Under the pieces are notes generated by a model, which made no database searches, was not told the origin of the DNA, and saw only the letters and a list, made by a program, of their open reading frames with translations. Source: Pseudogemmobacter bohemicus (GTDB taxonomy: Bacteria; Pseudomonadota; Alphaproteobacteria; Rhodobacterales; Rhodobacteraceae). From it: a DNA stretch of 64,000 bases. The DNA lies in contig NZ_QNHG01000007.1 in the NCBI RefSeq assembly GCF_003290025.1, positions 143,150-207,149 on the forward strand, read 5' to 3'. The position numbers were made by a program, and so were the translations under genes. Below are positions 1 to 64,000 of this stretch, piece after piece. Numbering within the stretch: the first letter of the stretch is position 1; each line of letters begins with the position of its first letter.

Positions 1-696
1 CTTCACCCGGTTCCAGAAAGCGATCATCTCGGGCGCGGTGGCGCGCAATTCGGTGCCGTCAAAGCCGTCATAGCCATTCACATTGCTGGCCATCTGCACA
101 TTGTTGCGCGAGTAGTAGTTTTCAAAGAACATCCAGGTCAGCTGGCTGGCGGTCAGCGGGATATAGCCCGCCTCTTTCAGCTTCGGCGCCACGGCTTCGA
201 ACTCGGCCCAGGTTTTCGGGGCCTCAACCCCGGCTTTCGCGAAAGCCTCGGTGTTGAGATACATGATCGGCGCCGAAGAGTTGAACGGCATGCCGATGAA
301 CTTGCCTTCGGCATCGGCGTAGAAATAGCGGATGCCGTCGATAAAGGCTTCGCGGTCAAAGGTATAACCGTTCTGGGTCAGCAGATCCTCGGCCGGGATG
401 GTGGCACCTTTGGCATTGATGATCGTCGCGGCACCGGCGTCAAACACCTGCAGGATATTCGGCTGCCCGCCCGAGCGGAACGCGGCGATGCCGGAGGCCA
501 GCGCCTCTTCATAAGTGCCTTTGGAAACCGGAGTGATGGCGCAGGCCGATTGCGCTGCGTTGAATTTCTCGGCGACCTGGTTGATCACTTGCTCATTGGC
601 GCCGCCCATGCCGTGCCACCAGGTAATCTGGACCGGGTTGGCAAAGGCCGGGGCTGCGGTTGCCAGCAGTGCCAGCGCGGGAAGGACTTTTTTCAT
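1..696 (-). CDS. ABC transporter substrate-binding protein, UgpB/sugar type (3' end outside window)
   Basis: This is the N-terminal 232 residues of a periplasmic binding protein that runs off the left edge. It starts at 696 with a clear Sec signal peptide (MKKVLPALALLATAAPAFA, cleaved near residue 19), followed by NPVQITWWHGMGG. That opening (W-WH-G then an NEQVINQVAEKFN helix) is typical of the UgpB/MalE-like family that binds glycerol-3-phosphate or oligosaccharides. Later segments such as GGQPNILQVFDAGAATII and IGMPFNSSAPIMYLN also fit UgpB. The reading frame is uninterrupted within the window, so the gene may still be intact even though the DNA upstream of it is decayed. The substrate cannot be decided from this half, and any partner permease and ATPase genes would lie outside the window. 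Confidence 0.85.
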   Translation of the reverse strand, partial: MKKVLPALALLATAAPAFANPVQITWWHGMGGANEQVINQVAEKFNAAQSACAITPVSKGTYEEALASGIAAFRSGGQPNILQVFDAGAATIINAKGATIPAEDLLTQNGYTFDREAFIDGIRYFYADAEGKFIGMPFNSSAPIMYLNTEAFAKAGVEAPKTWAEFEAVAPKLKEAGYIPLTASQLTWMFFENYYSRNNVQMASNVNGYDGFDGTELRATAPEMIAFWNRVK

Positions 697-814
697 CGCA
701 AGGTTCCTCATCGGGAAGATGGGCGGACCCTGGCGGGGCTTTGTAACGCCTGCACTGCAATGGCGCAGCAGTTTCGCGACAATCCGGCCGCACCCCGGTT
801 TGAGGCCTGGCAAG

Positions 815-1185
815 TGGTTCAGAACTGATCACCCCGGCATCCACATTAAGGGTCTGGCCGGTGATCCAGGCCGCGTCACCTGGTACCAGAATCGCCATCA
901 GTGCGCCTGGACCCACTTCCCCCCGGATCCGGCTCCGGTCGCGGCATGATGCCGCGTATAGAGGAAACTCTGCCGCGCCTGGCCGGATGCGGTGTTGATC
1001 GGCCACCCTTTGTGCCGCTGGCGCGGAAGCGCTTCACCGCCTCCTCGCAGCAGAGAAAAATACCTCAGGTGTTCAGATCGCGATGCAGATCCCATTCGCG
1101 GCCGCCCGGATCCTCGACTTTTTCGATGGTGAAGACCCCCGCATTCCACGCCGGGGCAGACAGCACCCAGTCTTCGCCTCAACAC
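815..1185 (-). pseudogene. Remnant of a short-chain dehydrogenase/reductase
   Basis: Pieces of one SDR protein can be read on the minus strand in shifting frames. From about 1165 downwards one reads WNAGVFTIEKVEDPGGREW and then DLHRDLNT, a stop codon, and GIFLCCEEAVKRFRASG. After a frame change comes NTASGQARQSFLYTRHHAA, which corresponds to the segment around the catalytic Tyr-x-x-x-Lys. After a deletion comes the family's C-terminus, MAILVPGDAAWITGQTLNVDAG. The Rossmann N-terminus is missing, there is an in-frame stop, at least one frameshift, and the region between the catalytic site and the C-terminus is lost. It therefore cannot make a working enzyme. It lies just upstream of the binding-protein gene on the same strand and was probably part of the same sugar or polyol catabolic cluster. 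Confidence 0.7.
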
Positions 1186-1578
1186 AGGCGTAAGCCTCTC
1201 AAGCCTGTTTCCGGGGGGCTTCGCCCTGGTTCCCGCCGCGATGTCGGGCGTATAGGTCTCGATCACGGTGACGGCGCCGCTGGCGCCTTTCCGGGGCGAA
1301 ACAGGTGGCGACATCCGCGCCCGATCCGCTTAGTGCCCCTGCACCCTGAACCGCTTGCAGAACGACATCCGGGGCATGGCGATCTCTCAGGCAAAGCGGC
1401 AGGGTGTGATCGGGATCCGCTATGGCGAATGCCAGCATATTCATAGGGATACTGGCACCGCATTCAATCGCGACGCGCCCGACAACGTCTGGTCTGTGTC
1501 GAGGGATACCGGATGATCGGGATCGCCAGGACACGAAGACTGAACGCGCGACCGTTGATCCCTGACGCGCCCACCGCA
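1186..1578. other. Decayed DNA without a recognisable gene
   Basis: About 390 bases between the dehydrogenase remnant and the tandem repeat carry no reading frame that I can assign. A short plus-strand stretch at about 1372-1520 reads RGMAISQAKRQGVIGIR and on to a stop; it looks protein-like but I do not recognise its family. Given the remnants on both sides I read this as further gene debris. Confidence 0.5.
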
Positions 1579-1660
1579 GCGTCTGGCTGCGTCTGGCTGC
1601 GTCTGGCTGCGTCTGGCTGCGTCTGGCTGCGTCTGGCTGCGTCTGGCTGCGTCTGGCTGC
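1579..1660. repeat. Perfect tandem repeat, 10-bp unit x 8
   Basis: The unit gtctggctgc is repeated eight times without a mismatch from 1581 to 1660, with a partial copy (gc) just before. Because 10 is not a multiple of 3, the repeat runs through all reading frames and makes a 10-residue protein periodicity in spurious open frames on both strands. It sits in the decayed cluster, between debris of an SDR gene and of an ABC ATPase gene. It looks like a young slippage product. Confidence 0.97.
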
Positions 1661-1666
1661 GAAGAG

Positions 1667-1834
1667 ATGCAATTGCCGTTTCACCTCGTCAAACGGCTGA
1701 AGGCCGATGGCGGCGGCATTCTCTATATCCCGCACCGGCTGGATGAGATCCACCAGATCATTGAAGCGCTGGCCGCCCGCCCGCTGGAGCGTATGTTCCC
1801 CGGCATGCCGGAACCCGGTGAGGATGTGGTGCCG
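1667..1834 (+). pseudogene. Internal fragment of a RbsA/MglA-type sugar ABC ATPase
   Basis: The frame reads HLVKRLKADGGGILYIPHRLDEI, which matches the segment after Walker B in the duplicated sugar ATPases (family form: LKADGVAVIYISHRMDEI). It then jumps directly to LAARPLERMFPGMPEPGEDV, which matches the linker further on (family form: MVGRDLSELFP). Walker A, the signature motif and the second ATPase half are all absent. It is therefore an internally deleted scrap of a sugar importer ATPase, consistent with decay of a whole importer cluster here. Confidence 0.6.
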
Positions 1835-1851
1835 GCAACACCTTCCGCGAC

Positions 1852-2253
1852 GTGAATTCCAGGTGCGGCGCGATCCTTTGGCATTGCCGGGCTGATGGGC
1901 GCGGGTCGGTCATCAACATCGTCTCTATGTCAGGGATGATCGTCAATCGCAGCCTGTCGCAATGCCATTACAACGTCTCGAAAGCCGGGATCCCGCTGTC
2001 GAAATCCATGGCGATGGACCGGGTGATGCGCGGCCTGCGGGTCAACACCGTCTCGCCAGGCTATACCGCCACGCCGACGAACACCCACCCCGACAGCGTG
2101 CATCAGACCAGATTGTTCGGGGCTGGTCCGCTGATCGGGCGCATGGCTTCGGTCGATGAAATGGTCGGGCCGGCGGTCTTCCTGCTCCGAGAGCCGGCGC
2201 GCTATGTCACCGGCGTCAATCTGCTGGTCGGTCACGGTTTCTGCTGCTGGTAA
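1852..2253 (+). pseudogene. C-terminal half of a second short-chain dehydrogenase
   Basis: From about 1900 the frame reads GSVINIVSMSGMIVNRSLSQ, followed by YNVSKAG (the catalytic Tyr-x-x-x-Lys), RGLRVNTVSPGYTATP, GRMASVDEMVGPAVFLL and a C-terminal YVTGVNLLVGHGFCCW. These are the catalytic and C-terminal parts of a sugar/polyol SDR. The whole NAD-binding Rossmann half with its TGxxxGIG motif is missing, and no start codon is positioned to restore it. The reading frame itself is clean, so truncation is probably more recent than the decay of the SDR remnant at 0.8-1.2 kb. The short product would not be functional. Confidence 0.7.
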
Positions 2254-2334
2254 GCGGGCTTGTCTTTGCCGGGCGGGTAAGACAGAAATCGCGGCAACGG
2301 CGCTGAATGACCAGGCCGGACCCGGATCACCAAT

Positions 2335-3225
2335 ATGCAAAGCCCCGACGCCCGCAATCGTCTCGCCCTGCCGGGGCTGCTGCTTGGCGGCGTGCTGATC
2401 GGCTGTTCGCCGATCTGGGTGCGGCTGTCCGAGGTCGGTTCGGTCTCGACCGCCTTCTGGCGGCTGGCGCTGGCACTGATCCCGCTGCTGCTGCTGGCCG
2501 GGCGGGAACGGGCAGGCGGTGCGACCCGGCCCAAAGGACTTGCCGATATAATCACCATCAGCCTGCCCGGAGTGATTCTTGGCGCCGAGCTGGTGGCCTG
2601 GCATATCTCGCTGAATCTGACTTCGGTGGCGAATTCGACGCTGCTGGTGAATATGGCGCCGGTATTTGTCGCGCTATTCGCCTGGATCGCGCTGCGAAAA
2701 CCCCCCGGAGCGCTGTTTGCGCTGGCCCTTGCGGTGACGATCTTCGGTGTCGTCGTGCTGAAGGGCGGGCCGACCGCACTGGGCGAGGGTGATCTCAGGG
2801 GCGACGCGGTGGCGATCTTCGCCGCCATGCTTTACGCCGCCTATATCCTGATGCTGGGCCGCGCGCGGCAGCGTTTCGCGACCGGCACCATCATGCTGTG
2901 GAGCACCGTCGCCGCGGCCCTCGCCGTCTTCCCCTTCGCGCTGATCACCGAGCCGATGCTGATTCCGTTGAGCCTTGCCGGCTGGGCTGTGCTGCTTGGC
3001 CTGTCATGGATCAGCCAGGCCGGCGGCCAGAGCCTGATCGCCTGGGCGCTGGCCTTCCTGCCCGCGACCTTCTCGTCGCTGACGCTTTTGTTGCAGCCGG
3101 TGATTGCCGCATTGCTGGCCTGGGTGGTGCTGGATGAAGCACTGACGCTTTCCCAGGCGCTTGGGGGCGTGATCGTGCTTTGTGGCATATGGATCGCACG
3201 TGCGGCACAGATGCGACAGCTGTGA
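2335..3225 (+). CDS. DMT-superfamily (EamA) transporter
   Basis: A 296-residue integral membrane protein made of two EamA repeats (about residues 10-145 and 155-290), giving ten predicted hydrophobic segments. The N-terminus (RLALPGLLLGGVLIGCSPIW) and the second-half segments SLIAWALAFLPATFSSLTLL and ALLAWVVLDEALTLSQALGG are typical of the RhaT/YdcZ/RarD-like drug/metabolite exporters. The length is the usual one for the family. It probably exports an amino acid or other small metabolite, but the substrate cannot be inferred. No strong Shine-Dalgarno precedes the ATG at 2335. The stop codon lies immediately before the PmrA-like box of the next gene, so the two genes need not share a transcript. 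Confidence 0.85.
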   Translation: MQSPDARNRLALPGLLLGGVLIGCSPIWVRLSEVGSVSTAFWRLALALIPLLLLAGRERAGGATRPKGLADIITISLPGVILGAELVAWHISLNLTSVANSTLLVNMAPVFVALFAWIALRKPPGALFALALAVTIFGVVVLKGGPTALGEGDLRGDAVAIFAAMLYAAYILMLGRARQRFATGTIMLWSTVAAALAVFPFALITEPMLIPLSLAGWAVLLGLSWISQAGGQSLIAWALAFLPATFSSLTLLLQPVIAALLAWVVLDEALTLSQALGGVIVLCGIWIARAAQMRQL

Positions 3226-3229
3226 GGCA

Positions 3230-3246
3230 TTTAAGCTCTGGTTAAG
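3230..3246 (+). promoter_or_regulatory. PmrA/QseB-like direct-repeat box 1
   Basis: TTTAAG-CTCTG-GTTAAG: two TTAAG half-sites in direct repeat with an 11-bp period, 43 bases upstream of the first L,D-transpeptidase start. This is the form bound by PmrA/BasR/QseB-type response regulators of the OmpR family (half-site yTTAAk, five-base spacer). The same 17-base pattern with one change in its core recurs at 4018. Confidence 0.65.
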
Positions 3247-3288
3247 GTATGCGGGCAAGATCCGCCCGAAATATTCCGGAGTAGTCCC

Positions 3289-4008
3289 ATGCCCAACCTG
3301 TCCGGCGCCGCCTTTCTTGCGCTGTCGCTCTTTGCCATGACCGCCTGTGTGCCGGTCGAGCCGACGCCCACCGACCCGGCCGCCGCCGCTGCGGCCGCCG
3401 AGGCAAAGGCCGAAACCGCGCGCGCCGAGGCGCAAAGGCGCATCGCCTTTGCCCCGGTCAGCGGCGATGTGGCCGAGATGTATGCCGCGCGCGAGGATGG
3501 CGGCCAGATGATCGCCGGCATCGACCCGGCAAAGATGAACCCGGATCATGTCCGCCGTGTGATCGCATTCCAGACCGAAGAGGCTCCGGGCACCATCATC
3601 GTCGATCAGGGTGCCCGCGTGCTTTACTTCGTGATGCCCGAAGGCAAGGCGCTGCGCTATGCGATCGGCGTCGGCCCGGATGCGATGCGTTTTGACGGTG
3701 GCGATGCGATCATCGACCGCAAACAGGCCTGGCCGCGCTGGATCCCCACCGCCGATATGGTGAAACGCAATCCGGGCCGCTACCTGCAATTTAAGGACGG
3801 AGTGCCGGGCGGTATCTCGAATCCGCTGGGCGCGCGCGCACTTTATATGCAGAAAGACGGGCGCGACACCTATTACCGGGTGCATGGCACCAATGACCCT
3901 TCCTCGGTGGGCCGTGCGGTTTCGGCAGGCTGTATCCGGATGCTGAACCAGGATGTGATTGATCTTCACGCCAGAGTGAGCATCGGCGCGAAAATCGTGG
4001 TGCGCTGA
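3289..4008 (+). CDS. L,D-transpeptidase, YkuD family, lipoprotein
   Basis: A 239-residue YkuD-domain enzyme that forms or exchanges L,D cross-links (or lipoprotein attachments) in peptidoglycan, acting in the periplasm. The N-terminus is a lipoprotein signal (MPNLSGAAFLALSLFAMTAC) with the lipobox Cys at residue 20. A short Ala/Glu-rich helix follows at about 28-50. The catalytic domain is C-terminal: His199 in VHGTNDPSSVG and the nucleophile Cys215 in SAGCIRM, the standard YkuD pair, followed by the conserved Asn/Asp region LNQDVIDL. Upstream is a PmrA/QseB-like box. A second YkuD gene follows 87 bases downstream with its own copy of the box, so the two are probably co-regulated rather than in one simple operon. 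Confidence 0.92.
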   Translation: MPNLSGAAFLALSLFAMTACVPVEPTPTDPAAAAAAAEAKAETARAEAQRRIAFAPVSGDVAEMYAAREDGGQMIAGIDPAKMNPDHVRRVIAFQTEEAPGTIIVDQGARVLYFVMPEGKALRYAIGVGPDAMRFDGGDAIIDRKQAWPRWIPTADMVKRNPGRYLQFKDGVPGGISNPLGARALYMQKDGRDTYYRVHGTNDPSSVGRAVSAGCIRMLNQDVIDLHARVSIGAKIVVR

Positions 4009-4017
4009 GGCTGATGT

Positions 4018-4034
4018 CTTAAGCTCCGGTTAAG
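4018..4034 (+). promoter_or_regulatory. PmrA/QseB-like direct-repeat box 2
   Basis: CTTAAG-CTCCG-GTTAAG, 62 bases upstream of the second L,D-transpeptidase start. From position 4019 on it differs from box 1 by only one base over 17. The half-sites are one helical turn apart, as expected for a head-to-tail OmpR-family dimer. Confidence 0.7.
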
Positions 4035-4095
4035 GCCGGGGAGTGATCGGGGCAATCAGGGGCGGCAAACGCCCGTGACTGTAAGGAGAGCAGAG

Positions 4096-4671
4096 ATGAG
4101 CGATACCCAAATGCGCCGCCGGGCACTGCTGACCGGTGCCGCCGCGTTTGCCACCCTGGCGATGCCGGCGGTGCTGCGCGCCGAGAGCCAGGCATTGCCG
4201 GCCTATCCGCGGCACAATTCCTCGGGTTTCCGGATGCAGGACTGGCGCGACCATTTCGACAGCCTCGGCTCGGGGGTGATCGTCGCCGATTTCACCTCAC
4301 GGGCGCTGCATTACTGGTCGGGGGACGGGACGGATTACCGCCTGTACCCCACGTCGGTGCCGTTGACCGAAGAGCTGACCAAACGCGGCTATACCGAGGT
4401 GGTCCGCAAGAAAGTCGGACCGTCCTGGACCCCCACCGCCGATATGCGCCGCCGCGACCCGTCGCTGCCGGCCTTCCTGCCGCCGGGCAAGGACAATCCG
4501 TTGGGGACACATGCGATGTATCTCAGCTGGCCCGCCTATCTGATCCATGGCACCCATGACACGAGGAAGATCGGGCGGCCGTCCTCCTCTGGCTGTATCG
4601 GGCTTTACAATGAGCATATCCAGCAGCTTTTCGCCGTGGTGCCGATAGGCACCCGCGTGCGGATCATCTGA
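4096..4671 (+). CDS. L,D-transpeptidase, YkuD family, Tat-exported
   Basis: A 191-residue periplasmic peptidoglycan L,D-transpeptidase. I chose the ATG at 4096 because AAGGAGA lies six bases upstream. A start at 4075 would add seven residues ahead of the signal. The N-terminus MSDTQMRRRALLTGAAAFAT is a twin-arginine signal, with cleavage likely after AVLRA. The catalytic pair is His151 in LIHGTHDTRKIG and Cys167 in SSGCIGL. It is a different export type from its lipoprotein neighbour, so the cell appears to place one YkuD enzyme on a membrane anchor and one as a folded soluble protein. It converges with the sensor-kinase gene, whose stop lies five bases past its own. Confidence 0.92.
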   Translation: MSDTQMRRRALLTGAAAFATLAMPAVLRAESQALPAYPRHNSSGFRMQDWRDHFDSLGSGVIVADFTSRALHYWSGDGTDYRLYPTSVPLTEELTKRGYTEVVRKKVGPSWTPTADMRRRDPSLPAFLPPGKDNPLGTHAMYLSWPAYLIHGTHDTRKIGRPSSSGCIGLYNEHIQQLFAVVPIGTRVRII

Positions 4672-4676
4672 CCGGA

Positions 4677-6050
4677 TCAGGCGGCGGGCAGGATCAGCTC
4701 TGCCCGTTCGCCACCGCCGTCCCGCGGCGAGAGGCTGAGCCTGCCGCCCATCCGTTCCATCACCGCCGCAACGATTGCAAGCCCCAGCCCGCTGCCCTGC
4801 CCCGAAGGGCTTGAGGCGCCGCGCCAGAACCGCTCGGTCACATGGGCACGGTCGGAGGCCAAAATGCCGGGGCCACGGTCCAGCACGGTGAAGCGGACCT
4901 CTTGTGTATCGCAGGCCATGCTGGCCTCGACCACAGCCCCGGGGGGCGAGGCGAGGATCGCATTTTCGATCAGATTGCGCAAAGCCGGAGCCAGCAGCAT
5001 CGCCTGGCGGGTGCGCCAGAGCCCGGTCGCAGCCCTGGTCTCAAGCCCCACACCGCGCTGCGCGGCCAGTCCGTGCAACCCCTCGGCCAGATCGGCCAGC
5101 AGCCGGGCGCCATCCTGTTCCGGCCCGCTTTCACCGCTGGTCTCGGCGGCATTCTCGGCCGCCGTCATATCCAGCAGCTGGCGCACCATGCGGTCAGTCC
5201 TGGCCACCCCGGTCGAGATCTGCGCCAAAGCGCGGTTGCGGGTCGCCTCATCCGGCGCAATCGTCGCGATTTGCGCCTGGGTCTTCAGCCCCGCCAGCGG
5301 CGTCTTCAGCTCATGCGCGGCAAAGGCGGTGAAGCTGCGTTCCCGCTCGCGGGCGGAGTTCACCCGGCGAAACAGCCCGTTCAGCGCCGAAACCATCGGG
5401 CGCAGCTCACGCGGCCCGGGCGGCAGATCAAGGGCCGAAAGATCGGTCGCCGGTCGCGCCGCCAGCCCCCGCGCCAACCGGTCAAGCGGCGCGAGACCGC
5501 GCCCCACCGCGAACCAGATCAGCGCCGCCAGCACCGGCAAAATGGCCAGAGCCGGCGCCAGCAGACCCAGAATCACGCCACGCACCAGCCGCTCGCGCAT
5601 CGAAAGCGCATCGCCGACCATCACGCGGACCCCCAGTTCGGTGTCGATATGGGAATAGACCCGCCAGGTCTCTCCCTCGACCTCGCGTTCGGAAAACCCG
5701 GCCGCATCATCGGCCAGCCGCGCCCTGGGCGCCCCGTCGGATTCGCTTTTCAGCCGGCCGTCAAAGCCCCAGACCTGACAGATCAGCTCATGCGAATAGC
5801 CCTCGGGGCCGCCTTCGGGCAGGATATGCGGCCGGGGATGCGCCAGTTTCTCCACCGCCTCGCCGACCACACCGCCATTCCGCGCAATCAGCGAGGCCAC
5901 CATATGTGCGGATTCCTGCAGCCGGCGGTCCAGCACATGATTGACCTCCATTCGGGTCGAATACTGGATCCAGATCACGGCCGAGAGCCAGACCACCCCG
6001 GTCGCCGCCATCAGGATCAGGAAAAGCCGCATCCGGATCGAGGACATCAC
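4677..6050 (-). CDS. Sensor histidine kinase, QseC/PmrB/TctE-like
   Basis: A 457-residue membrane kinase. A first transmembrane segment near residues 9-28 and a second near 160-180 flank a periplasmic sensor of about 130 residues, followed by a HAMP-like linker (GRGLAPLDRLARGLAAR). The H-box is FAAHELKTPLAGLKTQ (phospho-His near residue 245). The ATPase part shows the N-box LRNLIENAILASPPG, G1 DRGPGI and G2 GSGLGLAI. The gene overlaps the end of the response-regulator gene by four bases (ATGA), so the pair is translationally coupled. Signals sensed by QseC/PmrB relatives include metal ions, acid and cationic peptides; which applies here cannot be seen. The neighbouring cell-wall genes suggest an envelope-stress role. 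Confidence 0.9.
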   Translation of the reverse strand: MMSSIRMRLFLILMAATGVVWLSAVIWIQYSTRMEVNHVLDRRLQESAHMVASLIARNGGVVGEAVEKLAHPRPHILPEGGPEGYSHELICQVWGFDGRLKSESDGAPRARLADDAAGFSEREVEGETWRVYSHIDTELGVRVMVGDALSMRERLVRGVILGLLAPALAILPVLAALIWFAVGRGLAPLDRLARGLAARPATDLSALDLPPGPRELRPMVSALNGLFRRVNSARERERSFTAFAAHELKTPLAGLKTQAQIATIAPDEATRNRALAQISTGVARTDRMVRQLLDMTAAENAAETSGESGPEQDGARLLADLAEGLHGLAAQRGVGLETRAATGLWRTRQAMLLAPALRNLIENAILASPPGAVVEASMACDTQEVRFTVLDRGPGILASDRAHVTERFWRGASSPSGQGSGLGLAIVAAVMERMGGRLSLSPRDGGGERAELILPAA

Positions 6051-6730
6051 GCCTGCCCCCCGGGCGATGTCCCGGGTGCCAGCCGGTAGCCCGCGCCCCG
6101 CACCGTCTCGATGAAATCGGGGCCGAGCTTTGCGCGGAGTTTGTGGATATGCACTTCGACCGTGTTCGAGCCGACCTCTTCCTGCCAGCCATAAAGCCGG
6201 TCCTCAAGGAAAGCCTTGCCGAGGATCGCGCCGGGGCGCTCCATCAGGGCCTGGATCAGGGTGAATTCGCGGTTCGGAAAGACCACTTCGCGCCCGCCGA
6301 TCGTGCCGCGCATCCGCGCCGGGTCGAGCGTCAGCCCGTTCCAGCTGAGCACGCCTTCGGCCCGGCCCTGGCGGCGCCTGAGGATCGCGCGCAGCCGTGC
6401 CGCCAGCTCGTCCAGCTCGAACGGTTTGCCGAGATAATCATCCGCCCCGGCATCAAGCCCCGCGACCTTGTCTTCCAGCCGGTCGCGGGCGGTCAGCAAA
6501 AGGACCGGCAGGTCGCTTTCCTCTGCCCGCATCTCGCGCAACAGCCCCAGCCCCGAGCCATCGGGCAGCATCAGGTCCAGTACCATCGCCTCGAAACTGC
6601 CCGCCGCCAGCGCCACACGGGCATCAGAAACCGAGCCCACCGCATCGGGCGAGAATCCGGCCAGCCGCAGCCCGACGCTGAGCCCGTCGCGCAAAAGGTC
6701 GTCATCCTCGACAATCAGGATCCGCATCAC
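6047..6730 (-). CDS. Response regulator, OmpR family (QseB/PmrA-like)
   Basis: A 227-residue regulator with an N-terminal receiver (acidic pocket VEDDD, phospho-Asp in VLDLMLPDGSG, conserved Lys in GKPFELDELA) and a C-terminal winged helix (LTLDPARMRG to VEVHIHKLRAKLG). The C-terminal VRGAGYRLAPG is typical of the QseB/PmrA/TctD group. It is the first gene of a two-gene operon with the kinase. A direct-repeat box lies 38 bases upstream of its start at 6768-6784, consistent with autoregulation. The same box type lies before both L,D-transpeptidase genes about 2-3 kb away, which makes those genes likely direct targets. Confidence 0.92.
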   Translation of the reverse strand: MMRILIVEDDDLLRDGLSVGLRLAGFSPDAVGSVSDARVALAAGSFEAMVLDLMLPDGSGLGLLREMRAEESDLPVLLLTARDRLEDKVAGLDAGADDYLGKPFELDELAARLRAILRRRQGRAEGVLSWNGLTLDPARMRGTIGGREVVFPNREFTLIQALMERPGAILGKAFLEDRLYGWQEEVGSNTVEVHIHKLRAKLGPDFIETVRGAGYRLAPGTSPGGQA

Positions 6731-6767
6731 ATCCCCGCATTTCCACCGGTGGCAATGCCCGGCCCGG

Positions 6768-6784
6768 ACTAAGCCATATTTAAG
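6768..6784 (+). promoter_or_regulatory. PmrA/QseB-like direct-repeat box 3
   Basis: ACTAAG-CCATA-TTTAAG, same spacing as boxes 1 and 2 with one mismatch in the first half-site. It lies in the 76-base gap between kup and the response-regulator gene. Its orientation is opposite to that gene, so it is a weaker call than the other two. Confidence 0.5.
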
Positions 6785-6806
6785 CCGGGCGTGGGAAGGG
6801 CACCAG

Positions 6807-8741
6807 TCACAGGCTTACCTGGGTGCCGATCTCGACCACCCGGCCGGCGGGAATGCGGAAGTAATCCTGGGCGCTGGCGGAATTGCGCGACATCCAGATG
6901 AAAAGCCGCGCCTGCCACATCGGCATCCGGGGCCGGACCGAGGGGCGCAGGCTGCGCCGCGACAGGATGAACGAGGTGGACATGATGTCGAATTTCAGCC
7001 CCTTCTGCCGCGCCAGCAGTAAGGCGCGCGGCACGTCGGGGTCTTCGGCATACCCGTAATGCAGAAGGATGCGGCGAAAGCCGGGGGCGATCTCCTCCAT
7101 CCGCATCCGGGTCTCGTCGCTGAGGCGCGGCAGGTCGCGGGTCACGATTGACAGGATGATATTCTGCTCATGCAAAGCGCGGAAATGCTTCAGACTGTGC
7201 AAAAGCGCGACCGGCGCCTTGTCGGGGGAGGCGGTCAGGAAGACGGCGGTGCCGGGAACCCTTGCGATGCGGTCAGAACCGAGCTTGCCGACCAGCGCAT
7301 TCAACGGCAGCTGGCCCTCGCTCTCTTTGGCCAGCACGATGGCCGAGCCGCGCCGCCAGATCAGCATCACGACCAGCATCACCGCCGCCAGCGCCAGCGG
7401 CACATAGCCGCCATCCGCCACTTTCATCAGGTTCGACCCGAAGAAGACCAGTTCCAGCGCCACCAGCGGGCCAAGCACCGCAAGGATTGCGAAGGCTGGC
7501 CAGCGCCAGTGCCAGCGCACCACGACGACGGCCAGCAGCGAGGTCACCAGCATCGCGCCCGAAACCGAGATCCCATAGGCCGCCGCCAGCGCCGAAGAGC
7601 TGCCAAAGGTGATCACCAGCGCCAGCACACCGAACATCAGAAGGCCGTTGACCAGCGGAATATAGATCTGGCCCTGCTGTTCCTCGGATGTCTGGCGGAT
7701 CTTCATCCTGGGCAAGAGCCGCAGCTGGATCGCCTGTTGCACCAGCGAAAACGCCCCGGTGATCACCGCCTGGGCCGCGATCACGGTGGCCATCATCGCC
7801 AGCACCACCATCGGCACCAGCATCTGCGGCGGAAACATCAGATAGAACGGGCTCTCCAGCGCCTCGGGGCGGGTCAGAAGCTCTGCCCCCTGGCCCAGGT
7901 AATTCAGCATCAGGGCCGGGAAGGTCAGGTAAAACCAGCCGATCCGGATCGGGCGGGCGCCGAAATGACCCATATCGGCGTAAAGCGCCTCGGCGCCGGT
8001 GACGGCAAGGAAGACCGAACCCAGCACCGCCAGCGCCACACCCTGATGCGTCACCAGAAAGGTCAGCGCGTGATGCGGCGACAGGGCCGCCAGCACCTCG
8101 GGCGCCTCCCAGAGCCGCCATAGCCCGCCGGTGGCCAGCACCAGGAACCACAAAAGCATGACCGGGCCGAAAAAGCGCGACACAAGGTCAGTCCCGTGTT
8201 TTTGCACCCAGAAAAGCGCGATGATCACCGCCATGGCGACGGGTTCCACGAAGGGTTCACTGCCCGGCGCGATCAGCTTCAGCCCTTCGACAGCCGACAG
8301 GACCGAGACCGCCGGCGTGATCACCGCATCACCAGAGAAAAGCGCCGCGCCAAGGATCCCCAGCACGACAAGCACCAGCCCCCGGCGCCCCCGCATCTGC
8401 CCAAGCGCGCGCTGCGCCAGCGCCAGCAGGGAAAGCGTCCCACCCTCGCCGTCATTATCGGCACGCAACAGGATCACCACATATTTGACCGAGACGATCA
8501 GCGTCAGCGTCCAGATGATCAGCGAAATCACCCCGAAGATATTCTCCGCCGGCACATGGCCGGGCCTTGCGCCGCTGGCCATCATCGCCTCGCGCAGCGC
8601 GTAAAGCGGCGAGGTGCCGATATCGCCGTAAACCACCCCCAGCACACCCAGCGTCAGCGCCGCCATCGCGGGCTTGCGCGCGACATGTGTGGCCTCGGCT
8701 GCATGATCGGCGGCAGCCGGGTCCAGCGCAATCTCTTGCAT
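6807..8741 (-). CDS. kup: Low-affinity K+ transporter Kup
   Basis: A proton-coupled potassium importer of the KUP/HAK/KT family in the inner membrane. I place the start at 8741 (MQEIALDPAAADHA, 644 residues) because AGGAG lies seven bases upstream; an ATG two codons earlier abuts that Shine-Dalgarno, and a start at 8789 would lack one. The family motif LGVVYGDIGTSPLYALREAM opens the first membrane segment, and FSGDAVITPAVSVLSAVEGL follows. About twelve hydrophobic segments reach to residue ~450, then a cytoplasmic C-terminal domain ends with RIPAGRVVEIGTQVSL. The length is normal for Kup. It is divergent from a KdpDE-like two-component system, which suggests a shared potassium theme. Confidence 0.95.
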   Translation of the reverse strand: MQEIALDPAAADHAAEATHVARKPAMAALTLGVLGVVYGDIGTSPLYALREAMMASGARPGHVPAENIFGVISLIIWTLTLIVSVKYVVILLRADNDGEGGTLSLLALAQRALGQMRGRRGLVLVVLGILGAALFSGDAVITPAVSVLSAVEGLKLIAPGSEPFVEPVAMAVIIALFWVQKHGTDLVSRFFGPVMLLWFLVLATGGLWRLWEAPEVLAALSPHHALTFLVTHQGVALAVLGSVFLAVTGAEALYADMGHFGARPIRIGWFYLTFPALMLNYLGQGAELLTRPEALESPFYLMFPPQMLVPMVVLAMMATVIAAQAVITGAFSLVQQAIQLRLLPRMKIRQTSEEQQGQIYIPLVNGLLMFGVLALVITFGSSSALAAAYGISVSGAMLVTSLLAVVVVRWHWRWPAFAILAVLGPLVALELVFFGSNLMKVADGGYVPLALAAVMLVVMLIWRRGSAIVLAKESEGQLPLNALVGKLGSDRIARVPGTAVFLTASPDKAPVALLHSLKHFRALHEQNIILSIVTRDLPRLSDETRMRMEEIAPGFRRILLHYGYAEDPDVPRALLLARQKGLKFDIMSTSFILSRRSLRPSVRPRMPMWQARLFIWMSRNSASAQDYFRIPAGRVVEIGTQVSL

Positions 8742-8854
8742 CGTCATTCTCCTGGCCGACAAGGCGCGGGCGAGGAGCAGACCCCGCACGGCCCTGCGGC
8801 CTCACAGATCTGTGCTTTGCCGTGTAAGGAAGCGATGGGGAAAGCGGCAGGCGG

Positions 8855-8883
8855 TATAAGGATCGCATAAAGATTGTGGACAA
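8855..8883 (-). promoter_or_regulatory. Possible sigma-70-type promoter for kup
   Basis: On the minus strand TTGTCC (8878-8883), 17 bases, then CTTATA (8855-8860), in the region between kup and the kinase gene. The match to consensus is partial and the leader to the chosen kup start would be about 105 bases. Confidence 0.3.
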
Positions 8884-8910
8884 ATCCCGGTTCCGGGGTT
8901 TCATCAGCGC

Positions 8911-10422
8911 ATGGAGCCTGTGTTCGTTACCCCTCCCGGCCCGCGTCCGGCCGGCCCCTTGTCAAAGCGTCCGGGCCAGATCCTGGCGGCGGCGCTGGTG
9001 CTGATCCTGGTGACGGCGATTGTGGTGCCCTCGCGCGGCTGGATGAGCGAGATCATCGCGCTTTTGCTTCTCCTCATGGCGGTGCTGGTCAATGCGGCGG
9101 CCTTTGGCTTCTGGTCCGGGTTTGGATCGGCGCTGGTGGCGCTGGCGGTGTTCAACTTCTTCTTCATCGAGCCGCATTTCAGCCTGGTGGCGGCACGGCC
9201 GCAGGATATGGTCGTGCTGCTGGCCTTCCTTGCAGCGGCGGGGCTGACCGGGTTTCTCGCCGGGCGGATGCGCGAACAGGTGGACAGCGCGCGCGACCGG
9301 GCACTGGTGCTTGAGGTGCTGTCCTCGGCCAGCGGCGCACTTTCCCGCGCGACCAGTGAAGAGCAGATCCTGGAAGCCGTGATCCGCCATATCGCCACGC
9401 TGTCGGAGGCGCCGGTGGCAGCGTTGAGCCGCAATTCCGACGGGTTGCGCCCGATCCCCGGCAGCCTGGTGCCGCGCCCGGCCGATCTGCAGGCGGCGGA
9501 ACAGGCGCTGGCCCGCGGCCGGGTCGAGATCGCCATCGCCGATGGCTGGACCGGCTCGCATCTGACCTTCCATCCGCTGCCCCTCGGCACCGGGGCCAGC
9601 CATGCGATCGGCCATCGCCTGCCCGAGGCGGTGGACCGCGACAGCGTCTACCGCGAGCAGGCCATCGACACCGTGCTGCACCAGGCAGAGGCGGCGCTGG
9701 AGCGGCTGGAGCTGGGCCGAAAGGCCAACACGGAACGCGAGATTTCGGACCGCCAGGCGCTGCGGGCGGCACTGCTTTCCTCGCTGTCGCATGATCTGCG
9801 CACACCGCTGGCAACCATTCTGGGCTCGGTCACCACCTTGCGCGATCTGCGGGACGGCCTGCCCCCCGAGGCGCAGGAGGACCTGCTGGGCGCCATTTCC
9901 GAAGAGGCAGGCCGCCTCGCGCGCTATGTCGAAAACCTGTTGCAGATGACGCGGCTGGTGGCGGGGTCCTCGGTCACGCTTCACCCGGTGGCGCCCGGCG
10001 ATTGCGCCCGCGCCGCTGTCAGCCGGGCGCTGCGGGCTTTTCCCGATGCCAAGATCAGCGCCGATCTGCCCGAACTGCCACTGGTCATGGCCGAGGCGGG
10101 GCTGGTCGAACAGGTGATCTTCAGCCTGATCGAAAACGCGCGGCACTATGCGCCCGGGCCGATCCTCGTCACCGGCGCCACCGATGGCGACCTGATCCGG
10201 CTTGAGGTGCAGGATCAGGGGCAGGGTCTGCCCGCGCCGGTCACCCAATGGCTTGCCACCCCCGACCTGACCCGGGGCGAAGAGAAAAGCGGTCTCGGCC
10301 TGCCGATCTGCAAGGGGATCGCGCAGCTTCTGGGCGGGCGGCTTGAGGCTGTGGCCGGCCCCGGCGCGCGGCTGGCGCTGATCCTCCCCACCGCGCAATC
10401 CGCCGGGGTGCAGACCATATGA
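8911..10422 (+). CDS. KdpD-like sensor histidine kinase lacking the N-terminal KdpD/Usp domains
   Basis: A 503-residue kinase that corresponds to the C-terminal part of KdpD. It starts with a DUF4118-type four-helix membrane domain (about residues 20-115) containing the characteristic FNFFFIEPHFSLV. A GAF-like region follows at about 140-250, then the H-box SSLSHDLRTPLATILGS (His294), the N-box VIFSLIENARHYAPG and the G-box KSGLGLPICKGIAQLLGG. Canonical KdpD is near 900 residues and begins with a Walker-containing KdpD domain and a Usp domain; neither is present upstream. The stop overlaps the next gene, kdpE-like, by four bases. No kdpFABC genes are in the window, so the pair probably controls another potassium or envelope function, with kup next door as the obvious candidate. 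Confidence 0.85.
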   Translation: MEPVFVTPPGPRPAGPLSKRPGQILAAALVLILVTAIVVPSRGWMSEIIALLLLLMAVLVNAAAFGFWSGFGSALVALAVFNFFFIEPHFSLVAARPQDMVVLLAFLAAAGLTGFLAGRMREQVDSARDRALVLEVLSSASGALSRATSEEQILEAVIRHIATLSEAPVAALSRNSDGLRPIPGSLVPRPADLQAAEQALARGRVEIAIADGWTGSHLTFHPLPLGTGASHAIGHRLPEAVDRDSVYREQAIDTVLHQAEAALERLELGRKANTEREISDRQALRAALLSSLSHDLRTPLATILGSVTTLRDLRDGLPPEAQEDLLGAISEEAGRLARYVENLLQMTRLVAGSSVTLHPVAPGDCARAAVSRALRAFPDAKISADLPELPLVMAEAGLVEQVIFSLIENARHYAPGPILVTGATDGDLIRLEVQDQGQGLPAPVTQWLATPDLTRGEEKSGLGLPICKGIAQLLGGRLEAVAGPGARLALILPTAQSAGVQTI

Positions 10423-11108
10423 GCGCGCGCCAGCTGATCCTCGTCGTCGATGATGAGCCGCAGATCCAGCGCTTCCTCGTCCATGCGCTGAATGCCTCGG
10501 GCTATGATACCGTGCTGGCCTCGACCGGCGCCGGGGCGCTGGAGGCCGTCGCGCAGCACAGGCCCGATCTGATGGTGCTGGATCTGGGGCTGCCGGATAT
10601 GAACGGCAAAACCGTTATCGAAAAGCTGCGGGCGGATACGGACCTGCCGGTGATCGTGCTGTCCGCCCATGACCAGGAGATGGAGAAGATCCTGGCGCTG
10701 GATCTCGGCGCCAATGATTTCGTGGCCAAGCCCTTCGCCATCGGCGAATTGCTGGCGCGGCTCAGGGTCTCGTTGCGGCCAAAGCGCGGGGCAGGAGCGC
10801 CGGGCCTTTTGCGCAGCGGCAATCTGACGCTTTCACGCGATCTGCGCGAGGTCACCATCGCCGGCGAGACACTGAAACTGACCCCCAAGGAATTCGACCT
10901 GCTGCTGGCCTTGCTGGAACAGCCCGACCGGATCGTGACCCATCGCCAGCTTTTGCTGCATGTCTGGGGACCGGCCCATGTCGAGGATATCGTCTATCTT
11001 CGGGTATTTATCGGGCAGCTGCGGCAAAAGCTGGAAGCGGCGGGCTTTGATGCCAGCGCGATCCGGACCGAGGCCGGCATCGGCTATCGCTGGATCAGCC
11101 CGGACTGA
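10419..11108 (+). CDS. Response regulator, KdpE-like (OmpR family)
   Basis: A 229-residue regulator. The receiver has the acidic pair in LVVDDEPQIQRFL, phospho-Asp in MVLDLGLPDMNG, and the Lys in VAKPFAIGELLARLR. The winged helix (LTPKEFDLLLALLEQPDRIV to YLRVFIGQLRQKLE) ends in TEAGIGYRW, which matches KdpE closely (LRQKLE...P...TETGIGYR). It overlaps the kinase gene by four bases and is surely its partner. No typical KdpE target genes are adjacent downstream; the next genes encode an ABC exporter after a 200-base gap in which I find no convincing site. Confidence 0.88.
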   Translation: MSARQLILVVDDEPQIQRFLVHALNASGYDTVLASTGAGALEAVAQHRPDLMVLDLGLPDMNGKTVIEKLRADTDLPVIVLSAHDQEMEKILALDLGANDFVAKPFAIGELLARLRVSLRPKRGAGAPGLLRSGNLTLSRDLREVTIAGETLKLTPKEFDLLLALLEQPDRIVTHRQLLLHVWGPAHVEDIVYLRVFIGQLRQKLEAAGFDASAIRTEAGIGYRWISPD

Positions 11109-11309
11109 ACCACCGCAATTCTGAATTGTATATGTGGGATTTATCGCAATCTCAGGATGTTGACAGAGAGAATGCTGCCAGTGCACATCTGACAGGCGCA
11201 TTCATGGCTCACGGGCCGCGCATTCTTTCCCGCCGACGGACACCATTGCCGGCTGCGATCTGACACCGGGCAAGTACAGCCGGGGCAGATTTACCTGAGG
11301 ACAGATGCC

Positions 11310-12377
11310 ATGAAAAACTCCACCCGCAAATTCATCATGCCTGCTGTGCTGCTGATTGCCGCCGGTATCGGCTATTACGCCTGGACGCGGATGCAGGATC
11401 CCGGCCTGCCGGCAGGCTTTGCCGCCGGAAATGGCCGGATCGAGGCGACCGAGACCGATATCGCCGCGCTGACCGGTGGGCGGATCGCCGATATTCTGGT
11501 GACCGAGGGCGATCTGGTGCAGCCGGGCGATGTGCTGGTGCAGATGGATGTGGTGCAGCTGACCGCGCAGAAACGCCAGGCCGAGGCGCAGCTGCGCCGC
11601 GCCGGGATCGCGGTCGAGACCGCCGGCGCCCTCGTCACCCAGGCCCAAGCGCAGGAGCGGGCAGCGGCGGCAACGGTCGATCAGGCCCGGGCCGTGGCCG
11701 ATGCAGCGGCGCAGCGCTATGCCCGTTCGGTCCAGCTGGCGGCCAGTTCCACAGTTTCGCAACAGGTGCTGGATGATGATCTGGCGAAAGACCGCCAGGG
11801 CAAGGCGGGGCTTGCTTCGGCCGAGGCCTCGCATGCGGCGGCGGTTGCCGGGGTCAGCAGCGCGAAAGCCCAGGTGGTGGATGCCGGCGCGGCGGTCGAT
11901 GCCGCAAAGGCTTCGATCGACGCCATTCAGGCCACGCTGGACGATGCCACGCTGAAAGCGCCGCGCGGCGGGCGCATCCAGTATCTGATCGCGCAAGAGG
12001 GTGAGATCGTCGCCTCGGGTGGGCGGATCCTGAACCTCGTCGATCTGGGCGATGTCTATATGACGATCTTCCTGCCCACCTCGCAGGCCGGTCGGGTCAG
12101 GATCGGCACCGAAGTGCGCCTCGTGCTGGATGCGGCGCCGGAATTCACCATCCCGGCCACGGTTTCCTATGTCGCCGATGTGGCGCAGTTCACGCCGAAA
12201 ACAGTGGAAACCGCCGATGAGCGTGAAAAGCTGATGTTCCGTATCCGCGCCCGGATCGAGCCGGAATTGCTGGCCCGCTACACCGAATATGTCAAAACCG
12301 GCCTGCCGGGCATGGCTTATGTGCGGCTTGATCCCGATGCCGTCTGGCCCGCATTCCTGAACACTGTCGTGAAATGA
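11310..12377 (+). CDS. HlyD-family membrane fusion protein (YhiI/YbhG-like)
   Basis: A 355-residue periplasmic adaptor for an ABC exporter. One membrane anchor lies at about residues 8-24 ([18 protein letters not shown]). A first half-lipoyl segment with [16 protein letters not shown] follows, then a long Ala/Gln-rich coiled coil (about 75-205), a second lipoyl half ([20 protein letters not shown]) and a beta-barrel C-terminus. The start at 11310 is preceded by GAGG; an out-of-frame ATG at 11304 is ignored. It overlaps the next gene by four bases, so it is the first gene of a three-gene exporter operon. Such adaptors bridge the inner-membrane ABC protein to an outer-membrane channel. Confidence 0.9.
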
Positions 12378-15106
12378 TCGGGGCCGCGGACCCTGTCGCC
12401 GGGGTCTCGGGCCTGTCGCTGCGCTATGGCGCGGTGACAGCGCTGAAGGCGCTTACCCTTGATATCCCGGCGGGGCAGATGGTCGGGCTGATCGGGCCGG
12501 ACGGGGTGGGGAAGTCGAGCCTTTTGTCCCTGCTGGCCGGGGCGCGACAAATCCAGGATGGCGAGGTTCGGGTGCTGGGCGGCGATATGCGCGACACCCG
12601 CCATCGCCGTGCGGTCTGCCCGCGCATCGCCTATATGCCGCAAGGCCTGGGGAAAAATCTCTATCCAACGCTTTCGGTTCAGGAGAACCTGGATTTCTTC
12701 GGCTCGCTTTTCGGCCATGACAGGGCGGCGCGCGCTCACCGGATCACCGATCTGCTGGCCGCGACCGGCATGTCGCCGTTCCGCGACCGGCCGGCGGCGA
12801 AACTCTCGGGGGGGATGAAGCAGAAACTGGGCCTGTGCTGCGCGCTGATCCATGATCCGGATTTCCTGATCCTGGACGAGCCGACCACCGGCGTCGATCC
12901 GTTGTCGCGCCGCCAGTTCTGGGATCTGATCGACCGCATCCGTGCCATGAGGCCGCAGATGAGCGTGATCACCGCCACCGCCTATATGGAGGAGGCCGCG
13001 CGGTTCGACTGGCTGGTCGCGATGAATGCGGGCGAGGTTCTGGCAACCGGCAGCCCGGCTGAATTGCTCGCCCGCACAGGTGCCGGCAATCTCGACGAGG
13101 CCTTCATTGCGCTTTTGCCCGATACCGGGCGTGGCGACAGCTCTGCCGTGGTGATCCCGCCACGCGAGGCCAGCCCGGAAATCGCCATCGAGGCCGAGGG
13201 GCTGACCCAGCGTTTCGGCAGCTTTACCGCCGTCGACACCGTTTCTTTCCGCATCCCCAGAGGCGAGATTTTCGGCTTTCTGGGGTCAAATGGCTGCGGC
13301 AAGACCACCACGATGAAAATGCTCACCGGGCTGCTGGAGCCGACCGAGGGCCGCGCAAAGCTCTTCGGCCAGGAGGTCGATGCCAGCGATCTTTCGGTGC
13401 GGCGGCGGGTGGGGTTCATGTCCCAGGCCTTCTCGCTTTACGCCGAGCTGACGGTGCTGCAGAACCTTGAATTGCATGCGAAACTCTTCGCGATGGAGCC
13501 GGCAAAGATCCCGGCCCGCATCGAGGAAATGATCGCGCGCTTCGATCTGGAAGAGATCCGCCATGCCCTGCCCGAGGCGCTGCCTCTGGGCATAAGGCAG
13601 CGGCTGTCGCTCGCGGTGGCTATGATCCACGGGCCAGAGATCCTGATCCTGGACGAGCCGACTTCGGGCGTCGATCCGGTGGCCCGCAATGGCTTCTGGC
13701 GCATTCTGGCGGAACTGTCGCGCAAGGATGGGGTGACGATTTTCGTGTCGACCCATTTTATGAACGAGGCGGAATGGTGCGACCGCATCAGCCTGATGCA
13801 TGCGGGGAAGGTGCTGGTCTCGGACACTGCCGCCGCGATCACCGCGTCAAAGGGCGCGGCGGCGCTGGAAGACGCGTTCATCGCATATCTGGAAGAGGCT
13901 ATTGGCGAGAGCACACCGGCGGCGGAACCCGCCGCGCCCGCACCCCAGCCTGCCAGTGAGGCCCTGCAAACACCCGCCGGCTTCAGCCTGCGCCGCTTGC
14001 TGAGCTATTCAAGGCTGGAAAGCCTGCAATTGCAGCGCGACCCGATCCGGATGACCATGGCGCTGATCGGCTCGCTTCTGTTGATGATCGTGATCGGCTT
14101 CGGCATCAATATGGATGTCGAGGATCTGAGTTTCGCCGTTCTCGACCGCGACCAGACCACCACCAGCCGCGACTATATCGCGGATATTTCCGGCTCGCGC
14201 TATTTCACCGAAAAGCCGCCGCTGACCGGCTATGACGATATGGATGCGCGCATGCGCTCGGGCGAGCTGGCGCTTGCCATCGAGATCCCGCCGGATTTCG
14301 CCGCCAATATCGCGCGCGGCCGTGATGTCGAGGTTGGGGCCTGGTTTGACGGCGCCAATCCGCAGCGCGCCAGCACGGTGCAGGGCTATGTCCAGGGCAT
14401 GCATTCGACCTGGCTTTTGCGCCATATGCGCGAGGCTTATGGCGAGGCGGCCGTGGCCGGCAATTTCGAACTGGTGACGCGCTATCGCTATAACCCCGAT
14501 GTGCGCTCGATCATCGCCATCGTGCCGGCGGTGCTGCCGATTCTCTTGCTGATGATCCCCGCCATCCTGACCACCCTGTCGGTGGCGCGGGAAAAGGAAC
14601 TCGGCTCGATCATCAATTTCTACGTCACTCCGGTGACGCGGCTGGAATTCCTGATCGGCAAGCAGCTGCCCTATATCGCGCTGGCGATGCTGAACTTCTT
14701 CCTGATGCTCGGCATGGCGCGGCTGTTGTTCGGAGTGCCGTTCAGCGGCAATCTTGCAGGCTTTTCGCTGGCCGCGCTGATCTATGTTTCGGCCACCACC
14801 GCGCTTGGCTTTCTGGTTTCGGTCTTCATTGCAAGCCAGGTGGCGGCGCTGTTTGCGACCGCGCTGCTGACGCTGATCCCGGCGGTGTCCTATTCCGGGC
14901 TGATCGACCCGGTCTCCTCGCTTTCAGGTTTTGGCCGGGTGATTGGCGAGGTCTATCCGACCACCTGGTTCATCACCGCCGCGCGCGGGGCCTTTTCCAA
15001 GGCCTTCGGCTTTGCCGAGCTTGCCCAGCCGATCTTCGCCATGGCGCTGGCAGTGCCGGTGATCCTGGGCCTTGCCGCGTATTTCCTGAAGAAACAGGCG
15101 AGGTGA
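12374..15106 (+). CDS. rbbA: ABC exporter: two ATPase domains fused to an ABC-2 permease (RbbA/YhiH-like)
   Basis: A 910-residue fusion. The first ATPase domain (about 1-245) has Walker [10 protein letters not shown], signature LSGGMKQ and Walker [14 protein letters not shown]. The second (about 270-510) has Walker [10 protein letters not shown] and Walker [14 protein letters not shown], but the signature is [10 protein letters not shown] rather than LSGGQ. A proline/alanine linker (about 518-540) leads to an ABC-2 permease domain (about 560-910) with one membrane segment, a periplasmic stretch and five further segments. This architecture is that of RbbA/YhiH. E. coli RbbA has been linked to ribosomes, but in this operon context, with HlyD before and a second permease after, an exporter is the natural reading. 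The cargo is unknown. Confidence 0.9.
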
Positions 15107-15110
15107 GGGG

Positions 15111-16223
15111 ATGAATTTCCGCAATATCCTCAATCTCGGTGTCAAAGAGCTGCTTGGCCTGTGGCGCGACTGGATCATGCTGATCCTGATCGTCTATTCT
15201 TTTTCGCTTTCGGTCTGGACCTCGTCCCATGCCAGTCCCGAGGCACTGAACAATGCCGCCATCGCGGTTGTCGACGAGGACCGCTCGCAGCTCTCGACCC
15301 GCATCATCCAGGCCTTCTACCCGCCCTGGTTCGTTCGCCCCGCCACGATCACCACATCGGAAATGGATGCGCGGATGGATGCCGGGCTGGATACTTTCGC
15401 GCTGAATATCCCGCCGGATTTCGAGCGCGACGTGCTGGCGGGCAAGGCGCCGGCGATGCAGCTGAATGTCGACGCGACCCGCATGAGCCAGGCCTTTACC
15501 GGCAATGGCTATATCCAGCAGATCGTGACCTCCGAAGTCGCGGAATTCGTCGCGGGCTACCGGGGCGAGACCGCGATGCCGGTGGGGCTGTCGCTGCGCG
15601 CGCGGTACAACCCCTCGCTGGATCCCAGCTGGTTCGGGGCCATCACCAGTGTGATCCAGTCGATCACCATGCTGTCCCTCGTGCTGACCGGCGCGGCGCT
15701 GATCCGCGAGAAGGAACATGGCACGGTCGAGCATCTGCTGGTGATGCCGGTCACCGCCTCCGAGATCATGCTCTCGAAAATCTGGTCGATGGGGCTGGTG
15801 GTGCTGCTGGGTTCGGCCTTCTCGCTGGCGGTGGTGGTGCAGGGGCTGATGCAGGTGCCGGTGGCGGGCTCGGTGCTTTTGTTCCTTGCCGGTTCCGTGC
15901 TGATGCTGTTTGCGATGACCTGTCTGGGGATCTTCCTTGCCACCATCGCAGGCACCATGCCGCAATTCGCGCTGCTGATGATGCTGGTTCTCTTGCCATT
16001 GCAGGTGCTTTCCGGGGCGATGACGCCGCGCGAGTCGATGCCCGAGGTGATCCAGACCATCATGCTGGCCGCGCCCAACACCCATTTCATCATCCTCTCG
16101 CAAGGCATCCTGTTTCGCGGCGCCGGAATCGAGACCGTCTGGCCGCAATTCCTGGCCCTTGCGGCGATCGGGCTGGTGCTCTTCCGCCTCGCCCTCGCGC
16201 GGTTTCGCAAATTCCTGCGCTAG
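15111..16223 (+). CDS. ABC-2 type permease (YhhJ-like)
   Basis: A 370-residue permease that starts four bases after the RbbA-like stop. It has one N-terminal membrane segment (about 22-42), a periplasmic domain of about 130 residues (SSHASPEALNNAAIAVVDED onwards), and five or six C-terminal segments. EKEHGTVEHLLVMPVTASEI is the coupling-helix motif of the ABC-2/YhhJ family. It should pair with the permease domain fused to the RbbA-like ATPase, giving a heterodimeric exporter fed by two ATPase domains in one chain. The gene order matches the yhiI-yhiH(rbbA)-yhhJ operon of enterobacteria. Confidence 0.9.
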   Translation: MNFRNILNLGVKELLGLWRDWIMLILIVYSFSLSVWTSSHASPEALNNAAIAVVDEDRSQLSTRIIQAFYPPWFVRPATITTSEMDARMDAGLDTFALNIPPDFERDVLAGKAPAMQLNVDATRMSQAFTGNGYIQQIVTSEVAEFVAGYRGETAMPVGLSLRARYNPSLDPSWFGAITSVIQSITMLSLVLTGAALIREKEHGTVEHLLVMPVTASEIMLSKIWSMGLVVLLGSAFSLAVVVQGLMQVPVAGSVLLFLAGSVLMLFAMTCLGIFLATIAGTMPQFALLMMLVLLPLQVLSGAMTPRESMPEVIQTIMLAAPNTHFIILSQGILFRGAGIETVWPQFLALAAIGLVLFRLALARFRKFLR

Positions 16224-16283
16224 ACGCCCCGCCCCAGGGATGCATAGACTGGGGAAACATCAAACGGGGGAGGACCGGATCAG

Positions 16284-16580
16284 ATGTGTGAGTTATTCGC
16301 GAGGCAGGACCCGGCCCGTTATGTGCCCGTCACCCGCCGCATCCGCCTGAACGGGCAAAGCACCTCGGTCCGGCTGGAGGCCGCTTTCTGGACCATCCTT
16401 GACGAGATCGCGCGCGAGCAGGGGGAATCGACCGGCGCCTTTCTCTCGACGCTGCATCGCGAGGTGCTGGAATTCCATGGAGAGCCGGTGAATTTCGCCT
16501 CGCTTTTGCGCTGCACCTGCCTGAGACGGCTGGAACACCGCCGCGCCGCGCAGATGCCGGAAAAGCGGGCCGTCGCCTGA
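16284..16580 (+). CDS. Ribbon-helix-helix domain protein
   Basis: A 98-residue protein with an RHH_4-type domain. The beta strand is in TRRIRLNGQSTSVRLEAAFW (about residues 18-37), followed by two helices (TILDEIAREQGESTGAFLST and the HREVLEFHG region). This family is common and poorly characterised in alphaproteobacteria. The strand and helices resemble MetJ/Arc DNA binders, so a small regulator is likely, but its targets are unknown. The C-terminus is rich in Arg and Cys (LRCTCLRRLEHRRAA). It lies between the exporter and the D-lactate dehydrogenase gene on the same strand, with gaps of about 60 and 85 bases. Confidence 0.75.
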   Translation: MCELFARQDPARYVPVTRRIRLNGQSTSVRLEAAFWTILDEIAREQGESTGAFLSTLHREVLEFHGEPVNFASLLRCTCLRRLEHRRAAQMPEKRAVA

Positions 16581-16665
16581 AAAACGCTTGCAGGACAAGA
16601 TGATACTACCCGTTGCGCGCCGGGTCGGCCCATGATGGCGACCGGGAACCGGCAGGGAGAGGGAT

Positions 16666-18375
16666 ATGCGCGACCAGGGTGACTTGCTGGCAGAGCTGCG
16701 CGGGCTGATCGGCGCCGGCCATGTGCTGACCGGTGCGCGCGCCACGCGGCGATTCACGCGCGGCATCCGCTATGGCGGCGGCCCGGTCGAGGCGGTGCTC
16801 TGCCCCGGCTCACTGGTCGGAATGTGGCGCGCGCTGAATGCGGTGATCCAGGCCGGGCGGGTGGTGATCTTTCAGGCGGCGAATACCGGGCTCACCGGTG
16901 GCTCCACCCCCTGGGGCGAGGCTTATGACCGCCCCGTCATGCTGATCAGCGTGATGCGGCTTAAGGGCATCCATCTGATCGGGGGCGGCAAACAGGTGCT
17001 CTGCCTGCCGGGATCGACGCTGGACGGGCTGGAGCGCGCACTGAAACCCCTGGGGCGCGAGCCGCATTCGGTGATCGGGTCCAGCTGTATCGGCGCCTCG
17101 GTGCTGGGCGGCATCTGCAACAATTCCGGCGGCGCGCTGATCCGGCGCGGGCCCGCCTATACCGAGATGGCGCTTTATGCCGAGGTGCGGGAAGATGGCT
17201 CGGTCGCGCTGGTGAACCATCTGAGTTTTGAACTGGGGGATGACCCCGAGACGATCCTTGCCCGCGTCGAGGCCGGCGATCTGCCGCCACCCGCGCCCGG
17301 CGATGCCTGGGGGTCTGACCGCGAATACGGCGACCATGTCCGCGATGTCGATGCGGCGACGCCCGCGCGGTTCAACGCCGATCAGCGCCGGCTGCGCGAG
17401 GCCTCGGGCTCTGCGGGCAAGCTGGCGGTTTTCGCGGTCAGGCTGGATACATTCGAGGCCGAGAAAGAGACGGCGGTGTTCTGCATCGGCACCAATGACC
17501 CGGCCGAGCTGACGCAGATCCGCCGCGATATGCTCTCGGGGTTCACAACCCTGCCGATTGCGGGCGAATATATCCACGGCACCGCCTGGGATATTGCCGA
17601 GCGTTATGGCAAGGATACTTACCTCCTGATCCGCAAGCTTGGCACGCAGCGGATTTCCGGCGTTTTCGCGCTGAAATCAAAGCTCGACGGCTGGACCGAA
17701 CGGCTGGGGCTGGGGACCACGCTGACCGACCGCATCGCGCAGGCGCTGTCTCGCCTGTTTCCCCGCCACCTGCCGCCCCGGCTGCGGGCGTTCCGCGAGC
17801 GTTATCAGCATCACCTCTTTCTGCGCATGGGCGGCGCGGGGATCAGCGAGGCCCGCGCATACCTGACCCGCATGTTCCCCACCGCCAGCGGCGATATGTT
17901 CGAGGCTACGACCGAGGAGGGTGCCGCCGCCTTCCTGCACCGTTTCGCCGTGGCGGGGGCGGCCAACCGTTACCGCGCCGTGCATAAGCGCGAGGTCGAG
18001 GATATCGTCGCGCTGGACATCGCGCTCAGGCGCAATGACCGCGCCTGGGTCGAGCATCTGCCGCCGGACCTCGACGCCCAGATCGCCCATAAGCTTTATT
18101 ACGGGCATTTCTTCTGCCATGTCTTCCACCAGGATTATGTGGCGAAAAAGGGGGTGGATTGCCTCGGTCTGGAACATGCAATGTGGCATCTGCTGGATCA
18201 GCGCGGCGCGCAATATCCGGCGGAACACAATGTCGGCCATCTCTACAAGGCGCCGCCGCAGCTGGCTGGCTTCTACCAGTCACTCGACCCGACCAACAGC
18301 CTGAACCCCGGCATCGGCCAGACCCCCACCGCCCGCAACTGGCAGACCGGCTGCGGCTGCGGCAAGACGCATTGA
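16666..18375 (+). CDS. dld: Quinone-dependent D-lactate dehydrogenase
   Basis: A 569-residue FAD enzyme that oxidises D-lactate to pyruvate and reduces membrane quinone. The N-terminal FAD-binding (PCMH) domain carries FQAANTGLTGGSTPWGEAYD near residues 65-84 and SSCIGASVLGGICNNSGGAL near 141-160. The C-terminal part has the membrane-binding and cap regions typical of Dld (HKREVEDIVALDIALRRNDR and HVFHQDYVAKKGVDC). E. coli Dld is 571 residues, almost the same length. The start ATG at 16666 has AGGGAG upstream. A small cytochrome c gene follows 35 bases later on the same strand and may share the transcript. A glyoxalase-fold gene lies 2.7 kb away. Confidence 0.93.
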   Translation: MRDQGDLLAELRGLIGAGHVLTGARATRRFTRGIRYGGGPVEAVLCPGSLVGMWRALNAVIQAGRVVIFQAANTGLTGGSTPWGEAYDRPVMLISVMRLKGIHLIGGGKQVLCLPGSTLDGLERALKPLGREPHSVIGSSCIGASVLGGICNNSGGALIRRGPAYTEMALYAEVREDGSVALVNHLSFELGDDPETILARVEAGDLPPPAPGDAWGSDREYGDHVRDVDAATPARFNADQRRLREASGSAGKLAVFAVRLDTFEAEKETAVFCIGTNDPAELTQIRRDMLSGFTTLPIAGEYIHGTAWDIAERYGKDTYLLIRKLGTQRISGVFALKSKLDGWTERLGLGTTLTDRIAQALSRLFPRHLPPRLRAFRERYQHHLFLRMGGAGISEARAYLTRMFPTASGDMFEATTEEGAAAFLHRFAVAGAANRYRAVHKREVEDIVALDIALRRNDRAWVEHLPPDLDAQIAHKLYYGHFFCHVFHQDYVAKKGVDCLGLEHAMWHLLDQRGAQYPAEHNVGHLYKAPPQLAGFYQSLDPTNSLNPGIGQTPTARNWQTGCGCGKTH

Positions 18376-18410
18376 CCCCTATCCCAGCTTTCCCGCCAGG
18401 AGTAACCACC

Positions 18411-18791
18411 GTGAAGATCCCCGCTTTGTCGCTGACCCTTATGCTCGCCCTCGCCTCTGCCGCCCATGCCGAAGGCGATGTGGAAAAGGGCGAAAAATCC
18501 GCGAAGAAATGCATGGCCTGCCATACCTTCACCACCGATGCGCCCAATAAAACCGGCCCGACCCTGTTCGGGATCATCGGTCGCAAGACCGGTTCGGTCG
18601 AGGGCTATGCCTATTCGAATGTTATGAAGGCCTGGGGCGAAGAGGGGCATGTCTGGACGCCCGAGGAACTCGACGCCTTTCTCGAAGCGCCAAGAGCGGT
18701 GCGGCCGGGTAACAAGATGCCCTTTGCCGGGATCAAAAAGCCCGAGGAACGTGCCGATCTGATTGCATATCTTGCAACGCTGACGGAATGA
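18411..18791 (+). CDS. Class I cytochrome c, exported
   Basis: A 126-residue monohaem cytochrome. I chose the GTG at 18411 because AGGAG lies eight bases upstream and the product then begins with a clean signal peptide (MKIPALSLTLMLALASAAHA). The haem site is Cys34-Met-Ala-Cys37-His38 and the distal ligand is probably Met103 in NKMPFAG. The overall form (ACHTF, NKTGPTLFGIIGRKTG, YSNVMKAWG) is that of c2/c550-type soluble electron carriers of alphaproteobacteria. Its place next to dld and facing a periplasmic GMC dehydrogenase suggests that it carries electrons from one of them, most plausibly the dehydrogenase, but this is inference. Confidence 0.92.
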   Translation: MKIPALSLTLMLALASAAHAEGDVEKGEKSAKKCMACHTFTTDAPNKTGPTLFGIIGRKTGSVEGYAYSNVMKAWGEEGHVWTPEELDAFLEAPRAVRPGNKMPFAGIKKPEERADLIAYLATLTE

Positions 18792-18794
18792 GAA

Positions 18795-18821
18795 AGGGGC
18801 GGAACCGAAAGGTCCGCCCCT
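18795..18821. terminator. Bidirectional terminator between cytochrome c and GMC dehydrogenase genes
   Basis: An inverted repeat, AGGGGCGGAACC - GAAA - GGTCCGCCCCT, with an 11-bp stem and one bulged A, lies 3 bases after one stop codon and 8 bases from the other. T-rich sequence follows on the plus strand and an A/T-rich one on the minus strand. It suits termination of both convergent genes. Confidence 0.8.
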
Positions 18822-18828
18822 CTCCGTT

Positions 18829-20400
18829 TCAGAGGTTCTGTTTCGACAGCTCACCTGCGATGAACTCGGCCTGACGGATCGCGAGCGCCACGATGGTCAA
18901 AGTCGGGTTCTCGGCCGCGCCGGTGGTGAACTGACTGCCATCCGAGACAAAAAGGTTCGGTATATCATGGCTTTGCCCGTGTTTGTTCACCACACCGTCA
19001 CGCGGGTTTTCTGACATCCGGTTGGTGCCGAGGTTATGCGTCGACGGATAGGGCGGCGTCGGGAAGGTGCGGGTGGCCCCTGCGGCGCGGTAGATCGCCT
19101 CGCCCGCTGCATAGGCATGGTTGCGCATCGCAATATCATTGGGGTGATCGTCGAAATGCACATTCGGCGCCGGCAGGCCGAACTGGTCGACCACCGTGGC
19201 ATGAAGGGTGATGCGGTTGGTCTCCTGCGGCATATCCTCGCCGACGATCCACATGCCGGCCATGTTCTCATAGCCATCCATTGCCGAGGTGAAGCTGCGC
19301 CCCCATCCGCCCGGATCAAGGAAGGCCGCCATGAAGGGAACGCCAAGCGCCAGCGTTTCCAGCTCATAGCCGCCGACGAAACCGCGCGACGGGTCAAGCC
19401 TCGCCTCGTCCTGCACGATCCCGGCCATGGTGGTGCCGCGCCACATCTTCACCGGCTTTTCAAACACGCCGTAAACCGAGCCGGTGACATGGCGGAGATA
19501 GTTGCGCCCGACCTGGCCCGACGAATTCGCCAGCCCGTCCGGGAACATCGAAGAGGCCGAGTTCAGCAGGATCCGGGGGCTTTCGATCGAGTTCCCGGCA
19601 ACGCAGACCACGCGCGCCTTCTGGAAATGCTGGTTGCCATCCTTGTCGGCATAAAGCACGCCGGTCACCTTACCCTTGTCGTCATGCTCGATCTTCAGCG
19701 CATGGCAGCGGTCGCGGACTTCCAGATTGCCGGTCGCCTCTCCTTTCGGGATATCGGTATAGGCCGAGGACCATTTGGCGCCCCATTTACAGCCCTGAAA
19801 GCAAAAGCCGGTCTGCTGGCAGGCGAGACGGTCATCGTAATCGACCGAATTGATCGCCATGCGACCAGTATGGACCTCTTTATAGCCAACTGCCAAAGCG
19901 CCCTTTTCCAGCACCTTGTAATTGTTGTTGCCGGGCAGGCCGGGGCGGTCACCGGTGCGGGTCACGCCCAGCTTGGTCTCGGCCTTTTCATACCAGGGCG
20001 CCATTTCCGCCCCGTCAATGGGCCAGTCAAGGAGGTTCGCCCCGGTGACATGGCCATAATTGGTGCGCGCCTTCCATTCATGGTCCTGGAAGCGCAACGA
20101 CGCCCCCGCCCAATGGATCGAAGTGCCGCCAACCGCCTTCACGATCCAGGCCGGAAGACCCGAAAAGTCCTTCGCCACCCGCCAGTCACCCGAGGTGGTG
20201 CGGTTATCCAGCCAGGCCAGCTGGGCAAAGCTGTCCCATTCGTCATTGATGTAATCCTCGGGCATATAGCGCCCGCCGGCCTCAAGCGAGACGACCTTGA
20301 CACCCTTTTGCGCCAGTTCATTCGCCAGCACGCCGCCACCCGAGCCCGTGCCGATGATCAGAACGACGGAATCGTCGTCCAGTTCAAATTTCGCAACCAT
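18829..20400 (-). CDS. GMC-family sugar/alcohol dehydrogenase, large flavoprotein subunit
   Basis: A 523-residue flavoprotein of the gluconate/fructose/sorbitol dehydrogenase group. The ATG at 20400 is preferred because the protein then starts MVAKFELDDDSVVLIIGTGS, with the FAD-binding GTGSGGG near residue 18, and a purine-rich GAGGGGGG lies upstream. The GMC C-terminus with the active-site His is in STHNLGTNRMSENPRDGV, and FVSDGSQFTTGAAENPTLTI closes the FAD site. It has no signal peptide of its own. In this family it is exported by hitch-hiking on the Tat-signal-bearing small subunit, which is encoded 13 bases upstream. Known relatives pass electrons to a multihaem cytochrome c subunit, which is not present here. 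Confidence 0.9.
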   Translation of the reverse strand: MVAKFELDDDSVVLIIGTGSGGGVLANELAQKGVKVVSLEAGGRYMPEDYINDEWDSFAQLAWLDNRTTSGDWRVAKDFSGLPAWIVKAVGGTSIHWAGASLRFQDHEWKARTNYGHVTGANLLDWPIDGAEMAPWYEKAETKLGVTRTGDRPGLPGNNNYKVLEKGALAVGYKEVHTGRMAINSVDYDDRLACQQTGFCFQGCKWGAKWSSAYTDIPKGEATGNLEVRDRCHALKIEHDDKGKVTGVLYADKDGNQHFQKARVVCVAGNSIESPRILLNSASSMFPDGLANSSGQVGRNYLRHVTGSVYGVFEKPVKMWRGTTMAGIVQDEARLDPSRGFVGGYELETLALGVPFMAAFLDPGGWGRSFTSAMDGYENMAGMWIVGEDMPQETNRITLHATVVDQFGLPAPNVHFDDHPNDIAMRNHAYAAGEAIYRAAGATRTFPTPPYPSTHNLGTNRMSENPRDGVVNKHGQSHDIPNLFVSDGSQFTTGAAENPTLTIVALAIRQAEFIAGELSKQNL

Positions 20401-20413
20401 TGATCCGCCCCCC

Positions 20414-20953
20414 TCAGAGCCAGTTGATATCGTCGAAACCGCGATGCAGATAACCGCCCTGGCTGAAGGATTCTCCCTCATAGCCAAAGATCGGCCAGAC
20501 GGCCTTCTGGTTATAAAGTCCCGTCACGAGACCGCCACGGATCTGCTGGAAGAAGGCGGAAGTCTCCATCGCGCGCAGCAAAGCCACCCGGTCATCCTCC
20601 CACCCGATGGAGAGGTAATCGGCGTGTCCTGCGCCCTGGGCCGCAGCGTTCAGCGACGCAATCCCGGCTTCGATCCCGGGCGCGGCATCGGCCGTGTCAT
20701 AGCCTTTGACGGCGATGACATAGAACTCATCGGCGATACGGTCATGGGGGTAGATATCGCGCGCCATGCGAACCAGCGTGGCCATGGTCTCTGGCTTCAG
20801 CGTGGTGGGCGCGTAAGCCCAGGCGGCGTCGGGGGCGGCGATAAAGCCCGCGCCGATGATCATTCCCGCGCTTGCGGCAAAGCTTCGCGAGATCAGCTGG
20901 CGACGGGTGAGGGTTTGCCCCCTCAGCCCGCGGCTTGCGGTCAGGGTCGTCAT
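20414..20953 (-). CDS. Small (subunit 3) Tat-signal protein of the GMC dehydrogenase
   Basis: A 179-residue member of the gluconate 2-dehydrogenase subunit 3 family. The N-terminus has a twin-arginine signal (LTRRQLISRSFAASAGMIIG) ending in AWA near residue 46. The mature part (LVRMARDIYPHDRIADEFYV, GYEGESFSQGGYLHRGFDDI) is typical of the family. Its role is to carry the folded flavoprotein subunit to the periplasm and support it there. It is the promoter-proximal gene of a two-gene operon with the GMC subunit, 13 bases apart. The start ATG follows AAGGAGG. Confidence 0.88.
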   Translation of the reverse strand: MTTLTASRGLRGQTLTRRQLISRSFAASAGMIIGAGFIAAPDAAWAYAPTTLKPETMATLVRMARDIYPHDRIADEFYVIAVKGYDTADAAPGIEAGIASLNAAAQGAGHADYLSIGWEDDRVALLRAMETSAFFQQIRGGLVTGLYNQKAVWPIFGYEGESFSQGGYLHRGFDDINWL

Positions 20954-21032
20954 AGTCTCCTCCTTGCTTATCGTAGTTCGGCTGGGAGTTCCCGGTGCGG
21001 CTCCTCTTCCGCGCAGGAAAGGCCGTTTCAGA

Positions 21033-21428
21033 TTATTGGTAGCGCCCCGCGCGCTGCAGCACTTCGATCTGGTAACCGTCGGGATCGGCTATGAAGAAAA
21101 ACCGCGCGATGACTTCGCCGCCAGGGGCGAAATCGACCAGTTTGCGGGGGGTAAGGCCGGCGGCTTCCAGCCGCGCATGCTCGGCATTCACGTCAGAGAC
21201 CGAAAACGCCAGATGGCCGTAACCATCGCCAAGATTATAGGGCTCAACGCGGCCTTTGTTGACGGTCAGTTCCAGCTCGAACCCGGTCTCGGCATTGGCG
21301 AGATAGATCAGCGTGAAGCTCTCGAAATCGAGGCGGTCCACCACTTTCAGGCCGAAAGCCTGGTCATAGAATGCGAGCGAACGGGCTTCGTCCAGCACGC
21401 GGATCATGGTGTGAATCATACGGGCCAT
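21033..21428 (-). CDS. VOC-superfamily protein, lactoylglutathione-lyase-like
   Basis: A 131-residue protein with the paired beta-alpha-beta-beta-beta modules of glyoxalase I: MIHTMIRVLDEARSLAFYDQ at the start and YGHLAFSVSDVNAEHARLEA in the second half, ending IADPDGYQIEVLQRAG. The metal ligands can be placed at His5 (MIHTMIRV), Glu near residue 54 (FELELTV), His near 74 (GHLAF) and Glu near 123 (IEVLQ), all as in GloA. It probably detoxifies methylglyoxal or a related 2-oxoaldehyde. D-lactate, the product of the glyoxalase route, is the substrate of the dld gene product 2.7 kb away, which gives a possible link. A close VOC enzyme with another substrate is possible. Confidence 0.82.
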   Translation of the reverse strand: MARMIHTMIRVLDEARSLAFYDQAFGLKVVDRLDFESFTLIYLANAETGFELELTVNKGRVEPYNLGDGYGHLAFSVSDVNAEHARLEAAGLTPRKLVDFAPGGEVIARFFFIADPDGYQIEVLQRAGRYQ

Positions 21429-21562
21429 AGTGTCTCCTTGCTTTCTGGCAGGAAACGGCAGATCGGCACGGAAGGGGTAGTATTATGCTACTGACCGGGA
21501 AATTGTTCCGGTAAATCCCTGAAATGAAATGGCCCGCACCGGCGCGCGGGCCATAGCTCCGG

Positions 21563-21803
21563 TCAGGGCGCCTTTGTCTGCGGCAACGCGCCGAGGATCG
21601 TCAGATCCAGCCGGATCACCGAGCCCATGGTGCCGGCGGCATAGTCGGGATGCGTATCGCTGGAAGGTTCCGAGACGGAGGCGAACAGAACCTGGCCCGA
21701 CTCGTCCAGAGAAAGGTTGCTGGGGAAGGTCTTCACCGCCAGATCGCGGGTCACGGTATAGTCTTTCGTATTGACCACTTTGAGACCGCCGGTGTCCGAA
21801 GGC
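21563..21803 (-). pseudogene. C-terminal remnant of a YncE-like beta-propeller protein
   Basis: About 78 codons remain, reading GGLKVVNTKDYTVTRDLAVK, then FPSNLSLDESGQVLFASVSE and GSVIRLDLTIL before the stop. That is the last blade of a YncE-type propeller (family form: NSLALSPDGKTLYVTVKQ ... VIRI). An in-frame TAA lies just upstream, and the LacI stop codon is about 10 bases further, so the other blades and the start are gone. It probably marks a deletion at the end of the LacI gene. Confidence 0.55.
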
Positions 21804-21814
21804 GCGGGCCGGGT

Positions 21815-22876
21815 TTACGGCCCCTCCGCCACCGGCGGAAAGGGCGGCGCGGCGAAATGGGTGGGGATTTCGCTGACGCCGGGCGGTGGGGTGCCGGCGT
21901 CGATCAACCCGAACAACGCCTCCAGCATCGCCGGAACATCCTGCTGCACCATAACGATATTCTCGGTGAGGATAGCCGCCAGCGGATCCCAGTCGAAACA
22001 GCCGACATGGGGCGCCATGGCACCAAAATGACCGGTCGAGCGGGTCCAGTGCAGCACCCCCTCCAGCGCGATGGTGGAGTTGACGAAGATCGCGCGTGGC
22101 AGCGCGCCGCGCCGCGCCGCCAGATCGGCCAGCGCGGTGATGGCGCGCTCCGGCGCATAGCCGGTGGCAAGAATCATCGCCTCGTCCACCGCGATCCCCG
22201 CCTCGTCATGGGCGGCGCGAAAGCCCCGGATCCGCTCGGAGGTATTGTGATCGCTGGCGCGGCCGCCAATGAAGGGGATCGGCTCGCCCCGGTGGCGCTG
22301 GCTGGCCGAGGCCGCGAGAATCCGCCGCGTCAGCGCCAGCGCGCCGCCGAAATTATCCGAGATCACCGAGGGCGCCAGACTGCCCGGCAGGTCAAGGTTG
22401 AGCGAGCGCACCCCGGCGCCCTCGCAGATCGCGGTGATGCGGTCGGGATCGGTGGCGCCGGTCGCAATCAGGCAATCCACCTGATGCGAGATCATCTCGC
22501 GCGCGGCCTGGATCTCAAGCGCGGGGTCGCGCATCGTGCAGGTGATGATCGGAAAAAGGTCGCGCGACCGGGCCATTGCCTCGAACCGCTCGACGATCGA
22601 GCCGAAATAGCGGTTGTCGTATTTCGGCACGATCATCCCGATCAGCCGCGATTTCTCACGCCTGAGCCCGCTGGCCTGGAGGTTCAGCGCATAGCCCTGT
22701 TCCTCGGCGGTGCGGGTGATGCGTTCCGCCAGCGAGGCGCTTATGCGGCGCTTTTTCCAGGTGCCGTTCAGCACCGCGCTGACCGCCGTTGGCGAGGCCC
22801 CGACCAGCACCGCCAGATCGTAAATCGTGGTGCGCCGCGCACGGGTCGGCGCCGGGTTGGGGCGGGGTGCTGTCAC
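21815..22876 (-). CDS. LacI-family transcriptional regulator
   Basis: A 353-residue regulator. After about 15 residues the helix-turn-helix reads TTIYDLAVLVGASPTAVSAV, then the hinge ISASLAERITRTAEEQGYAL. The effector domain starts RLIGMIVPKYDNRYFGSIVE, the periplasmic-binding-protein fold of the family. It is divergent from the pentose-type binding protein gene with 276 bases between, and is almost certainly its regulator. It would release its operator on binding a pentose, pentitol or phosphorylated derivative. The C-terminus ends in a Pro-rich segment directly next to a truncated propeller gene, but the LacI domain itself looks complete. Confidence 0.88.
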   Translation of the reverse strand: MTAPRPNPAPTRARRTTIYDLAVLVGASPTAVSAVLNGTWKKRRISASLAERITRTAEEQGYALNLQASGLRREKSRLIGMIVPKYDNRYFGSIVERFEAMARSRDLFPIITCTMRDPALEIQAAREMISHQVDCLIATGATDPDRITAICEGAGVRSLNLDLPGSLAPSVISDNFGGALALTRRILAASASQRHRGEPIPFIGGRASDHNTSERIRGFRAAHDEAGIAVDEAMILATGYAPERAITALADLAARRGALPRAIFVNSTIALEGVLHWTRSTGHFGAMAPHVGCFDWDPLAAILTENIVMVQQDVPAMLEALFGLIDAGTPPPGVSEIPTHFAAPPFPPVAEGP

Positions 22877-23152
22877 GGTTTCCTCATTCCCTGGAAATGC
22901 AGCTTGACAGTTTCAACGGGCTGACGCAACCTCATGCTACATCGGTTGAGCAGGAGGGCTACACCGATGGAACACGGATAATTCACGCCGCCGGACCGGA
23001 TGCCGGGCCTGAGGGAGGATCACTGCACAGCTTCGACCCGCCGGTTTTCCGGCTTCGTCCTGCTGCGCGGTCTTCGTCTCTCTGACCGTGTCGGTCGCGG
23101 TTCTGTTCAGCGGGGACCCAGGGTCGCCCGTGCTTTGTGGAGGAGAGACGAG

Positions 23153-24199
23153 ATGAAATTTTTCACCCTGCCCGCAGCGGCATCGGCGATGGCCGTGCTT
23201 CTGGGCTCTGCGGCGCTCGCCGAGCCTTCGGGCGTCGTGGGCTTCCTGATGCCCGACCAGGCTTCGACCCGCTATGAAGAGCATGACTTCCCGGGCTTTA
23301 AAGCCGAGATGGACAAGCTCTGCCCGTCCTGCGAGGTGATCTACCAGAACGCCAATGCCGATGTGGCGCTGCAACAGCAGCAGTTCAACGCGCTGCTGAC
23401 CCAGGACGCAAAGGTCATCGTGCTTGATCCGGTGGACTCGGCGGCGGCGGCGGGTCTGGTGACGCTGGCCCAGGCCCAGGGCGTCAAAGTCATCGCCTAT
23501 GACCGCCCGATCCCGGCGACCCCGGCCGATTACTATGTGTCTTTCGACAATGAGGGCATCGGCTATGCCATCGCGAAATCGCTGGTCGAACATCTGAAGG
23601 CCTCGGGCGTGCCGGATGGGGCAGGGGTCTTGCAGATCAACGGCTCGCCCACCGATGCAGCCGCCGGCCTGATCCGTGACGGCATCCACCGCGCGCTGAA
23701 GGAATCGCCCTATAAGACACTGGCCGAGTTCGACACGCCGGACTGGGCGCCGCCGAAGGCCCAGGAATGGGCGGCAGGCCAGATCACCCGTTTCGGGGCC
23801 GAGATCACCGGCGTTGTGGCGGCGAATGATGGCACCGGCGGCGGCGCGGTTGCGGCCTTCAAGGCGGCGGGCGTGAACCCGGTTCCACCGGTCACCGGCA
23901 ATGACGCGACCATCGCGGCGCTGCAGCTGATCATTTCGGGCGACCAGTATAACACCATCTCGAAACCCTCCGAGATCGTGGCGGCAGCGGCAGCGAATAT
24001 CGCGGTCACCTTCCTCAATGGCGAGACGCCCGAGGCGAAGACGAGCCTGTATGACACCCCCTCAGAGTTGTTCGTGCCGGCCGTGGTGACCAAGGAAAAC
24101 ATCAAGGCCGAGATCTTCGACAAGGGGATCCAGACGCCCGAGCAGATCTGCACCGGCGAATATGCCGAGGGCTGCAAGGCGCTCGGGATCACCCAGTAA
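23153..24199 (+). CDS. Pentose/pentitol ABC transporter substrate-binding protein (XylF-like)
   Basis: A 348-residue periplasmic binding protein. The ATG at 23153 follows AGGAGAG by five bases and gives a Sec signal, MKFFTLPAAASAMAVLLGSA, cleaved after ALA near residue 23. The mature start GVVGFLMPDQASTRYEEHDF and the segments VIVLDPVDSAAAAGLVTLAQ, VKVIAYDRPI and VVAANDGTGGGAVAAFKAAG are those of XylF and related type I sugar binding proteins. The downstream enzymes (a ribitol-dehydrogenase-like SDR and a ribulokinase-like kinase) point to ribitol, D-arabitol or a ribulose precursor rather than xylose. A hairpin after the stop probably lets this gene be expressed above the ATPase and permease. 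Confidence 0.9.
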   Translation: MKFFTLPAAASAMAVLLGSAALAEPSGVVGFLMPDQASTRYEEHDFPGFKAEMDKLCPSCEVIYQNANADVALQQQQFNALLTQDAKVIVLDPVDSAAAAGLVTLAQAQGVKVIAYDRPIPATPADYYVSFDNEGIGYAIAKSLVEHLKASGVPDGAGVLQINGSPTDAAAGLIRDGIHRALKESPYKTLAEFDTPDWAPPKAQEWAAGQITRFGAEITGVVAANDGTGGGAVAAFKAAGVNPVPPVTGNDATIAALQLIISGDQYNTISKPSEIVAAAAANIAVTFLNGETPEAKTSLYDTPSELFVPAVVTKENIKAEIFDKGIQTPEQICTGEYAEGCKALGITQ

Positions 24200-24212
24200 G
24201 CTTTCTGGCTGG

Positions 24213-24241
24213 CCCGACCGGTGCGCTCCCCGTCGGTCGGG
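24213..24241 (+). terminator. Intercistronic hairpin after the binding-protein gene
   Basis: CCCGACCG (24213-24220) pairs perfectly with CGGTCGGG (24234-24241) across a 13-base loop, followed by TCCTGTTTT. It sits between the binding-protein stop and the ATPase start. It may act as a partial terminator or an mRNA-stabilising stem that raises the ratio of binding protein to transporter. Confidence 0.6.
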
Positions 24242-24267
24242 TCCTGTTTTCAGCGCAAGGTGCAGAT

Positions 24268-25068
24268 ATGACGGATGCGAATACGCCCCCGAAAGGGGAG
24301 CTGCTTTTGCAGCTGGAAGGTGTTTCAAAGAATTTCGGGGCCGTCTCGGCCCTGAGCGATATCGAACTGGAGGTTCACGCCGGCGAGGTTGTGGCCCTGG
24401 TCGGTGACAATGGCGCCGGCAAATCGACACTGGTGAAGGTGCTGGCCGGGGTGCATCAGCCCTCGGCCGGGGTGGTGCGCTTCATGGGGAAACCCGTGAC
24501 GCTCGACAGCCCGGCAAAGGCGCTGGATCTGGGGATAGCGACAGTCTTCCAGGACCTGGCGCTGTGCGAAAACCTCGATGTGGTTTCTAACCTGTTTCTG
24601 GGCCATGAGATTTCACCCTGGCGCCTTGACGAGGTGCAGATGGAGGTCCGGGCCTGGACGCTTTTGCGCGAGCTGGCGGCACGGATTCCTTCGGTGCGCG
24701 AACCCGTCGCCTCGCTTTCGGGCGGGCAGCGGCAGACGGTGGCGATTGCGCGCTCGCTGCTGACCGATCCGAAGATCATCATGCTGGATGAGCCGACCGC
24801 CGCGCTTGGCGTGGCGCAGACGGCCGAGGTGCTGAACCTGATTGACCGCGTGCGCGCGCGGGGTCTGGGCGTGATCATCATCAGCCATAATATGGAAGAT
24901 GTCCGCGCGGTCGCCGACCGCATCGTCGTGCTGCGGTTGGGCAAGAACGGCGGTGTCTTCACCCCGGACTCCAGCAACCAGGAGCTGGTCGCCGCCATCA
25001 CCGGCGCGTCGGAAAATGCGGTCTCGCGCCGCGCAAGCCGCAAGGCGGCGGAGGTGCATGATGAGTGA
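24268..25068 (+). CDS. Sugar ABC transporter ATPase, single-domain type
   Basis: A 266-residue ATPase of the carbohydrate (CUT2-like) importers. Walker A is GDNGAGKST (near residue 48), the signature LSGGQRQTVAIARSLL, Walker B IIMLDEPTAALG, and the H-loop HNMEDV. Most partners of XylF/RbsB-type binding proteins are double-length ATPases of about 500 residues (RbsA, XylG); this one has only one nucleotide-binding domain, as in FrcA of rhizobia, and so must work as a homodimer. The Arg/Lys-rich C-terminal tail (SRRASRKAAEV) overlaps the permease start by eight bases. Confidence 0.9.
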   Translation: MTDANTPPKGELLLQLEGVSKNFGAVSALSDIELEVHAGEVVALVGDNGAGKSTLVKVLAGVHQPSAGVVRFMGKPVTLDSPAKALDLGIATVFQDLALCENLDVVSNLFLGHEISPWRLDEVQMEVRAWTLLRELAARIPSVREPVASLSGGQRQTVAIARSLLTDPKIIMLDEPTAALGVAQTAEVLNLIDRVRARGLGVIIISHNMEDVRAVADRIVVLRLGKNGGVFTPDSSNQELVAAITGASENAVSRRASRKAAEVHDE

Positions 25069-26308
25069 TGTGAAACCGGCAACCCAACCCCTGGATCGCG
25101 CGGATGAGCGGGTCAGGAATGATGACAGCCTCTCGGGTGCTGTGCGGCAATTCGTTGACCGGGTGCGCTCGGGCGATCTGGGCATTCTGCCGGTCGCAGT
25201 GGGGCTGGTGGTGATCTCGGTGGTCTTCTCCAGCCTGAACCCGGTGTTCCTCTTGCCGAACAACCTTGTGAACCTGCTGTTTGACTGCGCCACGGTGGGG
25301 GTGATTTCGCTCGGGATCGTCTGCGTGCTGATGCTGGGCGAGATTGACCTTTCCGTGGGCTCGATGAGCGGGCTGGCCTCGGCAATGGTGGGCGTGGTCT
25401 GGGTGAATATGGGGCTGCCTTTGCCCATTGCCATCGGGGCGGCGCTGCTGGCCGGGCTGGTGATCGGCTTTGTCTATGCGACGCTTTACACGCGGCTTGG
25501 CATGCCCAGCTTTGTTGCAACCCTGGCGGGGCTGTTGGCGATCCTGGGGATGCAGCTTTACATTCTCGGGCCGACCGGCTCGATCAACCTGCCATTCTCG
25601 TCGCCGCTGGTGGCCTTTGGCCAGCTTTTGGTGATGCCGGCATGGCTCTCGCATGGGCTGGCGCTGATCCCGGGGCTGGTGGTGCTGATCGGCGGGCTGA
25701 ACACCGCCAGGCGCCGCCGCGAGGCCGGATTGACCGCGCTGCCGATGAGCCTCTTGCTGATCAAGGCCGGCGTGCTGACCGCCGCGCTGCAATTCGCGGT
25801 CTGGTATCTGAACCTTGGCCGGGGCGTTCCCTGGATGTTCGGGCTGTTCGTCGGCCTTGTAGTCGCGATGCAATACGCACTGACGCGTACCAAATGGGGA
25901 CGCTCCCTCTTTGCCGTCGGCGGCAATCGCGAGGCGGCGCGGCGTTCGGGCATCAATGTGCGGCGGATCTATTACTCGGCCTTTATGCTTTGCTCAACGC
26001 TCGCCGCTCTGGGCGGGGTTCTGGCGGCGGGGCGGCTGGCATCCTCAAGCCAGCAGGCGGGCACGGGCGATGTGAACCTCAATGCCATCGCGGCGGCGGT
26101 GATCGGCGGCACCAGCCTCTTTGGCGGGCGTGGTTCGGCCTGGGCGGCGCTTTTGGGCATCATCGTGATCCAGGCAATCTCCAACGGGCTGACGCTGCTG
26201 AACCTGTCGTCGAGCCTGCGCTACATGATCACCGGCGGCGTGCTCGCCATTGCGGTGATCGTCGATTCCCTTGCCCGCCAGTCGCGCGCGACGCATGGAC
26301 GTGGTTGA
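25061..26308 (+). CDS. Sugar ABC transporter permease (XylH/FrcC-like)
   Basis: A 415-residue inner-membrane permease. Two adjacent ATG codons (25058 and 25061) are possible. I chose 25061 because GGAGG (25050-25054) then has a six-base spacing. The first ~45 residues are cytoplasmic, followed by about ten hydrophobic segments. The CUT2 permease motif LGIVCVLMLGEIDLSVGSMS is at about 87-106, and AVGGNREAARRSGINVRRIY, the coupling-helix (EAA-like) region, at about 286-305. AAAVIGGTSLFGGRGSAWAA follows. The length and motifs match XylH. It completes a three-part importer with the ATPase and binding protein upstream. Confidence 0.92.
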   Translation: MSDVKPATQPLDRADERVRNDDSLSGAVRQFVDRVRSGDLGILPVAVGLVVISVVFSSLNPVFLLPNNLVNLLFDCATVGVISLGIVCVLMLGEIDLSVGSMSGLASAMVGVVWVNMGLPLPIAIGAALLAGLVIGFVYATLYTRLGMPSFVATLAGLLAILGMQLYILGPTGSINLPFSSPLVAFGQLLVMPAWLSHGLALIPGLVVLIGGLNTARRRREAGLTALPMSLLLIKAGVLTAALQFAVWYLNLGRGVPWMFGLFVGLVVAMQYALTRTKWGRSLFAVGGNREAARRSGINVRRIYYSAFMLCSTLAALGGVLAAGRLASSSQQAGTGDVNLNAIAAAVIGGTSLFGGRGSAWAALLGIIVIQAISNGLTLLNLSSSLRYMITGGVLAIAVIVDSLARQSRATHGRG

Positions 26309-26338
26309 GTATACGGGGCTGACCTGAAGGAGTGAGAT

Positions 26339-27067
26339 ATGGCTGAATCAATGGAAGGCAAGGTGGTCGCGATCACCGGCGCCGCCTCGGGGATCGGGCT
26401 GGCCTGCGCGCGCATCCTGGTGGAAGCGGGCGCGAAAGTGGTGCTGATCGACCGCGCCGAAGACCGGCTGAAAGCACTTTGCGCCGAGATCGGGCCGAAG
26501 GCGCTGCCGCTGGTGGTCGATCTGATGGATGGCAGGCAGGTCTCGGCCATGCTGCCGAAGATCCTTGATCTGGCCGGGCGGCTTGATGTCTTCCACGCCA
26601 ATGCGGGCGCCTATATCGGTGGCCCGGTGGCCGAGGGCGACCCCGACGCCTGGGACCGGATGCTGAACCTCAATATCAACGCGGCCTTCCGCTCGGTCCA
26701 TGCGGTGCTGCCGCATCTGATCGCGCAGAAATCCGGCGATATCCTCTTCACCTCCTCGATCGCCGGCATGGTCCCGGTGGTGTGGGAGCCGATCTATACC
26801 GCGTCGAAATTCGCAGTGCAGGCCTTCGTCCATTCCACCCGCCGCCAGGTGGCGCCGCATGGCGTCCGCGTTGGCGCGGTGCTGCCCGGCCCGGTGGTCA
26901 CCGCGCTGCTTGACGACTGGCCGAAGGCCAAGATGGACGAGGCGCTCGCGAATGGCAGCCTGATGCAGCCGGTCGAGGTGGCAGAAGCGGTGCTCTTCAT
27001 GCTGACAAGGCCCCGCAATGTGACGATCCGCGACCTGGTGATCCTGCCGAATTCCGTCGATCTCTGA
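26339..27067 (+). CDS. Short-chain dehydrogenase, ribitol 2-dehydrogenase-like
   Basis: A 242-residue classical [11 protein letters not shown] (NAD binding, about residues 14-21), NAGAY (about 89-93), the catalytic Ser in FTSSIAGMV and Tyr-x-x-x-Lys in YTASKFAV are all intact, and [14 protein letters not shown] follows. The sequence suits the ribitol/polyol dehydrogenases that oxidise a pentitol to a ketopentose. It lies 30 bases after the permease and 9 before the kinase, so uptake, oxidation and phosphorylation are encoded in one operon. The expected route is ribitol to D-ribulose to D-ribulose 5-phosphate, but D-arabitol or another pentitol would fit equally well. A purine-rich AAGGAGTGAG precedes the start. 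Confidence 0.82.
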
Positions 27068-27076
27068 GGCCATGCC

Positions 27077-28684
27077 ATGACCCCTGCCCCCCAATATCTG
27101 ATCGGCGTCGATGTCGGCACCGGCAGCGCCCGCGCCGGGGTATTCGATCAAAGCGGTCGCCTGCTGGCCTCTGCAAAGCGCGAGATCACCATCTGGCGCG
27201 GGCCGGGCGCCATGGTCGAACAATCCTCCGCGCAGATCTGGGAGGCGGTGGCGGCCTCGGTGCGCGAGGCGATGGCGGGGATCGACCCTGCTTTGGTGGC
27301 GGGGATCGGTTTTGATGCCACCTGCTCGCTGGTGGTGCTGGGAGAGGGCGGCGTCTCGCTGCCGGTGGGCCCCTCAGAAGACCCGGGCCGCGATGTGATC
27401 GTCTGGATGGATCACCGCGCGGTCGACCAGGCGGAACGGATCAATAAACAGGGCCATAAGGTGCTGGATTATGTCGGCGGTCGCATCTCGCCCGAGATGG
27501 AGACGCCGAAACTGCTATGGTTGAAAGAGAACCGGCCGCTGGTCTTTGCCGAAGCCCGGCATTTCTTTGATCTGGCCGATTTCCTGACCTGGAAGGCAAC
27601 CGGGGACGAGGCGCGCTCCACCTGCACCGTCACCTGCAAATGGACCTATCTGGCGCATGAAAACCGCTGGGATCCGTCTTACTTCCGTCAGATCGGGCTG
27701 GAGGCGCTGGCGGATGAACAGTTCGCCCGCATCGGCACCCGCGTGGTGCCACCGGGAACCGCGCTTGGCCAGGGGCTGAGCGCGGCGGCAGCGGCGGATC
27801 TGGGCCTTGCGCCCGGAACCCCGGTGGGTGCCGGGATGATCGACGCCCATGCCGGCGGCATCGGCACGGTGGGTATCGAGGGCTCGCCCGCGACGCATAT
27901 GGCCTATGTCTTCGGAACGTCCTCCTGCACCATGACCTCGACCGAAGCTCCGGTTTTCGTGCCCGGGGTCTGGGGGCCGTATTTCTCGGCCATGGTGCCG
28001 GGGATGTGGCTGAATGAGGGCGGCCAGTCTGCGGCGGGTGCGGCGATTGATCAGCTGCTTGATTTCCACCCGGCAAGCGCGGGCGCAATGGTACAGGCGC
28101 GCGGTGCAGGGCAATCGCTGGCGCTCTGGCTGACCGGGCGGATCCTGGCGCGTGAACCTGACCTCTCAAAGACTGTCGCGCTGGCGGGAGAGGTGCTTGT
28201 GGTGCCGGAATTCCTTGGCAACCGCGCGCCCCATGCCGATCCGCATGCCCGCGCCGTGATCGCCGGACTGGGGATGGAGCGCGATATTGAAAGCCTCGAG
28301 GCGCTCTACCTCGCCGGGATCTGTGGCGTGGCCTATGGGCTGCGACAGATCCTTGATGTGCAGCATGCGGCGGGCGCAAAGGTGGAAAAGATCGTGATCT
28401 CGGGCGGGGCAGGGGAATCGCGGCTGATCCGCCAGATCCTCGCCGATGCGACGGGGCGGGTGGTGATGGGCTCGGCCTCGGATGAGCCGGTGCTTCTGGG
28501 CGCGGCCACGCTGGGCGCGGTGGCGGGCGGCCTTTTCCCCGGGATGCGCGCCGCCATGGCCGGGCTCTCGGCACCGGGCGAGGCGCATCAGCCCGCAGGC
28601 GGCGCGGTGGCTTTGCGCCATGAACGCCGCTTCCGCGCCTTTACCCTGTTGCAAGAGGCCGCAAGGGCGGCACGCAACGCCTAA
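27077..28684 (+). CDS. FGGY carbohydrate kinase, D-ribulokinase-like
   Basis: A 535-residue sugar kinase with the two-domain FGGY fold. The N-terminal phosphate loop is IGVDVGTGSARAGVFD (residues 9-24). The substrate region includes GIGFDATCSLVVLG, and DHRAVDQAERIN carries the family's catalytic-region Asp-His. The C-terminal ATP-site motif is KIVISGGAGESRLIRQILAD. The opening and DATCSLV are typical of the FGGY ribulokinases (AraB/YDR109C-like). It would phosphorylate the ketopentose made by the upstream SDR. Its stop codon overlaps the stop of the convergent ABC ATPase gene by three bases, and I see no terminator between them. Confidence 0.87.
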   Translation: MTPAPQYLIGVDVGTGSARAGVFDQSGRLLASAKREITIWRGPGAMVEQSSAQIWEAVAASVREAMAGIDPALVAGIGFDATCSLVVLGEGGVSLPVGPSEDPGRDVIVWMDHRAVDQAERINKQGHKVLDYVGGRISPEMETPKLLWLKENRPLVFAEARHFFDLADFLTWKATGDEARSTCTVTCKWTYLAHENRWDPSYFRQIGLEALADEQFARIGTRVVPPGTALGQGLSAAAAADLGLAPGTPVGAGMIDAHAGGIGTVGIEGSPATHMAYVFGTSSCTMTSTEAPVFVPGVWGPYFSAMVPGMWLNEGGQSAAGAAIDQLLDFHPASAGAMVQARGAGQSLALWLTGRILAREPDLSKTVALAGEVLVVPEFLGNRAPHADPHARAVIAGLGMERDIESLEALYLAGICGVAYGLRQILDVQHAAGAKVEKIVISGGAGESRLIRQILADATGRVVMGSASDEPVLLGAATLGAVAGGLFPGMRAAMAGLSAPGEAHQPAGGAVALRHERRFRAFTLLQEAARAARNA

Positions 28685-30438
28685 CCCGCGACGAGGTGGC
28701 CGCCGCCGATATCCGTCAGACGCACCGGTTCCGGACCCTGGCCAATGGGCCAGACCGGGCTGGGAATATCGCCCGCCATCCGCGCCGCAGCCAGGCGCGG
28801 GCGCGTTGGGTCGGGCACCGGCACCGCAGCCAGCAGCCGCTGCGTATAGGGATGCTGCGGGTTTCCGAACAATTGTTCGTGACTGCCCATCTCGACGATC
28901 TGCCCCAGATACATCACCGCCACCCGGTCTGAGATATTCTCGACCACTGCCATGTCATGGCTGATGAACAGAAAGCTCACCCCCATCTCGCGCTGCAAAT
29001 CGCGCAAGAGATCCAGCACCTTCGCCTGAATAGACACATCCAGCGCCGCCACGCTTTCATCGCAGACGATCAGCTTTGGCTTCAGCGCCAGGGCGCGGGC
29101 GATGCAGATCCGCTGCCGCTGCCCGCCCGAGAACTGATGCGGATAGCGGTTGAAAGCCGCGACCTGCAGCCCGACGCGCTCCAGCAGATCGCGCACCCGG
29201 GCCTTTTGCTCGTCGGGCGAGCCTATGCCATGGATCACCAGCGGCTCGCGGATCAGCTCGCCCACTGTCATCCGGGCATCAAGCGCCGCCATCGGATCCT
29301 GAAAGACGATCTGCAAATCGCGGCGCAGCGCCTTGCGACCGGCACTGTCGAGATCAGCCAGCGCCCGGCCCCCGACCTCGATCCGTCCCTCATGCGGCAC
29401 CAGCCCCACCAGCGCCCGCGCCATGGTGGATTTGCCGCAACCGGATTCCCCGACCAGCGACAGGGTCTCGCCCCGGAAGATCTCCAGCGAGACATGTTCG
29501 ACCGCATGAACCTGGGCCGAGACGCGCCCCATGAACCCCTGGCGGATCGGAAAGCGGACCGAGACATCCTGGTAACGCATCAGCACCTCTTGTGCGGCAA
29601 GCGGGGGCCGTACGGGGCCGCCACCGATCCGGGGCACGGCGGCCAGCAATTCGCGTGTATAGGCCTCGCGCGGCGCCTCAAACAGATCGACCGTCGCGGC
29701 GCTTTCCACCACACGGCCCCGCTGCATCACGATCACCCGGTCGGCCATTTCCGCAACCACGCCCATATCATGCGTTATCAGGATCACCGCCGTCCCCAGA
29801 TCCCGTTGCAGATCGCGGATCAGATCCAGCACCTCGCGCTGCACGGTCACATCCAGCGCCGTGGTCGGCTCATCGGCGATCAGCACATCGGGTTTCAGCG
29901 CAATCGCCATCGCGATCATCACCCGCTGCCGCATACCGCCCGAAAGCTCATGCGGGTATTGTTCCAGCCGGCGCTCGGGCTGCGACAACCGCACCGCCTT
30001 CAGCGCCTCCAGCGCGCGGGCGCGGGCCTCGCGCATCGGCACGGGATCATGCGCCCGGATCGCCTCGGTCAGCTGGCGGCCGATCGACATGACCGGGTTC
30101 AGCGCGGTCATCGGCTCCTGAAAGATCATCGCGATACGGGCGCCGCGCAGGCCCTGCATCCTGGCCTCGGGCAGGCTGGTCAGCTCGGTCTGGCCCAGAT
30201 GGATGGTGCCGCCGGTGACCCGTACCGCCGGAACCGGCAGCAGCCCCATGATCGCAAGCGAGGTGATGGATTTCCCCGAACCGCTCTCTCCCGCAATCGC
30301 CAGGGTCTCGCCGCGGGCAAGATCAAAGCTCAGCCCTTCGACCAGGGGAACCAGCCCCTGGTCAGAGCGTGCCGAGACCGTCAGGTCCCGGACCGAAAGC
30401 ACCCCTTCCGGGGCCGAAGAAAGCGCCGGGGCAATCAT
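28681..30438 (-). CDS. Peptide/amide ABC transporter ATPase, DppD-DppF fusion
   Basis: A 585-residue protein with two oligopeptide-type ATPase domains. The first has Walker A GESGSGKS, signature ELSGGMRQR and Walker B VLIADEPTTALDV. The second has Walker A GESGCGKS, signature QFSGGQRQR and LIVCDESVAALDV, with Glu-Ser instead of Glu-Pro after the Walker B Asp. The second domain ends in the usual oligopeptide C-terminal motif (HPYTQRLLAAVPVPDP). Many importers encode these domains as two proteins; fusion as in GsiA is well known. It is the last gene of the amiC-amiR-dpp operon and overlaps the amidase gene by four bases. Confidence 0.9.
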   Translation of the reverse strand: MIAPALSSAPEGVLSVRDLTVSARSDQGLVPLVEGLSFDLARGETLAIAGESGSGKSITSLAIMGLLPVPAVRVTGGTIHLGQTELTSLPEARMQGLRGARIAMIFQEPMTALNPVMSIGRQLTEAIRAHDPVPMREARARALEALKAVRLSQPERRLEQYPHELSGGMRQRVMIAMAIALKPDVLIADEPTTALDVTVQREVLDLIRDLQRDLGTAVILITHDMGVVAEMADRVIVMQRGRVVESAATVDLFEAPREAYTRELLAAVPRIGGGPVRPPLAAQEVLMRYQDVSVRFPIRQGFMGRVSAQVHAVEHVSLEIFRGETLSLVGESGCGKSTMARALVGLVPHEGRIEVGGRALADLDSAGRKALRRDLQIVFQDPMAALDARMTVGELIREPLVIHGIGSPDEQKARVRDLLERVGLQVAAFNRYPHQFSGGQRQRICIARALALKPKLIVCDESVAALDVSIQAKVLDLLRDLQREMGVSFLFISHDMAVVENISDRVAVMYLGQIVEMGSHEQLFGNPQHPYTQRLLAAVPVPDPTRPRLAAARMAGDIPSPVWPIGQGPEPVRLTDIGGGHLVAG

Positions 30439-31394
30439 TCAAAAACCGCGCGCGGAAAGTAAAAGCTGACCACCATATTCGGCATATCGACGATTTCCGA
30501 GATCCTGAGATCGCCGCAGACCGAACAGAGCATATAGGCCTCGACCGGGTCGAGCTTCTGCGTCACGCAAAGCAGGTCGATCATCCCCGAGACCGCGTCC
30601 TTCGCCGCCGTCCAGAGATCGGGGCCGATGCCGGTGGTGGCCTCGTAACCCTTCGCATCCAGATGCCGCGTCACCGGCCCCGGCGTGGTGAAACGCGGGA
30701 ATTTCAGCGGCTGGCCTTTGATCAGATCCAGCGTCAGCACCACATCGAACGGGCTTTCAATCGCGGTGCCGCAGACCTCGCCATCGCCCTGCGCCGCATG
30801 GGTGTCACCGATCGAGAACAATGCGCCTTCGACCTCGACCGGCAGGTAAAGCGTGGTGCCAGCCGCCAGATCGCGGATGTCGAGATTGCCGCCCACCCGG
30901 CGCGGCGGCACGACCGAGTGATGCCCGGCCTCGGCCAGGGCATTGCCGATGGTGCCGGCAAAGGGCTTCAGCGGCACCCGGGCATGTTTCCCGAACAGCG
31001 CAGGCTCCAGGCTGGCGGGATCGAATTTCCACACATTCAGCGCCGGTTCCTCGAACTGGTCTGTCAGAAGGCCAAAACCCGGGATATTCGCCGTCCATCC
31101 GAACCCCGCGCCGTCCCGCGCCTGCGGGGTGAAGCTGTCAATCGTCACCTTCAGCACGTCGCCGGGCTTTGCGCCGTCGACAAAGACCGGCCCCGAGACC
31201 GGGTTGATCCTCGCGAAATCCAGCGCGCCGACATCCGCAACAGTCGAGCGGGGGCCAAGCTGGCCCCCGGAACTGTCGAGGCACTGGAACAGGATCGTCT
31301 CACCCGGGGCAGCCTTCAGCGTCGGCACGAATGAATTGTCCCAGCCGAAATGGTGCTGATGGGCGTGGATCGTATGATTGCAGTGCTTGCACAT
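30435..31394 (-). CDS. Acetamidase/formamidase family amidohydrolase
   Basis: A 319-residue enzyme of the FmdA/AmdA family, which hydrolyses formamide, acetamide or short amides to ammonia and the acid in the cytoplasm. Typical segments are HHFGWDNSFVPTLKAAPGET near the start, PVSGPVFVDGAKPGDVLKVT (about 68-87) and GDTHAAQGDGEVCGTAIESP (about 203-222), the family's conserved His/Asp/Glu/Cys region. The gene lies between the binding protein and the ATPase genes of a peptide-type importer and under AmiC/AmiR-like regulators, so the importer probably brings in an amide. It overlaps the ATPase gene by four bases. Relatives that act on other amides exist, so the exact substrate is open. Confidence 0.88.
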   Translation of the reverse strand: MCKHCNHTIHAHQHHFGWDNSFVPTLKAAPGETILFQCLDSSGGQLGPRSTVADVGALDFARINPVSGPVFVDGAKPGDVLKVTIDSFTPQARDGAGFGWTANIPGFGLLTDQFEEPALNVWKFDPASLEPALFGKHARVPLKPFAGTIGNALAEAGHHSVVPPRRVGGNLDIRDLAAGTTLYLPVEVEGALFSIGDTHAAQGDGEVCGTAIESPFDVVLTLDLIKGQPLKFPRFTTPGPVTRHLDAKGYEATTGIGPDLWTAAKDAVSGMIDLLCVTQKLDPVEAYMLCSVCGDLRISEIVDMPNMVVSFYFPRAVFE

Positions 31395-31403
31395 GGGCGG
31401 GCC

Positions 31404-33008
31404 TCACTCCTTGATATAGACGTAATCGTAATTGACCGGGATCGAGACCGGATCGACGTAAAGCGCATCCGCCCCGCCCATGCGCGGCGATTTCAGCGTA
31501 AAGCGCTGCTCGTTGAACACCGGCGCCCAGGGGGCATCCTCCATCACGCCCATATAGACATCGGACCAGAGTTTCAGCCGCTCATCCGCCCTGGCCGGGT
31601 CAACGGTGCTGTCCGCTTTGGCCGCCAGCGCGTCGAGATCGGCATTGCAGTATTTCGACCAGTTCCAGCCGCCTTCGACCGCGCCGCCGCAACCGAGGAT
31701 CGGGCCGTAGAAGTTCGAGGGATCGGGGAAATCGGCGATCCAGGCCATGCCGCCCGACCAGATCATCGGAGCGGTGCCGGCACCGCCGGCCTCGATCACA
31801 TTGGCCTGCGCGAGGGAGCGGATATTGGCGGTGATACCGATGGCTTTCAGATCCTGCTGGATCGCCTGGGCGATCCGCGGGTTCGGATCGGTATTCATAA
31901 CGTAAAGCTCGGTTTCGAATCCGTCCGGGTAGCCGGCCCCGGCCAGCAGCGCTTTGGCCGCGTCGATGTCATAGGCATAGCCGGCGTAATCTTTGGTATA
32001 GCCCGGCATCGAAGGCGGCAGCGGCTGGGTCGCCGGCACCGCGCGGCCATTGATCACCTGGACGATGCGGTCCTTGTTGATCGCCATATTGACGGCGCGG
32101 CGCACCTCGACTTTGTCAAACGGCGCGGCGGTGACGTTCATCGTTATGTAACCGGTATGAAGCTGGCCACCCTCGACCACATTCGCCGCCTGGGCCGGAT
32201 CCCCCATCACCTCGGTGAATTTCGCGGGCGGGATGCCGTCGCCGGGAATATCCACCTCGCCATTCTGCGCCCGCAAGAGTGCGACGACCGGCTCCTGTCC
32301 GACCTCGACGGTGAAGCTGTCGAGATAGGGAACGCCTGCGATCCAGTAATCCGGGTTCTTCGTGAAGACGAGGCGCTGACCCAGCGTCCATTCCGTCAGG
32401 CTGAACGCGCCGGTGCCGACCGGCTTCTTGCCGAAATCGGCGCCCTCTGCCTCGACCACTTCCTTCGGGACGACATAAGAGAAGTTCAGCGCCATGACAT
32501 GGAGGAAGGTCGCATCCGGGCGCGAGAGTTTGAACACCACGGTCGAGGCATCCGGTGCCGAGACACCCGACAGCGCCGAGCCATCGGCGGCCGAGGCATC
32601 AAAGCCCTCGATCATGCCGAAGAACCCCTGGCCAGGGCTTTGCGTTGCCGGGTTCACCACGCGGTTGATCGAATAGACCACATCTTCCGCCACCATCTCG
32701 CGGCCATTATGGAATTTCACCCCGGGGCGGAGTTTGAACGTATAGGTCAGCCCGTCATCCGAGATCGTATAGCTTTCAGCCAGCCCCGGGCGCAGCACGG
32801 TGGTGCCCGGCTCGTAATCCATCAGCCCGTCAAAGACCGATTTGATCATTGACCAGTTCTGCCAGTCATAGCCGATGGCCGGGTCCAGCGTCGCCACATC
32901 ATCCTTATAGGTGACGATCATATTGCCGCCCGGGATGGGGGTCTCTGCCAGCGCGGGGCTGATCGCCATCATGGCGGCAAGGGCGGTGGAAAGGATCAGT
33001 TTTTTCAT
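31404..33008 (-). CDS. Peptide/amide ABC transporter substrate-binding protein (DppA family)
   Basis: A 534-residue periplasmic binding protein of SBP family 5. The signal peptide is MKKLILSTALAAMMAISPALA. The family motif starts at MIVTYKDDVATLDPAIGYDW, with DGLTYTFKLRPGVKFHNGRE at about 89-108, and GTGAFSLTEWTLGQRLVFTK near 190-209. These are shared by dipeptide, nickel and glutathione binding proteins, so the family alone does not define the ligand. Its operon with an acetamidase/formamidase and AmiC/AmiR-like regulators suggests a small amide or amide-containing compound. It lies 9 bases upstream of the amidase gene and 34 bases after the DppB-like permease. Confidence 0.9.
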   Translation of the reverse strand: MKKLILSTALAAMMAISPALAETPIPGGNMIVTYKDDVATLDPAIGYDWQNWSMIKSVFDGLMDYEPGTTVLRPGLAESYTISDDGLTYTFKLRPGVKFHNGREMVAEDVVYSINRVVNPATQSPGQGFFGMIEGFDASAADGSALSGVSAPDASTVVFKLSRPDATFLHVMALNFSYVVPKEVVEAEGADFGKKPVGTGAFSLTEWTLGQRLVFTKNPDYWIAGVPYLDSFTVEVGQEPVVALLRAQNGEVDIPGDGIPPAKFTEVMGDPAQAANVVEGGQLHTGYITMNVTAAPFDKVEVRRAVNMAINKDRIVQVINGRAVPATQPLPPSMPGYTKDYAGYAYDIDAAKALLAGAGYPDGFETELYVMNTDPNPRIAQAIQQDLKAIGITANIRSLAQANVIEAGGAGTAPMIWSGGMAWIADFPDPSNFYGPILGCGGAVEGGWNWSKYCNADLDALAAKADSTVDPARADERLKLWSDVYMGVMEDAPWAPVFNEQRFTLKSPRMGGADALYVDPVSIPVNYDYVYIKE

Positions 33009-33042
33009 TGTTTCTCTCCTGTTGGGTCGGTGTTGTTTCGGG

Positions 33043-33963
33043 TCAGCGCAGTTTGATGCGCGGGTCGATAAGGGGGGAAATCAGGTCGGCAATCAGATTG
33101 CCGATCACGATGGCAAAGGCCGAAACGAGGGTGACACCCATGATGATCGGGATATCGACGCGCTGAATGGCCTGCCAGGCCAGCTGGCCGATGCCGGGCC
33201 AGCCGAAAACGCTTTCGACCACCACGATCCCCGACATGAAGATGCCGATATCAATCCCGATCATCGCAATGACCGGCAGGATCGCATTCGGCACCGCATG
33301 GCCAAGGATGATGCGCCCGCGTCCCAGCCCCTTGGCCCGCGCCGTGCGGATGAAATCGGCGCGCAGCACATCGAGCATCGAGGAGCGCATGATCCGCGCA
33401 TACCAGCCCGAGCCGAGGATCCCCAAAGTCAGCGCCGGCAGCACCAGATGCGCGAATGTGCCGTAGCCTCCGATCGGGAACCAGCCAAGCTGGACGGCAA
33501 AGACGTAAAGCAGCAGGAGCGCCACCACGAATTGCGGCGCGGATACCGTGACGAAGCTCGACAGCATCAGCACATTGTCAAGTGCGCGGCCCCGGTAAAG
33601 TGCCGCAATGACGCCAAGGGTCAGCCCGATCACCAGTTCGCAGACAATCGCGGCCAGCATCAGCAACAGCGTCGCCGGCAGGCGGGCCGAGATCAGCACC
33701 GCAACTTCGGTCTTTTGCAGATAGGAACGGCCCAGATCGCCCTGCAAAAGGTTCCACAAATAGCGGCCATATTGCACGATGAAGGGCTGATCGAGGCCAA
33801 GCTGGCGGCGGATGCTCTCGACCGTTTCAGGCGTGGCAGAGCGTCCGGCGATCTGGCGCACCGGATCGGCGGGCAGCACATAAAGCAGCACGAAGGTGAT
33901 GAAGGAAACGCCAAGCAGGATCAGCGCAGACATCACCAGGCGGCGCAGGATATAGGCCAGCAT
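33043..33963 (-). CDS. ABC transporter permease, DppB-like
   Basis: A 306-residue inner-membrane permease with six predicted helices. The opening MLAYILRRLVMSALILLGVS, the DPVRQIAGRSATPETVESIR segment and the coupling motif in ARTARAKGL-like form (FIRTARAKGLGRGRIILGHA, about 210-229) are typical of DppB/OppB. It overlaps the DppC-like gene by one base and precedes the binding-protein gene. It forms the transmembrane pore together with DppC. Confidence 0.92.
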   Translation of the reverse strand: MLAYILRRLVMSALILLGVSFITFVLLYVLPADPVRQIAGRSATPETVESIRRQLGLDQPFIVQYGRYLWNLLQGDLGRSYLQKTEVAVLISARLPATLLLMLAAIVCELVIGLTLGVIAALYRGRALDNVLMLSSFVTVSAPQFVVALLLLYVFAVQLGWFPIGGYGTFAHLVLPALTLGILGSGWYARIMRSSMLDVLRADFIRTARAKGLGRGRIILGHAVPNAILPVIAMIGIDIGIFMSGIVVVESVFGWPGIGQLAWQAIQRVDIPIIMGVTLVSAFAIVIGNLIADLISPLIDPRIKLR

Positions 33964-34880
33964 CAGTCGCGCCCCTGTTGCGTTGGGTCGAGAATGTCAC
34001 GCAACGCGTCTCCGACCAGGTTGAAGGCCAGCGCAAGCAAAAGGATCGCAGCACCCGGGATAAAGACGAGCCAGGGCGCCGCCTGAAACCAGGTCTGGTT
34101 TTCAAAGATGATATTGCCCCAGGAGGGAGTCGGCGGCTGCACTCCGACACCAAGGAAGGACAGCGTCGCCTCCAGCAGCACCGTGGTCGAAATCCCCAGC
34201 GTCCCCCAGACGATCAGCGTCGGCAAAAGATGCGGCAGGATATGTCGGAACAGAATGCGGCCATGTCCGGCGCCCAGCGTCTTTTCAGCGGCGATAAAGT
34301 CGCGCTCGGCAAGCGACGAGGTCTGGGTATAGACCACCCGCGCCGTCTGCACCCAGTTCACAAAGGCGATCACCAGGGCCACGATCCACAGAGAGGGCTG
34401 GAAAATGGCGGCCAGACAAATCGCCAGCAACAAGGCCGGAAAGGCCATCATCAGATCGGTGAAGCGCATCAGCACAGTGCCGGTAATGCCGCGGAAATAA
34501 CCCGCCGTTACCCCCACCAGCGTGCCGATGAACAAGGCCGCGCCATTGGCGACCAGCCCGATGATCAGCGAGGTCTGCGCGCCGTATAACAGCCGCGACA
34601 GCAGATCCCGGCCCAGGAGATCGGTGCCGAACCAATAGACCGGTCCGGGCGGCATCGGGGCACCCTCGATGGTCAGCCCATCGAAGAATTGCTCATCGGG
34701 ATCAAAGGGTGCCAGCCAGTCCGCAAAGACCGCGCCGCCGACACAGATCAGGATCGCCAGAAAGCCGAACAGCGCCAGTTTGCGTCCCATGAGGCGGCGC
34801 AAAACCGAAGGACCGCGCGGGGCCGGCCCGATTGCGCCCGGCGTTGCGCCCTGTGTTGCGCTTGGTGCGGCAGCTGTCAT
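33963..34880 (-). CDS. ABC transporter permease, DppC-like
   Basis: A 305-residue permease with an Ala/Pro-rich cytoplasmic N-terminus (about 30 residues), a first membrane helix (LALFGFLAILICVGGAVFAD) and five further helices. The periplasmic loop has YWFGTDLLGRDLLSRLLYGA, the DppC/OppC signature, and the coupling motif is ERDFIAAEKTLGAGHGRILF. It overlaps the ANTAR regulator gene by four bases upstream and the dppB-like gene by one base downstream, so the regulatory and transport genes are coupled. Confidence 0.92.
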   Translation of the reverse strand: MTAAAPSATQGATPGAIGPAPRGPSVLRRLMGRKLALFGFLAILICVGGAVFADWLAPFDPDEQFFDGLTIEGAPMPPGPVYWFGTDLLGRDLLSRLLYGAQTSLIIGLVANGAALFIGTLVGVTAGYFRGITGTVLMRFTDLMMAFPALLLAICLAAIFQPSLWIVALVIAFVNWVQTARVVYTQTSSLAERDFIAAEKTLGAGHGRILFRHILPHLLPTLIVWGTLGISTTVLLEATLSFLGVGVQPPTPSWGNIIFENQTWFQAAPWLVFIPGAAILLLALAFNLVGDALRDILDPTQQGRD

Positions 34881-35512
34881 CTGCGCTCCTCTCTGCCCGG
34901 TTTGCCGGCCTGGTTTTCCGGACCCTGTCCGGGCTCGTTCCGGGCGCGGTGATTGGCCACCAGCCGCGCGGCGGCGATCTCGATGGTGACGCGCCAGGCC
35001 ATGGCGGTCTGGCGCAAAAGCTCATAGGCCTCGGCTTCGGATTTGCCGCGCAGGGCGAAGATCATCACCGCCTGCACCACGGTCTGGCGGGCGGAAAGCC
35101 GGTCCTCCAGATCCAGGATCAGGGCATCCGATTCCCGCGCCCGGTCGAAATTCGCCCTGGCGACCAGCAAAGCCGCATAGACCCCCTTATCGCCAACCGG
35201 CTTCAGAAGCTGCGCATGCGCCCCCATGGTCAGCGCCCAGTTCAGCCGGCCCGGCGCCTCGGATCCGATCAGCGCGATCATCGGCATGGGCGAGGCGCCC
35301 GGCTTCCAGGGAAATTGTTCGTCATGGCCGGTATCGGCGTCATAAAACACGAAATCGGCGCTGATAGCCCCGGCGGGCAGGTCGGGCCAGGCCTCACGCA
35401 CCTCCAGCCCGATAACGTTCAGCTGGCGGGTCAGCACCTGGATGCCGGGATGCGGCCGGTGCAGCACCCAGGCCAGCGCATTGCCGAGATTGCCGGTGCG
35501 GATCCGGCTCAT
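34877..35512 (-). CDS. amiR: ANTAR-domain antiterminator, AmiR-like
   Basis: A 211-residue regulator. The N-terminal ~125 residues have a receiver-like fold without an obvious phospho-acceptor site (FYDADTGHDEQFPW, MIALIGSEAPG), as in AmiR. A coiled-coil helix follows (ARESDALILDLEDRLSARQT), then the ANTAR domain of three helices (VVQAVMIFALRGKSEAEAYE and LLRQTAMAWRVTIEIAAARL). ANTAR proteins bind paired hairpins in leader RNA and stop formation of a terminator. The gene overlaps the amiC-like gene by four bases. In the Pseudomonas amidase system AmiC holds AmiR inactive until an amide is bound. A strong intrinsic terminator directly upstream of amiC (36594-36640) is a fitting target. Confidence 0.87.
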   Translation of the reverse strand: MSRIRTGNLGNALAWVLHRPHPGIQVLTRQLNVIGLEVREAWPDLPAGAISADFVFYDADTGHDEQFPWKPGASPMPMIALIGSEAPGRLNWALTMGAHAQLLKPVGDKGVYAALLVARANFDRARESDALILDLEDRLSARQTVVQAVMIFALRGKSEAEAYELLRQTAMAWRVTIEIAAARLVANHRARNEPGQGPENQAGKPGREERR

Positions 35513-36579
35513 GACACCACCCGCAGCACCGGAGCAGCCGGCAGATCACGGTCGCGGGCGGTCAGATAGGGGTCGGCGCCGCGCGGCGGGTGGCGCAGGA
35601 TCTCGTGAAAGCGGCCCGCGCGGATCTGCGCGATCACCACCGGCTGGCGGGCATGGAAATGGGTCGGATCGGGGCGCGGTTTTTCTCCCGCCGCCAGCGA
35701 CAGCGCCACCAGCTCCGAGAGGCTCAGCGTTTCGGCCCCGGGCCGGCCATTAAGCAGCCGCGCCAGCTCATGCACCGCCTGGCGCGCCATCTCGGCCAGC
35801 GAACCGCCGCGCCCCTCCCCCGGCTCGAACCAGGGACCGGCGGCAACGAGGCCCTCGGCCCCGGCATCACAATAGGCGATCTCGCATTCGGTGAAATTGC
35901 CGGACAGCACCGGCAGGGCGGCGCCGGTCTTTTGCCGCAGCTCTGCCAGTTGCGCGAGAAAGGCGTAAGAGCTTTCCCCGACCAGAGAATTGACGATGAA
36001 GTCAGGCCGCAATGCGGTGATCTCGGCGATCAGATGGTCGGCCTCGGTGTCGCCAAGCGCGAGATACCGGTCGCCGGTCACCTCGCCGCCCGCCACCGCA
36101 ATCCGCTCGCGGGCGATCTGCGCAATCTCCCAGCCCCAGATATAGTTGGAGCCGACCAGATAGCCGCGCGGCCCAAGCGCCGGCAGCGCCCAGTCGAGCA
36201 GCGGCAGCAGGTGCTGGTTCGGGCAGGAATGCATATAGGCGACGCGTTCTGACGCCTCGAACCCCTCATAGGGCACCGGATACCAGAGCACGCCGTCAAA
36301 GCGCTCCAGTTCGGGGATCACCTCTTTGCGGCTCGATGAGGTGACGCAACCGAAGATATGGCGCACTCCGGTCTCGCGCAGGATCTCGCGGCACAAAGGG
36401 GCATAGCGGTCATTGCGCCCCTCGGGGTCGCGCGCGCTGACGCGGAAGGTCAGATCGTAATCGCTGCTGGCATTCACCTCGGCCACGCCCTGAAGCGCGC
36501 CTGTGCGCGATGCTCCCGACAGCACCGCATAATTGCCACTCAGCGACTGCAGGATTCCGATGTCGATGATACGTTTCAT
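35509..36579 (-). CDS. amiC: AmiC-like amide sensor (periplasmic-binding fold, cytoplasmic)
   Basis: A 356-residue protein with the type I periplasmic-binding fold but no signal peptide. It opens MKRIIDIGILQSLSGNYAVL and contains YAPLCREILRETGVRHIFGC, VGSNYIWGWEIAQIARERIA and YFRAN-like regions typical of AmiC/UrtA relatives. I chose the start at 36579. An in-frame ATG at 36660 would translate through a perfect intrinsic terminator. AmiC senses short amides and in their absence binds AmiR. The adjacent amiR-like gene and the amidase gene downstream support the same function here. The end overlaps amiR by four bases. Confidence 0.85.
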   Translation of the reverse strand: MKRIIDIGILQSLSGNYAVLSGASRTGALQGVAEVNASSDYDLTFRVSARDPEGRNDRYAPLCREILRETGVRHIFGCVTSSSRKEVIPELERFDGVLWYPVPYEGFEASERVAYMHSCPNQHLLPLLDWALPALGPRGYLVGSNYIWGWEIAQIARERIAVAGGEVTGDRYLALGDTEADHLIAEITALRPDFIVNSLVGESSYAFLAQLAELRQKTGAALPVLSGNFTECEIAYCDAGAEGLVAAGPWFEPGEGRGGSLAEMARQAVHELARLLNGRPGAETLSLSELVALSLAAGEKPRPDPTHFHARQPVVIAQIRAGRFHEILRHPPRGADPYLTARDRDLPAAPVLRVVS

Positions 36580-36593
36580 CTGGGCCCGAATAT

Positions 36594-36640
36594 AAAAAAC
36601 CCCGCACCGATCCGCGTTGAAAAACGCGATCGGAACGGGG
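36594..36640 (-). terminator. Intrinsic terminator in the amiC leader (probable ANTAR-controlled attenuator)
   Basis: On the minus strand CCCCGTTCCGATCGCG pairs with CGCGGATCGGTGCGGGG (one bulged G, one T-T mismatch, one G-T pair) around an eight-base TTTTTCAA loop, followed directly by six T's. The run ends 14 bases before the chosen amiC start. Termination just before the first gene of an operon that encodes an ANTAR antiterminator suggests regulated readthrough. Confidence 0.8.
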
Positions 36641-36777
36641 CGTGACTGCCGGTATTTCATTGAATTCTGACATGCATTCTGCGCGAAAGATAGCGCGAAC
36701 AGCGGCGCCTTGCCGTCTCTGGCCCGCAGCGCGCGGCTTTTCGGCGCTTTTTGCTGAAAATGCAGGCAATCCCGTGC

Positions 36778-36810
36778 CGGCCCGGGAGGTATGTGGCACC
36801 CCCCGGGCCG
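36778..36810 (-). other. Perfect 9-bp inverted repeat between livK and amiC
   Basis: CGGCCCGGG (36778-36786) and CCCGGGCCG (36802-36810) form a stem with a 15-base loop, 20 bases after the livK stop. No T run follows, so it is either a weak terminator or a 3'-end stabilising hairpin for the livK message. A smaller CCCC-GTCC-GGGG stem lies even closer to the stop at 36817-36828. Confidence 0.55.
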
Positions 36811-36829
36811 ACGAAACCCCGTCCGGGGC

Positions 36830-38008
36830 TTACTTCATCAGCGCCTCCAGCGGAATCGGTTCCGAGATGGTCCAGCTGTCAACCACGGCCGGTTTGCCGT
36901 TCTCGGTGCCGATGATGCGGTATTCCGCCTTGTTCTGGTGGTGGAGCTCCGGCGTAAAGGTGCGCGGGCCGAAAAGCGTCGGCTCGGCATTCATCTTCTC
37001 AAGTTCCGCCACGACGGCAGCGGTCTCGGTGGTGCCGGCGCGCTCGACCGCCTTGGCCCAGACGTCGATCATCACATAGCCCGGGAAGGTGTATTGCGTC
37101 GCCGGCGGCGCGCCGGTGGTTTCCTCATATTTCTTGACGAAGGCATTCACATCGGGGTTCGGGTCATCGCCAAAGACCGACCCCTGGGCCGGCACGAAGA
37201 AGTTCGACAGATCCGGCACCGCCGACATCCAGTAGCTGCCATCGGCGCCCGAGCCGTTCAGGAGCATCGAATTGATCCCCGCAGCCCGGATCTGCTTCAC
37301 CGCCGAAACAAAGCCCGGCATCATCGAGCAGAGCATGATCGCATCGGGCTCTTCCGGCAGCGCCTTGATCCGCGAGATCTGTGCGGCAATCGAGGCATCC
37401 TCGTTCAGGAACGTGTCCTCGCCGACCAGTTTGGCCTCGGGAAGTTGCGGCAGCATCCAGTCGAAACCGTCGCAGATGCCCTTGTTATACTCGGTCCAGG
37501 TGTCGAGCAGGCGGTAATAGGTGCGGGCGTTCTTTTGCTTATAGGACCATTCCGCCATGGTCGCGCCCTGAACGGCCGCCAGAACCGAGGCAGAGAAGCT
37601 GTTCGGCCCGACGCCCTGGATGCCCGCCTTGACCGATTCCGCGCAGATGAAGAACGAGATCACGCCGAGGCTTTCCGCCGCCAGCGCTGCAGGTGCGCCA
37701 AAGTCATAGTCGCAAGAGACCACGACCAGATCGGCGCCCTGATCGACGACCGAAAGCCCGGCTTTCGCGCCCTCGGCCATATCGGTCTTGGTGTCGGCGG
37801 TGACCACTTCGATCTGTTTGCCCAAAAGGCCGCCGGCCTCGTTGATTTCCTTGATGCGGATCATCGCGGCATCTTCGGCGGGTTTGTCATAGCCCTGCAT
37901 GAAGCCGGTCTGCGCGGTGGCGAAACCCACCACGATCCGCTCATCATCAGCCAGCGCCGGACCTGCGAGGCAGGTGGTGGCGGCCAGCATGGTCATCAGT
38001 TTTTTCAT
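36830..38008 (-). CDS. livK: Branched-chain amino acid/amide-type ABC substrate-binding protein (LivK/UrtA family)
   Basis: A 392-residue periplasmic binding protein with a Sec signal (MKKLMTMLAATTCLAGPALA). The family pattern is clear: IVVGFATAQTGFMQGYDKPA at the N-terminus, EINEAGGLLGKQIEVVTADT at about 55-74, and a long C-terminal lobe. Related proteins bind leucine, urea, short amides or aromatic acids. It is the last gene of the hyuB-hyuA-livG-F-H-M-K operon, 65 bases after livM, with hairpins on both sides. Its ligand is probably the substrate of HyuA/HyuB, such as a hydantoin or another cyclic amide, but this is inferred only from context. Confidence 0.9.
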   Translation of the reverse strand: MKKLMTMLAATTCLAGPALADDERIVVGFATAQTGFMQGYDKPAEDAAMIRIKEINEAGGLLGKQIEVVTADTKTDMAEGAKAGLSVVDQGADLVVVSCDYDFGAPAALAAESLGVISFFICAESVKAGIQGVGPNSFSASVLAAVQGATMAEWSYKQKNARTYYRLLDTWTEYNKGICDGFDWMLPQLPEAKLVGEDTFLNEDASIAAQISRIKALPEEPDAIMLCSMMPGFVSAVKQIRAAGINSMLLNGSGADGSYWMSAVPDLSNFFVPAQGSVFGDDPNPDVNAFVKKYEETTGAPPATQYTFPGYVMIDVWAKAVERAGTTETAAVVAELEKMNAEPTLFGPRTFTPELHHQNKAEYRIIGTENGKPAVVDSWTISEPIPLEALMK

Positions 38009-38037
38009 GTTATAGCTCCCTGTTGCATGGATGGTTG

Positions 38038-38054
38038 CGCCGGTTTTTCCGGCG
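38038..38054 (-). other. Intercistronic hairpin between livM and livK
   Basis: CGCCGG-AAAAA-CCGGCG on the minus strand, in the 65-base gap before livK. It may separate or stabilise the livK message so that binding protein can be made in excess. Confidence 0.5.
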
Positions 38055-38073
38055 GTTTTGGTGCCCCGGGCGA

Positions 38074-39102
38074 TCAGCGCCGCCAGGGGAATTTCAACTC
38101 ACGATTGCCCATGATGCCGGTCGGACGGAACATCAGGATCAGGATCATCACGACGCCGAGGCCGATCTCCTGCACACCGCCCGGCAGTGCGAAGGTCGAG
38201 GTGCCGATCTGCACCCCCGCCTCCAGCCAGCGCAGGACCTGGATCAGCGACGAGAGGATCAACACGCCCAGCACCGCGCCCGAAAGCGAACCCATGCCGC
38301 CGACAACCAGCATCGAAAGCGTGGTGAAGGTAAGGCCCAGGTAAAAGGTGTTCGGCGTAACCACCCCGATGGACAGCGCAAGCATCGCGCCGCCCGCCCC
38401 CATCACCGCACCCGAAAGCACGAAGGCGATCAACCGCGCGCGGGGGATATCGACGCCCGAGGCGCGGGCGGCAGTCGGCTCGTCCCGGGCGGCGCGTAAG
38501 ATCAGCCCGTGGCGCGAGATGGAATAGGCCCAGGCGATGATGACGGCGAGGCTCGCCACCGCCAGATAGGGCCAGACCGAGCGGATGATCGGAATGCCGA
38601 CGATGGAAGAGGTGCCGCCGGTCACACCCGACCAGTTCGAATAGATCGCGTTGATCATCGCGAGCATGGCAAAGGTCGCAATCGAGGCTGCGATGCCGGA
38701 AAGCCGCATCAGGATCGCGCCGAATATCCCCGCCCAGAGCGCGGCCCAGAGCGCGGCCAGCGCCGCGGCGGCCCACCAGCCGATCTCCATCGACATCAGC
38801 CAGTCCGGGAGGCCCGGCATGGCGTTCTTCTTCATCATCGGCTTGATCGTGGTCCAGGCGATGACATAGCCGCCAAGGCAGGCGAATGCCGCATGGCCAA
38901 AGCTGATCACGCCCGAATTGCCGATGAAGATGTAAAGCCCGGTCACCAGTGTCACCTGCACCAGGATGTCGATCACCGTCTGGTTGAAGGGGCGCGAGCC
39001 GACAGCCCAGGAGAGGATCGCGAAGGCCACGAGCAGCAGGATCAGAATGACCGGCGTGCTGACGGTTCTGCGCAGAATGGTCAGTGAGGAGGTCTGACGC
39101 AT
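38074..39102 (-). CDS. livM: Branched-chain amino acid-type ABC permease LivM
   Basis: A 342-residue inner-membrane permease with eight or nine helices. Characteristic segments are GLYIFIGNSGVISFGHAAFA (about 56-75), the family motif after the first helices, and RAARDEPTAARASGVDIPRA (about 207-226), the cytoplasmic coupling region (family form: AIRENEIAAEAMGI). VVGGMGSLSGAVLGVLIL closes the second repeat. It starts two bases after the livH stop on the same strand and pairs with LivH to form the translocation path. Confidence 0.92.
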   Translation of the reverse strand: MRQTSSLTILRRTVSTPVILILLLVAFAILSWAVGSRPFNQTVIDILVQVTLVTGLYIFIGNSGVISFGHAAFACLGGYVIAWTTIKPMMKKNAMPGLPDWLMSMEIGWWAAAALAALWAALWAGIFGAILMRLSGIAASIATFAMLAMINAIYSNWSGVTGGTSSIVGIPIIRSVWPYLAVASLAVIIAWAYSISRHGLILRAARDEPTAARASGVDIPRARLIAFVLSGAVMGAGGAMLALSIGVVTPNTFYLGLTFTTLSMLVVGGMGSLSGAVLGVLILSSLIQVLRWLEAGVQIGTSTFALPGGVQEIGLGVVMILILMFRPTGIMGNRELKFPWRR

Positions 39103-39104
39103 GA

Positions 39105-40016
39105 TTACACCCTTTCCTTCATGCCGCGCGCGCTCAGGATCCCTTGCGGCCGGAAGATCAGCACAAGGATCACCGCGCCATAGACAAAGGCATCGCGGAA
39201 GGCGCGCGCCTCGGGCGGCAAGAGCGCCTGCAAGAGGGTCGCGGAGGCGCCAAGGAGGAACCCTGCCAGCACCGCGCCGGCAAGGCTGCCCATGCCGCCG
39301 ATCACGGTGGCGATGAAAGCCATCAGCATGACATTGGCACCCATCACGATATTGGCGGTGCCGGTCTGACTGCCAAGGATCAGCGCAATGGCACCGGCCA
39401 ATGCGCCGGAAAGCGCGAAGGCCACCATGATGACGCGGTTGGCGCGCACACCCAGCATCCGTGCCATGGTGAAATTCTCAGCCGCCGCGCGCATCTCAAG
39501 GCCAAAGCGGGTGCGGCGCAGGAAGACGGTCAGGCCGACCAGAACGCCCACGGTGACGAGAATGGTGATCAGCTGCAAAAGTGGTATACGGGCGCCCAGC
39601 ACGGTGACCGGCTGGCTGAGCTCCGGCAAGAGAGAGATCGACTTCGGCCGGCTGGAAAACAGCATCAGGAGGAAATAGCGGATCACGAAACCAAGCGCGA
39701 AAGAGGCGATCATCATCGTCGCCGGATTGGTGTTGCGAAAGCGGCGGAAGACGACGAATTCGCACAGGACCGACAGCCCTGCCCCCATCACCAGCACGAA
39801 GGGGATCAGGAGGAACCAGGGCAGATTTCCTGCAAAAACAATGGCGATAGCGTCAACCGATGGCCATAGGAGTGCGAAAACGCAAAAGGCGATCACATCG
39901 CCATGCGCGAAATTCACCAGCCGCATCACGCCGAAAATCAACGCGATCCCAAGCGCGCCAAGCGCGTAGAGAGATCCCAGCGACAGCGCGTCGAACATGA
40001 TCTGAAGCGCGCTCAT
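39105..40016 (-). CDS. livH: Branched-chain amino acid-type ABC permease LivH
   Basis: A 303-residue permease with about eight helices. The LivH opening is SLGSLYALGALGIALIFGVM, followed by LVNFAHGDVIAFCVFALLWP. The coupling region AAAENFTMARMLGVRANRVI (about 177-196) and the repeat-closing IGGMGSLAGAVLAGFLLGAS (about 241-260) match the family. The start overlaps livF by four bases, as elsewhere in this tightly packed operon. Confidence 0.92.
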   Translation of the reverse strand: MSALQIMFDALSLGSLYALGALGIALIFGVMRLVNFAHGDVIAFCVFALLWPSVDAIAIVFAGNLPWFLLIPFVLVMGAGLSVLCEFVVFRRFRNTNPATMMIASFALGFVIRYFLLMLFSSRPKSISLLPELSQPVTVLGARIPLLQLITILVTVGVLVGLTVFLRRTRFGLEMRAAAENFTMARMLGVRANRVIMVAFALSGALAGAIALILGSQTGTANIVMGANVMLMAFIATVIGGMGSLAGAVLAGFLLGASATLLQALLPPEARAFRDAFVYGAVILVLIFRPQGILSARGMKERV

Positions 40017-40750
40017 GCCTGTTCTCCATATCCGAAATAGGCGGCCTCGATGGCCTCGCTTTTGCCAAGCGCGCGGGCATCGCCGTCAAGGACAATCTCG
40101 CCGCCCCGCATCAGCATCATGCGGCCCCCGACCATCATGGCGCGGGTCGAGCTTTGCTCGACGATCAGCAGCGTCAGGCGGCGCTCCTTTTGCAAAGCGA
40201 TCAGCCGTTCATAAACCTGATCGGTGATATTAGGGGCCAGCCCCAGCGAGGGTTCGTCAATCGCGATCAGCCTTGGATACGTCATCAGCGCCCGCCCGAT
40301 CACCAGCATCTGCTGTTGCCCGCCCGACAAGAGCCCGGCCTGGGAATGGCGGCGTTCCTTCAGGATCGGGAAGGTGGCGTAAACCGCCTCCAGCTCGGCC
40401 ATGGCGCGGGCGCGCCAGCCGTTTTCACCGGCATGCATGCCGGTGCCGACCATCAGATTTTCCTCGATCGACAGGCTGCCGAACACGTCACGCCCCTCGG
40501 GCACCATCGACAGGCCAAGCCGCGCAATCGCCTCCGGCACCTTGCCGGTGATGTCGTGATCGGCAAAGTCGATACGGCCGCCAGAGGGCGCCGTCACCCC
40601 GGCAATCGCCCGCAAAAGCGAGCTTTTCCCGGCCCCGTTCGGCCCGGTGATAAAGAGCACCTCGCCCTCGGCCATGGTGAAGCTGACATTCCTGACCGCC
40701 GTGAGACGGCCATAACGGATCCCGATATTCGAGACGTTCAACAGGCTCAT
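40013..40750 (-). CDS. livF: ABC transporter ATPase LivF
   Basis: A 245-residue ATPase. Walker A is GPNGAGKSS, the signature LLSGGQQQMLVIGRALM, Walker B LIAIDEPSLGLAP (the EPSLGLAP form is diagnostic of LivF) and the H-loop EQS. It overlaps livG by four bases and livH by four. With LivG it makes the heterodimeric engine of the importer. Confidence 0.93.
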   Translation of the reverse strand: MSLLNVSNIGIRYGRLTAVRNVSFTMAEGEVLFITGPNGAGKSSLLRAIAGVTAPSGGRIDFADHDITGKVPEAIARLGLSMVPEGRDVFGSLSIEENLMVGTGMHAGENGWRARAMAELEAVYATFPILKERRHSQAGLLSGGQQQMLVIGRALMTYPRLIAIDEPSLGLAPNITDQVYERLIALQKERRLTLLIVEQSSTRAMMVGGRMMLMRGGEIVLDGDARALGKSEAIEAAYFGYGEQA

Positions 40751-41499
40751 ACCAGTGCCTCCTGGACCGGAAGATCGGTATCGGCGGCGGTGCCCATATA
40801 GGCATGGCGCACCGTCTCGCTGGCGCGGATGGCGGCGGGCGGGCCGGTCTCGATCACCGCGCCGGAATCCAGCACCACGATATGGTCGCAGACCCCCAGG
40901 ACGAGGCCGACATTGTGCTCGATCAGGAGAACGCCACAGTCGCGTTCGCGCGCGATGCGGCGGATCAGATCGGAGAGGTCATTCGCCTCCTGCGCACTCA
41001 TCCCGGCGGCAGGTTCATCGAGCAGCAGGAATTTGGGCTGCCGCATCAGTGCGCGGCCAATCGCGACGCGGCGCTCATCGGTATAGGGCAAGGTACCGGC
41101 GATGCGGTCGGCCAAAGATGCGATGCCGATCCAGTCGAGCATCTCCTCCGCCTCGCGGATCGCCGCAGCCCGCGACAGGCCAAGGCCAAGCCCGGTAACC
41201 TCCAGATTGTCGATCACCGGCAGGTCGCGAAACAACCGCCCGCCCTGGAAGGTGCGGGCGATGCCACGCCGGCGCACCTCATGCGCCTCGGCGCCGGTGA
41301 GACTGGCGCCGTCCAGGAGGACAGCGCCAGAGGTCGGGGCCTGAAACCCCGTCAGCACATTGACGAGGGTGGTCTTGCCCGCGCCGTTCGGCCCGATCAG
41401 ACCAAGGATCTGACCGGAGCTTACCTTCAGGCTGACCTCTGACAGGGCCTTGAGCCCCGCAAAGGCGACCGAAACCCCGTCTGCGCTGAGTTCGCTCAT
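40747..41499 (-). CDS. livG: ABC transporter ATPase LivG
   Basis: A 250-residue ATPase. Walker A is GPNGAGKTTLVNVLTGF, the LivG insertion RGIARTFQGGRLFRDLPVID follows, and the Walker B region is LLLDEPAAGMSAQEANDL, the LivG form. H-loop EHNVGL. The signature is reduced: LPYTDERRVAIGRALM in place of the usual LPYGQQRRLEIARAL, so the SGG core is lost, as is common in LivG. It overlaps hyuA by four bases. Confidence 0.93.
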   Translation of the reverse strand: MSELSADGVSVAFAGLKALSEVSLKVSSGQILGLIGPNGAGKTTLVNVLTGFQAPTSGAVLLDGASLTGAEAHEVRRRGIARTFQGGRLFRDLPVIDNLEVTGLGLGLSRAAAIREAEEMLDWIGIASLADRIAGTLPYTDERRVAIGRALMRQPKFLLLDEPAAGMSAQEANDLSDLIRRIARERDCGVLLIEHNVGLVLGVCDHIVVLDSGAVIETGPPAAIRASETVRHAYMGTAADTDLPVQEALV

Positions 41500-43583
41500 T
41501 TTACCCCTTTCTCTTTGGTGATCAGGTAGGAGCCGCTGGCGTCAAGCCGCGCGGTCCAGCCCGGTTCGATCACGATGGTGGTGGTGACTTCCTCGATCAC
41601 GGCGGGGCCAGAGATGACGTCGCCCGCGCCGAGCTTCGCGCCCTCGTAGATCGGGGTTTTCACGCGGGAACCGCTGGCCTCGAACACCGCCTGGCGGTGG
41701 CCTTTGACCGCCTTTTCAGCGCCCTGGCCGCTTGCGATGATCATCCGCGCCGGTTTGTCGACCAGCCCGTAAACCGTGCTTTCGATATTGACGACCTCGA
41801 CCACCGAATGCGGCTCTGCATAGGTGTAAAGCTGTTCGTGGCGGCGGTGGAATGCCTCCATGATCTGCGCAATGCTGGTGTCATCGACGGTGAAAGTGTC
41901 GATTTCCACCGTGCATTCATGGACCTGGCCGACATAGCGCATATCAAGGCTGCGTTTGACACGGCTGGTGGCCTGATCGAACCCGTCGAGGCGCAAATGC
42001 TCAAGCCCCTGAGATTCGATCTGATTGAACAGCGCGTCGATCTTTGCCGGCGCGCCCGGCGCATCCAGCCGCAAAGGCGAGGTGGCCATGTAGTTGTATT
42101 TCACATCCGAGATGATCTGGCCAAAGGCGCAAAGCCCGGAGGCGAGTTTCGGCAGCACGATGGTGTCGATCCCGATCGCATCCGCCAGCGCGGTGATATG
42201 CGCTGCCGTGGCGCCGCCAGCACCGACCAGCACGAAATCGCGCGGATCATAGCCGCGTTCCACCGTCACCCGGCGGATGCCGTTCACCATATTGGCGTTG
42301 ACGATGGTGAACATGCCGTAGGCCGCACGTTCCACGCTCATGTTCAGCGGATCTGCGAGCCGGGTCTTTACCGCAGTGGCGGCTTTGCCCGCGTCAAGCG
42401 GCAGGCGGCCCCCCACCAGCCCCTCGGGGTTCAGATAGCCGAGCACCAGATTGGCGTCCGAGACAGTCGGCTCGGTGCCGCCCTGACCGTAGCAGGCCGG
42501 CCCGGGCGAAGAGCCCGCCGATTGCGGACCCATCTGCATCAGCCCCATCTCGTCGATCCAGCCGATGGAGCCGCCCCCGGCGCCCAGCGTTTCCACCTGG
42601 ATCATCGGCACCCCAATGCGGTAGCGCAGGAAGTCGATGTTTTTGTTGATATTGGTCGAGCCGTCTTTCGTCAGCGTGATGTCGAAAGAGGTGCCGCCCA
42701 TATCGACGGTGATCACGTCTTTCTTGCCAAAGGGCGCGCAGACATATTGCCCCGCAACCGGCGCCGAAGCCGGCCCCGAATTGATCGCATAGACCGAGCG
42801 GTCGGTCATCACCTGGCCGACCGCCAGCCCGCCGTTCGACTGGTAATACCGCACCGGCTGCTTCGCGCCGAGGCTGCGGAAATAGCCGTCCACCGCCTCG
42901 ACATAGCGCTTCATAATAGGGGCGAGATAGGCGTTCACCACGGCGGTCGAGGTGCGGGTATATTCGCGCACCTGGGGATAAAGTTCGCTCCCCAGCGTCA
43001 GGATCACATCCGGCATCATCTCCCGCACGATTTCGCCCGCGCGGCGTTCGTGATCGGGGTGCAGCACCGACCACACAAAACTGATCGCGACCGTGTCAAT
43101 GCCTTCGGCGAGGAACAACTCGCAGGCGGCGCGGATATCGGCCTCGTTCAACGCCTCGCGCACCTCGCCGGTTGAGAGGATGCGTTCGCGCACACCCCGC
43201 CGCAGATATCGCGGCACCAGCATGGTCGCGGGCGGATATTCCGGGTCGTAGCGGTAGCCGTCTTCCTTATGGCCGAGACGGATTTCTAAGGAATCCTCGT
43301 GCCCGGCGGTGCAGATCAGCCCGGTTTTCGCACCCTTGTGCTGGATCAGCGCGTTAAGCCCCACGGTCGTCCCGTTGATGCAGAGATCGCAATTCGGGAT
43401 GATCTGATCGGCCGGAACCCCCAGCTCCTCCGCGATGATCGCGAGGCCGTTTTTGATGGCCAAAGTCGGATCCTGCGGCGTCGAGAGCGCCTTGAAGAGC
43501 CGCACCTGCCCGGATTTATCTGCGAGCACGAAATCGGTGAAAGTGCCGCCGGCGTCGATACCAAGTCTGTATTGAGATTTCAT
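41496..43583 (-). CDS. hyuA: Hydantoinase/oxoprolinase subunit A (HyuA family)
   Basis: A 695-residue protein with the ASKHA ATPase fold of HyuA, 5-oxoprolinase and the acetone/acetophenone carboxylase beta-type subunits. The N-terminal phosphate motif is RLGIDAGGTFTDFVLAD, the second is GGTSFDITL in VDMGGTSFDITLTKDG, and GPASAPVAGQYV and TLGAGGGSIGWID are also conserved. With HyuB it should use ATP to open a cyclic amide such as an N-substituted hydantoin or 5-oxoproline; some family members instead carboxylate ketones. The coupling to a Liv-type importer points to a polar amide nutrient. It overlaps livG by four bases and follows hyuB by 14. Confidence 0.9.
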   Translation of the reverse strand: MKSQYRLGIDAGGTFTDFVLADKSGQVRLFKALSTPQDPTLAIKNGLAIIAEELGVPADQIIPNCDLCINGTTVGLNALIQHKGAKTGLICTAGHEDSLEIRLGHKEDGYRYDPEYPPATMLVPRYLRRGVRERILSTGEVREALNEADIRAACELFLAEGIDTVAISFVWSVLHPDHERRAGEIVREMMPDVILTLGSELYPQVREYTRTSTAVVNAYLAPIMKRYVEAVDGYFRSLGAKQPVRYYQSNGGLAVGQVMTDRSVYAINSGPASAPVAGQYVCAPFGKKDVITVDMGGTSFDITLTKDGSTNINKNIDFLRYRIGVPMIQVETLGAGGGSIGWIDEMGLMQMGPQSAGSSPGPACYGQGGTEPTVSDANLVLGYLNPEGLVGGRLPLDAGKAATAVKTRLADPLNMSVERAAYGMFTIVNANMVNGIRRVTVERGYDPRDFVLVGAGGATAAHITALADAIGIDTIVLPKLASGLCAFGQIISDVKYNYMATSPLRLDAPGAPAKIDALFNQIESQGLEHLRLDGFDQATSRVKRSLDMRYVGQVHECTVEIDTFTVDDTSIAQIMEAFHRRHEQLYTYAEPHSVVEVVNIESTVYGLVDKPARMIIASGQGAEKAVKGHRQAVFEASGSRVKTPIYEGAKLGAGDVISGPAVIEEVTTTIVIEPGWTARLDASGSYLITKEKGVK

Positions 43584-43597
43584 CGCCTCACCCTCCT

Positions 43598-45382
43598 TTA
43601 TTTCGCTGCACTGGCGCGACGGGTCGCGCGCAGGGCCTCGGTTGCACCCGTATCCACGCTCAGCGTGTCCAGGTCGGAGATGATGACGCCGTAATCCTCC
43701 TTAGCGCCCCGGATCGAGACGAGGCCGTTTTTCACATCGGAAACAACGCTTTCCACGGCCCGCTCCATCGGGTCGCCATAGCCGCCGCCGCCGGGGTTCT
43801 TGTTGGTGATGCGGTCACCGGGTTTAATCACCTCGATGATGTTTTCGCGGATGGTTGTCTCGGTGCCATCCTTCAAAAGTTCCAGCCGCCCGACCTTGGT
43901 GTCGATGATGGTGGACCCCGCGCCCGCAGCACCCACCGCCGGGATGCGGCGGCCCTCGCCGAAGGTGATGAAGGTCATGTCGTTGTTCAGGGGCTCCACC
44001 TCCCAGGCGGTGCCGGAGCCGCCGCGGAATTTGCCCGCGCCACCCGAGTCCTCCATCAGCGAATAGCGGTGGATGATGATCGGGTAGGAGTATTCCAGCA
44101 GCTCGACGTCACCGCTGGTCAGCGCGCCGAAGCAGCATTCCGGCCCGCAGGCGTGCCAGCCATCCTGGCTGGGCGTAGCCCCCGCGCCCGAGATGATGGT
44201 GGCGAGGACCATGGTGACATATTCCTCGTCATGGCGCTTGTCCCAGCCGGCGATGTTCAGCCCGTTGGCATGGCCCCACGACGCCGAAACTTTCGACGGC
44301 ACGGCTTTTTCAAACGCCAGCCGCACGGCATCGGTCAGCGTCTCCATCGGGGTTGTGGTGCAGTTCATATGCGGCGCCGGTTCCTGAGCGTTGCAGATGG
44401 TGCCCTTTGGCCCGAAATCGACCGAGACGCAGCGGTAAAGCCCTTCGTTGTACGGCGGCGGCAGCTGCGCGAACATCATCAGCCCGAGATAGACGCCGGA
44501 ATGGCTGTTCCCCTCGTAAGAGTTGATGAAATAGGGGATCTGGGGCGGTGAAGAGATTGCGATATGGCAATTGTCGCCGGTGATGGTGACCTTCGCGTGG
44601 ATCTCGAAATCGCCAAAGCCGTGGCCTGCATCTTCGAGGATCGCCATGCCCTCATAGGTGCCATCCGGCACCTCCGAGATCAGGCTGCGCATTTGCTTCT
44701 CGGCCATGTTCAAGAGCATGTCGATACAGGCATCGACCTGCTCTTCGCCGTATTTCTCAAGCATCTGGAGGAGCGCACGTTCGCCCACCTGGCAGGCCCC
44801 GATCAGCGCGTTGAAATCGCCCTCCTGATCGCGCCGCGCCCGCATATTGGTCAGGATCATGTTCAAAACGTCTTTGCGCGGCTGGCCGCGATCCCAGACT
44901 TTCACCGGCGGAATGCGCAGGCATTCGGCGTAGATCTCTTTGGCATTGGGGTTATAGCCCGCAGGCACCGGCCCGCCAACATCGGTCAGATGGCCCTTGC
45001 AGACGGTCCAGTATTTCAGCCGCCCCTTCCAGAAGACCGGGCGGTAGAAACAGGTATCAATCGCATGGCTGCCGCCCCAGGCCGGATCGTTATGGATGAA
45101 AAGATCACCCTCATTGATCTCGCCGTCGAAATATTTCGCCACCACCTTCATCGCCGGGATCAGCGAACCGAGATGGATCGGAATATCCTGGCCCTGGAGG
45201 ATCATCTCGGGGCGGTGATTGAACAGCGCGGTCGAGTAATCATGCGCCAGGTTGAACACCGAAGACCGCGCGGTCTTCTCCAGAGACAGCGTCATTTCGC
45301 GCTGCGTCGTCTCAAGGATACCGCGCACCACCGAAAGGGTGATGGGGTCGACCTCGACCTTTTTGCCTGTGGGATCTGTCAT
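43598..45382 (-). CDS. hyuB: Hydantoinase/oxoprolinase subunit B (HyuB family)
   Basis: A 594-residue HyuB protein. I place the start at 45382 because GGAGG lies seven bases upstream and the family begins there (KKVEVDPITLSVVRGILETT). FNLAHDYSTALFNHRPEMIL, GDLFIHNDPAWGGSHAID and CLRIPPVKVWDRGQPRKDVL are standard, as are GGAGKFRGGSGTAWEVEPL and the C-terminal NKNPGGGGYGDPMERAVESV. It is the first gene of the hyu-liv operon and is divergent from an AraC-family regulator, which is probably its activator. HyuB works only as a complex with HyuA. Confidence 0.92.
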   Translation of the reverse strand: MTDPTGKKVEVDPITLSVVRGILETTQREMTLSLEKTARSSVFNLAHDYSTALFNHRPEMILQGQDIPIHLGSLIPAMKVVAKYFDGEINEGDLFIHNDPAWGGSHAIDTCFYRPVFWKGRLKYWTVCKGHLTDVGGPVPAGYNPNAKEIYAECLRIPPVKVWDRGQPRKDVLNMILTNMRARRDQEGDFNALIGACQVGERALLQMLEKYGEEQVDACIDMLLNMAEKQMRSLISEVPDGTYEGMAILEDAGHGFGDFEIHAKVTITGDNCHIAISSPPQIPYFINSYEGNSHSGVYLGLMMFAQLPPPYNEGLYRCVSVDFGPKGTICNAQEPAPHMNCTTTPMETLTDAVRLAFEKAVPSKVSASWGHANGLNIAGWDKRHDEEYVTMVLATIISGAGATPSQDGWHACGPECCFGALTSGDVELLEYSYPIIIHRYSLMEDSGGAGKFRGGSGTAWEVEPLNNDMTFITFGEGRRIPAVGAAGAGSTIIDTKVGRLELLKDGTETTIRENIIEVIKPGDRITNKNPGGGGYGDPMERAVESVVSDVKNGLVSIRGAKEDYGVIISDLDTLSVDTGATEALRATRRASAAK

Positions 45383-45636
45383 TGCAGAACCTCCGTCTGG
45401 AGGCCGCACAAAAGGAGGCCGTTCGGGCAGAATGCCCGACCGAATCGCTTTACTTCCCTGTTGCGCGGCGTCTGTTGCACCACTGTGGGGCAAAGGCTAA
45501 TGCCTGAATTCGGGCGGCGTCTTTGCTGCATGTGCATGGAATTTTGCGCCTGAGTGCATCTGTACGCCTGTCCGAAACGGCGCGCTTTACAGGTGGTTTT
45601 CCCCATGGCCTGATGGCCGGAACGGGGAGCATAAGA

Positions 45637-46581
45637 ATGAAAACCACCATAACGACCGAAGGAGTCGATCTGGCCGGAAGGAGCCGCCACTGGCACGACA
45701 CCATCGCGCGTACTTACTTTCCGCTGGACCTGACCTTCCGCCGCCCCGAGGCCTTTGACGGGGTGATCACCAGCTGGCAACTGGGTCAGGTCTCGCTGTC
45801 GCGGCTGACCTCGGACTCGCTTCTGTACCGCCGCCTGCCGCGCCATTTCCGTGAACCGGGGCCGGAAGAATTCCTGATCACCATCCCGGCGCGCTCCGAA
45901 GTGCGCTTCCGCCAGGGCGGCAAGGAGATCCGCGCCAACCCGGGCGCGTTTTTCATCGAACGCAGCCATGAACCTTATGATTTCAGCCATGACGATCCGG
46001 CGGATCTCTGGGTGATGAAGATCTCGGGCGATATGCTCGGCGGCCGCATCCGCGCGCCCGACCGCTTTTGCAGCCTCGAATTCGACGCGACCAACGGCGC
46101 CAGCGGCTTTTTCACCGATATGGTCCACCTTATCCCGGCCCGCTACGATTCCATGAGTGAAGAGACCCGCTCGACCGTTGGCCGCCAGCTCGCCGATCTG
46201 CTGGCGCTGGCGATCCAGGCCGATGACCGGGTGATGCAATCGGGCGTGTCCTCGGTGCGGGCGGGCCATCTGATGCGGATCGAGGGCTTCGTGCGCCGCC
46301 ATCTCGACGATCCCGATCTGGGGCCAGATACGGTGGCGGCGGGATGCGGCATCTCGGTGCGCTACCTGCATGAGGTTTTGCGCGACACCAATACCACGCT
46401 GGGCGCCTGGATCCGCGATATGCGGCTGATGGCGGCGCAGGAGGATCTGGCGAACCCGGGCGACCGCCGCTCGATTGGCGAGATTGCCTGGGCGCGCGGG
46501 TTCCCCGATCAGGCGCAGTTCTCCCGCGCCTTTCGCGCCCGTTTCGGGATGGCCCCGAAAGAGGCGCGCGGGCGCGGTTAG
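45637..46581 (+). CDS. AraC-family transcriptional regulator
   Basis: A 314-residue regulator. The start at 45637 (MKTTITTEGVDLAGRSRHWH) follows GGGAG and matches the usual start of the AraC_binding_2 sensor domain; the open frame runs further upstream without support. The sensor domain includes FREPGPEEFLITIPARSEVR. The C-terminal double helix-turn-helix runs from about 215 (GFVRRHLDDPDLGPDTVAAG) to the end, with RSIGEIAWARGFPDQAQFSR and RAFRARFGMAPKEARGRG as the second HTH and signature. The 254-base space to hyuB should hold its sites. It is likely to activate the hyu-liv operon in response to its substrate. Confidence 0.9.
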   Translation: MKTTITTEGVDLAGRSRHWHDTIARTYFPLDLTFRRPEAFDGVITSWQLGQVSLSRLTSDSLLYRRLPRHFREPGPEEFLITIPARSEVRFRQGGKEIRANPGAFFIERSHEPYDFSHDDPADLWVMKISGDMLGGRIRAPDRFCSLEFDATNGASGFFTDMVHLIPARYDSMSEETRSTVGRQLADLLALAIQADDRVMQSGVSSVRAGHLMRIEGFVRRHLDDPDLGPDTVAAGCGISVRYLHEVLRDTNTTLGAWIRDMRLMAAQEDLANPGDRRSIGEIAWARGFPDQAQFSRAFRARFGMAPKEARGRG

Positions 46582-46623
46582 GGCAGGGGCATTCCGGTCT
46601 GTGTGATGCCCCCGCGCCATGGC

Positions 46624-47592
46624 TCAGCGTCCGAGATGCGCGCGCAGCCGCGACAGCGCAGCCTCGGCGTCATGGCGCGCAGCCAGCGCCTGATCCATCG
46701 AGACCTCGGTGAACCGCGCCGGAGAGTGCGGTTGCAGCTGGCCGATCAGGTCCATATCCGCTGAGATCACGCAACCCAGCATCATATAGCCGCCGCCCGA
46801 GACCGCGTCACGATGGAGGACAATCGGTTCCGTCCCGCCCGGCACCTGGATCGAGCCGTAAGGATAGCAGGCATCAACGATATTCGAGGGGTTCGAGCCG
46901 GCGCCGAACGGCTGCTCGCGCGGCACGAAATCCAGCGCGGTGCCGCCCCGGAAGCGATAACCGATCCGGTCCGCCTCGGGCGCGACCTTCCAGGTGTCGG
47001 CAAAGAACTGCTTGCCGGCATCCGCAGTGATACGGTGCCAGTAAAGGCCGGGCAGCATCCTGAGTTCAGCCGGATTGCCGGGCTGTCGCCGCAGGTTTTC
47101 GGGGATCGAACCCTTGCCGCCTGCACCCTGGCCCGTTTGCAATTCATCGCCGGCTTTCAGCGCGCGCCCCTCATGCCCGCCAAGCGCGCCAAGCGTATAG
47201 GTCGAACGCGAACCCAGCGTCACCGGGACGTCAATACCCCCCGAGACCGCGATATAGGCCCGCGCGCCGGATTTCAGGAAACCAAAGGAGAGCCTGTCAC
47301 CGGCTTTGACCGGGAAAGCCTCCCATGTCGCCAGTTCCTCGCCATTCAGCTTCGGCGGCAGGTTGGCCCCGGTGATGGCGACCGTCGCGGGGGCGGTGAA
47401 TTCCAGCTCCGGCCCCATAAAGACGGCTTCCAGCACCGCCGCGCCCTCGTCATTCCCGACCAGCATATTGGCGGCGCGCAGCGCAAAGCGGTCCATACCG
47501 CCCGAAAGCGGGATACCGAGATGATAATAGCCGGGGCGGCCCAGATCCTGAACGGTGGTCGAGAGACCAGGGGTGATGATCTTAACGGCCAT
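46624..47592 (-). CDS. pxpC: 5-oxoprolinase subunit C / biotin-dependent carboxyltransferase A-B domain (PxpC/KipA family)
   Basis: A 322-residue protein of the CT_A_B family. It opens KIITPGLSTTVQDLGRPGYY, and contains GGMDRFALRAANMLVGNDEG, KPAFPVKAGDRLSFGFLKSG-like sequence and YGSIQVPGGTEPIVLHRDAV. The same fold forms part of the carboxyltransferase half of urea carboxylase. In E. coli and Bacillus PxpA, PxpB and PxpC together hydrolyse 5-oxoproline with ATP. Here the gene is last in an operon that also contains biotin carboxylase and a biotin carrier, so a biotin-dependent reaction is possible. It overlaps pxpB by 11 bases. Confidence 0.88.
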   Translation of the reverse strand: MAVKIITPGLSTTVQDLGRPGYYHLGIPLSGGMDRFALRAANMLVGNDEGAAVLEAVFMGPELEFTAPATVAITGANLPPKLNGEELATWEAFPVKAGDRLSFGFLKSGARAYIAVSGGIDVPVTLGSRSTYTLGALGGHEGRALKAGDELQTGQGAGGKGSIPENLRRQPGNPAELRMLPGLYWHRITADAGKQFFADTWKVAPEADRIGYRFRGGTALDFVPREQPFGAGSNPSNIVDACYPYGSIQVPGGTEPIVLHRDAVSGGGYMMLGCVISADMDLIGQLQPHSPARFTEVSMDQALAARHDAEAALSRLRAHLGR

Positions 47593-48457
47593 TGAGCGCC
47601 TCCATCAGTCTGGCTTTGGTGCCCGCCATGTCCTTGTTGTAGTCGGAGAGGCTGAAGCTTGCCGGGCGGATCACCGGCTCGAACCGGTTCGCATCCACCG
47701 CCTCGATCGCCGCGTCATACTGGTCGCGGGTCACCGGCTTCCATTTCACGATATCGCCGGGGCGGAAGAGGCACATCTCATCCTGGAGGTAACTCACCTT
47801 CTGCGCCGGGTCATAGATCGGCATCGGCGTCACGCCGAACATCTGATAGCCGCCGGCGCCCCTGACCGAATAGATGCAGGAAAAACAGCCGCCATGCCCG
47901 ACGGTCAGCTTCGGCGTGTCGGTGCGTGGCCGCAGATATTTCGGCACCTGGAGCTGTTTGTCGCGCTCGACCATCTGGTAAAGGAAGGGCAGCCCCGCCA
48001 CGAAACCCACCATCGAGACGAACCAGGGCTGGCTGGAATGCGCCTCGATGAAATTTTCAACCGTGCCCAGCCCGTTCACATCCGCCGCATATTCGAGGTC
48101 GGTTTTTGTCGGATCCTGGTGGCGCTCGCGAAAGCGCATCAGGGTCTCATGGGTCCAGGGGTCGTTATAGAGGACCGGGATTTCGATGATGCGGGTCTGC
48201 AGGCTGGCGTCTGACTTCGACGCGGCGGATTCCATCGACTGCAGCTCGCGCATCAGATCGGCAGGCCTGATGCGGTCCGGGTCGAATTTGACCTGGAAAC
48301 TGGCATTGGCCGGGCAGATCTCGGTCACGCCTCTGATCCGGGCGTCCCGCACCGCATTGGTCATGGAAAGCGAGGTGAAGAAGGATTCGAGCGACATATC
48401 CTCGGAAACTTCGCCGAAAATATGCTCATCGCCCCCGAAACTGAAACGGATCGACAT
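47582..48457 (-). CDS. pxpB: 5-oxoprolinase subunit B / carboxyltransferase C-D domain (PxpB/KipI family)
   Basis: A 291-residue CT_C_D protein (allophanate hydrolase subunit 1-like). It opens IRFSFGGDEHIFGEVSEDMS. IIEIPVLYNDPWTHETLMRF precedes the family-typical FVSMVGFVAGLPFLYQM (usually GFxPGFPYL) and SIYSVRGAGGYQMFGVTPMP (family form: PAGSVGIAGxQTGIYP). It is longer than the 220-240 residues usual for PxpB, with a loop around residues 110-140. It lies 12 bases after accC and overlaps pxpC by 11, so PxpB and PxpC are surely made together. Confidence 0.88.
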   Translation of the reverse strand: MSIRFSFGGDEHIFGEVSEDMSLESFFTSLSMTNAVRDARIRGVTEICPANASFQVKFDPDRIRPADLMRELQSMESAASKSDASLQTRIIEIPVLYNDPWTHETLMRFRERHQDPTKTDLEYAADVNGLGTVENFIEAHSSQPWFVSMVGFVAGLPFLYQMVERDKQLQVPKYLRPRTDTPKLTVGHGGCFSCIYSVRGAGGYQMFGVTPMPIYDPAQKVSYLQDEMCLFRPGDIVKWKPVTRDQYDAAIEAVDANRFEPVIRPASFSLSDYNKDMAGTKARLMEALNGR

Positions 48458-48469
48458 GGTCCCTCCTGG

Positions 48470-49840
48470 TCAGGCGTCCGGGCTGAGCCGGTCGGAATTT
48501 GCATCAAGCCAGCCTTCCAGCCAGCGGGTGTGAAACGCGCCCGAGCGGACCGATTGGTCAGCAGCCAGCGCGAGGAACAGCGGTTTGGTGGTCTTGCAGC
48601 CCTCGATCTTTGTCTCGGAAAGCGCGCGGGTCAGGCGGGTGATCGCGGCCTCGCGGGTATCCGCGTGGATGATCAGCTTCGCCAGCAGCGAGTCGTAAAA
48701 GGGTGGAACGGTGTAACCGGCATAAAGCATGGAATCAAAGCGCACCCCCGGCCCGCCGGGCAGGCGCAGATCGGTGATCGTGCCGGGGAAGGGGGCGAAG
48801 CCTTTTGCCGGATCTTCGGCATTCAGCCTTACCTCGATGGCATGGCCGCGGATCTGCACCTCATCCTGGTCGATCCAGAGCTTCTCGCCACCCGCGATCC
48901 GCAGCATGGCGGCCACAAGGTCGATGCCGGTGATCATCTCGGTCACCGGATGTTCCACCTGGATGCGGGTGTTCATCTCGATGAAGTAAAACCGATCCGC
49001 CGCATCATCATAGAGATATTCAATTGTGCCGGCGCCCGAGTAATTCACCGCCTCGGCCAGCCGCACCGCGCTGGCGCAAAGCCCGGTTCGCAATTCAGGC
49101 GACAGCGCCATGGACGGCGCCTCTTCCCAGACCTTCTGACGGCGGCGTTGCAGCGAGCATTCCCGTTCAAAACAATGGATCGCGCGGGTGCCATCGCCCA
49201 GCACCTGCACCTCGATATGCCGCGCCTGGCCGATCACCTTTTCCATATAAAGCCCGCCATCCCCGAAGGCGGCCAGCGCCTCGGCAGCGGCCTGGGGGAA
49301 GGCGGTCTCAAACTCGGCCAGGTCATTCGCGATGCGGATACCGCGCCCGCCACCGCCGGCAGCCGCCTTGATCATCACCGGGAACCCGGTTTCTTTCAGG
49401 ATCCCGCGCGCCTCGTCGATGGACGCCACCCGCCCCATCGAACCCGGCACCACCGGCACGCCGGCCTTGTCAGCCGCGATGCGCGCCGAGACCTTGTCAC
49501 CCATCAGTCGGATCGCATCCCCCGAAGGCCCGACCCAGGTAAGCCCCGCCGCCACGACCGCATCGGCGAAATCGGCATTCTCGGCCAGAAAACCATAGCC
49601 CGGATGCACTGCATCGGCACCGGTGTCACTGGCCGCCTTCAGAATCGCCGGCACCGAGAGGTAGCTTTTCTTTGCCGCAGGTGGCCCGATATTCACCGCC
49701 TCATCGGCCAGCTGCACATGCAGACTGTCGCGGTCGGCCTCGGAATGAACGGCAACCGTCGCGATACCCAGATCCTGCGCCGCGCGGATGATCCGGACCG
49801 CAATCTCGCCCCGATTGGCAACCAGCAGCTTCGCGATCAT
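48470..49840 (-). CDS. accC: Biotin carboxylase (AccC-like)
   Basis: A 456-residue biotin carboxylase that charges biotin with bicarbonate using ATP. The N-terminal MIAKLLVANRGEIAVRIIRA and HPGYGFLAENADFADAVVAA are conserved. The ATP-grasp domain has the Gly-rich loop KAAAGGGGRGIRI, ECSLQRRRQKVWEEAPS and FIEMNTRIQVEHPVTEMITG, which carries the catalytic Glu-Met-Asn and Arg. The C-terminal domain has GYTVPPFYDSLLAKLI. All active-site motifs look intact. It overlaps the biotin carrier gene by four bases (ATGA). No acetyl- or acyl-CoA carboxyltransferase genes accompany it; the carboxyltransferase-like partners are PxpB and PxpC. Confidence 0.93.
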   Translation of the reverse strand: MIAKLLVANRGEIAVRIIRAAQDLGIATVAVHSEADRDSLHVQLADEAVNIGPPAAKKSYLSVPAILKAASDTGADAVHPGYGFLAENADFADAVVAAGLTWVGPSGDAIRLMGDKVSARIAADKAGVPVVPGSMGRVASIDEARGILKETGFPVMIKAAAGGGGRGIRIANDLAEFETAFPQAAAEALAAFGDGGLYMEKVIGQARHIEVQVLGDGTRAIHCFERECSLQRRRQKVWEEAPSMALSPELRTGLCASAVRLAEAVNYSGAGTIEYLYDDAADRFYFIEMNTRIQVEHPVTEMITGIDLVAAMLRIAGGEKLWIDQDEVQIRGHAIEVRLNAEDPAKGFAPFPGTITDLRLPGGPGVRFDSMLYAGYTVPPFYDSLLAKLIIHADTREAAITRLTRALSETKIEGCKTTKPLFLALAADQSVRSGAFHTRWLEGWLDANSDRLSPDA

Positions 49841-50073
49841 CAGGAGAGTTCCGCCAGAACGGCACCGGCCATAACCGGCTCTTCATTGTCAGTGAGGAAC
49901 TGCACATTGCTTCCGGCAACTTCGGCCTTCACCTCGTGGAAGCTCTTCATTACCTCGATAAGCCCGATCACATCGCCCACCGCCACATCGGCCCCATCTG
50001 CCTTGAAAGGCGGCTGATCGGGCGAAGCGGAGCGGTAGAAAGTGCCGGGCAGGGGGGACAGGATCTGGGCCAT
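49840..50073 (-). CDS. accB: Short biotin carboxyl carrier protein (AccB-like)
   Basis: A 77-residue protein that is almost only the biotinyl domain. The biotin site is Lys43 in EVMKSFHEV; typical AccB has EAMKMMN, and VMKT/S-FHEV forms occur in carriers linked to PxpBC-type operons. The start at 50073 (MAQILSPLPGTFYRSASPDQ) keeps the carrier opening LSPLPGTFY intact. E. coli AccB has about 70 extra N-terminal residues and a linker, absent here. It lies 11 bases after pxpA and overlaps accC by four. It likely moves carboxybiotin between AccC and PxpB/PxpC. Confidence 0.9.
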   Translation of the reverse strand: MAQILSPLPGTFYRSASPDQPPFKADGADVAVGDVIGLIEVMKSFHEVKAEVAGSNVQFLTDNEEPVMAGAVLAELS

Positions 50074-50084
50074 GGGCTTCTCTC

Positions 50085-50807
50085 TCAGATATGGGGTTGG
50101 ATGGCGGCACGGACCGCGCTGGCGATCTCGACCGCGTTGGGCGTATCGGAATGAATGCAGATTGACTCGCAACGGGTGGGGAAGAACGAGCCGTCAGTGG
50201 CCACGCCCTTGCCTTCAGTAATGGCACGCACGCAGCGTTGTGCCATCTCGGCGGCGTCTTTGGCATCATGTTCGCGCGTCACGATCAGGCTGCCGTCGGG
50301 ACGGTAATCGAGATCGCCGTAAAATTCGGCAATCATCCGGTGGCCGCGCGCCGGATAGACAGTTTCATGCAGCGTGCCGGTCATGCCGAGGATTGGCACC
50401 TGGAAAATATCGGCGGCATCGCAGATCGCATGGGCCATTTCTTCCTGGCGCGCGGCCATGCCGAACAGGCTGCCATGCGGCTTGATATGGTTCAGCTCCA
50501 TCCCCTCGGCGCGCAGGAACCCCGTGAGCGCCCCGATCTGATAGATCAGCGCATTGGCCATTTCCTCGCGGCTGATCTTCATCTCGCGCCGCCCGAAGCC
50601 TTGCAGATCCGGCAGCGAAGGATGCGCGCCGACCTTCTTGCCATGCGCCTTGGCGAGCTGCACGGTTGTGCGCATGTGATTGAAATCACTGGCGTGAAAG
50701 CCGCAGGCCACATTGGCGATGTCGATAAACGGCATCAGAGCCGCATCGTCACCCATGCGCCAGAGCCCAAAGCTCTCACCCATGTCACAGTTGATCGTGA
50801 CGGGCAT
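50085..50807 (-). CDS. pxpA: 5-oxoprolinase subunit A (LamB/YcsF family)
   Basis: A 240-residue LamB/YcsF protein. The start ATG at 50807 is four bases after GGGAGG; a GTG one codon earlier is less likely. The diagnostic N-terminus is VTINCDMGESFGLWRMGDDA, followed by IANVACGFHASDFNHM and KVGAHPSLPDLQGFGRREMK, which carry the metal-binding and catalytic His/Asp residues. In 5-oxoprolinase PxpA performs the hydrolysis that PxpBC activate. It is the first gene of pxpA-accB-accC-pxpB-pxpC and is divergent from a LysR gene. Confidence 0.93.
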   Translation of the reverse strand: MPVTINCDMGESFGLWRMGDDAALMPFIDIANVACGFHASDFNHMRTTVQLAKAHGKKVGAHPSLPDLQGFGRREMKISREEMANALIYQIGALTGFLRAEGMELNHIKPHGSLFGMAARQEEMAHAICDAADIFQVPILGMTGTLHETVYPARGHRMIAEFYGDLDYRPDGSLIVTREHDAKDAAEMAQRCVRAITEGKGVATDGSFFPTRCESICIHSDTPNAVEIASAVRAAIQPHI

Positions 50808-50822
50808 CACACCTCCCTGGTG

Positions 50823-50920
50823 TTATGTATTGTATTGGTTTTGAGGGATGGTGACGCGACTCGGGCCTTTGTGGCAAATACGAAATTCTGCGATTGCATA
50901 TCTGAAAAACTGATACATAA
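50823..50920. promoter_or_regulatory. Divergent pxpA/lysR promoter region with mirror-placed ATACATAA elements
   Basis: TTATGTAT at 50823-50830 and its exact complement-reverse ATACATAA at 50913-50920 lie symmetrically, each 7-15 bases from the start codon of the gene it faces. They could be -10 elements of leader-short divergent promoters or arms of a LysR site. A T-rich stretch (TATTGTATTGG) and several T-N11-A patterns lie between. Confidence 0.35.
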
Positions 50921-50927
50921 TCGGAAC

Positions 50928-51833
50928 ATGCCGCTGACCCTGAAACAGCTGAGATATTTCGTCGCCGCCGCCGAGACGGGGCAGATCAGCCATGCGGCGG
51001 TCGAGATGAATATCTCGCAATCGGCGGTGACGGCGGCGGTGCAGGATCTGCAAACCGAGCTGGGCGTGAAACTGCTGAGTCGCAGCCCGAAGGGGATGGT
51101 GCTGACGCCCGAGGGCGCGCGGTTCCTGTCCCGCGCCCGCACGATTCTGGCCACGGTCGAAGATGCGGTGCGCAGCCCGCTGGGGGATGAGGCCGGGGCG
51201 ACCGGGCGGCTGAGGCTTGGCATGTCCTACACCGTCGCGGGCTATTTCATGGCGCGCCATGCGGCGGCGTTCCGGCGGTCCTATCCCGGTATCACGCTGG
51301 AACTTTACGAAATGCCGCGCCCGGCAATCGAGGTGGCGCTGGTCTCGGGCGATCTGGATATCGCGGTGATGCTGACCTCCAACCTCGACAACAAGGACGA
51401 GCTGGATTTCGAGACGCTGTTCCGCTCGCGCCGCCGGCTGTGGCTTGCCACCGACCACCCGCTGCTGGCCGGGCCGCTGGTGCCGGTCGAAGCGGTGATC
51501 GCCGAGCCCTATATCATGCTTACGGTCGACGAGGCCGACCGCACCCAGGCGAAATTCTGGCAAGGCTTCGGCATCCGCCCGCAGGTGATTTTCGAGACCT
51601 CATCGGTCGAGGCGGTGCGTTCGATGGTCGCCAGCGGCATGGGCGTCACCATCCTCAGCGATATGGTCTACCGGCCCTGGTCTCTGGAGGGACAACGGAT
51701 CGAACAGCGACCGGTCGCCGAGGGGGTGCCGAGCATGGATGTCGGGCTCAGCTGGTCGAAGGGCAGGGCGCTTTCGCCGCCAGCGCGGGTGTTCCGCGCC
51801 TTTCTGGGGCTTGCCACAGGGGGCGGCAGCTAG
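50928..51833 (+). CDS. LysR-family transcriptional regulator
   Basis: A 301-residue regulator. The N-terminal winged HTH reads LTLKQLRYFVAAAETGQISH then ISQSAVTAAVQDLQTELGVK (about 3-60), followed by the linker helix and an effector domain starting GRLRLGMSYTVAGYFMARHA. The ATG at 50928 is followed by the canonical MPLTLKQLRYF opening; the open frame upstream has no support. It is divergent from pxpA and probably regulates the pxp-acc operon, perhaps in response to the cyclic-amide substrate. It converges with the nucleotidyltransferase gene, whose stop overlaps its own by four bases. Confidence 0.92.
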   Translation: MPLTLKQLRYFVAAAETGQISHAAVEMNISQSAVTAAVQDLQTELGVKLLSRSPKGMVLTPEGARFLSRARTILATVEDAVRSPLGDEAGATGRLRLGMSYTVAGYFMARHAAAFRRSYPGITLELYEMPRPAIEVALVSGDLDIAVMLTSNLDNKDELDFETLFRSRRRLWLATDHPLLAGPLVPVEAVIAEPYIMLTVDEADRTQAKFWQGFGIRPQVIFETSSVEAVRSMVASGMGVTILSDMVYRPWSLEGQRIEQRPVAEGVPSMDVGLSWSKGRALSPPARVFRAFLGLATGGGS

Positions 51834-52849
51834 TCCGGCAAAAGCGCCGCCGTTTCAGGCATCCGTGCAAGGCTTGCGGCGATCCGCGCCCGCCAGCGCG
51901 GGCCGCGCGATATGGCATCATGGTATGCTTCCGCAAGGTCATCGGGGCGGTCTTCCGCCAGCACCCGGATCAGAAACGCCGCCTGGCCGCGATCCTTGCG
52001 CGCCTTCAGCTGATCGGGGCCGCCAATCCGGCGATCCGCGACGATCAGCTTATGGATCGCATAGCGCTCGGGGCGCGGGATCTGCACCAGCACACCAGAA
52101 CGATAGAGCGCAACCGCCTGAATCGGCTCGGCAATCAGGTAGTTCAGATAATGCAGCCCAAGCGCCGAAACACCAAGCGCCGGTAGCGGTTTCACGCTTT
52201 CCTCACCAAAAGCCGGTGTCAGGAATTCGACCAGTGCCTCGCCCTTGTTCTGACGCCATTTCCAGACCTGGTGATCGCTCAGCCCCGGAACGGGATCGAA
52301 TTTCAACGACGGGAGAATCTCGCCCGGCGCCGCCTCCACCTGGTCACCAAGCGCCACCGAGAGACGCTCGAAACTGGCGAAGTCGATATCGCCGGTCTGC
52401 GCCAGTTCATCCGTGTCGAACCGCACCCCCAGCTCGCTCTGGTAAAGCGCATAGGCGGCGGTGCCGATCAATGTGCCACCCAGCCGGAACAGCCCGGCCC
52501 GCGCGAAGGCCAGAAGCAGCGAGCCCGTCTCGCGGTCGGTGCCGATCAGCCCTTCGGCACGCAGGATCCGGGTCAGCCGCGCCATGGCCTGGCGGCGCCC
52601 GGCCGCCTCTTCCTTCAGCGCCGCCGCCCGCGCCAGACGGGCGCGCAGCGCCGCACTGCCTTCGCCAAGATAGCGGCTCTTCATCGCGGACCCGAGGCGG
52701 AAACGATCGTAAAGATAGCTGCGCCCGCCGCGATGGCGTTCCTCAACGGTGCCGATCAGATCAGAGGCGGTCTCGTCCAGATGCAGACGGAGCAGATCCT
52801 GACAGGCGACCTGTGCGGCGCGCGACAGCGACTGGATGGGTGTGCTCAT
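51830..52849 (-). CDS. GSU2403-family nucleotidyltransferase-fold protein
   Basis: A 339-residue protein of the NTP_transf_8-type nucleotidyltransferase fold. I use the ATG at 52849 (MSTPIQSLSRAAQVACQDLL). The core is FRLGGTLIGTAAYALYQSEL followed about 25 residues later by TGDIDFASFERLSVALGD, which provides the paired acids of the DxD active site. The first ~115 residues are helical and charged. The family is predicted to transfer nucleotides; its targets are not known to me. Two matching 24-bp palindromes lie upstream and could be operators. The preceding gene on the same strand is an internally duplicated 96-residue protein with a LexA-type box, so the two may form a unit. A toxin-antitoxin or DNA-damage role is possible but unsupported. 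Confidence 0.75.
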   Translation of the reverse strand: MSTPIQSLSRAAQVACQDLLRLHLDETASDLIGTVEERHRGGRSYLYDRFRLGSAMKSRYLGEGSAALRARLARAAALKEEAAGRRQAMARLTRILRAEGLIGTDRETGSLLLAFARAGLFRLGGTLIGTAAYALYQSELGVRFDTDELAQTGDIDFASFERLSVALGDQVEAAPGEILPSLKFDPVPGLSDHQVWKWRQNKGEALVEFLTPAFGEESVKPLPALGVSALGLHYLNYLIAEPIQAVALYRSGVLVQIPRPERYAIHKLIVADRRIGGPDQLKARKDRGQAAFLIRVLAEDRPDDLAEAYHDAISRGPRWRARIAASLARMPETAALLPD

Positions 52850-52868
52850 GGCGTGTTCCGACCTGATA

Positions 52869-52892
52869 TGCAGCAAATATTATTTTGCTGCA
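52869..52892. promoter_or_regulatory. 24-bp palindrome A upstream of the nucleotidyltransferase gene
   Basis: Perfect 9-bp arms TGCAGCAAA and TTTGCTGCA around TATTAT. It ends 20 bases before the start codon, where a repressor would block the promoter or translation start. The same design recurs 54 bases upstream. Confidence 0.75.
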
Positions 52893-52922
52893 CATCAGAC
52901 CATAGCCACAAACAGACGCGTG

Positions 52923-52946
52923 TGCATCAAAAATATTTCTGATGCA
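52923..52946. promoter_or_regulatory. 24-bp palindrome B upstream of the nucleotidyltransferase gene
   Basis: TGCATCA and TGATGCA arms around an A/T-rich centre; with one more base pair and a T/A on each side the arms reach TGTGCATCA/TGATGCACA (52921-52948). It has the same length and TGCAxCAAA outline as palindrome A, lies 54 bases (about five helical turns) away, and starts six bases past the stop codon of the 96-residue gene. Confidence 0.75.
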
Positions 52947-52954
52947 CACAACCC

Positions 52955-53245
52955 TCAGCGATTGCTGTCGATCCAGCGCGACAAGAGCTGACGGTCGCGG
53001 AAACATTCATCCGGCACCGCACGATGTTTGATCCGCGCGATCCGTTCTGCAAAGGCGACCTGTTTCGAGGTCGGCTGATTGTCCTGCACCGGTTTCAGCC
53101 CGGCCTGAGCCTCGATCCAGGCGCTGAGGCTGCGGCGGTCCTGTTGGACCTCCCATGGCAGCAGGGTCTTGTTGCGCAGCGCCAGCGAGCGGGCATAGGC
53201 AATCTGGCGCGGCGTCACCGGCATGATGAAACTGGCAGCATCCAT
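52955..53245 (-). CDS. 96-residue protein of two tandem 35-residue helical repeats, function unknown
   Basis: The start at 53245 (MDAASFIMPV) follows GGGGGAACCGCT. The protein consists of two similar 35-residue units: residues 11-45 (TPRQIAYARSLALRNKTLLP to LSAWIE) and 59-93 (TSKQVAFAERIARIKHRAVP to LLSRWID). Each has a T-x-x-Q-x-A-x-A opening, an I/L-A-x-R helix, a proline turn and a D-R-x-L-S-x-W-I end. Short motifs of this type occur as C-terminal modules in some bacterial plasmid and DNA-handling proteins, as far as I recall, but I cannot name the family. A LexA-type box lies 35 bases upstream, so DNA-damage induction is plausible. Confidence 0.65.
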   Translation of the reverse strand: MDAASFIMPVTPRQIAYARSLALRNKTLLPWEVQQDRRSLSAWIEAQAGLKPVQDNQPTSKQVAFAERIARIKHRAVPDECFRDRQLLSRWIDSNR

Positions 53246-53279
53246 AGCGGTTCCCCCTTTGTTCATAAAGATGAACATA

Positions 53280-53294
53280 GAACATAAAGGGAAC
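53280..53294 (-). promoter_or_regulatory. LexA-type SOS box (GTTC-N7-GTTC)
   Basis: On the minus strand GTTCCCTTTATGTTC matches the alphaproteobacterial LexA consensus GTTCN7GTTC exactly. It lies 35 bases upstream of the 96-residue gene. A further inverted pair, GTTCAT-aaag-ATGAAC, lies at 53261-53276. Confidence 0.65.
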
Positions 53295-53341
53295 ATCTTC
53301 AAGCCCAACCGGAACGCGCCGCTTCACCCCTGTGAGAGGGG

Positions 53342-54805
53342 TCAATGATGGATCGGCGCGTCCTTATTGCCCTGGATCAGCGAGGCACCGGCGGCGAGCC
53401 CCTCGGCGAAATCGACCGCCAGCCGCTGCTGATCGGTGGCGCGCACCTCCTGGATCAGATCATCAGCCTCTTCGGGCGTATCGCCCAGCCGCACCAGTGC
53501 CTCACGGCCAAGGGTCAGCGCCGAATCCCGCGTCTCGCGGATCTGGAAATCTGCCCCGGCCTTCATCAGCGCCACCGCATGTTCCCGGTCCCAGGCGCGG
53601 GCGAAAACCGGCACCATCGGGAATTCATGTTTGACCAGTTCGACGATTTTCAGCGTCGAGTCGCGGTCATCGGTGGCCGCGACGATCATGCTCGCCTCAC
53701 CCGCGCCCGCATTCCTGAGGATATTCAGCCGCGTGCCGTCACCATACCAGACGCGAAAGCCGAAATTTGCGGCATCCCGGATCATCCCGGCATCGGAATC
53801 GATGATCGAGAGGCTGTAGCCGCGTTTCAGCAAAGGCTGGCTGACCAGCTGGCCAAAGCGGCCAAAGCCGATCAGCAGGATATTGGCGTTCAGCCCGTTC
53901 GCCTCCCCGACCCCCTCCATCGAAACCCCGGCCTTCGGCGCAAAGCGGTCGAACAGGATCATCATCAGGGGGGTCAGCGCCATGGAGCAGATCACGATGG
54001 CGGTCAGCGTCGCGTTCCATTCCGGTGTCAGAACACCGACCTGCATGGCGGTGCCGTAAAGCACGAAGGCGAATTCACCGCCCTGGGCCATGACAACGGC
54101 ACGCTCGCGGGCTTCGGGTTTCGGGGTTTTCAGGACCCGGGCTACCCCATAGATCACCAGCATTTTCAGGATGATATAGGCCAGGACGCAAAGCGCGATC
54201 AGCCCGATATTGTCGCGGATCACGGTGAGGTTCAGCGCCATGCCGACCCCCATGAAAAAGAGCCCGCGCAAAAGGCCGCGGAACGGCTCCACATCGGTTT
54301 CTAGCTGGTGGCGATAGCTTGATTCCGACAGCAGCACGCCGGCGAGGAAGGCGCCCATCGCCATGGAAAGCCCGCCAGCCTGCATCAAAAGCGCCGCCAC
54401 CAGCACGACCAGCAGCGCCGCCGCCGTCATCACATCGCGCCCGCCAAACCGCGCCAGAAAACCGAACATCGGGTTCAGAAGGTAGCGCCCCGCCAGCACC
54501 AGCACCACGATACTGCCAAGGCCAAGGTCGATATTCTGTACGCGGTCCATCGCCGTGGCCTCTTCGGCGCCCGGCGCGATAAAGGCCACCAGCGCCAGCA
54601 GCGGTACGATGGCCAGATCCTCCAGCAGCAGGATCGAAATGATGCGCCGCCCGGCCGGTGTCTCCATCTGCCGCCGCTCGGAGAGCATCTGCATGACGAC
54701 GGCGGTGGAGGTCAACACGAAACCGGTGCCTGCAACGAAACTCGCCGAGGCCGGATAGCCAAGTGCCAGCCCCACACTGATCAGCACCGCAATCGCGCCG
54801 ACAAC
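53342..54805 (-). pseudogene. Kef-type (CPA2) cation/proton antiporter lacking its N-terminus
   Basis: About 485 codons remain of a monovalent cation:proton antiporter-2 protein. The membrane domain continues from VVGAIAVLISVGLALG through GTGFVLTSTAVVMQML, LLLEDLAIVPLLALVAF and MGAFLAGVLLSESSYRHQLE; the C-terminal TrkA-N domain starts ANILLIGFGRFGQLVSQPLL and ends near residue 450. Full-length relatives (KefB, KefC, YbaL) are about 560-620 residues, so roughly 110 residues with the first two or three membrane helices are missing. The homology stops at about 54805, where it meets the octopine-dehydrogenase-like fragment in opposite orientation. No good start signal is visible at the break. A function for the remaining protein is doubtful. 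Confidence 0.7.
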
Positions 54806-55474
54806 GGGGCATCGATGTGCCCGTCATCGCCTGGAACACCACTGCGCCTAACCGCGAAGACGCCGGTGTCGCCACTAGAGGTTCAGATCGGAGCCGTGCG
54901 AAAGTCTATCGATGCCGCAGTTCTGCCTGCCGATCGAAGCGGCGATGGTCTGGCGGTATGTGCCGAGCTGTTCGGCGAGATCTCCACGCCCAAGGAAGAT
55001 TTGCGCGACATTGCGCTTACCAACCTCAATCCGCAGGATCATCTGGCGATCGCCCTCTGCAATCTCACGCGAATGGAGACGGGCGAGACCTGGTGGCAGC
55101 ACAGCCTGACCACCGAAGCCGTCTGCCGGTTCATGGAAGCCCTTGATGTCGAGCGCATCGCCATCGCACAGGCCTATGGCCGGACCGTCCTGCCCGGGCG
55201 CGAGGTGCTGCAGCAGGCCCTGGACGCATCCGGCGCCTCGCTCGCCGAGCTGCACCGGATGCTTGTGGGGCGGGGACGTGACCTACTGGGCCCGAAGAAC
55301 CTTTCGATGCCCTTCGGCCTTGTTCCGCTTGTGCTGTTGGCCGAACTGGCGGAGGTGCCGGTGCCGTTGTTTCGCAGCGGAATCGCGGTGATCAGCGCCT
55401 GCTACCAGCGAGATTTCATCCGTGACAACGATCTGATCCCCGAGCTTTCGAAGGAGATCGCCGCGATGCGGTGA
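54803..55474 (+). pseudogene. Octopine/nopaline dehydrogenase-like gene, N-terminally deleted and frameshifted
   Basis: The alpha-helical C-terminal domain of the octopine/nopaline dehydrogenase family is readable from about 54880: VQIGAVRKSIDAAVLP, then DIALTNLNPQDHLAIALCNL and CRFMEALDVERIAIAQAYGR. A short piece before it (GIDVPVIAWNTTAPN, about 54810-54850) is in another frame and resembles the end of the Rossmann domain (family: VAETNTLPYxxR), which suggests a frameshift near 54850-54870. The NAD-binding N-terminus is missing. The break coincides with that of the divergent antiporter gene, so one deletion removed both 5' ends and their common promoter region. Confidence 0.65.
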
Positions 55475-55512
55475 ACCAGAAATCCGCCATGTCGGGCTCC
55501 TTCCGTTCTGGA

Positions 55513-56340
55513 TCAGGTAATCCGAACGATGCTGGCCCGGATCTCTTCGGGTTCGAACACCTTTTTCCAGTCGTCACGCATCAGCATTGGACGGCCGAAT
55601 TCGATGGCCTTCTCACATGCATCCGAGAACTTTCCGGGGATCTCGTCGAACATCACTGCCGTCAGCACGCTCATATGGCCAAGCAGGAATTCGCGCGCGC
55701 AGTCGCGATCGATGCCGCGTCTGATCACCTCTTCCATCGCCTCGCGCAGCACGGTGATCAGAGATGCACAGACCGTTTCGGTCAGGCCAGGCTCCAGATA
55801 GGCCATGTGTTCGACGGTGACGCGGTGGCTGCGGGTGACCGGGGCAAAGATCGCGCGGGCGACTGCATTGCCAAGCGCATATTGCGCCTCGGACCCTTGC
55901 ATCAGCGCATTGACGATGCCTTGGGGTGCAGCAACGCCGCCAAAGAAATCGCGCCTTGCGGCCTCGGTGTCCTCATTGCGGAAGAGACCCGGATGGCAGG
56001 GATGGGTTACAAAATATGCGATATCGTCGCGCGGCGGCAGATGGCCGGCATGGGGTGCTGCGGGGTCAAGACAGATCACCACCGTGCCAGACGCGAGCTT
56101 TGGCACCACCAGACCGGCGACCTTGCCGATCACCGCATCGGGCACGGCCAGCACCACAACGTCAGCACCGATGATCGCCTCATCCGGCGCGACACAGGTG
56201 ACGGAAAAATCTTCCCTCAGGCGCTGCTGGCCCTCGGGTGACAGCTCGACATGGGCCACATCGAAATCGGTCTTCAACAGATTGCGGGTCAGGCGGGTGC
56301 CCATTTTGCCGCCCGCGCCGAACAGGGCTATTCTGGTCAT
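55513..56340 (-). CDS. NAD(P)-binding dehydrogenase with phosphogluconate-dehydrogenase-like C-terminal domain
   Basis: A 275-residue protein. The start at 56340 (MTRIALFGAGGKMGTRLTRN) follows GGAGG by eight bases. The Rossmann motif GAGGKMG is at about 8-14, VVVLAVPDAVIGKV near 70-84 and FVTHPCHPGLF near 118-128. The rest (about 150-275) is helical and fits the PGDH_C-type domain seen in a group of uncharacterised hydroxyacid-like dehydrogenases. It should oxidise a small hydroxy acid or sugar-acid derivative. It lies downstream of the aldehyde dehydrogenase gene with a hairpin between, in a TRAP-transporter cluster of unknown substrate. Confidence 0.78.
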   Translation of the reverse strand: MTRIALFGAGGKMGTRLTRNLLKTDFDVAHVELSPEGQQRLREDFSVTCVAPDEAIIGADVVVLAVPDAVIGKVAGLVVPKLASGTVVICLDPAAPHAGHLPPRDDIAYFVTHPCHPGLFRNEDTEAARRDFFGGVAAPQGIVNALMQGSEAQYALGNAVARAIFAPVTRSHRVTVEHMAYLEPGLTETVCASLITVLREAMEEVIRRGIDRDCAREFLLGHMSVLTAVMFDEIPGKFSDACEKAIEFGRPMLMRDDWKKVFEPEEIRASIVRIT

Positions 56341-56420
56341 GGTGATCTCCTCCAGCGGGTTCGCAGGCAACAGCCTGCCCGCCCGCCGGGGCAGGGGACT
56401 GAGACATTGCCTGAATAAGG

Positions 56421-56445
56421 GCGGGCGCGCGCCTCACGCGCCCGC
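56421..56445 (-). terminator. GC-rich hairpin between aldehyde dehydrogenase and the downstream dehydrogenase gene
   Basis: GCGGGCGCG and CGCGCCCGC form a 9-bp stem with a seven-base loop, 12 bases after the aldehyde dehydrogenase stop. Only a weak T-containing stretch (CCTTATTC) follows on the minus strand, so it may attenuate or stabilise rather than fully terminate. Confidence 0.5.
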
Positions 56446-56456
56446 GGGGACCATCT

Positions 56457-57917
56457 TCAGCCGTGGCTGATGGTGACGGTCTTGATATGGGTGAAGCCGT
56501 TCAGCGCCTCGAACCCTTTCTCACGGCCATGGCCGGATTTGCCGACCCCGCCGAAGGGCAGCTCGATCCCGCCGCCTGCGCCGTAATTGTTGATGAAGAC
56601 CTGGCCCGAATGGATCTTATTCGCCATGCGCAGCTGGCGGGAGCCGTCCTGGGTCCAGATCCCGGTCACAAGGCCATAATCGGTGCCATTGGCGATGGCG
56701 ATGGCTTCTGCCTCATCCTCGAAGGGGATCAGCACCTGCACAGGCCCGAAAATCTCCTGCTGGGCCAGAGCGTGATCCGGCGAGACTTCGGAAAACAGCG
56801 TCGGCAGGATGTAATTTCCGCCCGCCGGTGCGTCTGCATGCAGCTTGCCCTGGGCGGCGGTGGTCAGTTCCGCGCGGCCCCGGTCGATGAAACCCTGGAC
56901 GATCCGATGCTGTTTCTTCGAGACAACCGGGCCGAGATTGTGGCTCTCGATCGCCGGGCCAACGGTCAGGCCTTCATAGATCGCGATCATGCGGCGCTTG
57001 ACCTCGTCATAGATGCCCTTCTGCACCAGAACGCGCGAGGCAGCGGAGCAGGTCTGTCCCGCATTCTGCATACAGGCGGCCACAAGCACCGGCATCGCTT
57101 TATCCAGATCGACATCGTCGAAGACGATGTGCGGCGACTTGCCGCCCAGCTCCAGCGTGACCGGCACGACATTCTTCGCCGCCGCCTCCTGGATCCGAAC
57201 GCCCGTCCCGACCGAGCCGGTGAAGGAGATATGGTTGATGCCCGGATGCGAGGCGAGATGCGCGCCGACATCATGGCCATAGCCGGTGACAACATTGATG
57301 ACCCCGGCCGGAACCCCGGCCTCGGCCGCAATCGCTGCGAAAGCCAGCGAGGAAAGCGAGGCATCTTCCGCCGGCTTCAGCACCACCGTATTGCCCGCCG
57401 CGAGGGCCGCACCAACGCCGCGCCCGAGGATCTGCATCGGGTAGTTCCACGGAATGATGATGCCGCAAACGCCATGCGGTTCACGCAAAGTGTAAACGGT
57501 AAAACCTTCCTGATAGGGGATGGTGGTGCCCATCAGCTTGTCGGCGGCGCCGGCGTAGAATTCCAGGTAGCGGGCGAGCGCGATGGAATCATTGCGCGAC
57601 TGATTCAGCGGCTTGCCGACATCCAGCGTTTCGATCATCGCGAGCTCTTCTGCGCGTTCCAGCACAAGAGCCTGCAGTTTCATCAGGATGCGTCCGCGCT
57701 GTGTCGCGGTCAGTTTACCCCATTCGCCCTCCAGCGCGCCATGTGCGGCGGCAACGGCGGTATCGACCTCGGCCACGGTGCCACGCCCGATCTGGCCGAT
57801 CACTTCGCCGGTCGAGGGGTTTTCAACCGGGATCGTGTGGCCGCCCTCGGGCGTCACCCAGACGCCGTTGACGAAGACTTTGGTGGAATCGATCCACATC
57901 AGCTGATCAAGTGCCAT
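56457..57917 (-). CDS. NAD(P)-dependent aldehyde dehydrogenase
   Basis: A 486-residue ALDH-superfamily enzyme. The NAD site is in IIPWNYPMQILGRGVGAALA and ITGSVGTG-like FTGSVGTGVRIQEA. The catalytic Glu lies in TLELGGKSPHIVFDD and the nucleophilic Cys in NAGQTCSAASRVLV; the C-terminal GQVFINNYGAGGGIELPFGG is also typical. It is close to the betaine/gamma-aminobutyraldehyde dehydrogenase group, but that group acts on many aldehydes. Within the TRAP cluster it should oxidise the aldehyde formed by the iron-type alcohol dehydrogenase encoded at 62.8 kb. It is 64 bases downstream of the GntR gene on the same strand. Confidence 0.92.
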   Translation of the reverse strand: MALDQLMWIDSTKVFVNGVWVTPEGGHTIPVENPSTGEVIGQIGRGTVAEVDTAVAAAHGALEGEWGKLTATQRGRILMKLQALVLERAEELAMIETLDVGKPLNQSRNDSIALARYLEFYAGAADKLMGTTIPYQEGFTVYTLREPHGVCGIIIPWNYPMQILGRGVGAALAAGNTVVLKPAEDASLSSLAFAAIAAEAGVPAGVINVVTGYGHDVGAHLASHPGINHISFTGSVGTGVRIQEAAAKNVVPVTLELGGKSPHIVFDDVDLDKAMPVLVAACMQNAGQTCSAASRVLVQKGIYDEVKRRMIAIYEGLTVGPAIESHNLGPVVSKKQHRIVQGFIDRGRAELTTAAQGKLHADAPAGGNYILPTLFSEVSPDHALAQQEIFGPVQVLIPFEDEAEAIAIANGTDYGLVTGIWTQDGSRQLRMANKIHSGQVFINNYGAGGGIELPFGGVGKSGHGREKGFEALNGFTHIKTVTISHG

Positions 57918-57981
57918 GATTTTCCTCCATGCCTGATCCGGCGCGATCAGGCGCCATCAGGTAGTTGATTAGAAACGGGTT

Positions 57982-58692
57982 TCAGTCTTCGATGAAGAAG
58001 GGTTCCACCCGGTCGCGCGAATGGCCGAGGTGGCGCGCCATTGCCTCGCGGGCGGCGGCGGCATCCTTGCTGCGGAGCGCGTCGAGCAGTTCCAGATGTT
58101 CACTGACTGCGCTGGTGGTGATGGTGGCGTGATAACGCAGCCGGAACAGGTTGGAATGGATATAGAGCCGCGACAGCGCTTCGGCAGCCACCTGATTGCC
58201 GGCGATCTGTGCGATGCGGGCGTGGAAGGCATTGTCACGTTCGGCAAAGCTGCCGAAATTGTCGGGCCGGCTTTCCTCGGCCAGCCTGCTCATCTCGTGA
58301 CACAGCTCTTCCAGCGCGGTGATGTCCTCGGGTGTTGCGCGGGTGGCGGCCAGACCGGCCAGCTCAGGCTCGATCATGGCGCGAAAGGCATAGGTGTCGC
58401 GGAAATGGTTGCCGCCGGGCAGGGGAGCAGCCGAAAAGCCGGAATTGAACTTCTGCAGCACCAGTCCCTCGGATTCGAGACGGATCAGCGCCGCGCGGAT
58501 CGGCGTCTGCGACACGCCGAAATGCCGGGCCAGCGCATCGACCGACAGCCGCTCGCCTGGCGGGATCCTCAGCGCGATCAGATCCGCCAGCAGCGCGTCA
58601 TAGATTTCATCCCCCAGCGGATGTGCTGCCTGCTTCTCCCGCAGGGCTGCTGCGCTGGAATATAATTGTGGGCCAACCGGCTTCGCTGACAT
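57982..58692 (-). CDS. GntR-family regulator with FCD domain
   Basis: A 236-residue regulator. The start at 58692 (MSAKPVGPQLYSS) follows GGAGG by nine bases. The winged HTH covers about 25-85 (LIALRIPPGERLSVDALARH, FGVSQTPIRAALIRLESEGL), and the FCD effector domain about 95-225 (DTYAFRAMIEPELAGLAATR, FHARIAQIAGNQ), whose Asp/His residues usually bind a metal and a carboxylated ligand. It is divergent from the TRAP operon, with 156 bases between, and is probably its repressor, sensing an organic acid. Confidence 0.92.
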   Translation of the reverse strand: MSAKPVGPQLYSSAAALREKQAAHPLGDEIYDALLADLIALRIPPGERLSVDALARHFGVSQTPIRAALIRLESEGLVLQKFNSGFSAAPLPGGNHFRDTYAFRAMIEPELAGLAATRATPEDITALEELCHEMSRLAEESRPDNFGSFAERDNAFHARIAQIAGNQVAAEALSRLYIHSNLFRLRYHATITTSAVSEHLELLDALRSKDAAAAREAMARHLGHSRDRVEPFFIED

Positions 58693-58762
58693 TTTCTGTC
58701 TCCTCCCTGCCCGTAATCTCTTGACCCTTCCGCACCGGATGTCTAGCCTAAAATCGTATCGT

Positions 58763-58785
58763 ATCGCAAATGGCGATCTGTATAC
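58763..58785. promoter_or_regulatory. Candidate GntR operator elements before the TRAP operon
   Basis: ATCGC-aaatg-GCGAT (58763-58777) is followed directly by the palindrome GTATAC (58780-58785). A tandem ATCGT-ATCGT precedes them at 58753-58762. They lie 64-86 bases before dctP, in the divergent promoter region. Confidence 0.4.
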
Positions 58786-58848
58786 GTCTATCATGACAAG
58801 GGTGGTGCGTGTTTCTGGAGGGAGTCCCGCCACCCCAGGGAGGATAAA

Positions 58849-59832
58849 ATGTCGTTTAATTTCCGCGCTCTGGCGCTGACCGCCGTTTCGGCTTGCGCCA
58901 TGTTGGCAGGGACTGCACTTGAAGCCCGCACACTGAATATCGCGATGACTCCGCCGGAAGAATCGCATTACGGAGCCGCCGCAAAGGCCTTCAAGGAAAA
59001 AATCGAAGAGCTTTCGGGCGGCGAGATCACCGTTGAGATCAAAGCCAATGGCGTGCTTGGTGGTGAGCGTGAGATCCTTGAGGGGATGCAGATCGGCTCC
59101 ATCGAAATGGGTGTCACCTCGACCGGCCCGGTGGGTGGTTTCGTGCCCTCGACCTATGTCCTCGACCTGCCGTTCCTGTTTAAGGATTACGACAATGCGC
59201 GGGCGATTCTTGATGGCGAGATCGGCCAGGAGCTTCTGAACGATTTCGAGCCCGTTGGCATCATGGCGCTTGGCTGGGCCGAGAATGGCTTCCGCTATGT
59301 CACCAATTCGAAAAAGCCGATCGCAACACCGGACGATCTGAAAGACATGAAGATCCGCACGATGGAAAATGACATCCATCTGGGGTCTTTCACCGCGCTT
59401 GGCGCAGCTCCGCTGCCGATGTCCTGGAATGAGGTGATCACCGCGCTGCAACAGGGGACCATCGACGGCCAGGAAACGCCGATGTCGATCTTCATCGCGA
59501 ACCGCATCTGGGAAGTGCAGAAATACGCGACCCTGACCGGGCATTTCTATTCGCCCTCGCTGATCATGATGTCGAAAGTCCATTGGGACCAGCTGAGCGA
59601 AGAAGAGCAGGGCTGGGTGCGTGAAGCCGCCGCTGCCGGTGTTGCCGCCAATCGCGCCTATGTCGAAAATGACGAAAAGCGAGGCCTTGAAATGCTGCGC
59701 GCCAATGGGATGGAAGTGATCGAAACGGTCGACCAGGAGGCTTTCGCTGAAGCCGTCTCGGCCGTCTATGACGTCTTCACCTCGACCTATGGCAGCGAGA
59801 CGCTCGAAAAGATCCGTGCCGCTCAGCGGTGA
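58849..59832 (+). CDS. dctP: TRAP transporter solute-binding protein DctP
   Basis: A 327-residue periplasmic binding protein with signal MSFNFRALALTAVSACAMLA, cleaved near residue 26 (LEA|RTLN). The DctP pattern includes YGAAAKAFKEKIEELSGGEI, EGMQIGSIEMGVTSTGPVGG and the ligand-arginine region MKIRTMENDIHL (family: LKGLKIRVP), with the conserved Arg that binds a carboxylate in DLKDMKIRTMEN. TRAP DctP proteins mostly bind organic acids. It is first in the dctP-Q-M operon and is followed by a strong hairpin. The start is preceded by AGGGAGG. Confidence 0.93.
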   Translation: MSFNFRALALTAVSACAMLAGTALEARTLNIAMTPPEESHYGAAAKAFKEKIEELSGGEITVEIKANGVLGGEREILEGMQIGSIEMGVTSTGPVGGFVPSTYVLDLPFLFKDYDNARAILDGEIGQELLNDFEPVGIMALGWAENGFRYVTNSKKPIATPDDLKDMKIRTMENDIHLGSFTALGAAPLPMSWNEVITALQQGTIDGQETPMSIFIANRIWEVQKYATLTGHFYSPSLIMMSKVHWDQLSEEEQGWVREAAAAGVAANRAYVENDEKRGLEMLRANGMEVIETVDQEAFAEAVSAVYDVFTSTYGSETLEKIRAAQR

Positions 59833-59840
59833 TCTGAGCC

Positions 59841-59871
59841 GGTCGCGCCCCGCCTGAGCCGGGGCGCGACC
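59841..59871 (+). other. Strong hairpin between dctP and dctQ
   Basis: GGTCGCGCCCCG and CGGGGCGCGACC form a perfect 12-bp stem with a seven-base loop, eight bases after the dctP stop. No T run follows, so it more likely blocks 3' decay and keeps dctP mRNA abundant than terminates fully. Confidence 0.75.
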
Positions 59872-59905
59872 CAACTCTCCCATGACAACATACGGAGGAG
59901 GAGCG

Positions 59906-60391
59906 ATGCGCAGGCTTGTGCACGCCGGAGAGAAGTTTGTCTCTCTCACCCATAATATCGCGGCTGCATTGCTTGCCGTTTCCGCAATTCTGGTTTTCCT
60001 GCAGGTGGTTTCGCGTTTCGGGGGCGGGCATTCCCTGGCCTGGACCGAGATTCTGGCACGCGGCACGGTGATCTGGATGGTCTTCATGGCTGCCGCTGCC
60101 GGTTTTCGCCTTAACGCGATGATCCCGCTGGAATTCATCCGCGATGTGGTGCCGGCGCCGATCAAATCCCTGGTACTGTGGTCGGTCTTTGTGCTGACGC
60201 TCGTCTTCCTCTTCGTGATGTCCTGGTATGGCACCCAGATGGCGATGCGGGTTGCGAACCAGAAGATCGCCATGCTCGGCATTTCGATGGCCTGGTTCTA
60301 TGCCGCGATCCCGGTGGGCTGCCTCTGCGCGCTGCCCGGTGTGCTCCTCGGCCATTTCCGCACTGTTGCCGATGAGAGGCTCCCGGAATGA
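59906..60391 (+). CDS. dctQ: TRAP transporter small permease DctQ
   Basis: A 161-residue protein with four predicted membrane helices. The start at 59906 (MRRLVHAGEKFVSLTHNIAA) follows GGAGGAGG by four bases. SAILVFLQVVSRFGGGHSLA and ILARGTVIWMVFMAAAAGFR carry the family motif (family: RY...W..E..R), and KSLVLWSVFVLTLVFLFVMS the third helix. It bridges DctP and DctM. It overlaps dctM by four bases. Confidence 0.92.
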   Translation: MRRLVHAGEKFVSLTHNIAAALLAVSAILVFLQVVSRFGGGHSLAWTEILARGTVIWMVFMAAAAGFRLNAMIPLEFIRDVVPAPIKSLVLWSVFVLTLVFLFVMSWYGTQMAMRVANQKIAMLGISMAWFYAAIPVGCLCALPGVLLGHFRTVADERLPE

Positions 60392-61668
60392 ATATTGCAC
60401 TTGTTTCGGCACTGATTGTTCTGTTCGCGCTGTCCGTGCCGGTGGCGGTTGCCATCGCACTCTCCGCCATCTTCAGCATCACGCTCTTCAGCAATCTGCC
60501 GCTGCTGGTGGTGCCGCAGAAAATGTTCAACGCGCTGGACAGCTTCCCGCTGCTGGCGATCCCGTTCTTCATCCTTGCTGGCAATCTGATGAGCCATGGC
60601 GGCGTGTCGCGCCGGCTGGTGGATTTCGCAAAGTCCATGGTCGGCGGTGTGCAGGGCGGGCTTGGCGCCTCCTGTGTGATGACCTGTATGATCTTTTCCG
60701 CGATCTCCGGCTCCTCGGTCGCGACCACCTTTGCGGTCGGTGCGATCCTGATCCCGGCGATGATCCGCCATGGCTACCCGACCCCGGTCGCAGGCACCAT
60801 TCAGGCGGCTTCGGCCGAGCTGGGCGTGATCCTGCCGCCCTCGATCCCGATGATCCTTTATGCGGTTTCGACCGAGACCTCGGTCACCCAGATCTTCATC
60901 GCGGGCATTGGTCCGGGCATCCTGATCGCAGTTGCGCTGATCGTGATGACGCAGATCTGGTGCCGCGTGAAAGGCTACGGCAAAAATGACGGTGCTGACC
61001 GCCAGCCCTTCCTGAAATCCGCCATGAGCGCCTTCTGGTCGCTGCTGATGCCGGTGGTAATCGTGGGCGGTATTTATGGCGGTGTCTTCACGCCCACCGA
61101 GGCAGCAGCGGTTGCGGTCTTCCTGGCGCTCTGCATCGGGCTTTTCATCTATCGCGAGTTGAAATTCAGCGATCTGCCGAAGATCTTCCGCCAGTCGGTG
61201 GTATCGACCGGGGCGGTCATGCTGATCATCGCAGCGGCGGGGCTGTTCTCGTTCCTCGTCTCGATGTCGGGCCTGCCGAAAATGGTTGGCGCCTGGGCGT
61301 CGGACAGCTTTGAAAGCTGGATCACCTTCCTGCTCTTTGTGAACCTGCTCCTGTTCGTGGTGGGGATGTTTGTCGAGACTTCGGCGGCGATCCTGGTGCT
61401 GGCCCCGATCCTGACCCCGATTGCCATCGCTTATGGAGTCGATCCGGTGCATTTCGGCATGATCATGATCGTGAACCTCGCCATGGGGATGATCACGCCG
61501 CCGCTCGGGGTGAACCTCTTCGCTGCCGCCTCGGTTGCGAAGATCCCGGTGCAGCGCATGTTCAAACCGCTGATCTGGCCGGTGACGACGATCATCCTGT
61601 CGTTGATGCTGATCACCTATGTGCCTCAGATATCGCTGTTCTTACGCGATCTCTCGCTGGCGCAATAG
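60388..61668 (+). CDS. dctM: TRAP transporter large permease DctM
   Basis: A 426-residue sodium-dependent permease with about twelve helices. It opens with a helical hairpin (IALVSALIVLFALSVPVAVA), and contains FPLLAIPFFILAGNLMSHGG (about 45-64), ISGSSVATTFAVGAILIPAM (about 110-129) and VNLAMGMITPPLGVNLFAAA (about 361-380), the DctM motifs that line the sodium and substrate sites. It completes the TRAP importer. A gap of 62 bases separates it from the next oxidoreductase gene. Confidence 0.94.
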   Translation: MNIALVSALIVLFALSVPVAVAIALSAIFSITLFSNLPLLVVPQKMFNALDSFPLLAIPFFILAGNLMSHGGVSRRLVDFAKSMVGGVQGGLGASCVMTCMIFSAISGSSVATTFAVGAILIPAMIRHGYPTPVAGTIQAASAELGVILPPSIPMILYAVSTETSVTQIFIAGIGPGILIAVALIVMTQIWCRVKGYGKNDGADRQPFLKSAMSAFWSLLMPVVIVGGIYGGVFTPTEAAAVAVFLALCIGLFIYRELKFSDLPKIFRQSVVSTGAVMLIIAAAGLFSFLVSMSGLPKMVGAWASDSFESWITFLLFVNLLLFVVGMFVETSAAILVLAPILTPIAIAYGVDPVHFGMIMIVNLAMGMITPPLGVNLFAAASVAKIPVQRMFKPLIWPVTTIILSLMLITYVPQISLFLRDLSLAQ

Positions 61669-61730
61669 GTAACCCCGGCGGCGGCCGGCACTCCCCCGGC
61701 CGCCGCCTTTCCTGATACGAAGGCTGACCC

Positions 61731-62720
61731 ATGATCCCTGTCGAGGAAATCCGCTCCACCGCGATCCGCGCGCTGACCAGAGGCGGTCTGTCGCCCGACC
61801 ACGCCGCGATCCAGCTGGAGCTGTTGCTGGATGCCGAGATGCGCGGCGTGCCGTCGCATGGCCTGTTGCGGCTGCCGCGCGTGATCGAGCGGGTGGCAAA
61901 TGGCGCGACCAATCCGGCAACGCGCGGCGCGCAATCCTGGCGCGGCCAGGCGCTGCTGGATGTGGATGGCGAGCAGGGGCTAGGGCCGGTGGTGGCGCTG
62001 GCTGCGCTGGAAACCGCGACGGCGCGGGCGGCGGAGACCGGATCCTGCGTGGTGGCGATCCGCAATTGCGACCATCTGGGCATGCTCGCCTTCTACGCCG
62101 AAAAGCTGGCGCGTGAGGGCAAGGTGCTTTTGGGCATGACCGTGTCTGAGGCGCTGGTGCATCCCTATGGCGGTCGCCAAGCCATGATCGGCACCAATCC
62201 GATCACCATCGGCGTCCCGGCCGAGCCGCTGCCTTTCGTCTTCGACATGGCCACCAGCCTTGTCTCGATGGGCAAGATCCATGACCACGCCCATCGTGGC
62301 GCTCCGATCCCCGAAGGCTGGGCGCTGGATGCCGAAGGCAATCCGACGACCGACCCGAATGCTGCGAAACTTGGCGCCATCGCACCCTTTGGTGGTGCGA
62401 AAGGCTACGGCCTGGGGCTGGCGTTCGAGGTGCTGGTTTCGGCCCTTACCGGATCGGCCATCGGCACGGCTGTGAAAGGCACCCTAGACTCCACGGAACC
62501 CTGCAACAAGGGCGACCTCTTCGTGGTGATGGAACCCGCCTCCGGCTTCATGCCGCTGGTTTCGTGCTTCCTGGAAGAGCTGCGCCACTCGGCCCCCGCC
62601 GATCCGGCCCATCCCGTCCGCATCCCCGGCGACCGTGCCACCGTCACCCGCGAGCGCGCGGGCCGTGACGGGCTGAACGTCGCTACCGAGGTCTGGCAGC
62701 GCATCTGCGCGCTGGCCTGA
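61731..62720 (+). CDS. Malate/L-lactate dehydrogenase family oxidoreductase (Ldh_2/YlbC family)
   Basis: A 329-residue NAD(P)H-dependent dehydrogenase of the family that includes sulfolactate, ureidoglycolate and L-malate dehydrogenases (not the classical LDH fold). The catalytic His lies in GVPSHGLLRLPRVIERV (about 43-59), NCDHLGMLAFYAEK (about 109-122) is also diagnostic, and AMIGTNPITIGVPAEPLPFV and GGAKGYGLGLAFEVLVSALT complete the cofactor site. It would interconvert a 2-hydroxy acid and a 2-oxo acid. In the cluster it most likely acts on the imported TRAP substrate or an intermediate. Confidence 0.92.
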   Translation: MIPVEEIRSTAIRALTRGGLSPDHAAIQLELLLDAEMRGVPSHGLLRLPRVIERVANGATNPATRGAQSWRGQALLDVDGEQGLGPVVALAALETATARAAETGSCVVAIRNCDHLGMLAFYAEKLAREGKVLLGMTVSEALVHPYGGRQAMIGTNPITIGVPAEPLPFVFDMATSLVSMGKIHDHAHRGAPIPEGWALDAEGNPTTDPNAAKLGAIAPFGGAKGYGLGLAFEVLVSALTGSAIGTAVKGTLDSTEPCNKGDLFVVMEPASGFMPLVSCFLEELRHSAPADPAHPVRIPGDRATVTRERAGRDGLNVATEVWQRICALA

Positions 62721-62767
62721 GAATTTCAACGATCCGCCCCTTTGCCGGGCAAAGAAGGAGTAGTTTC

Positions 62768-63979
62768 ATGCGGTTCGATTATGGCGTCACCCGCGCCCCG
62801 CAGCGTCTGGTCTTTGGCCCCGGCCAGCGCGCCGCGCTTGGCCGATTGGCGCGCGACCTTGGAACCCGCGCGCTGATCTGCACCGATGAACGTCTGGGCG
62901 GTCTGCCGCTGCTGGGCGAACTGGTTGCCGATCTTGAGGCGCATGGCGTGACGGTTGAGGTTTTTGCCGAGACCCAGCCAGAGCTGCCGCTGGACGGCAT
63001 CACCACCTGCGCCGAACGCTACAAAGACTTTGCCCCGGATATGGTGATCGGTTTTGGCGGCGGAAGCTGCCTCGATCTGGCCAAGCTTGTCAGCCTTCTC
63101 CTGACCTTCCCCGGCCCGCTGTCGAATTACTATGGTGAGTTCAAAGTGCCCGGGCCCGTGCGCCCGATCATCGCGATCCCAACCACCGCCGGCACCGGGT
63201 CCGAGGCCACCCCGGTCGCGGTTCTGGCCGACCCGGAACGCGTAATGAAGGTCGGCATCTCGTCGCCTGAGCTGATCCCGCATACCTCGGTCTGCGACCC
63301 GGAGCTGACCGTGACCTGCCCGAAGGGCCTGACCGCAATTTCCGGCGCCGATGCTCTGGCCCATGCGATTGAGGGCTTTGCCGCCGTCAGCCGTGAGGCC
63401 ACCCCGGATCTGGCGGTGACCCGCGTTTTTGTCGGCAAGAACACGCTCTCCGATGTCTATGCGCTGCGGGCGATCAAACTGATCTACGATCACCTCGAAA
63501 CCGCCGTGAACCAGCCCGAGAATATCGAGGCACGTTCGGCGGTGATGCTGGGATCCACCCTTGCAGGTCTTGCCTTCGGCACCGCAGGCACTGCGGCGGC
63601 CCATGCGATCCAGTATCCGATCGGCGCAGAAACCCATACGGCGCATGGGCTTGGCGTTGGCGTGCTGCTGCCCTTTACCATGCGCTTCAACGCGCCGGTC
63701 GCGGCGGGCGATTACGCAGAAATCGCGCGTGAAATCGGCGTGGCGAGTGCGGCGGATGAGGATGCAAAAGCCTCCGACGCGCTGATCGCCGCGCTGTCGG
63801 CGCTGTTTGCCCGTGTCGGCATGCCCGCCACCATCGACAAGATCGGTGTAATACCCGAAAGCCTCGACAGCATCGCCACGCTGACGATGAACGCCGCGCG
63901 TCTGGTTGAAAACAACCCCCGCCCTCTGTCGCCCGAGGCGATCCGCACCATTCTTGACACTGCCATGGCGTCTGCCTGA
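62768..63979 (+). CDS. Iron-containing alcohol dehydrogenase
   Basis: A 403-residue group III alcohol dehydrogenase. The NAD site is GFGGGSCLDLAKLVSLLLT (about 96-114), IAIPTTAGTGSEATPVAVL precedes the metal region, and the metal ligands are Asp/His in SGADALAHAIEGFAAV and the His residues of AAAHAIQYPIGAETHTAHGL, all in family position. It oxidises a primary or secondary alcohol, or reduces an aldehyde. It lies 47 bases after the Ldh_2-type gene. The last 21 bases of the window after its stop hold nothing that I can call. Confidence 0.93.
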   Translation: MRFDYGVTRAPQRLVFGPGQRAALGRLARDLGTRALICTDERLGGLPLLGELVADLEAHGVTVEVFAETQPELPLDGITTCAERYKDFAPDMVIGFGGGSCLDLAKLVSLLLTFPGPLSNYYGEFKVPGPVRPIIAIPTTAGTGSEATPVAVLADPERVMKVGISSPELIPHTSVCDPELTVTCPKGLTAISGADALAHAIEGFAAVSREATPDLAVTRVFVGKNTLSDVYALRAIKLIYDHLETAVNQPENIEARSAVMLGSTLAGLAFGTAGTAAAHAIQYPIGAETHTAHGLGVGVLLPFTMRFNAPVAAGDYAEIAREIGVASAADEDAKASDALIAALSALFARVGMPATIDKIGVIPESLDSIATLTMNAARLVENNPRPLSPEAIRTILDTAMASA

Positions 63980-64000
63980 GAGCCTGAGGACCATAAACCT

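Follow-up and report, generated by a model that had tools for sequence, protein, structure and literature searches.

The PmrA/PmrB (BasR/BasS) regulon controls genes of lipid A modification. The PmrA box has been described as CTTAAG-N5-XTTAAT, and eight PmrA residues have been named as DNA contacts in two papers (PMC4660055, PMC3973317). A second related system is QseB/QseC (PreA/PreB). Among periplasmic thiol proteins, DsbG protects single-cysteine L,D-transpeptidases in E. coli, as stated in PMC3526765, while the Scs proteins (ScsB and ScsC of Salmonella, Proteus and Caulobacter) are described as a DsbD-type reductase clustered with DsbA-like and TlpA-like partners. The ThsS/ThsR pair of Shewanella is, according to PMC5408782, a two-component thiosulfate sensor controlling thiosulfate reductase. 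No description of the system reported here was found in the open-access literature searched.

The locus lies within a window of 64 kb, by which the whole analysed stretch of DNA is meant, and consists of two YkuD genes, a kinase/regulator pair and three direct-repeat boxes (Table 1). The regulator carries both Pfam Response_reg and Trans_reg_C, i.e., a full-length receiver plus winged-helix architecture, and shares the fold of PmrA: its residues 1-218 aligned without gaps to the Klebsiella protein (8jo2/4s04; E 1e-51). It scored below both NCBIfam equivalog cut-offs, with 229.3 bits for PmrA (cut-off 330) and 210.2 bits for QseB as the second-best match (cut-off 345). In the tree all 59 of its 59 orthologs formed one clade with a support of 0.94. 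Five of the eight residues named as PmrA DNA contacts are kept (N188, V192, H193, H195 and R210), while three are changed (T187 to Ser, N196 to Lys and E199 to Ala), and the PmrA box matches the direct repeat with a 5-bp spacer found here at the target genes. The regulator therefore likely binds the TTAAG-N6-TTAAG box. The targets differ from those of PmrA, being transpeptidases and thiol reductases.

Table 1. Positions of the genes, boxes and sensor cysteine codon in the 64-kb window
Feature	Position	Strand	Remarks
Box 1, TTTAAG-CTCTG-GTTAAG	3230..3246	+	42 bp before ATG at 3289; repeats on the strand of the transpeptidase gene
YkuD L,D-transpeptidase 1, 239 aa	3289..4008	+	Pfam YkuD 60.4 bits (cut-off 23.4)
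Box 2, CTTAAG-CTCCG-GTTAAG	4018..4034	+	61 bp before ATG at 4096; repeats on the strand of the transpeptidase gene
YkuD L,D-transpeptidase 2, 191 aa	4096..4671	+	Pfam YkuD 68.9 bits
Sensor histidine kinase, QseC-like, 457 aa	4677..6050	-	2CSK_N sensor, HisKA, HATPase
Cys91 codon	5778..5780	-	Only cysteine of the kinase periplasmic part; motif CQ[IV]W
OmpR-family response regulator, PmrA/QseB type, 226 aa	6047..6727	-	Pfam, NCBIfam, structure-sequence alignment
Box 3, ACTAAG-CCATA-TTTAAG	6768..6784	.	40 bp before ATG at 6727 (minus-strand regulator)

For the kinase sensor, homology to the QseC sensor structure 2kse was detected (E 2.9e-14). A Foldseek search with the sensor was uninformative, its best matches being integrative models (E 4e-4), so the relationship of the sensor is drawn solely from the sequence homology to QseC. 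The kinase also remained under the equivalog cut-offs, with 210.3 bits for QseC (cut-off 475) and 137.3 bits for PmrB (cut-off 314). A further difference from QseC concerns Cys91, which the sensor prediction places in the first beta strand, at a position occupied by Phe in 2kse. This cysteine was kept in all 68 kinase orthologs, a set from which 3 of the 71 loci were left out for lack of a full-length kinase beside the regulator; a cysteine was present in 0 of the 29 compared paralog kinases, which include one protein that occurs at two loci, some sequences that align only loosely, and three with a gap in the Cys91 column. The kinase thus likely senses cysteine-damaging stress via its single periplasmic cysteine, with Cys91 as the presumed signalling switch.

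Both YkuD proteins are above the Pfam cut-off and carry the catalytic cysteine motif (Cys215 in SAGCIR and Cys167, the sole cysteine of the second protein, in SSGCIG), which places them in the family with a predicted L,D-transpeptidase activity. The contrast in their export, lipoprotein versus Tat, which formed part of the original prediction, fits the N-termini: the first has Cys20 in a lipobox-like stretch (after ...AMTA), suggestive of a lipoprotein, while the second has RRR near its N-terminus (...MRRRALLTG), compatible with Tat-type export.

The three boxes had been reported with the right coordinates and letters, and their number exceeds chance: TTAAG-N6-TTAAG with up to one mismatch gave 4 matches in the window, all at the three box places, against 0.23 expected from shuffles. 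Random occurrence at a similar frequency in unrelated promoters was looked for and not encountered, the exact core being present only twice in the 5.6-Mb genome, before the two YkuD genes (13 matches for the reversed control pattern). A whole-genome scan for YTTAAG-N5-KTTAAG with one mismatch allowed gave 8 matches at 7 places (82 for the control pattern), and none of the five remaining places adjoins a labelled regulon gene. The position of box 1 was also boxed in the sister genomes G001, G007, G012 and G008. The box claimed before the regulator gene is indeed there, but it is weaker than proposed: its TTAAG core carries a single mismatch, its repeats lie on the strand opposite to the gene, and when it is aligned with three sister species four of its 17 bases are substituted, three of these within the half-sites. 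It is a decayed copy of a putative autoregulatory site, which is a perfect CTTAAG-N5-CTTAAG in the sister species.

The comparison of orthologs set this regulator apart from its paralogs. A perfect core was present in the 150 bp upstream of the regulator in 46 of the 59 orthologs and in 0 of the 77 paralogs (Fisher p 9e-25, treating related sequences as independent), while a core within one mismatch was found in 51 of 59 and 3 of 77, respectively; the 59 orthologs include the window and two genomes (L215/L232) that are probably duplicates of each other, and the members of each set are related by descent and so not independent. Eight of the 59 had no box within one mismatch in this interval. 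In the whole-genome comparison below, the four regulator-bearing genomes without a box near the regulator all had a perfect box before YkuD2 elsewhere. When spacers from 0 to 16 were scanned before the 59 regulators, no other spacer gave any perfect core.

At the level of genomes, 84 perfect cores (35 of them fully symmetric) were present in 28 regulator-bearing genomes, and 50 of these stand before a regulator, an L,D-transpeptidase or a Dsb gene, including 18 that are separated from the regulator by over 8 kb or lie on a different contig; 30 of the 84 precede no labelled gene. At least one perfect core before a regulator, YkuD or Dsb gene was found in 26 of the 28. The 28 regulator-less genomes, not genus-matched to this set, had 55 perfect cores with a single symmetric one, and none of the 30 sites examined precedes such genes. 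Of the asymmetric sites, 35 are flanked by a labelled gene on a single side, and in all 35 TTAAG was on the strand of that gene. Chance is ruled out as the origin of the boxes by the window, whole-genome, ortholog and multi-genome counts together, and local DNA conservation as the sole cause is rejected because of the 18 unlinked boxed targets and the absence of perfect cores with other spacers.

A box tied to the transpeptidase instead of the regulator was ruled out as well, since the best YkuD2 homolog was boxed in 7/7 genomes with the regulator and in 0/23 without it. Orthologous transpeptidase genes without boxes, sought as evidence against the original prediction, were thus not found in genomes with the regulator, except for a second YkuD2 in G008 (79%) with no box in the surrounding 12 kb, an exception to the tracking of box and regulator. 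Another genome, G006, had boxed DsbA and DsbD genes and yet no regulator above 46% (three of its six sites examined). On these comparisons, the regulator-kinase pair and a box shared with transpeptidase and thiol-protein genes are present across several orders of Alphaproteobacteria. The proposal of a PmrA/QseB-type regulator with a box before transpeptidase genes and before itself, retained beside this pair, is thereby strengthened.

The boxed targets in relatives comprise, together with transpeptidases, genes of DsbD, DsbA-like and TlpA-like proteins and once DsbG, and the box stands before the Dsb/TlpA-type genes at least as often as before the transpeptidases. A transpeptidase was nearby in 59 of the 71 ortholog loci, a thiol reductase in 46 and both in 41, against 0 of 56 paralog loci for each; seven of the 71 had neither. 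Plasmid pAMI5 of Paracoccus aminophilus JCM 7686 carries the complete set of DsbA, DsbD, TlpA, transpeptidase, regulator and kinase genes. The DsbD-type proteins reached 460 and 485 bits with the DsbD subfamily model, whose cut-off is 330, which may set them apart from Scs. Among the DsbA-like proteins, L308:15078-15881 is the only DsbG; a true DsbG gene follows a perfect box in Pseudorhizobium flavum. In the window species, no DsbD relative was detected by the query that finds DsbD in sister species, and its DsbA-like genes had no box in the stretches examined around them; with no recognised DsbD, what is recognised of its regulon therefore comes down to the two transpeptidases, with the regulator itself as a weak member. 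The regulon had been predicted from the window as one of general peptidoglycan remodelling; the box-sharing gene set does exist and extends far beyond the window, but the remodelling part was not supported in the form proposed, since the Dsb/TlpA genes are boxed too, and the earlier interpretation as a whole is partly supported.

The most probable reading (roughly 0.6) is that of a PmrA/QseB-like system, whose regulator likely binds the boxes and switches on transpeptidases and Dsb/TlpA proteins, and whose kinase is likely a sensor of thiol-modifying stress that works via one periplasmic cysteine. Such stress would act on the periplasmic Cys91, the regulator would bind the TTAAG-N6-TTAAG boxes and activate the L,D-transpeptidase genes and, in relatives, also the DsbD/DsbA/TlpA genes, by which periplasmic cysteines would be kept reduced. 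The purpose would be to reduce or replace the transpeptidases, enzymes that use a cysteine for catalysis. The activation of transcription by box binding, this purpose and the rewiring of a PmrA/QseB-type system into a response to thiol stress that protects wall enzymes dependent on cysteine are what we infer from the gene sets and conserved residues. The partners, DsbD and a DsbG/DsbA-type protein with YkuD enzymes, are the same as in the E. coli protection by DsbG/DsbD, while in the present case a DNA box and a two-component regulator are common to them. The targets are not single-cysteine enzymes throughout, because 12 of 24 YkuD2 orthologs have two or three cysteines in the last 150 residues. 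Put more specifically, and held at slightly less than even odds, Cys91, gained where QseC has Phe, would be a sacrificial stand-in for the cell-wall catalytic cysteines, whose modification by reactive sulfur or another thiol poison calls up fresh transpeptidases and DsbD/DsbA/TlpA repair in a dedicated alphaproteobacterial periplasmic thiol-stress response, both chromosomal and plasmid-borne.

Reactive sulfur species (sulfite, thiosulfate products or persulfide) are the likeliest signal, given that sulfur genes recur beside the system and SoxB-like genes are boxed in two records. The recurrent neighbours include persulfide dioxygenase, YeeE/YedE, TauE/SafE and SoxB-like genes. Sulfur-gene neighbours were counted at 17 of 58 ortholog loci against 5 of 56 controls (14/58 against 1/56 on a strict count) and at 41 of the 58 there were none; this count leaves out the 13 of 71 loci that supplied references, and its controls came from other taxa. 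The commonest neighbour families among those listed were Blh/metallo-beta-lactamase (113 of 162 neighbour ORFs scanned). SoxB-like genes were labelled in 5 of 71 loci; SoxB-like matches of 294 and 315 bits lay under the SoxB cut-off of 550. Such genes are boxed in L212 and L316, and a box in L316 also stands at a SoxA/TsdA-type cytochrome. A boxed ORF in L244 was considered as DsrE-like, an identity dropped for want of Pfam or NCBIfam confirmation. As a two-component system answering a sulfur compound, the present pair would resemble ThsS/ThsR.

Copper as the signal, bound by the kinase or modifying it, with a regulon that replaces and reduces copper-poisoned cysteine enzymes in the manner of Scs, is unlikely, although the most probable of the alternatives. 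Copper reportedly inhibits L,D-transpeptidases, going by the title of a 2018 study by Peters et al. The thiol proteins ScsB/ScsC are tied to copper in enterobacteria and Caulobacter. Genes resembling cbb3 oxidase or SoxB lie behind four boxes, and in Bradyrhizobium one box stands before a DoxX protein that barely passes the HvfX copper-RiPP model (80.3 vs 80 bits). However, no copper family was among the 25 commonest neighbour families listed (113 of 162 ORFs scanned), where sulfur families are present.

A general envelope response, in which a PmrA/QseB relative answers cationic or lipid-A stress with more L,D cross-linking and the Dsb genes merely help envelope folding, seems improbable. The regulator and kinase are indeed nearest to PmrA/QseB and QseC/PmrB, and the boxed targets of the window are transpeptidases, but the DsbD/DsbA/TlpA genes are boxed as regularly as transpeptidases in relatives and the sensor has gained an invariant cysteine absent from QseC. 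Thiol protection fits better than general envelope remodelling because of the box at Dsb/TlpA genes and the clade-specific kinase cysteine. Neither arn nor eptA was annotated in the plasmid neighbourhoods examined (13 of 57 records, picked for an annotated regulator). Least probable is a regulator of sulfur oxidation sensing thiosulfate or sulfite as a substrate, with thiol reductases serving Sox-type carriers and not transpeptidases, for which the boxed SoxB-like and cytochrome genes and a DoxD/DoxA gene nearby in Martelella would speak, but the transpeptidases are more constant partners than SoxB-like genes (59/71 against 5/71 loci).

If the thiol-stress reading is true, Alphaproteobacteria have a dedicated regulatory system keeping periplasmic cysteine enzymes alive, which would explain why L,D-transpeptidases and Dsb-type reductases so often occupy the same operon in these genomes; Cys91 and one DNA box would be handles for direct tests. 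A system of the PmrA/QseB type would then be seen to retain its DNA box while the signal and target genes change, and the response would tie cell-wall cross-linking to redox or sulfur chemistry.

The three direct-repeat boxes (core TTAAG-N6-TTAAG, 17 bases with flanks) that the original prediction had placed before two YkuD genes and the regulator gene were indeed found at these positions, and sites within one mismatch of the core occurred in the window only at these three places (0.23 matches expected from shuffles). The exact core was present twice in the 5.6-Mb genome, both times in the window, while the reversed control pattern was present 13 times. Box 3 had one mismatch in the core and was oriented away from the regulator gene; at the aligned place the sister genomes G001, G007 and G012 had a perfect CTTAAG-N5-CTTAAG, separated from box 3 by four base differences, three of them within the half-sites.

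Coordinates of the features in the window and in other loci (G, genome, with G000 the window's own; C, contig; L, locus)
Feature	Location	Strand
Box 1	window 3230	
Transpeptidase YkuD1	window 3289..4008	+
Box 2	window 4018	
Transpeptidase YkuD2	window 4096..4671	+
Kinase	window 4677..6050	-
Regulator	window 6047..6727	-
Box 3	window 6768	
KdpD/KdpE-like pair (DUF4118 kinase)	window 8911-11108	
YkuD2-like/YkuD1-like/DsbA-like block, three copies (first in L148)	G000:C5, ~84.5-86.9, 179.8-182.2 and 300.9-303.2 kb	
DsbA-like gene adjoining YkuD gene (L220)	G000:C1:1177506-1178880	
Boxed DsbA and DsbD (L144)	G006:C3:80000-96000	
Box before DoxX gene, Bradyrhizobium elkanii WSM2783	L235 13832	

Three sets of genomes supplied the regulator orthologs: 60 relatives, 390 members of the order, of which 30 had a match at E 1e-62 or better, and named genomes. 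The named genomes gave at least 24 matches with 57% identity or more among the loci listed, in genera of Rhodobacterales, Rhizobiales and Sphingomonadales. All 59 distinct orthologs fell into a single clade (support 0.94). The 150 bp upstream of the regulator start contained a perfect core in 46 of the 59 orthologs and none of 77 paralogs, and a core with at most one mismatch in 51 and three, respectively, so that the box is conserved next to the kinase/regulator pair. Other spacers from 0 to 16 gave no perfect core upstream of the 59 orthologs. Among the eight orthologs lacking the box in this region, it preceded the first gene before the regulator within the same operon in L197 (with one mismatch), L198 and L210 and lay somewhat farther upstream in L216; no box was present near the regulator in L194, L196, L200 and L211, whose genomes (G215, G097, G414 and G152) each had a perfect box before YkuD2 elsewhere.

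The genome-wide distribution of the boxes followed the regulator. Seven of the 60 relatives, with regulators of at least 65% identity, had 32 perfect YTTAAG-N5-BTTAAG sites, 29 of which were upstream of regulator, YkuD, DsbA, DsbD or TlpA-like genes by manual count; G047 (regulator 58%) had one-mismatch boxes only. No perfect site was present in six of the seven genomes that belong to the same genus but have no close regulator. The seventh, G006 (best regulator match 46%), had six sites, including one before DsbA and one before DsbD (L144); these may reflect control by a different regulator, loss of the regulator or a contig that is missing. The 28 further regulator-bearing genomes contained 84 perfect cores: 50 upstream of regulator, YkuD or Dsb genes, four before cbb3-oxidase-like or SoxB-like genes and 30 with no such gene behind them. 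The group of 50 included 30 of the 35 fully symmetric cores. Eighteen of its sites were separated from the regulator by over 8 kb or lay on a different contig, and 26 of the 28 genomes had at least one of the 50, with one-mismatch boxes instead in G348 and G303. The 28 regulator-less genomes had 55 cores, one of them symmetric, and none of the 30 examined preceded regulator, YkuD or Dsb genes. Orthologous transpeptidase genes, at which missing boxes had been named as the refuting outcome, did carry them: the best YkuD2 homolog was boxed in 7/7 regulator-bearing versus 0/23 regulator-less genomes, with an additional unboxed YkuD2 in G008. The 127 perfect cores in 83 loci comprised 81 symmetric, 35 asymmetric flanked by a labelled gene on just one side and 11 unassignable ones, and in all 35 the TTAAG repeats were on the strand of that gene. 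The sequence CTTAAGGAACCGTTAAG, found beside transposase-like ORFs in L150 (G012:C6), L151 (G028:C1) and L152 (G023:C13), is probably insertion-element cargo and not a regulon site.

In the usual layout the regulator was divergent from the operon dsbD - tlpA-like - ykuD1 - dsbA, with ykuD2 often behind a box of its own; in L214 (G112) every unit was boxed. Examples with annotated genes are found on pAMI5 of Paracoccus aminophilus and plasmid 3 of Pseudorhizobium flavum; on plasmid 3 a perfect box precedes the gene of a true DsbG (336 bits, cut-off 124). Near the regulator, transpeptidases were present in 59, thiol reductases in 46 and both in 41 of 71 ortholog loci, and neither in any of 56 paralog loci. 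The window's genome had no match to a DsbD query that recovers the sister copies at 96–100%, and no box was found in the stretches read around its DsbA-like genes. The recognised regulon of this genome consists of two transpeptidases and, weakly, the regulator. Its contig C5 also has three equal-scoring copies of a transpeptidase/DsbA-like block (a repeat, plasmid multimer or assembly effect), the one copy read having no box within one mismatch; the unboxed pair in L220 indicates that DsbA-like/YkuD pairing also occurs outside the regulon. On the regulator's other side, the KdpD/KdpE-like pair is divergent from a Kup potassium transporter.

The two plus-strand genes behind boxes 1 and 2 encode YkuD transpeptidases; of the minus-strand pair, one gene codes for a regulator of the OmpR family and the other for a HisKA kinase whose sensor domain is 2CSK_N. 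Since the top scores of the regulator (PmrA, 229 bits, cut-off 330; QseB, 210, cut-off 345) and kinase (QseC, 210, cut-off 475) are below the cut-offs, both are relatives of these equivalogs rather than members. The nearest solved structures were PmrA/BasR for the regulator (E 1e-51) and QseC 2kse for the sensor (E 3e-14), and five of eight PmrA residues given as DNA contacts in PMC4660055 and PMC3973317 are kept in the window regulator.

The kinase differs from QseC, which has Phe at the position of Cys91, the only periplasmic cysteine. All 68 full-length kinases from the 71 ortholog loci had Cys at this position and exactly one cysteine in about residues 25–165, and 67 had the motif CQ[IVLA]W, while 29 other kinases, some loosely aligned, had no Cys in this column (Phe/Tyr in 20, another residue in six, a gap in three). 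In an AlphaFold2 model (mean pLDDT 83), Cys91 lay in the first strand of the periplasmic fold. The kinase gene appeared as two ORFs in L042 (G012), L311 (Bradyrhizobium betae) and L319 (Rhizobium sp. X9), by either decay or sequencing error. The window YkuD2 has one cysteine, and YkuD1 one besides that of a lipobox-like stretch; a single cysteine within the last 150 residues was found in 54 of 57 YkuD1-type orthologs and only 12 of 24 YkuD2 domains. In YkuD2 and its orthologs the residue following GC[IV] is Gly instead of the usual Arg (GCIG/GCVG in 24/24 orthologs with a readable motif).

After exclusion of the reference loci, 17 of 58 ortholog loci had sulfur genes nearby (persulfide dioxygenase/sulfur transferase Blh, BigR, YeeE/YedE, TauE/SafE, SulP, SoxB-like), versus 5 of 56 paralog loci from other taxa (p 0.008); at 40% identity and for a reduced list the counts were 14 of 58 and one of 56. 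A label-free scan of 113 neighbour ORFs ranked metallo-beta-lactamase (8) and Blh (7) first, and the 25 families listed included none related to copper. The boxed SoxB-like genes in L212 and L316 scored 294 and 315 bits against a cut-off of 550, and L316 also had a box before a SoxA/TsdA-type cytochrome. Several points speak for copper as the signal: one published study, by its title, reportedly found inhibition of transpeptidases by copper, and there are the Scs literature and one boxed HvfX-like gene, a DoxX protein behind the perfect box in L235 that narrowly passes the HvfX copper-RiPP maturation model.

The individual components are of known kinds; the combination of a cysteine sensor, a PmrA-type box and a transpeptidase/thiol-reductase regulon was not found in searches of the open-access literature. 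We propose that Cys91 would be modified by a thiol-reactive agent, upon which the kinase would phosphorylate the regulator; the latter may then activate reductant import by DsbD, the periplasmic reductants TlpA-like, DsbA-like and DsbG, and new transpeptidases. Such a link between thiol reductases and transpeptidases has a precedent, since E. coli DsbG, according to a review (PMC3526765), interacts with transpeptidases having a single essential cysteine and shields them from sulfenylation.
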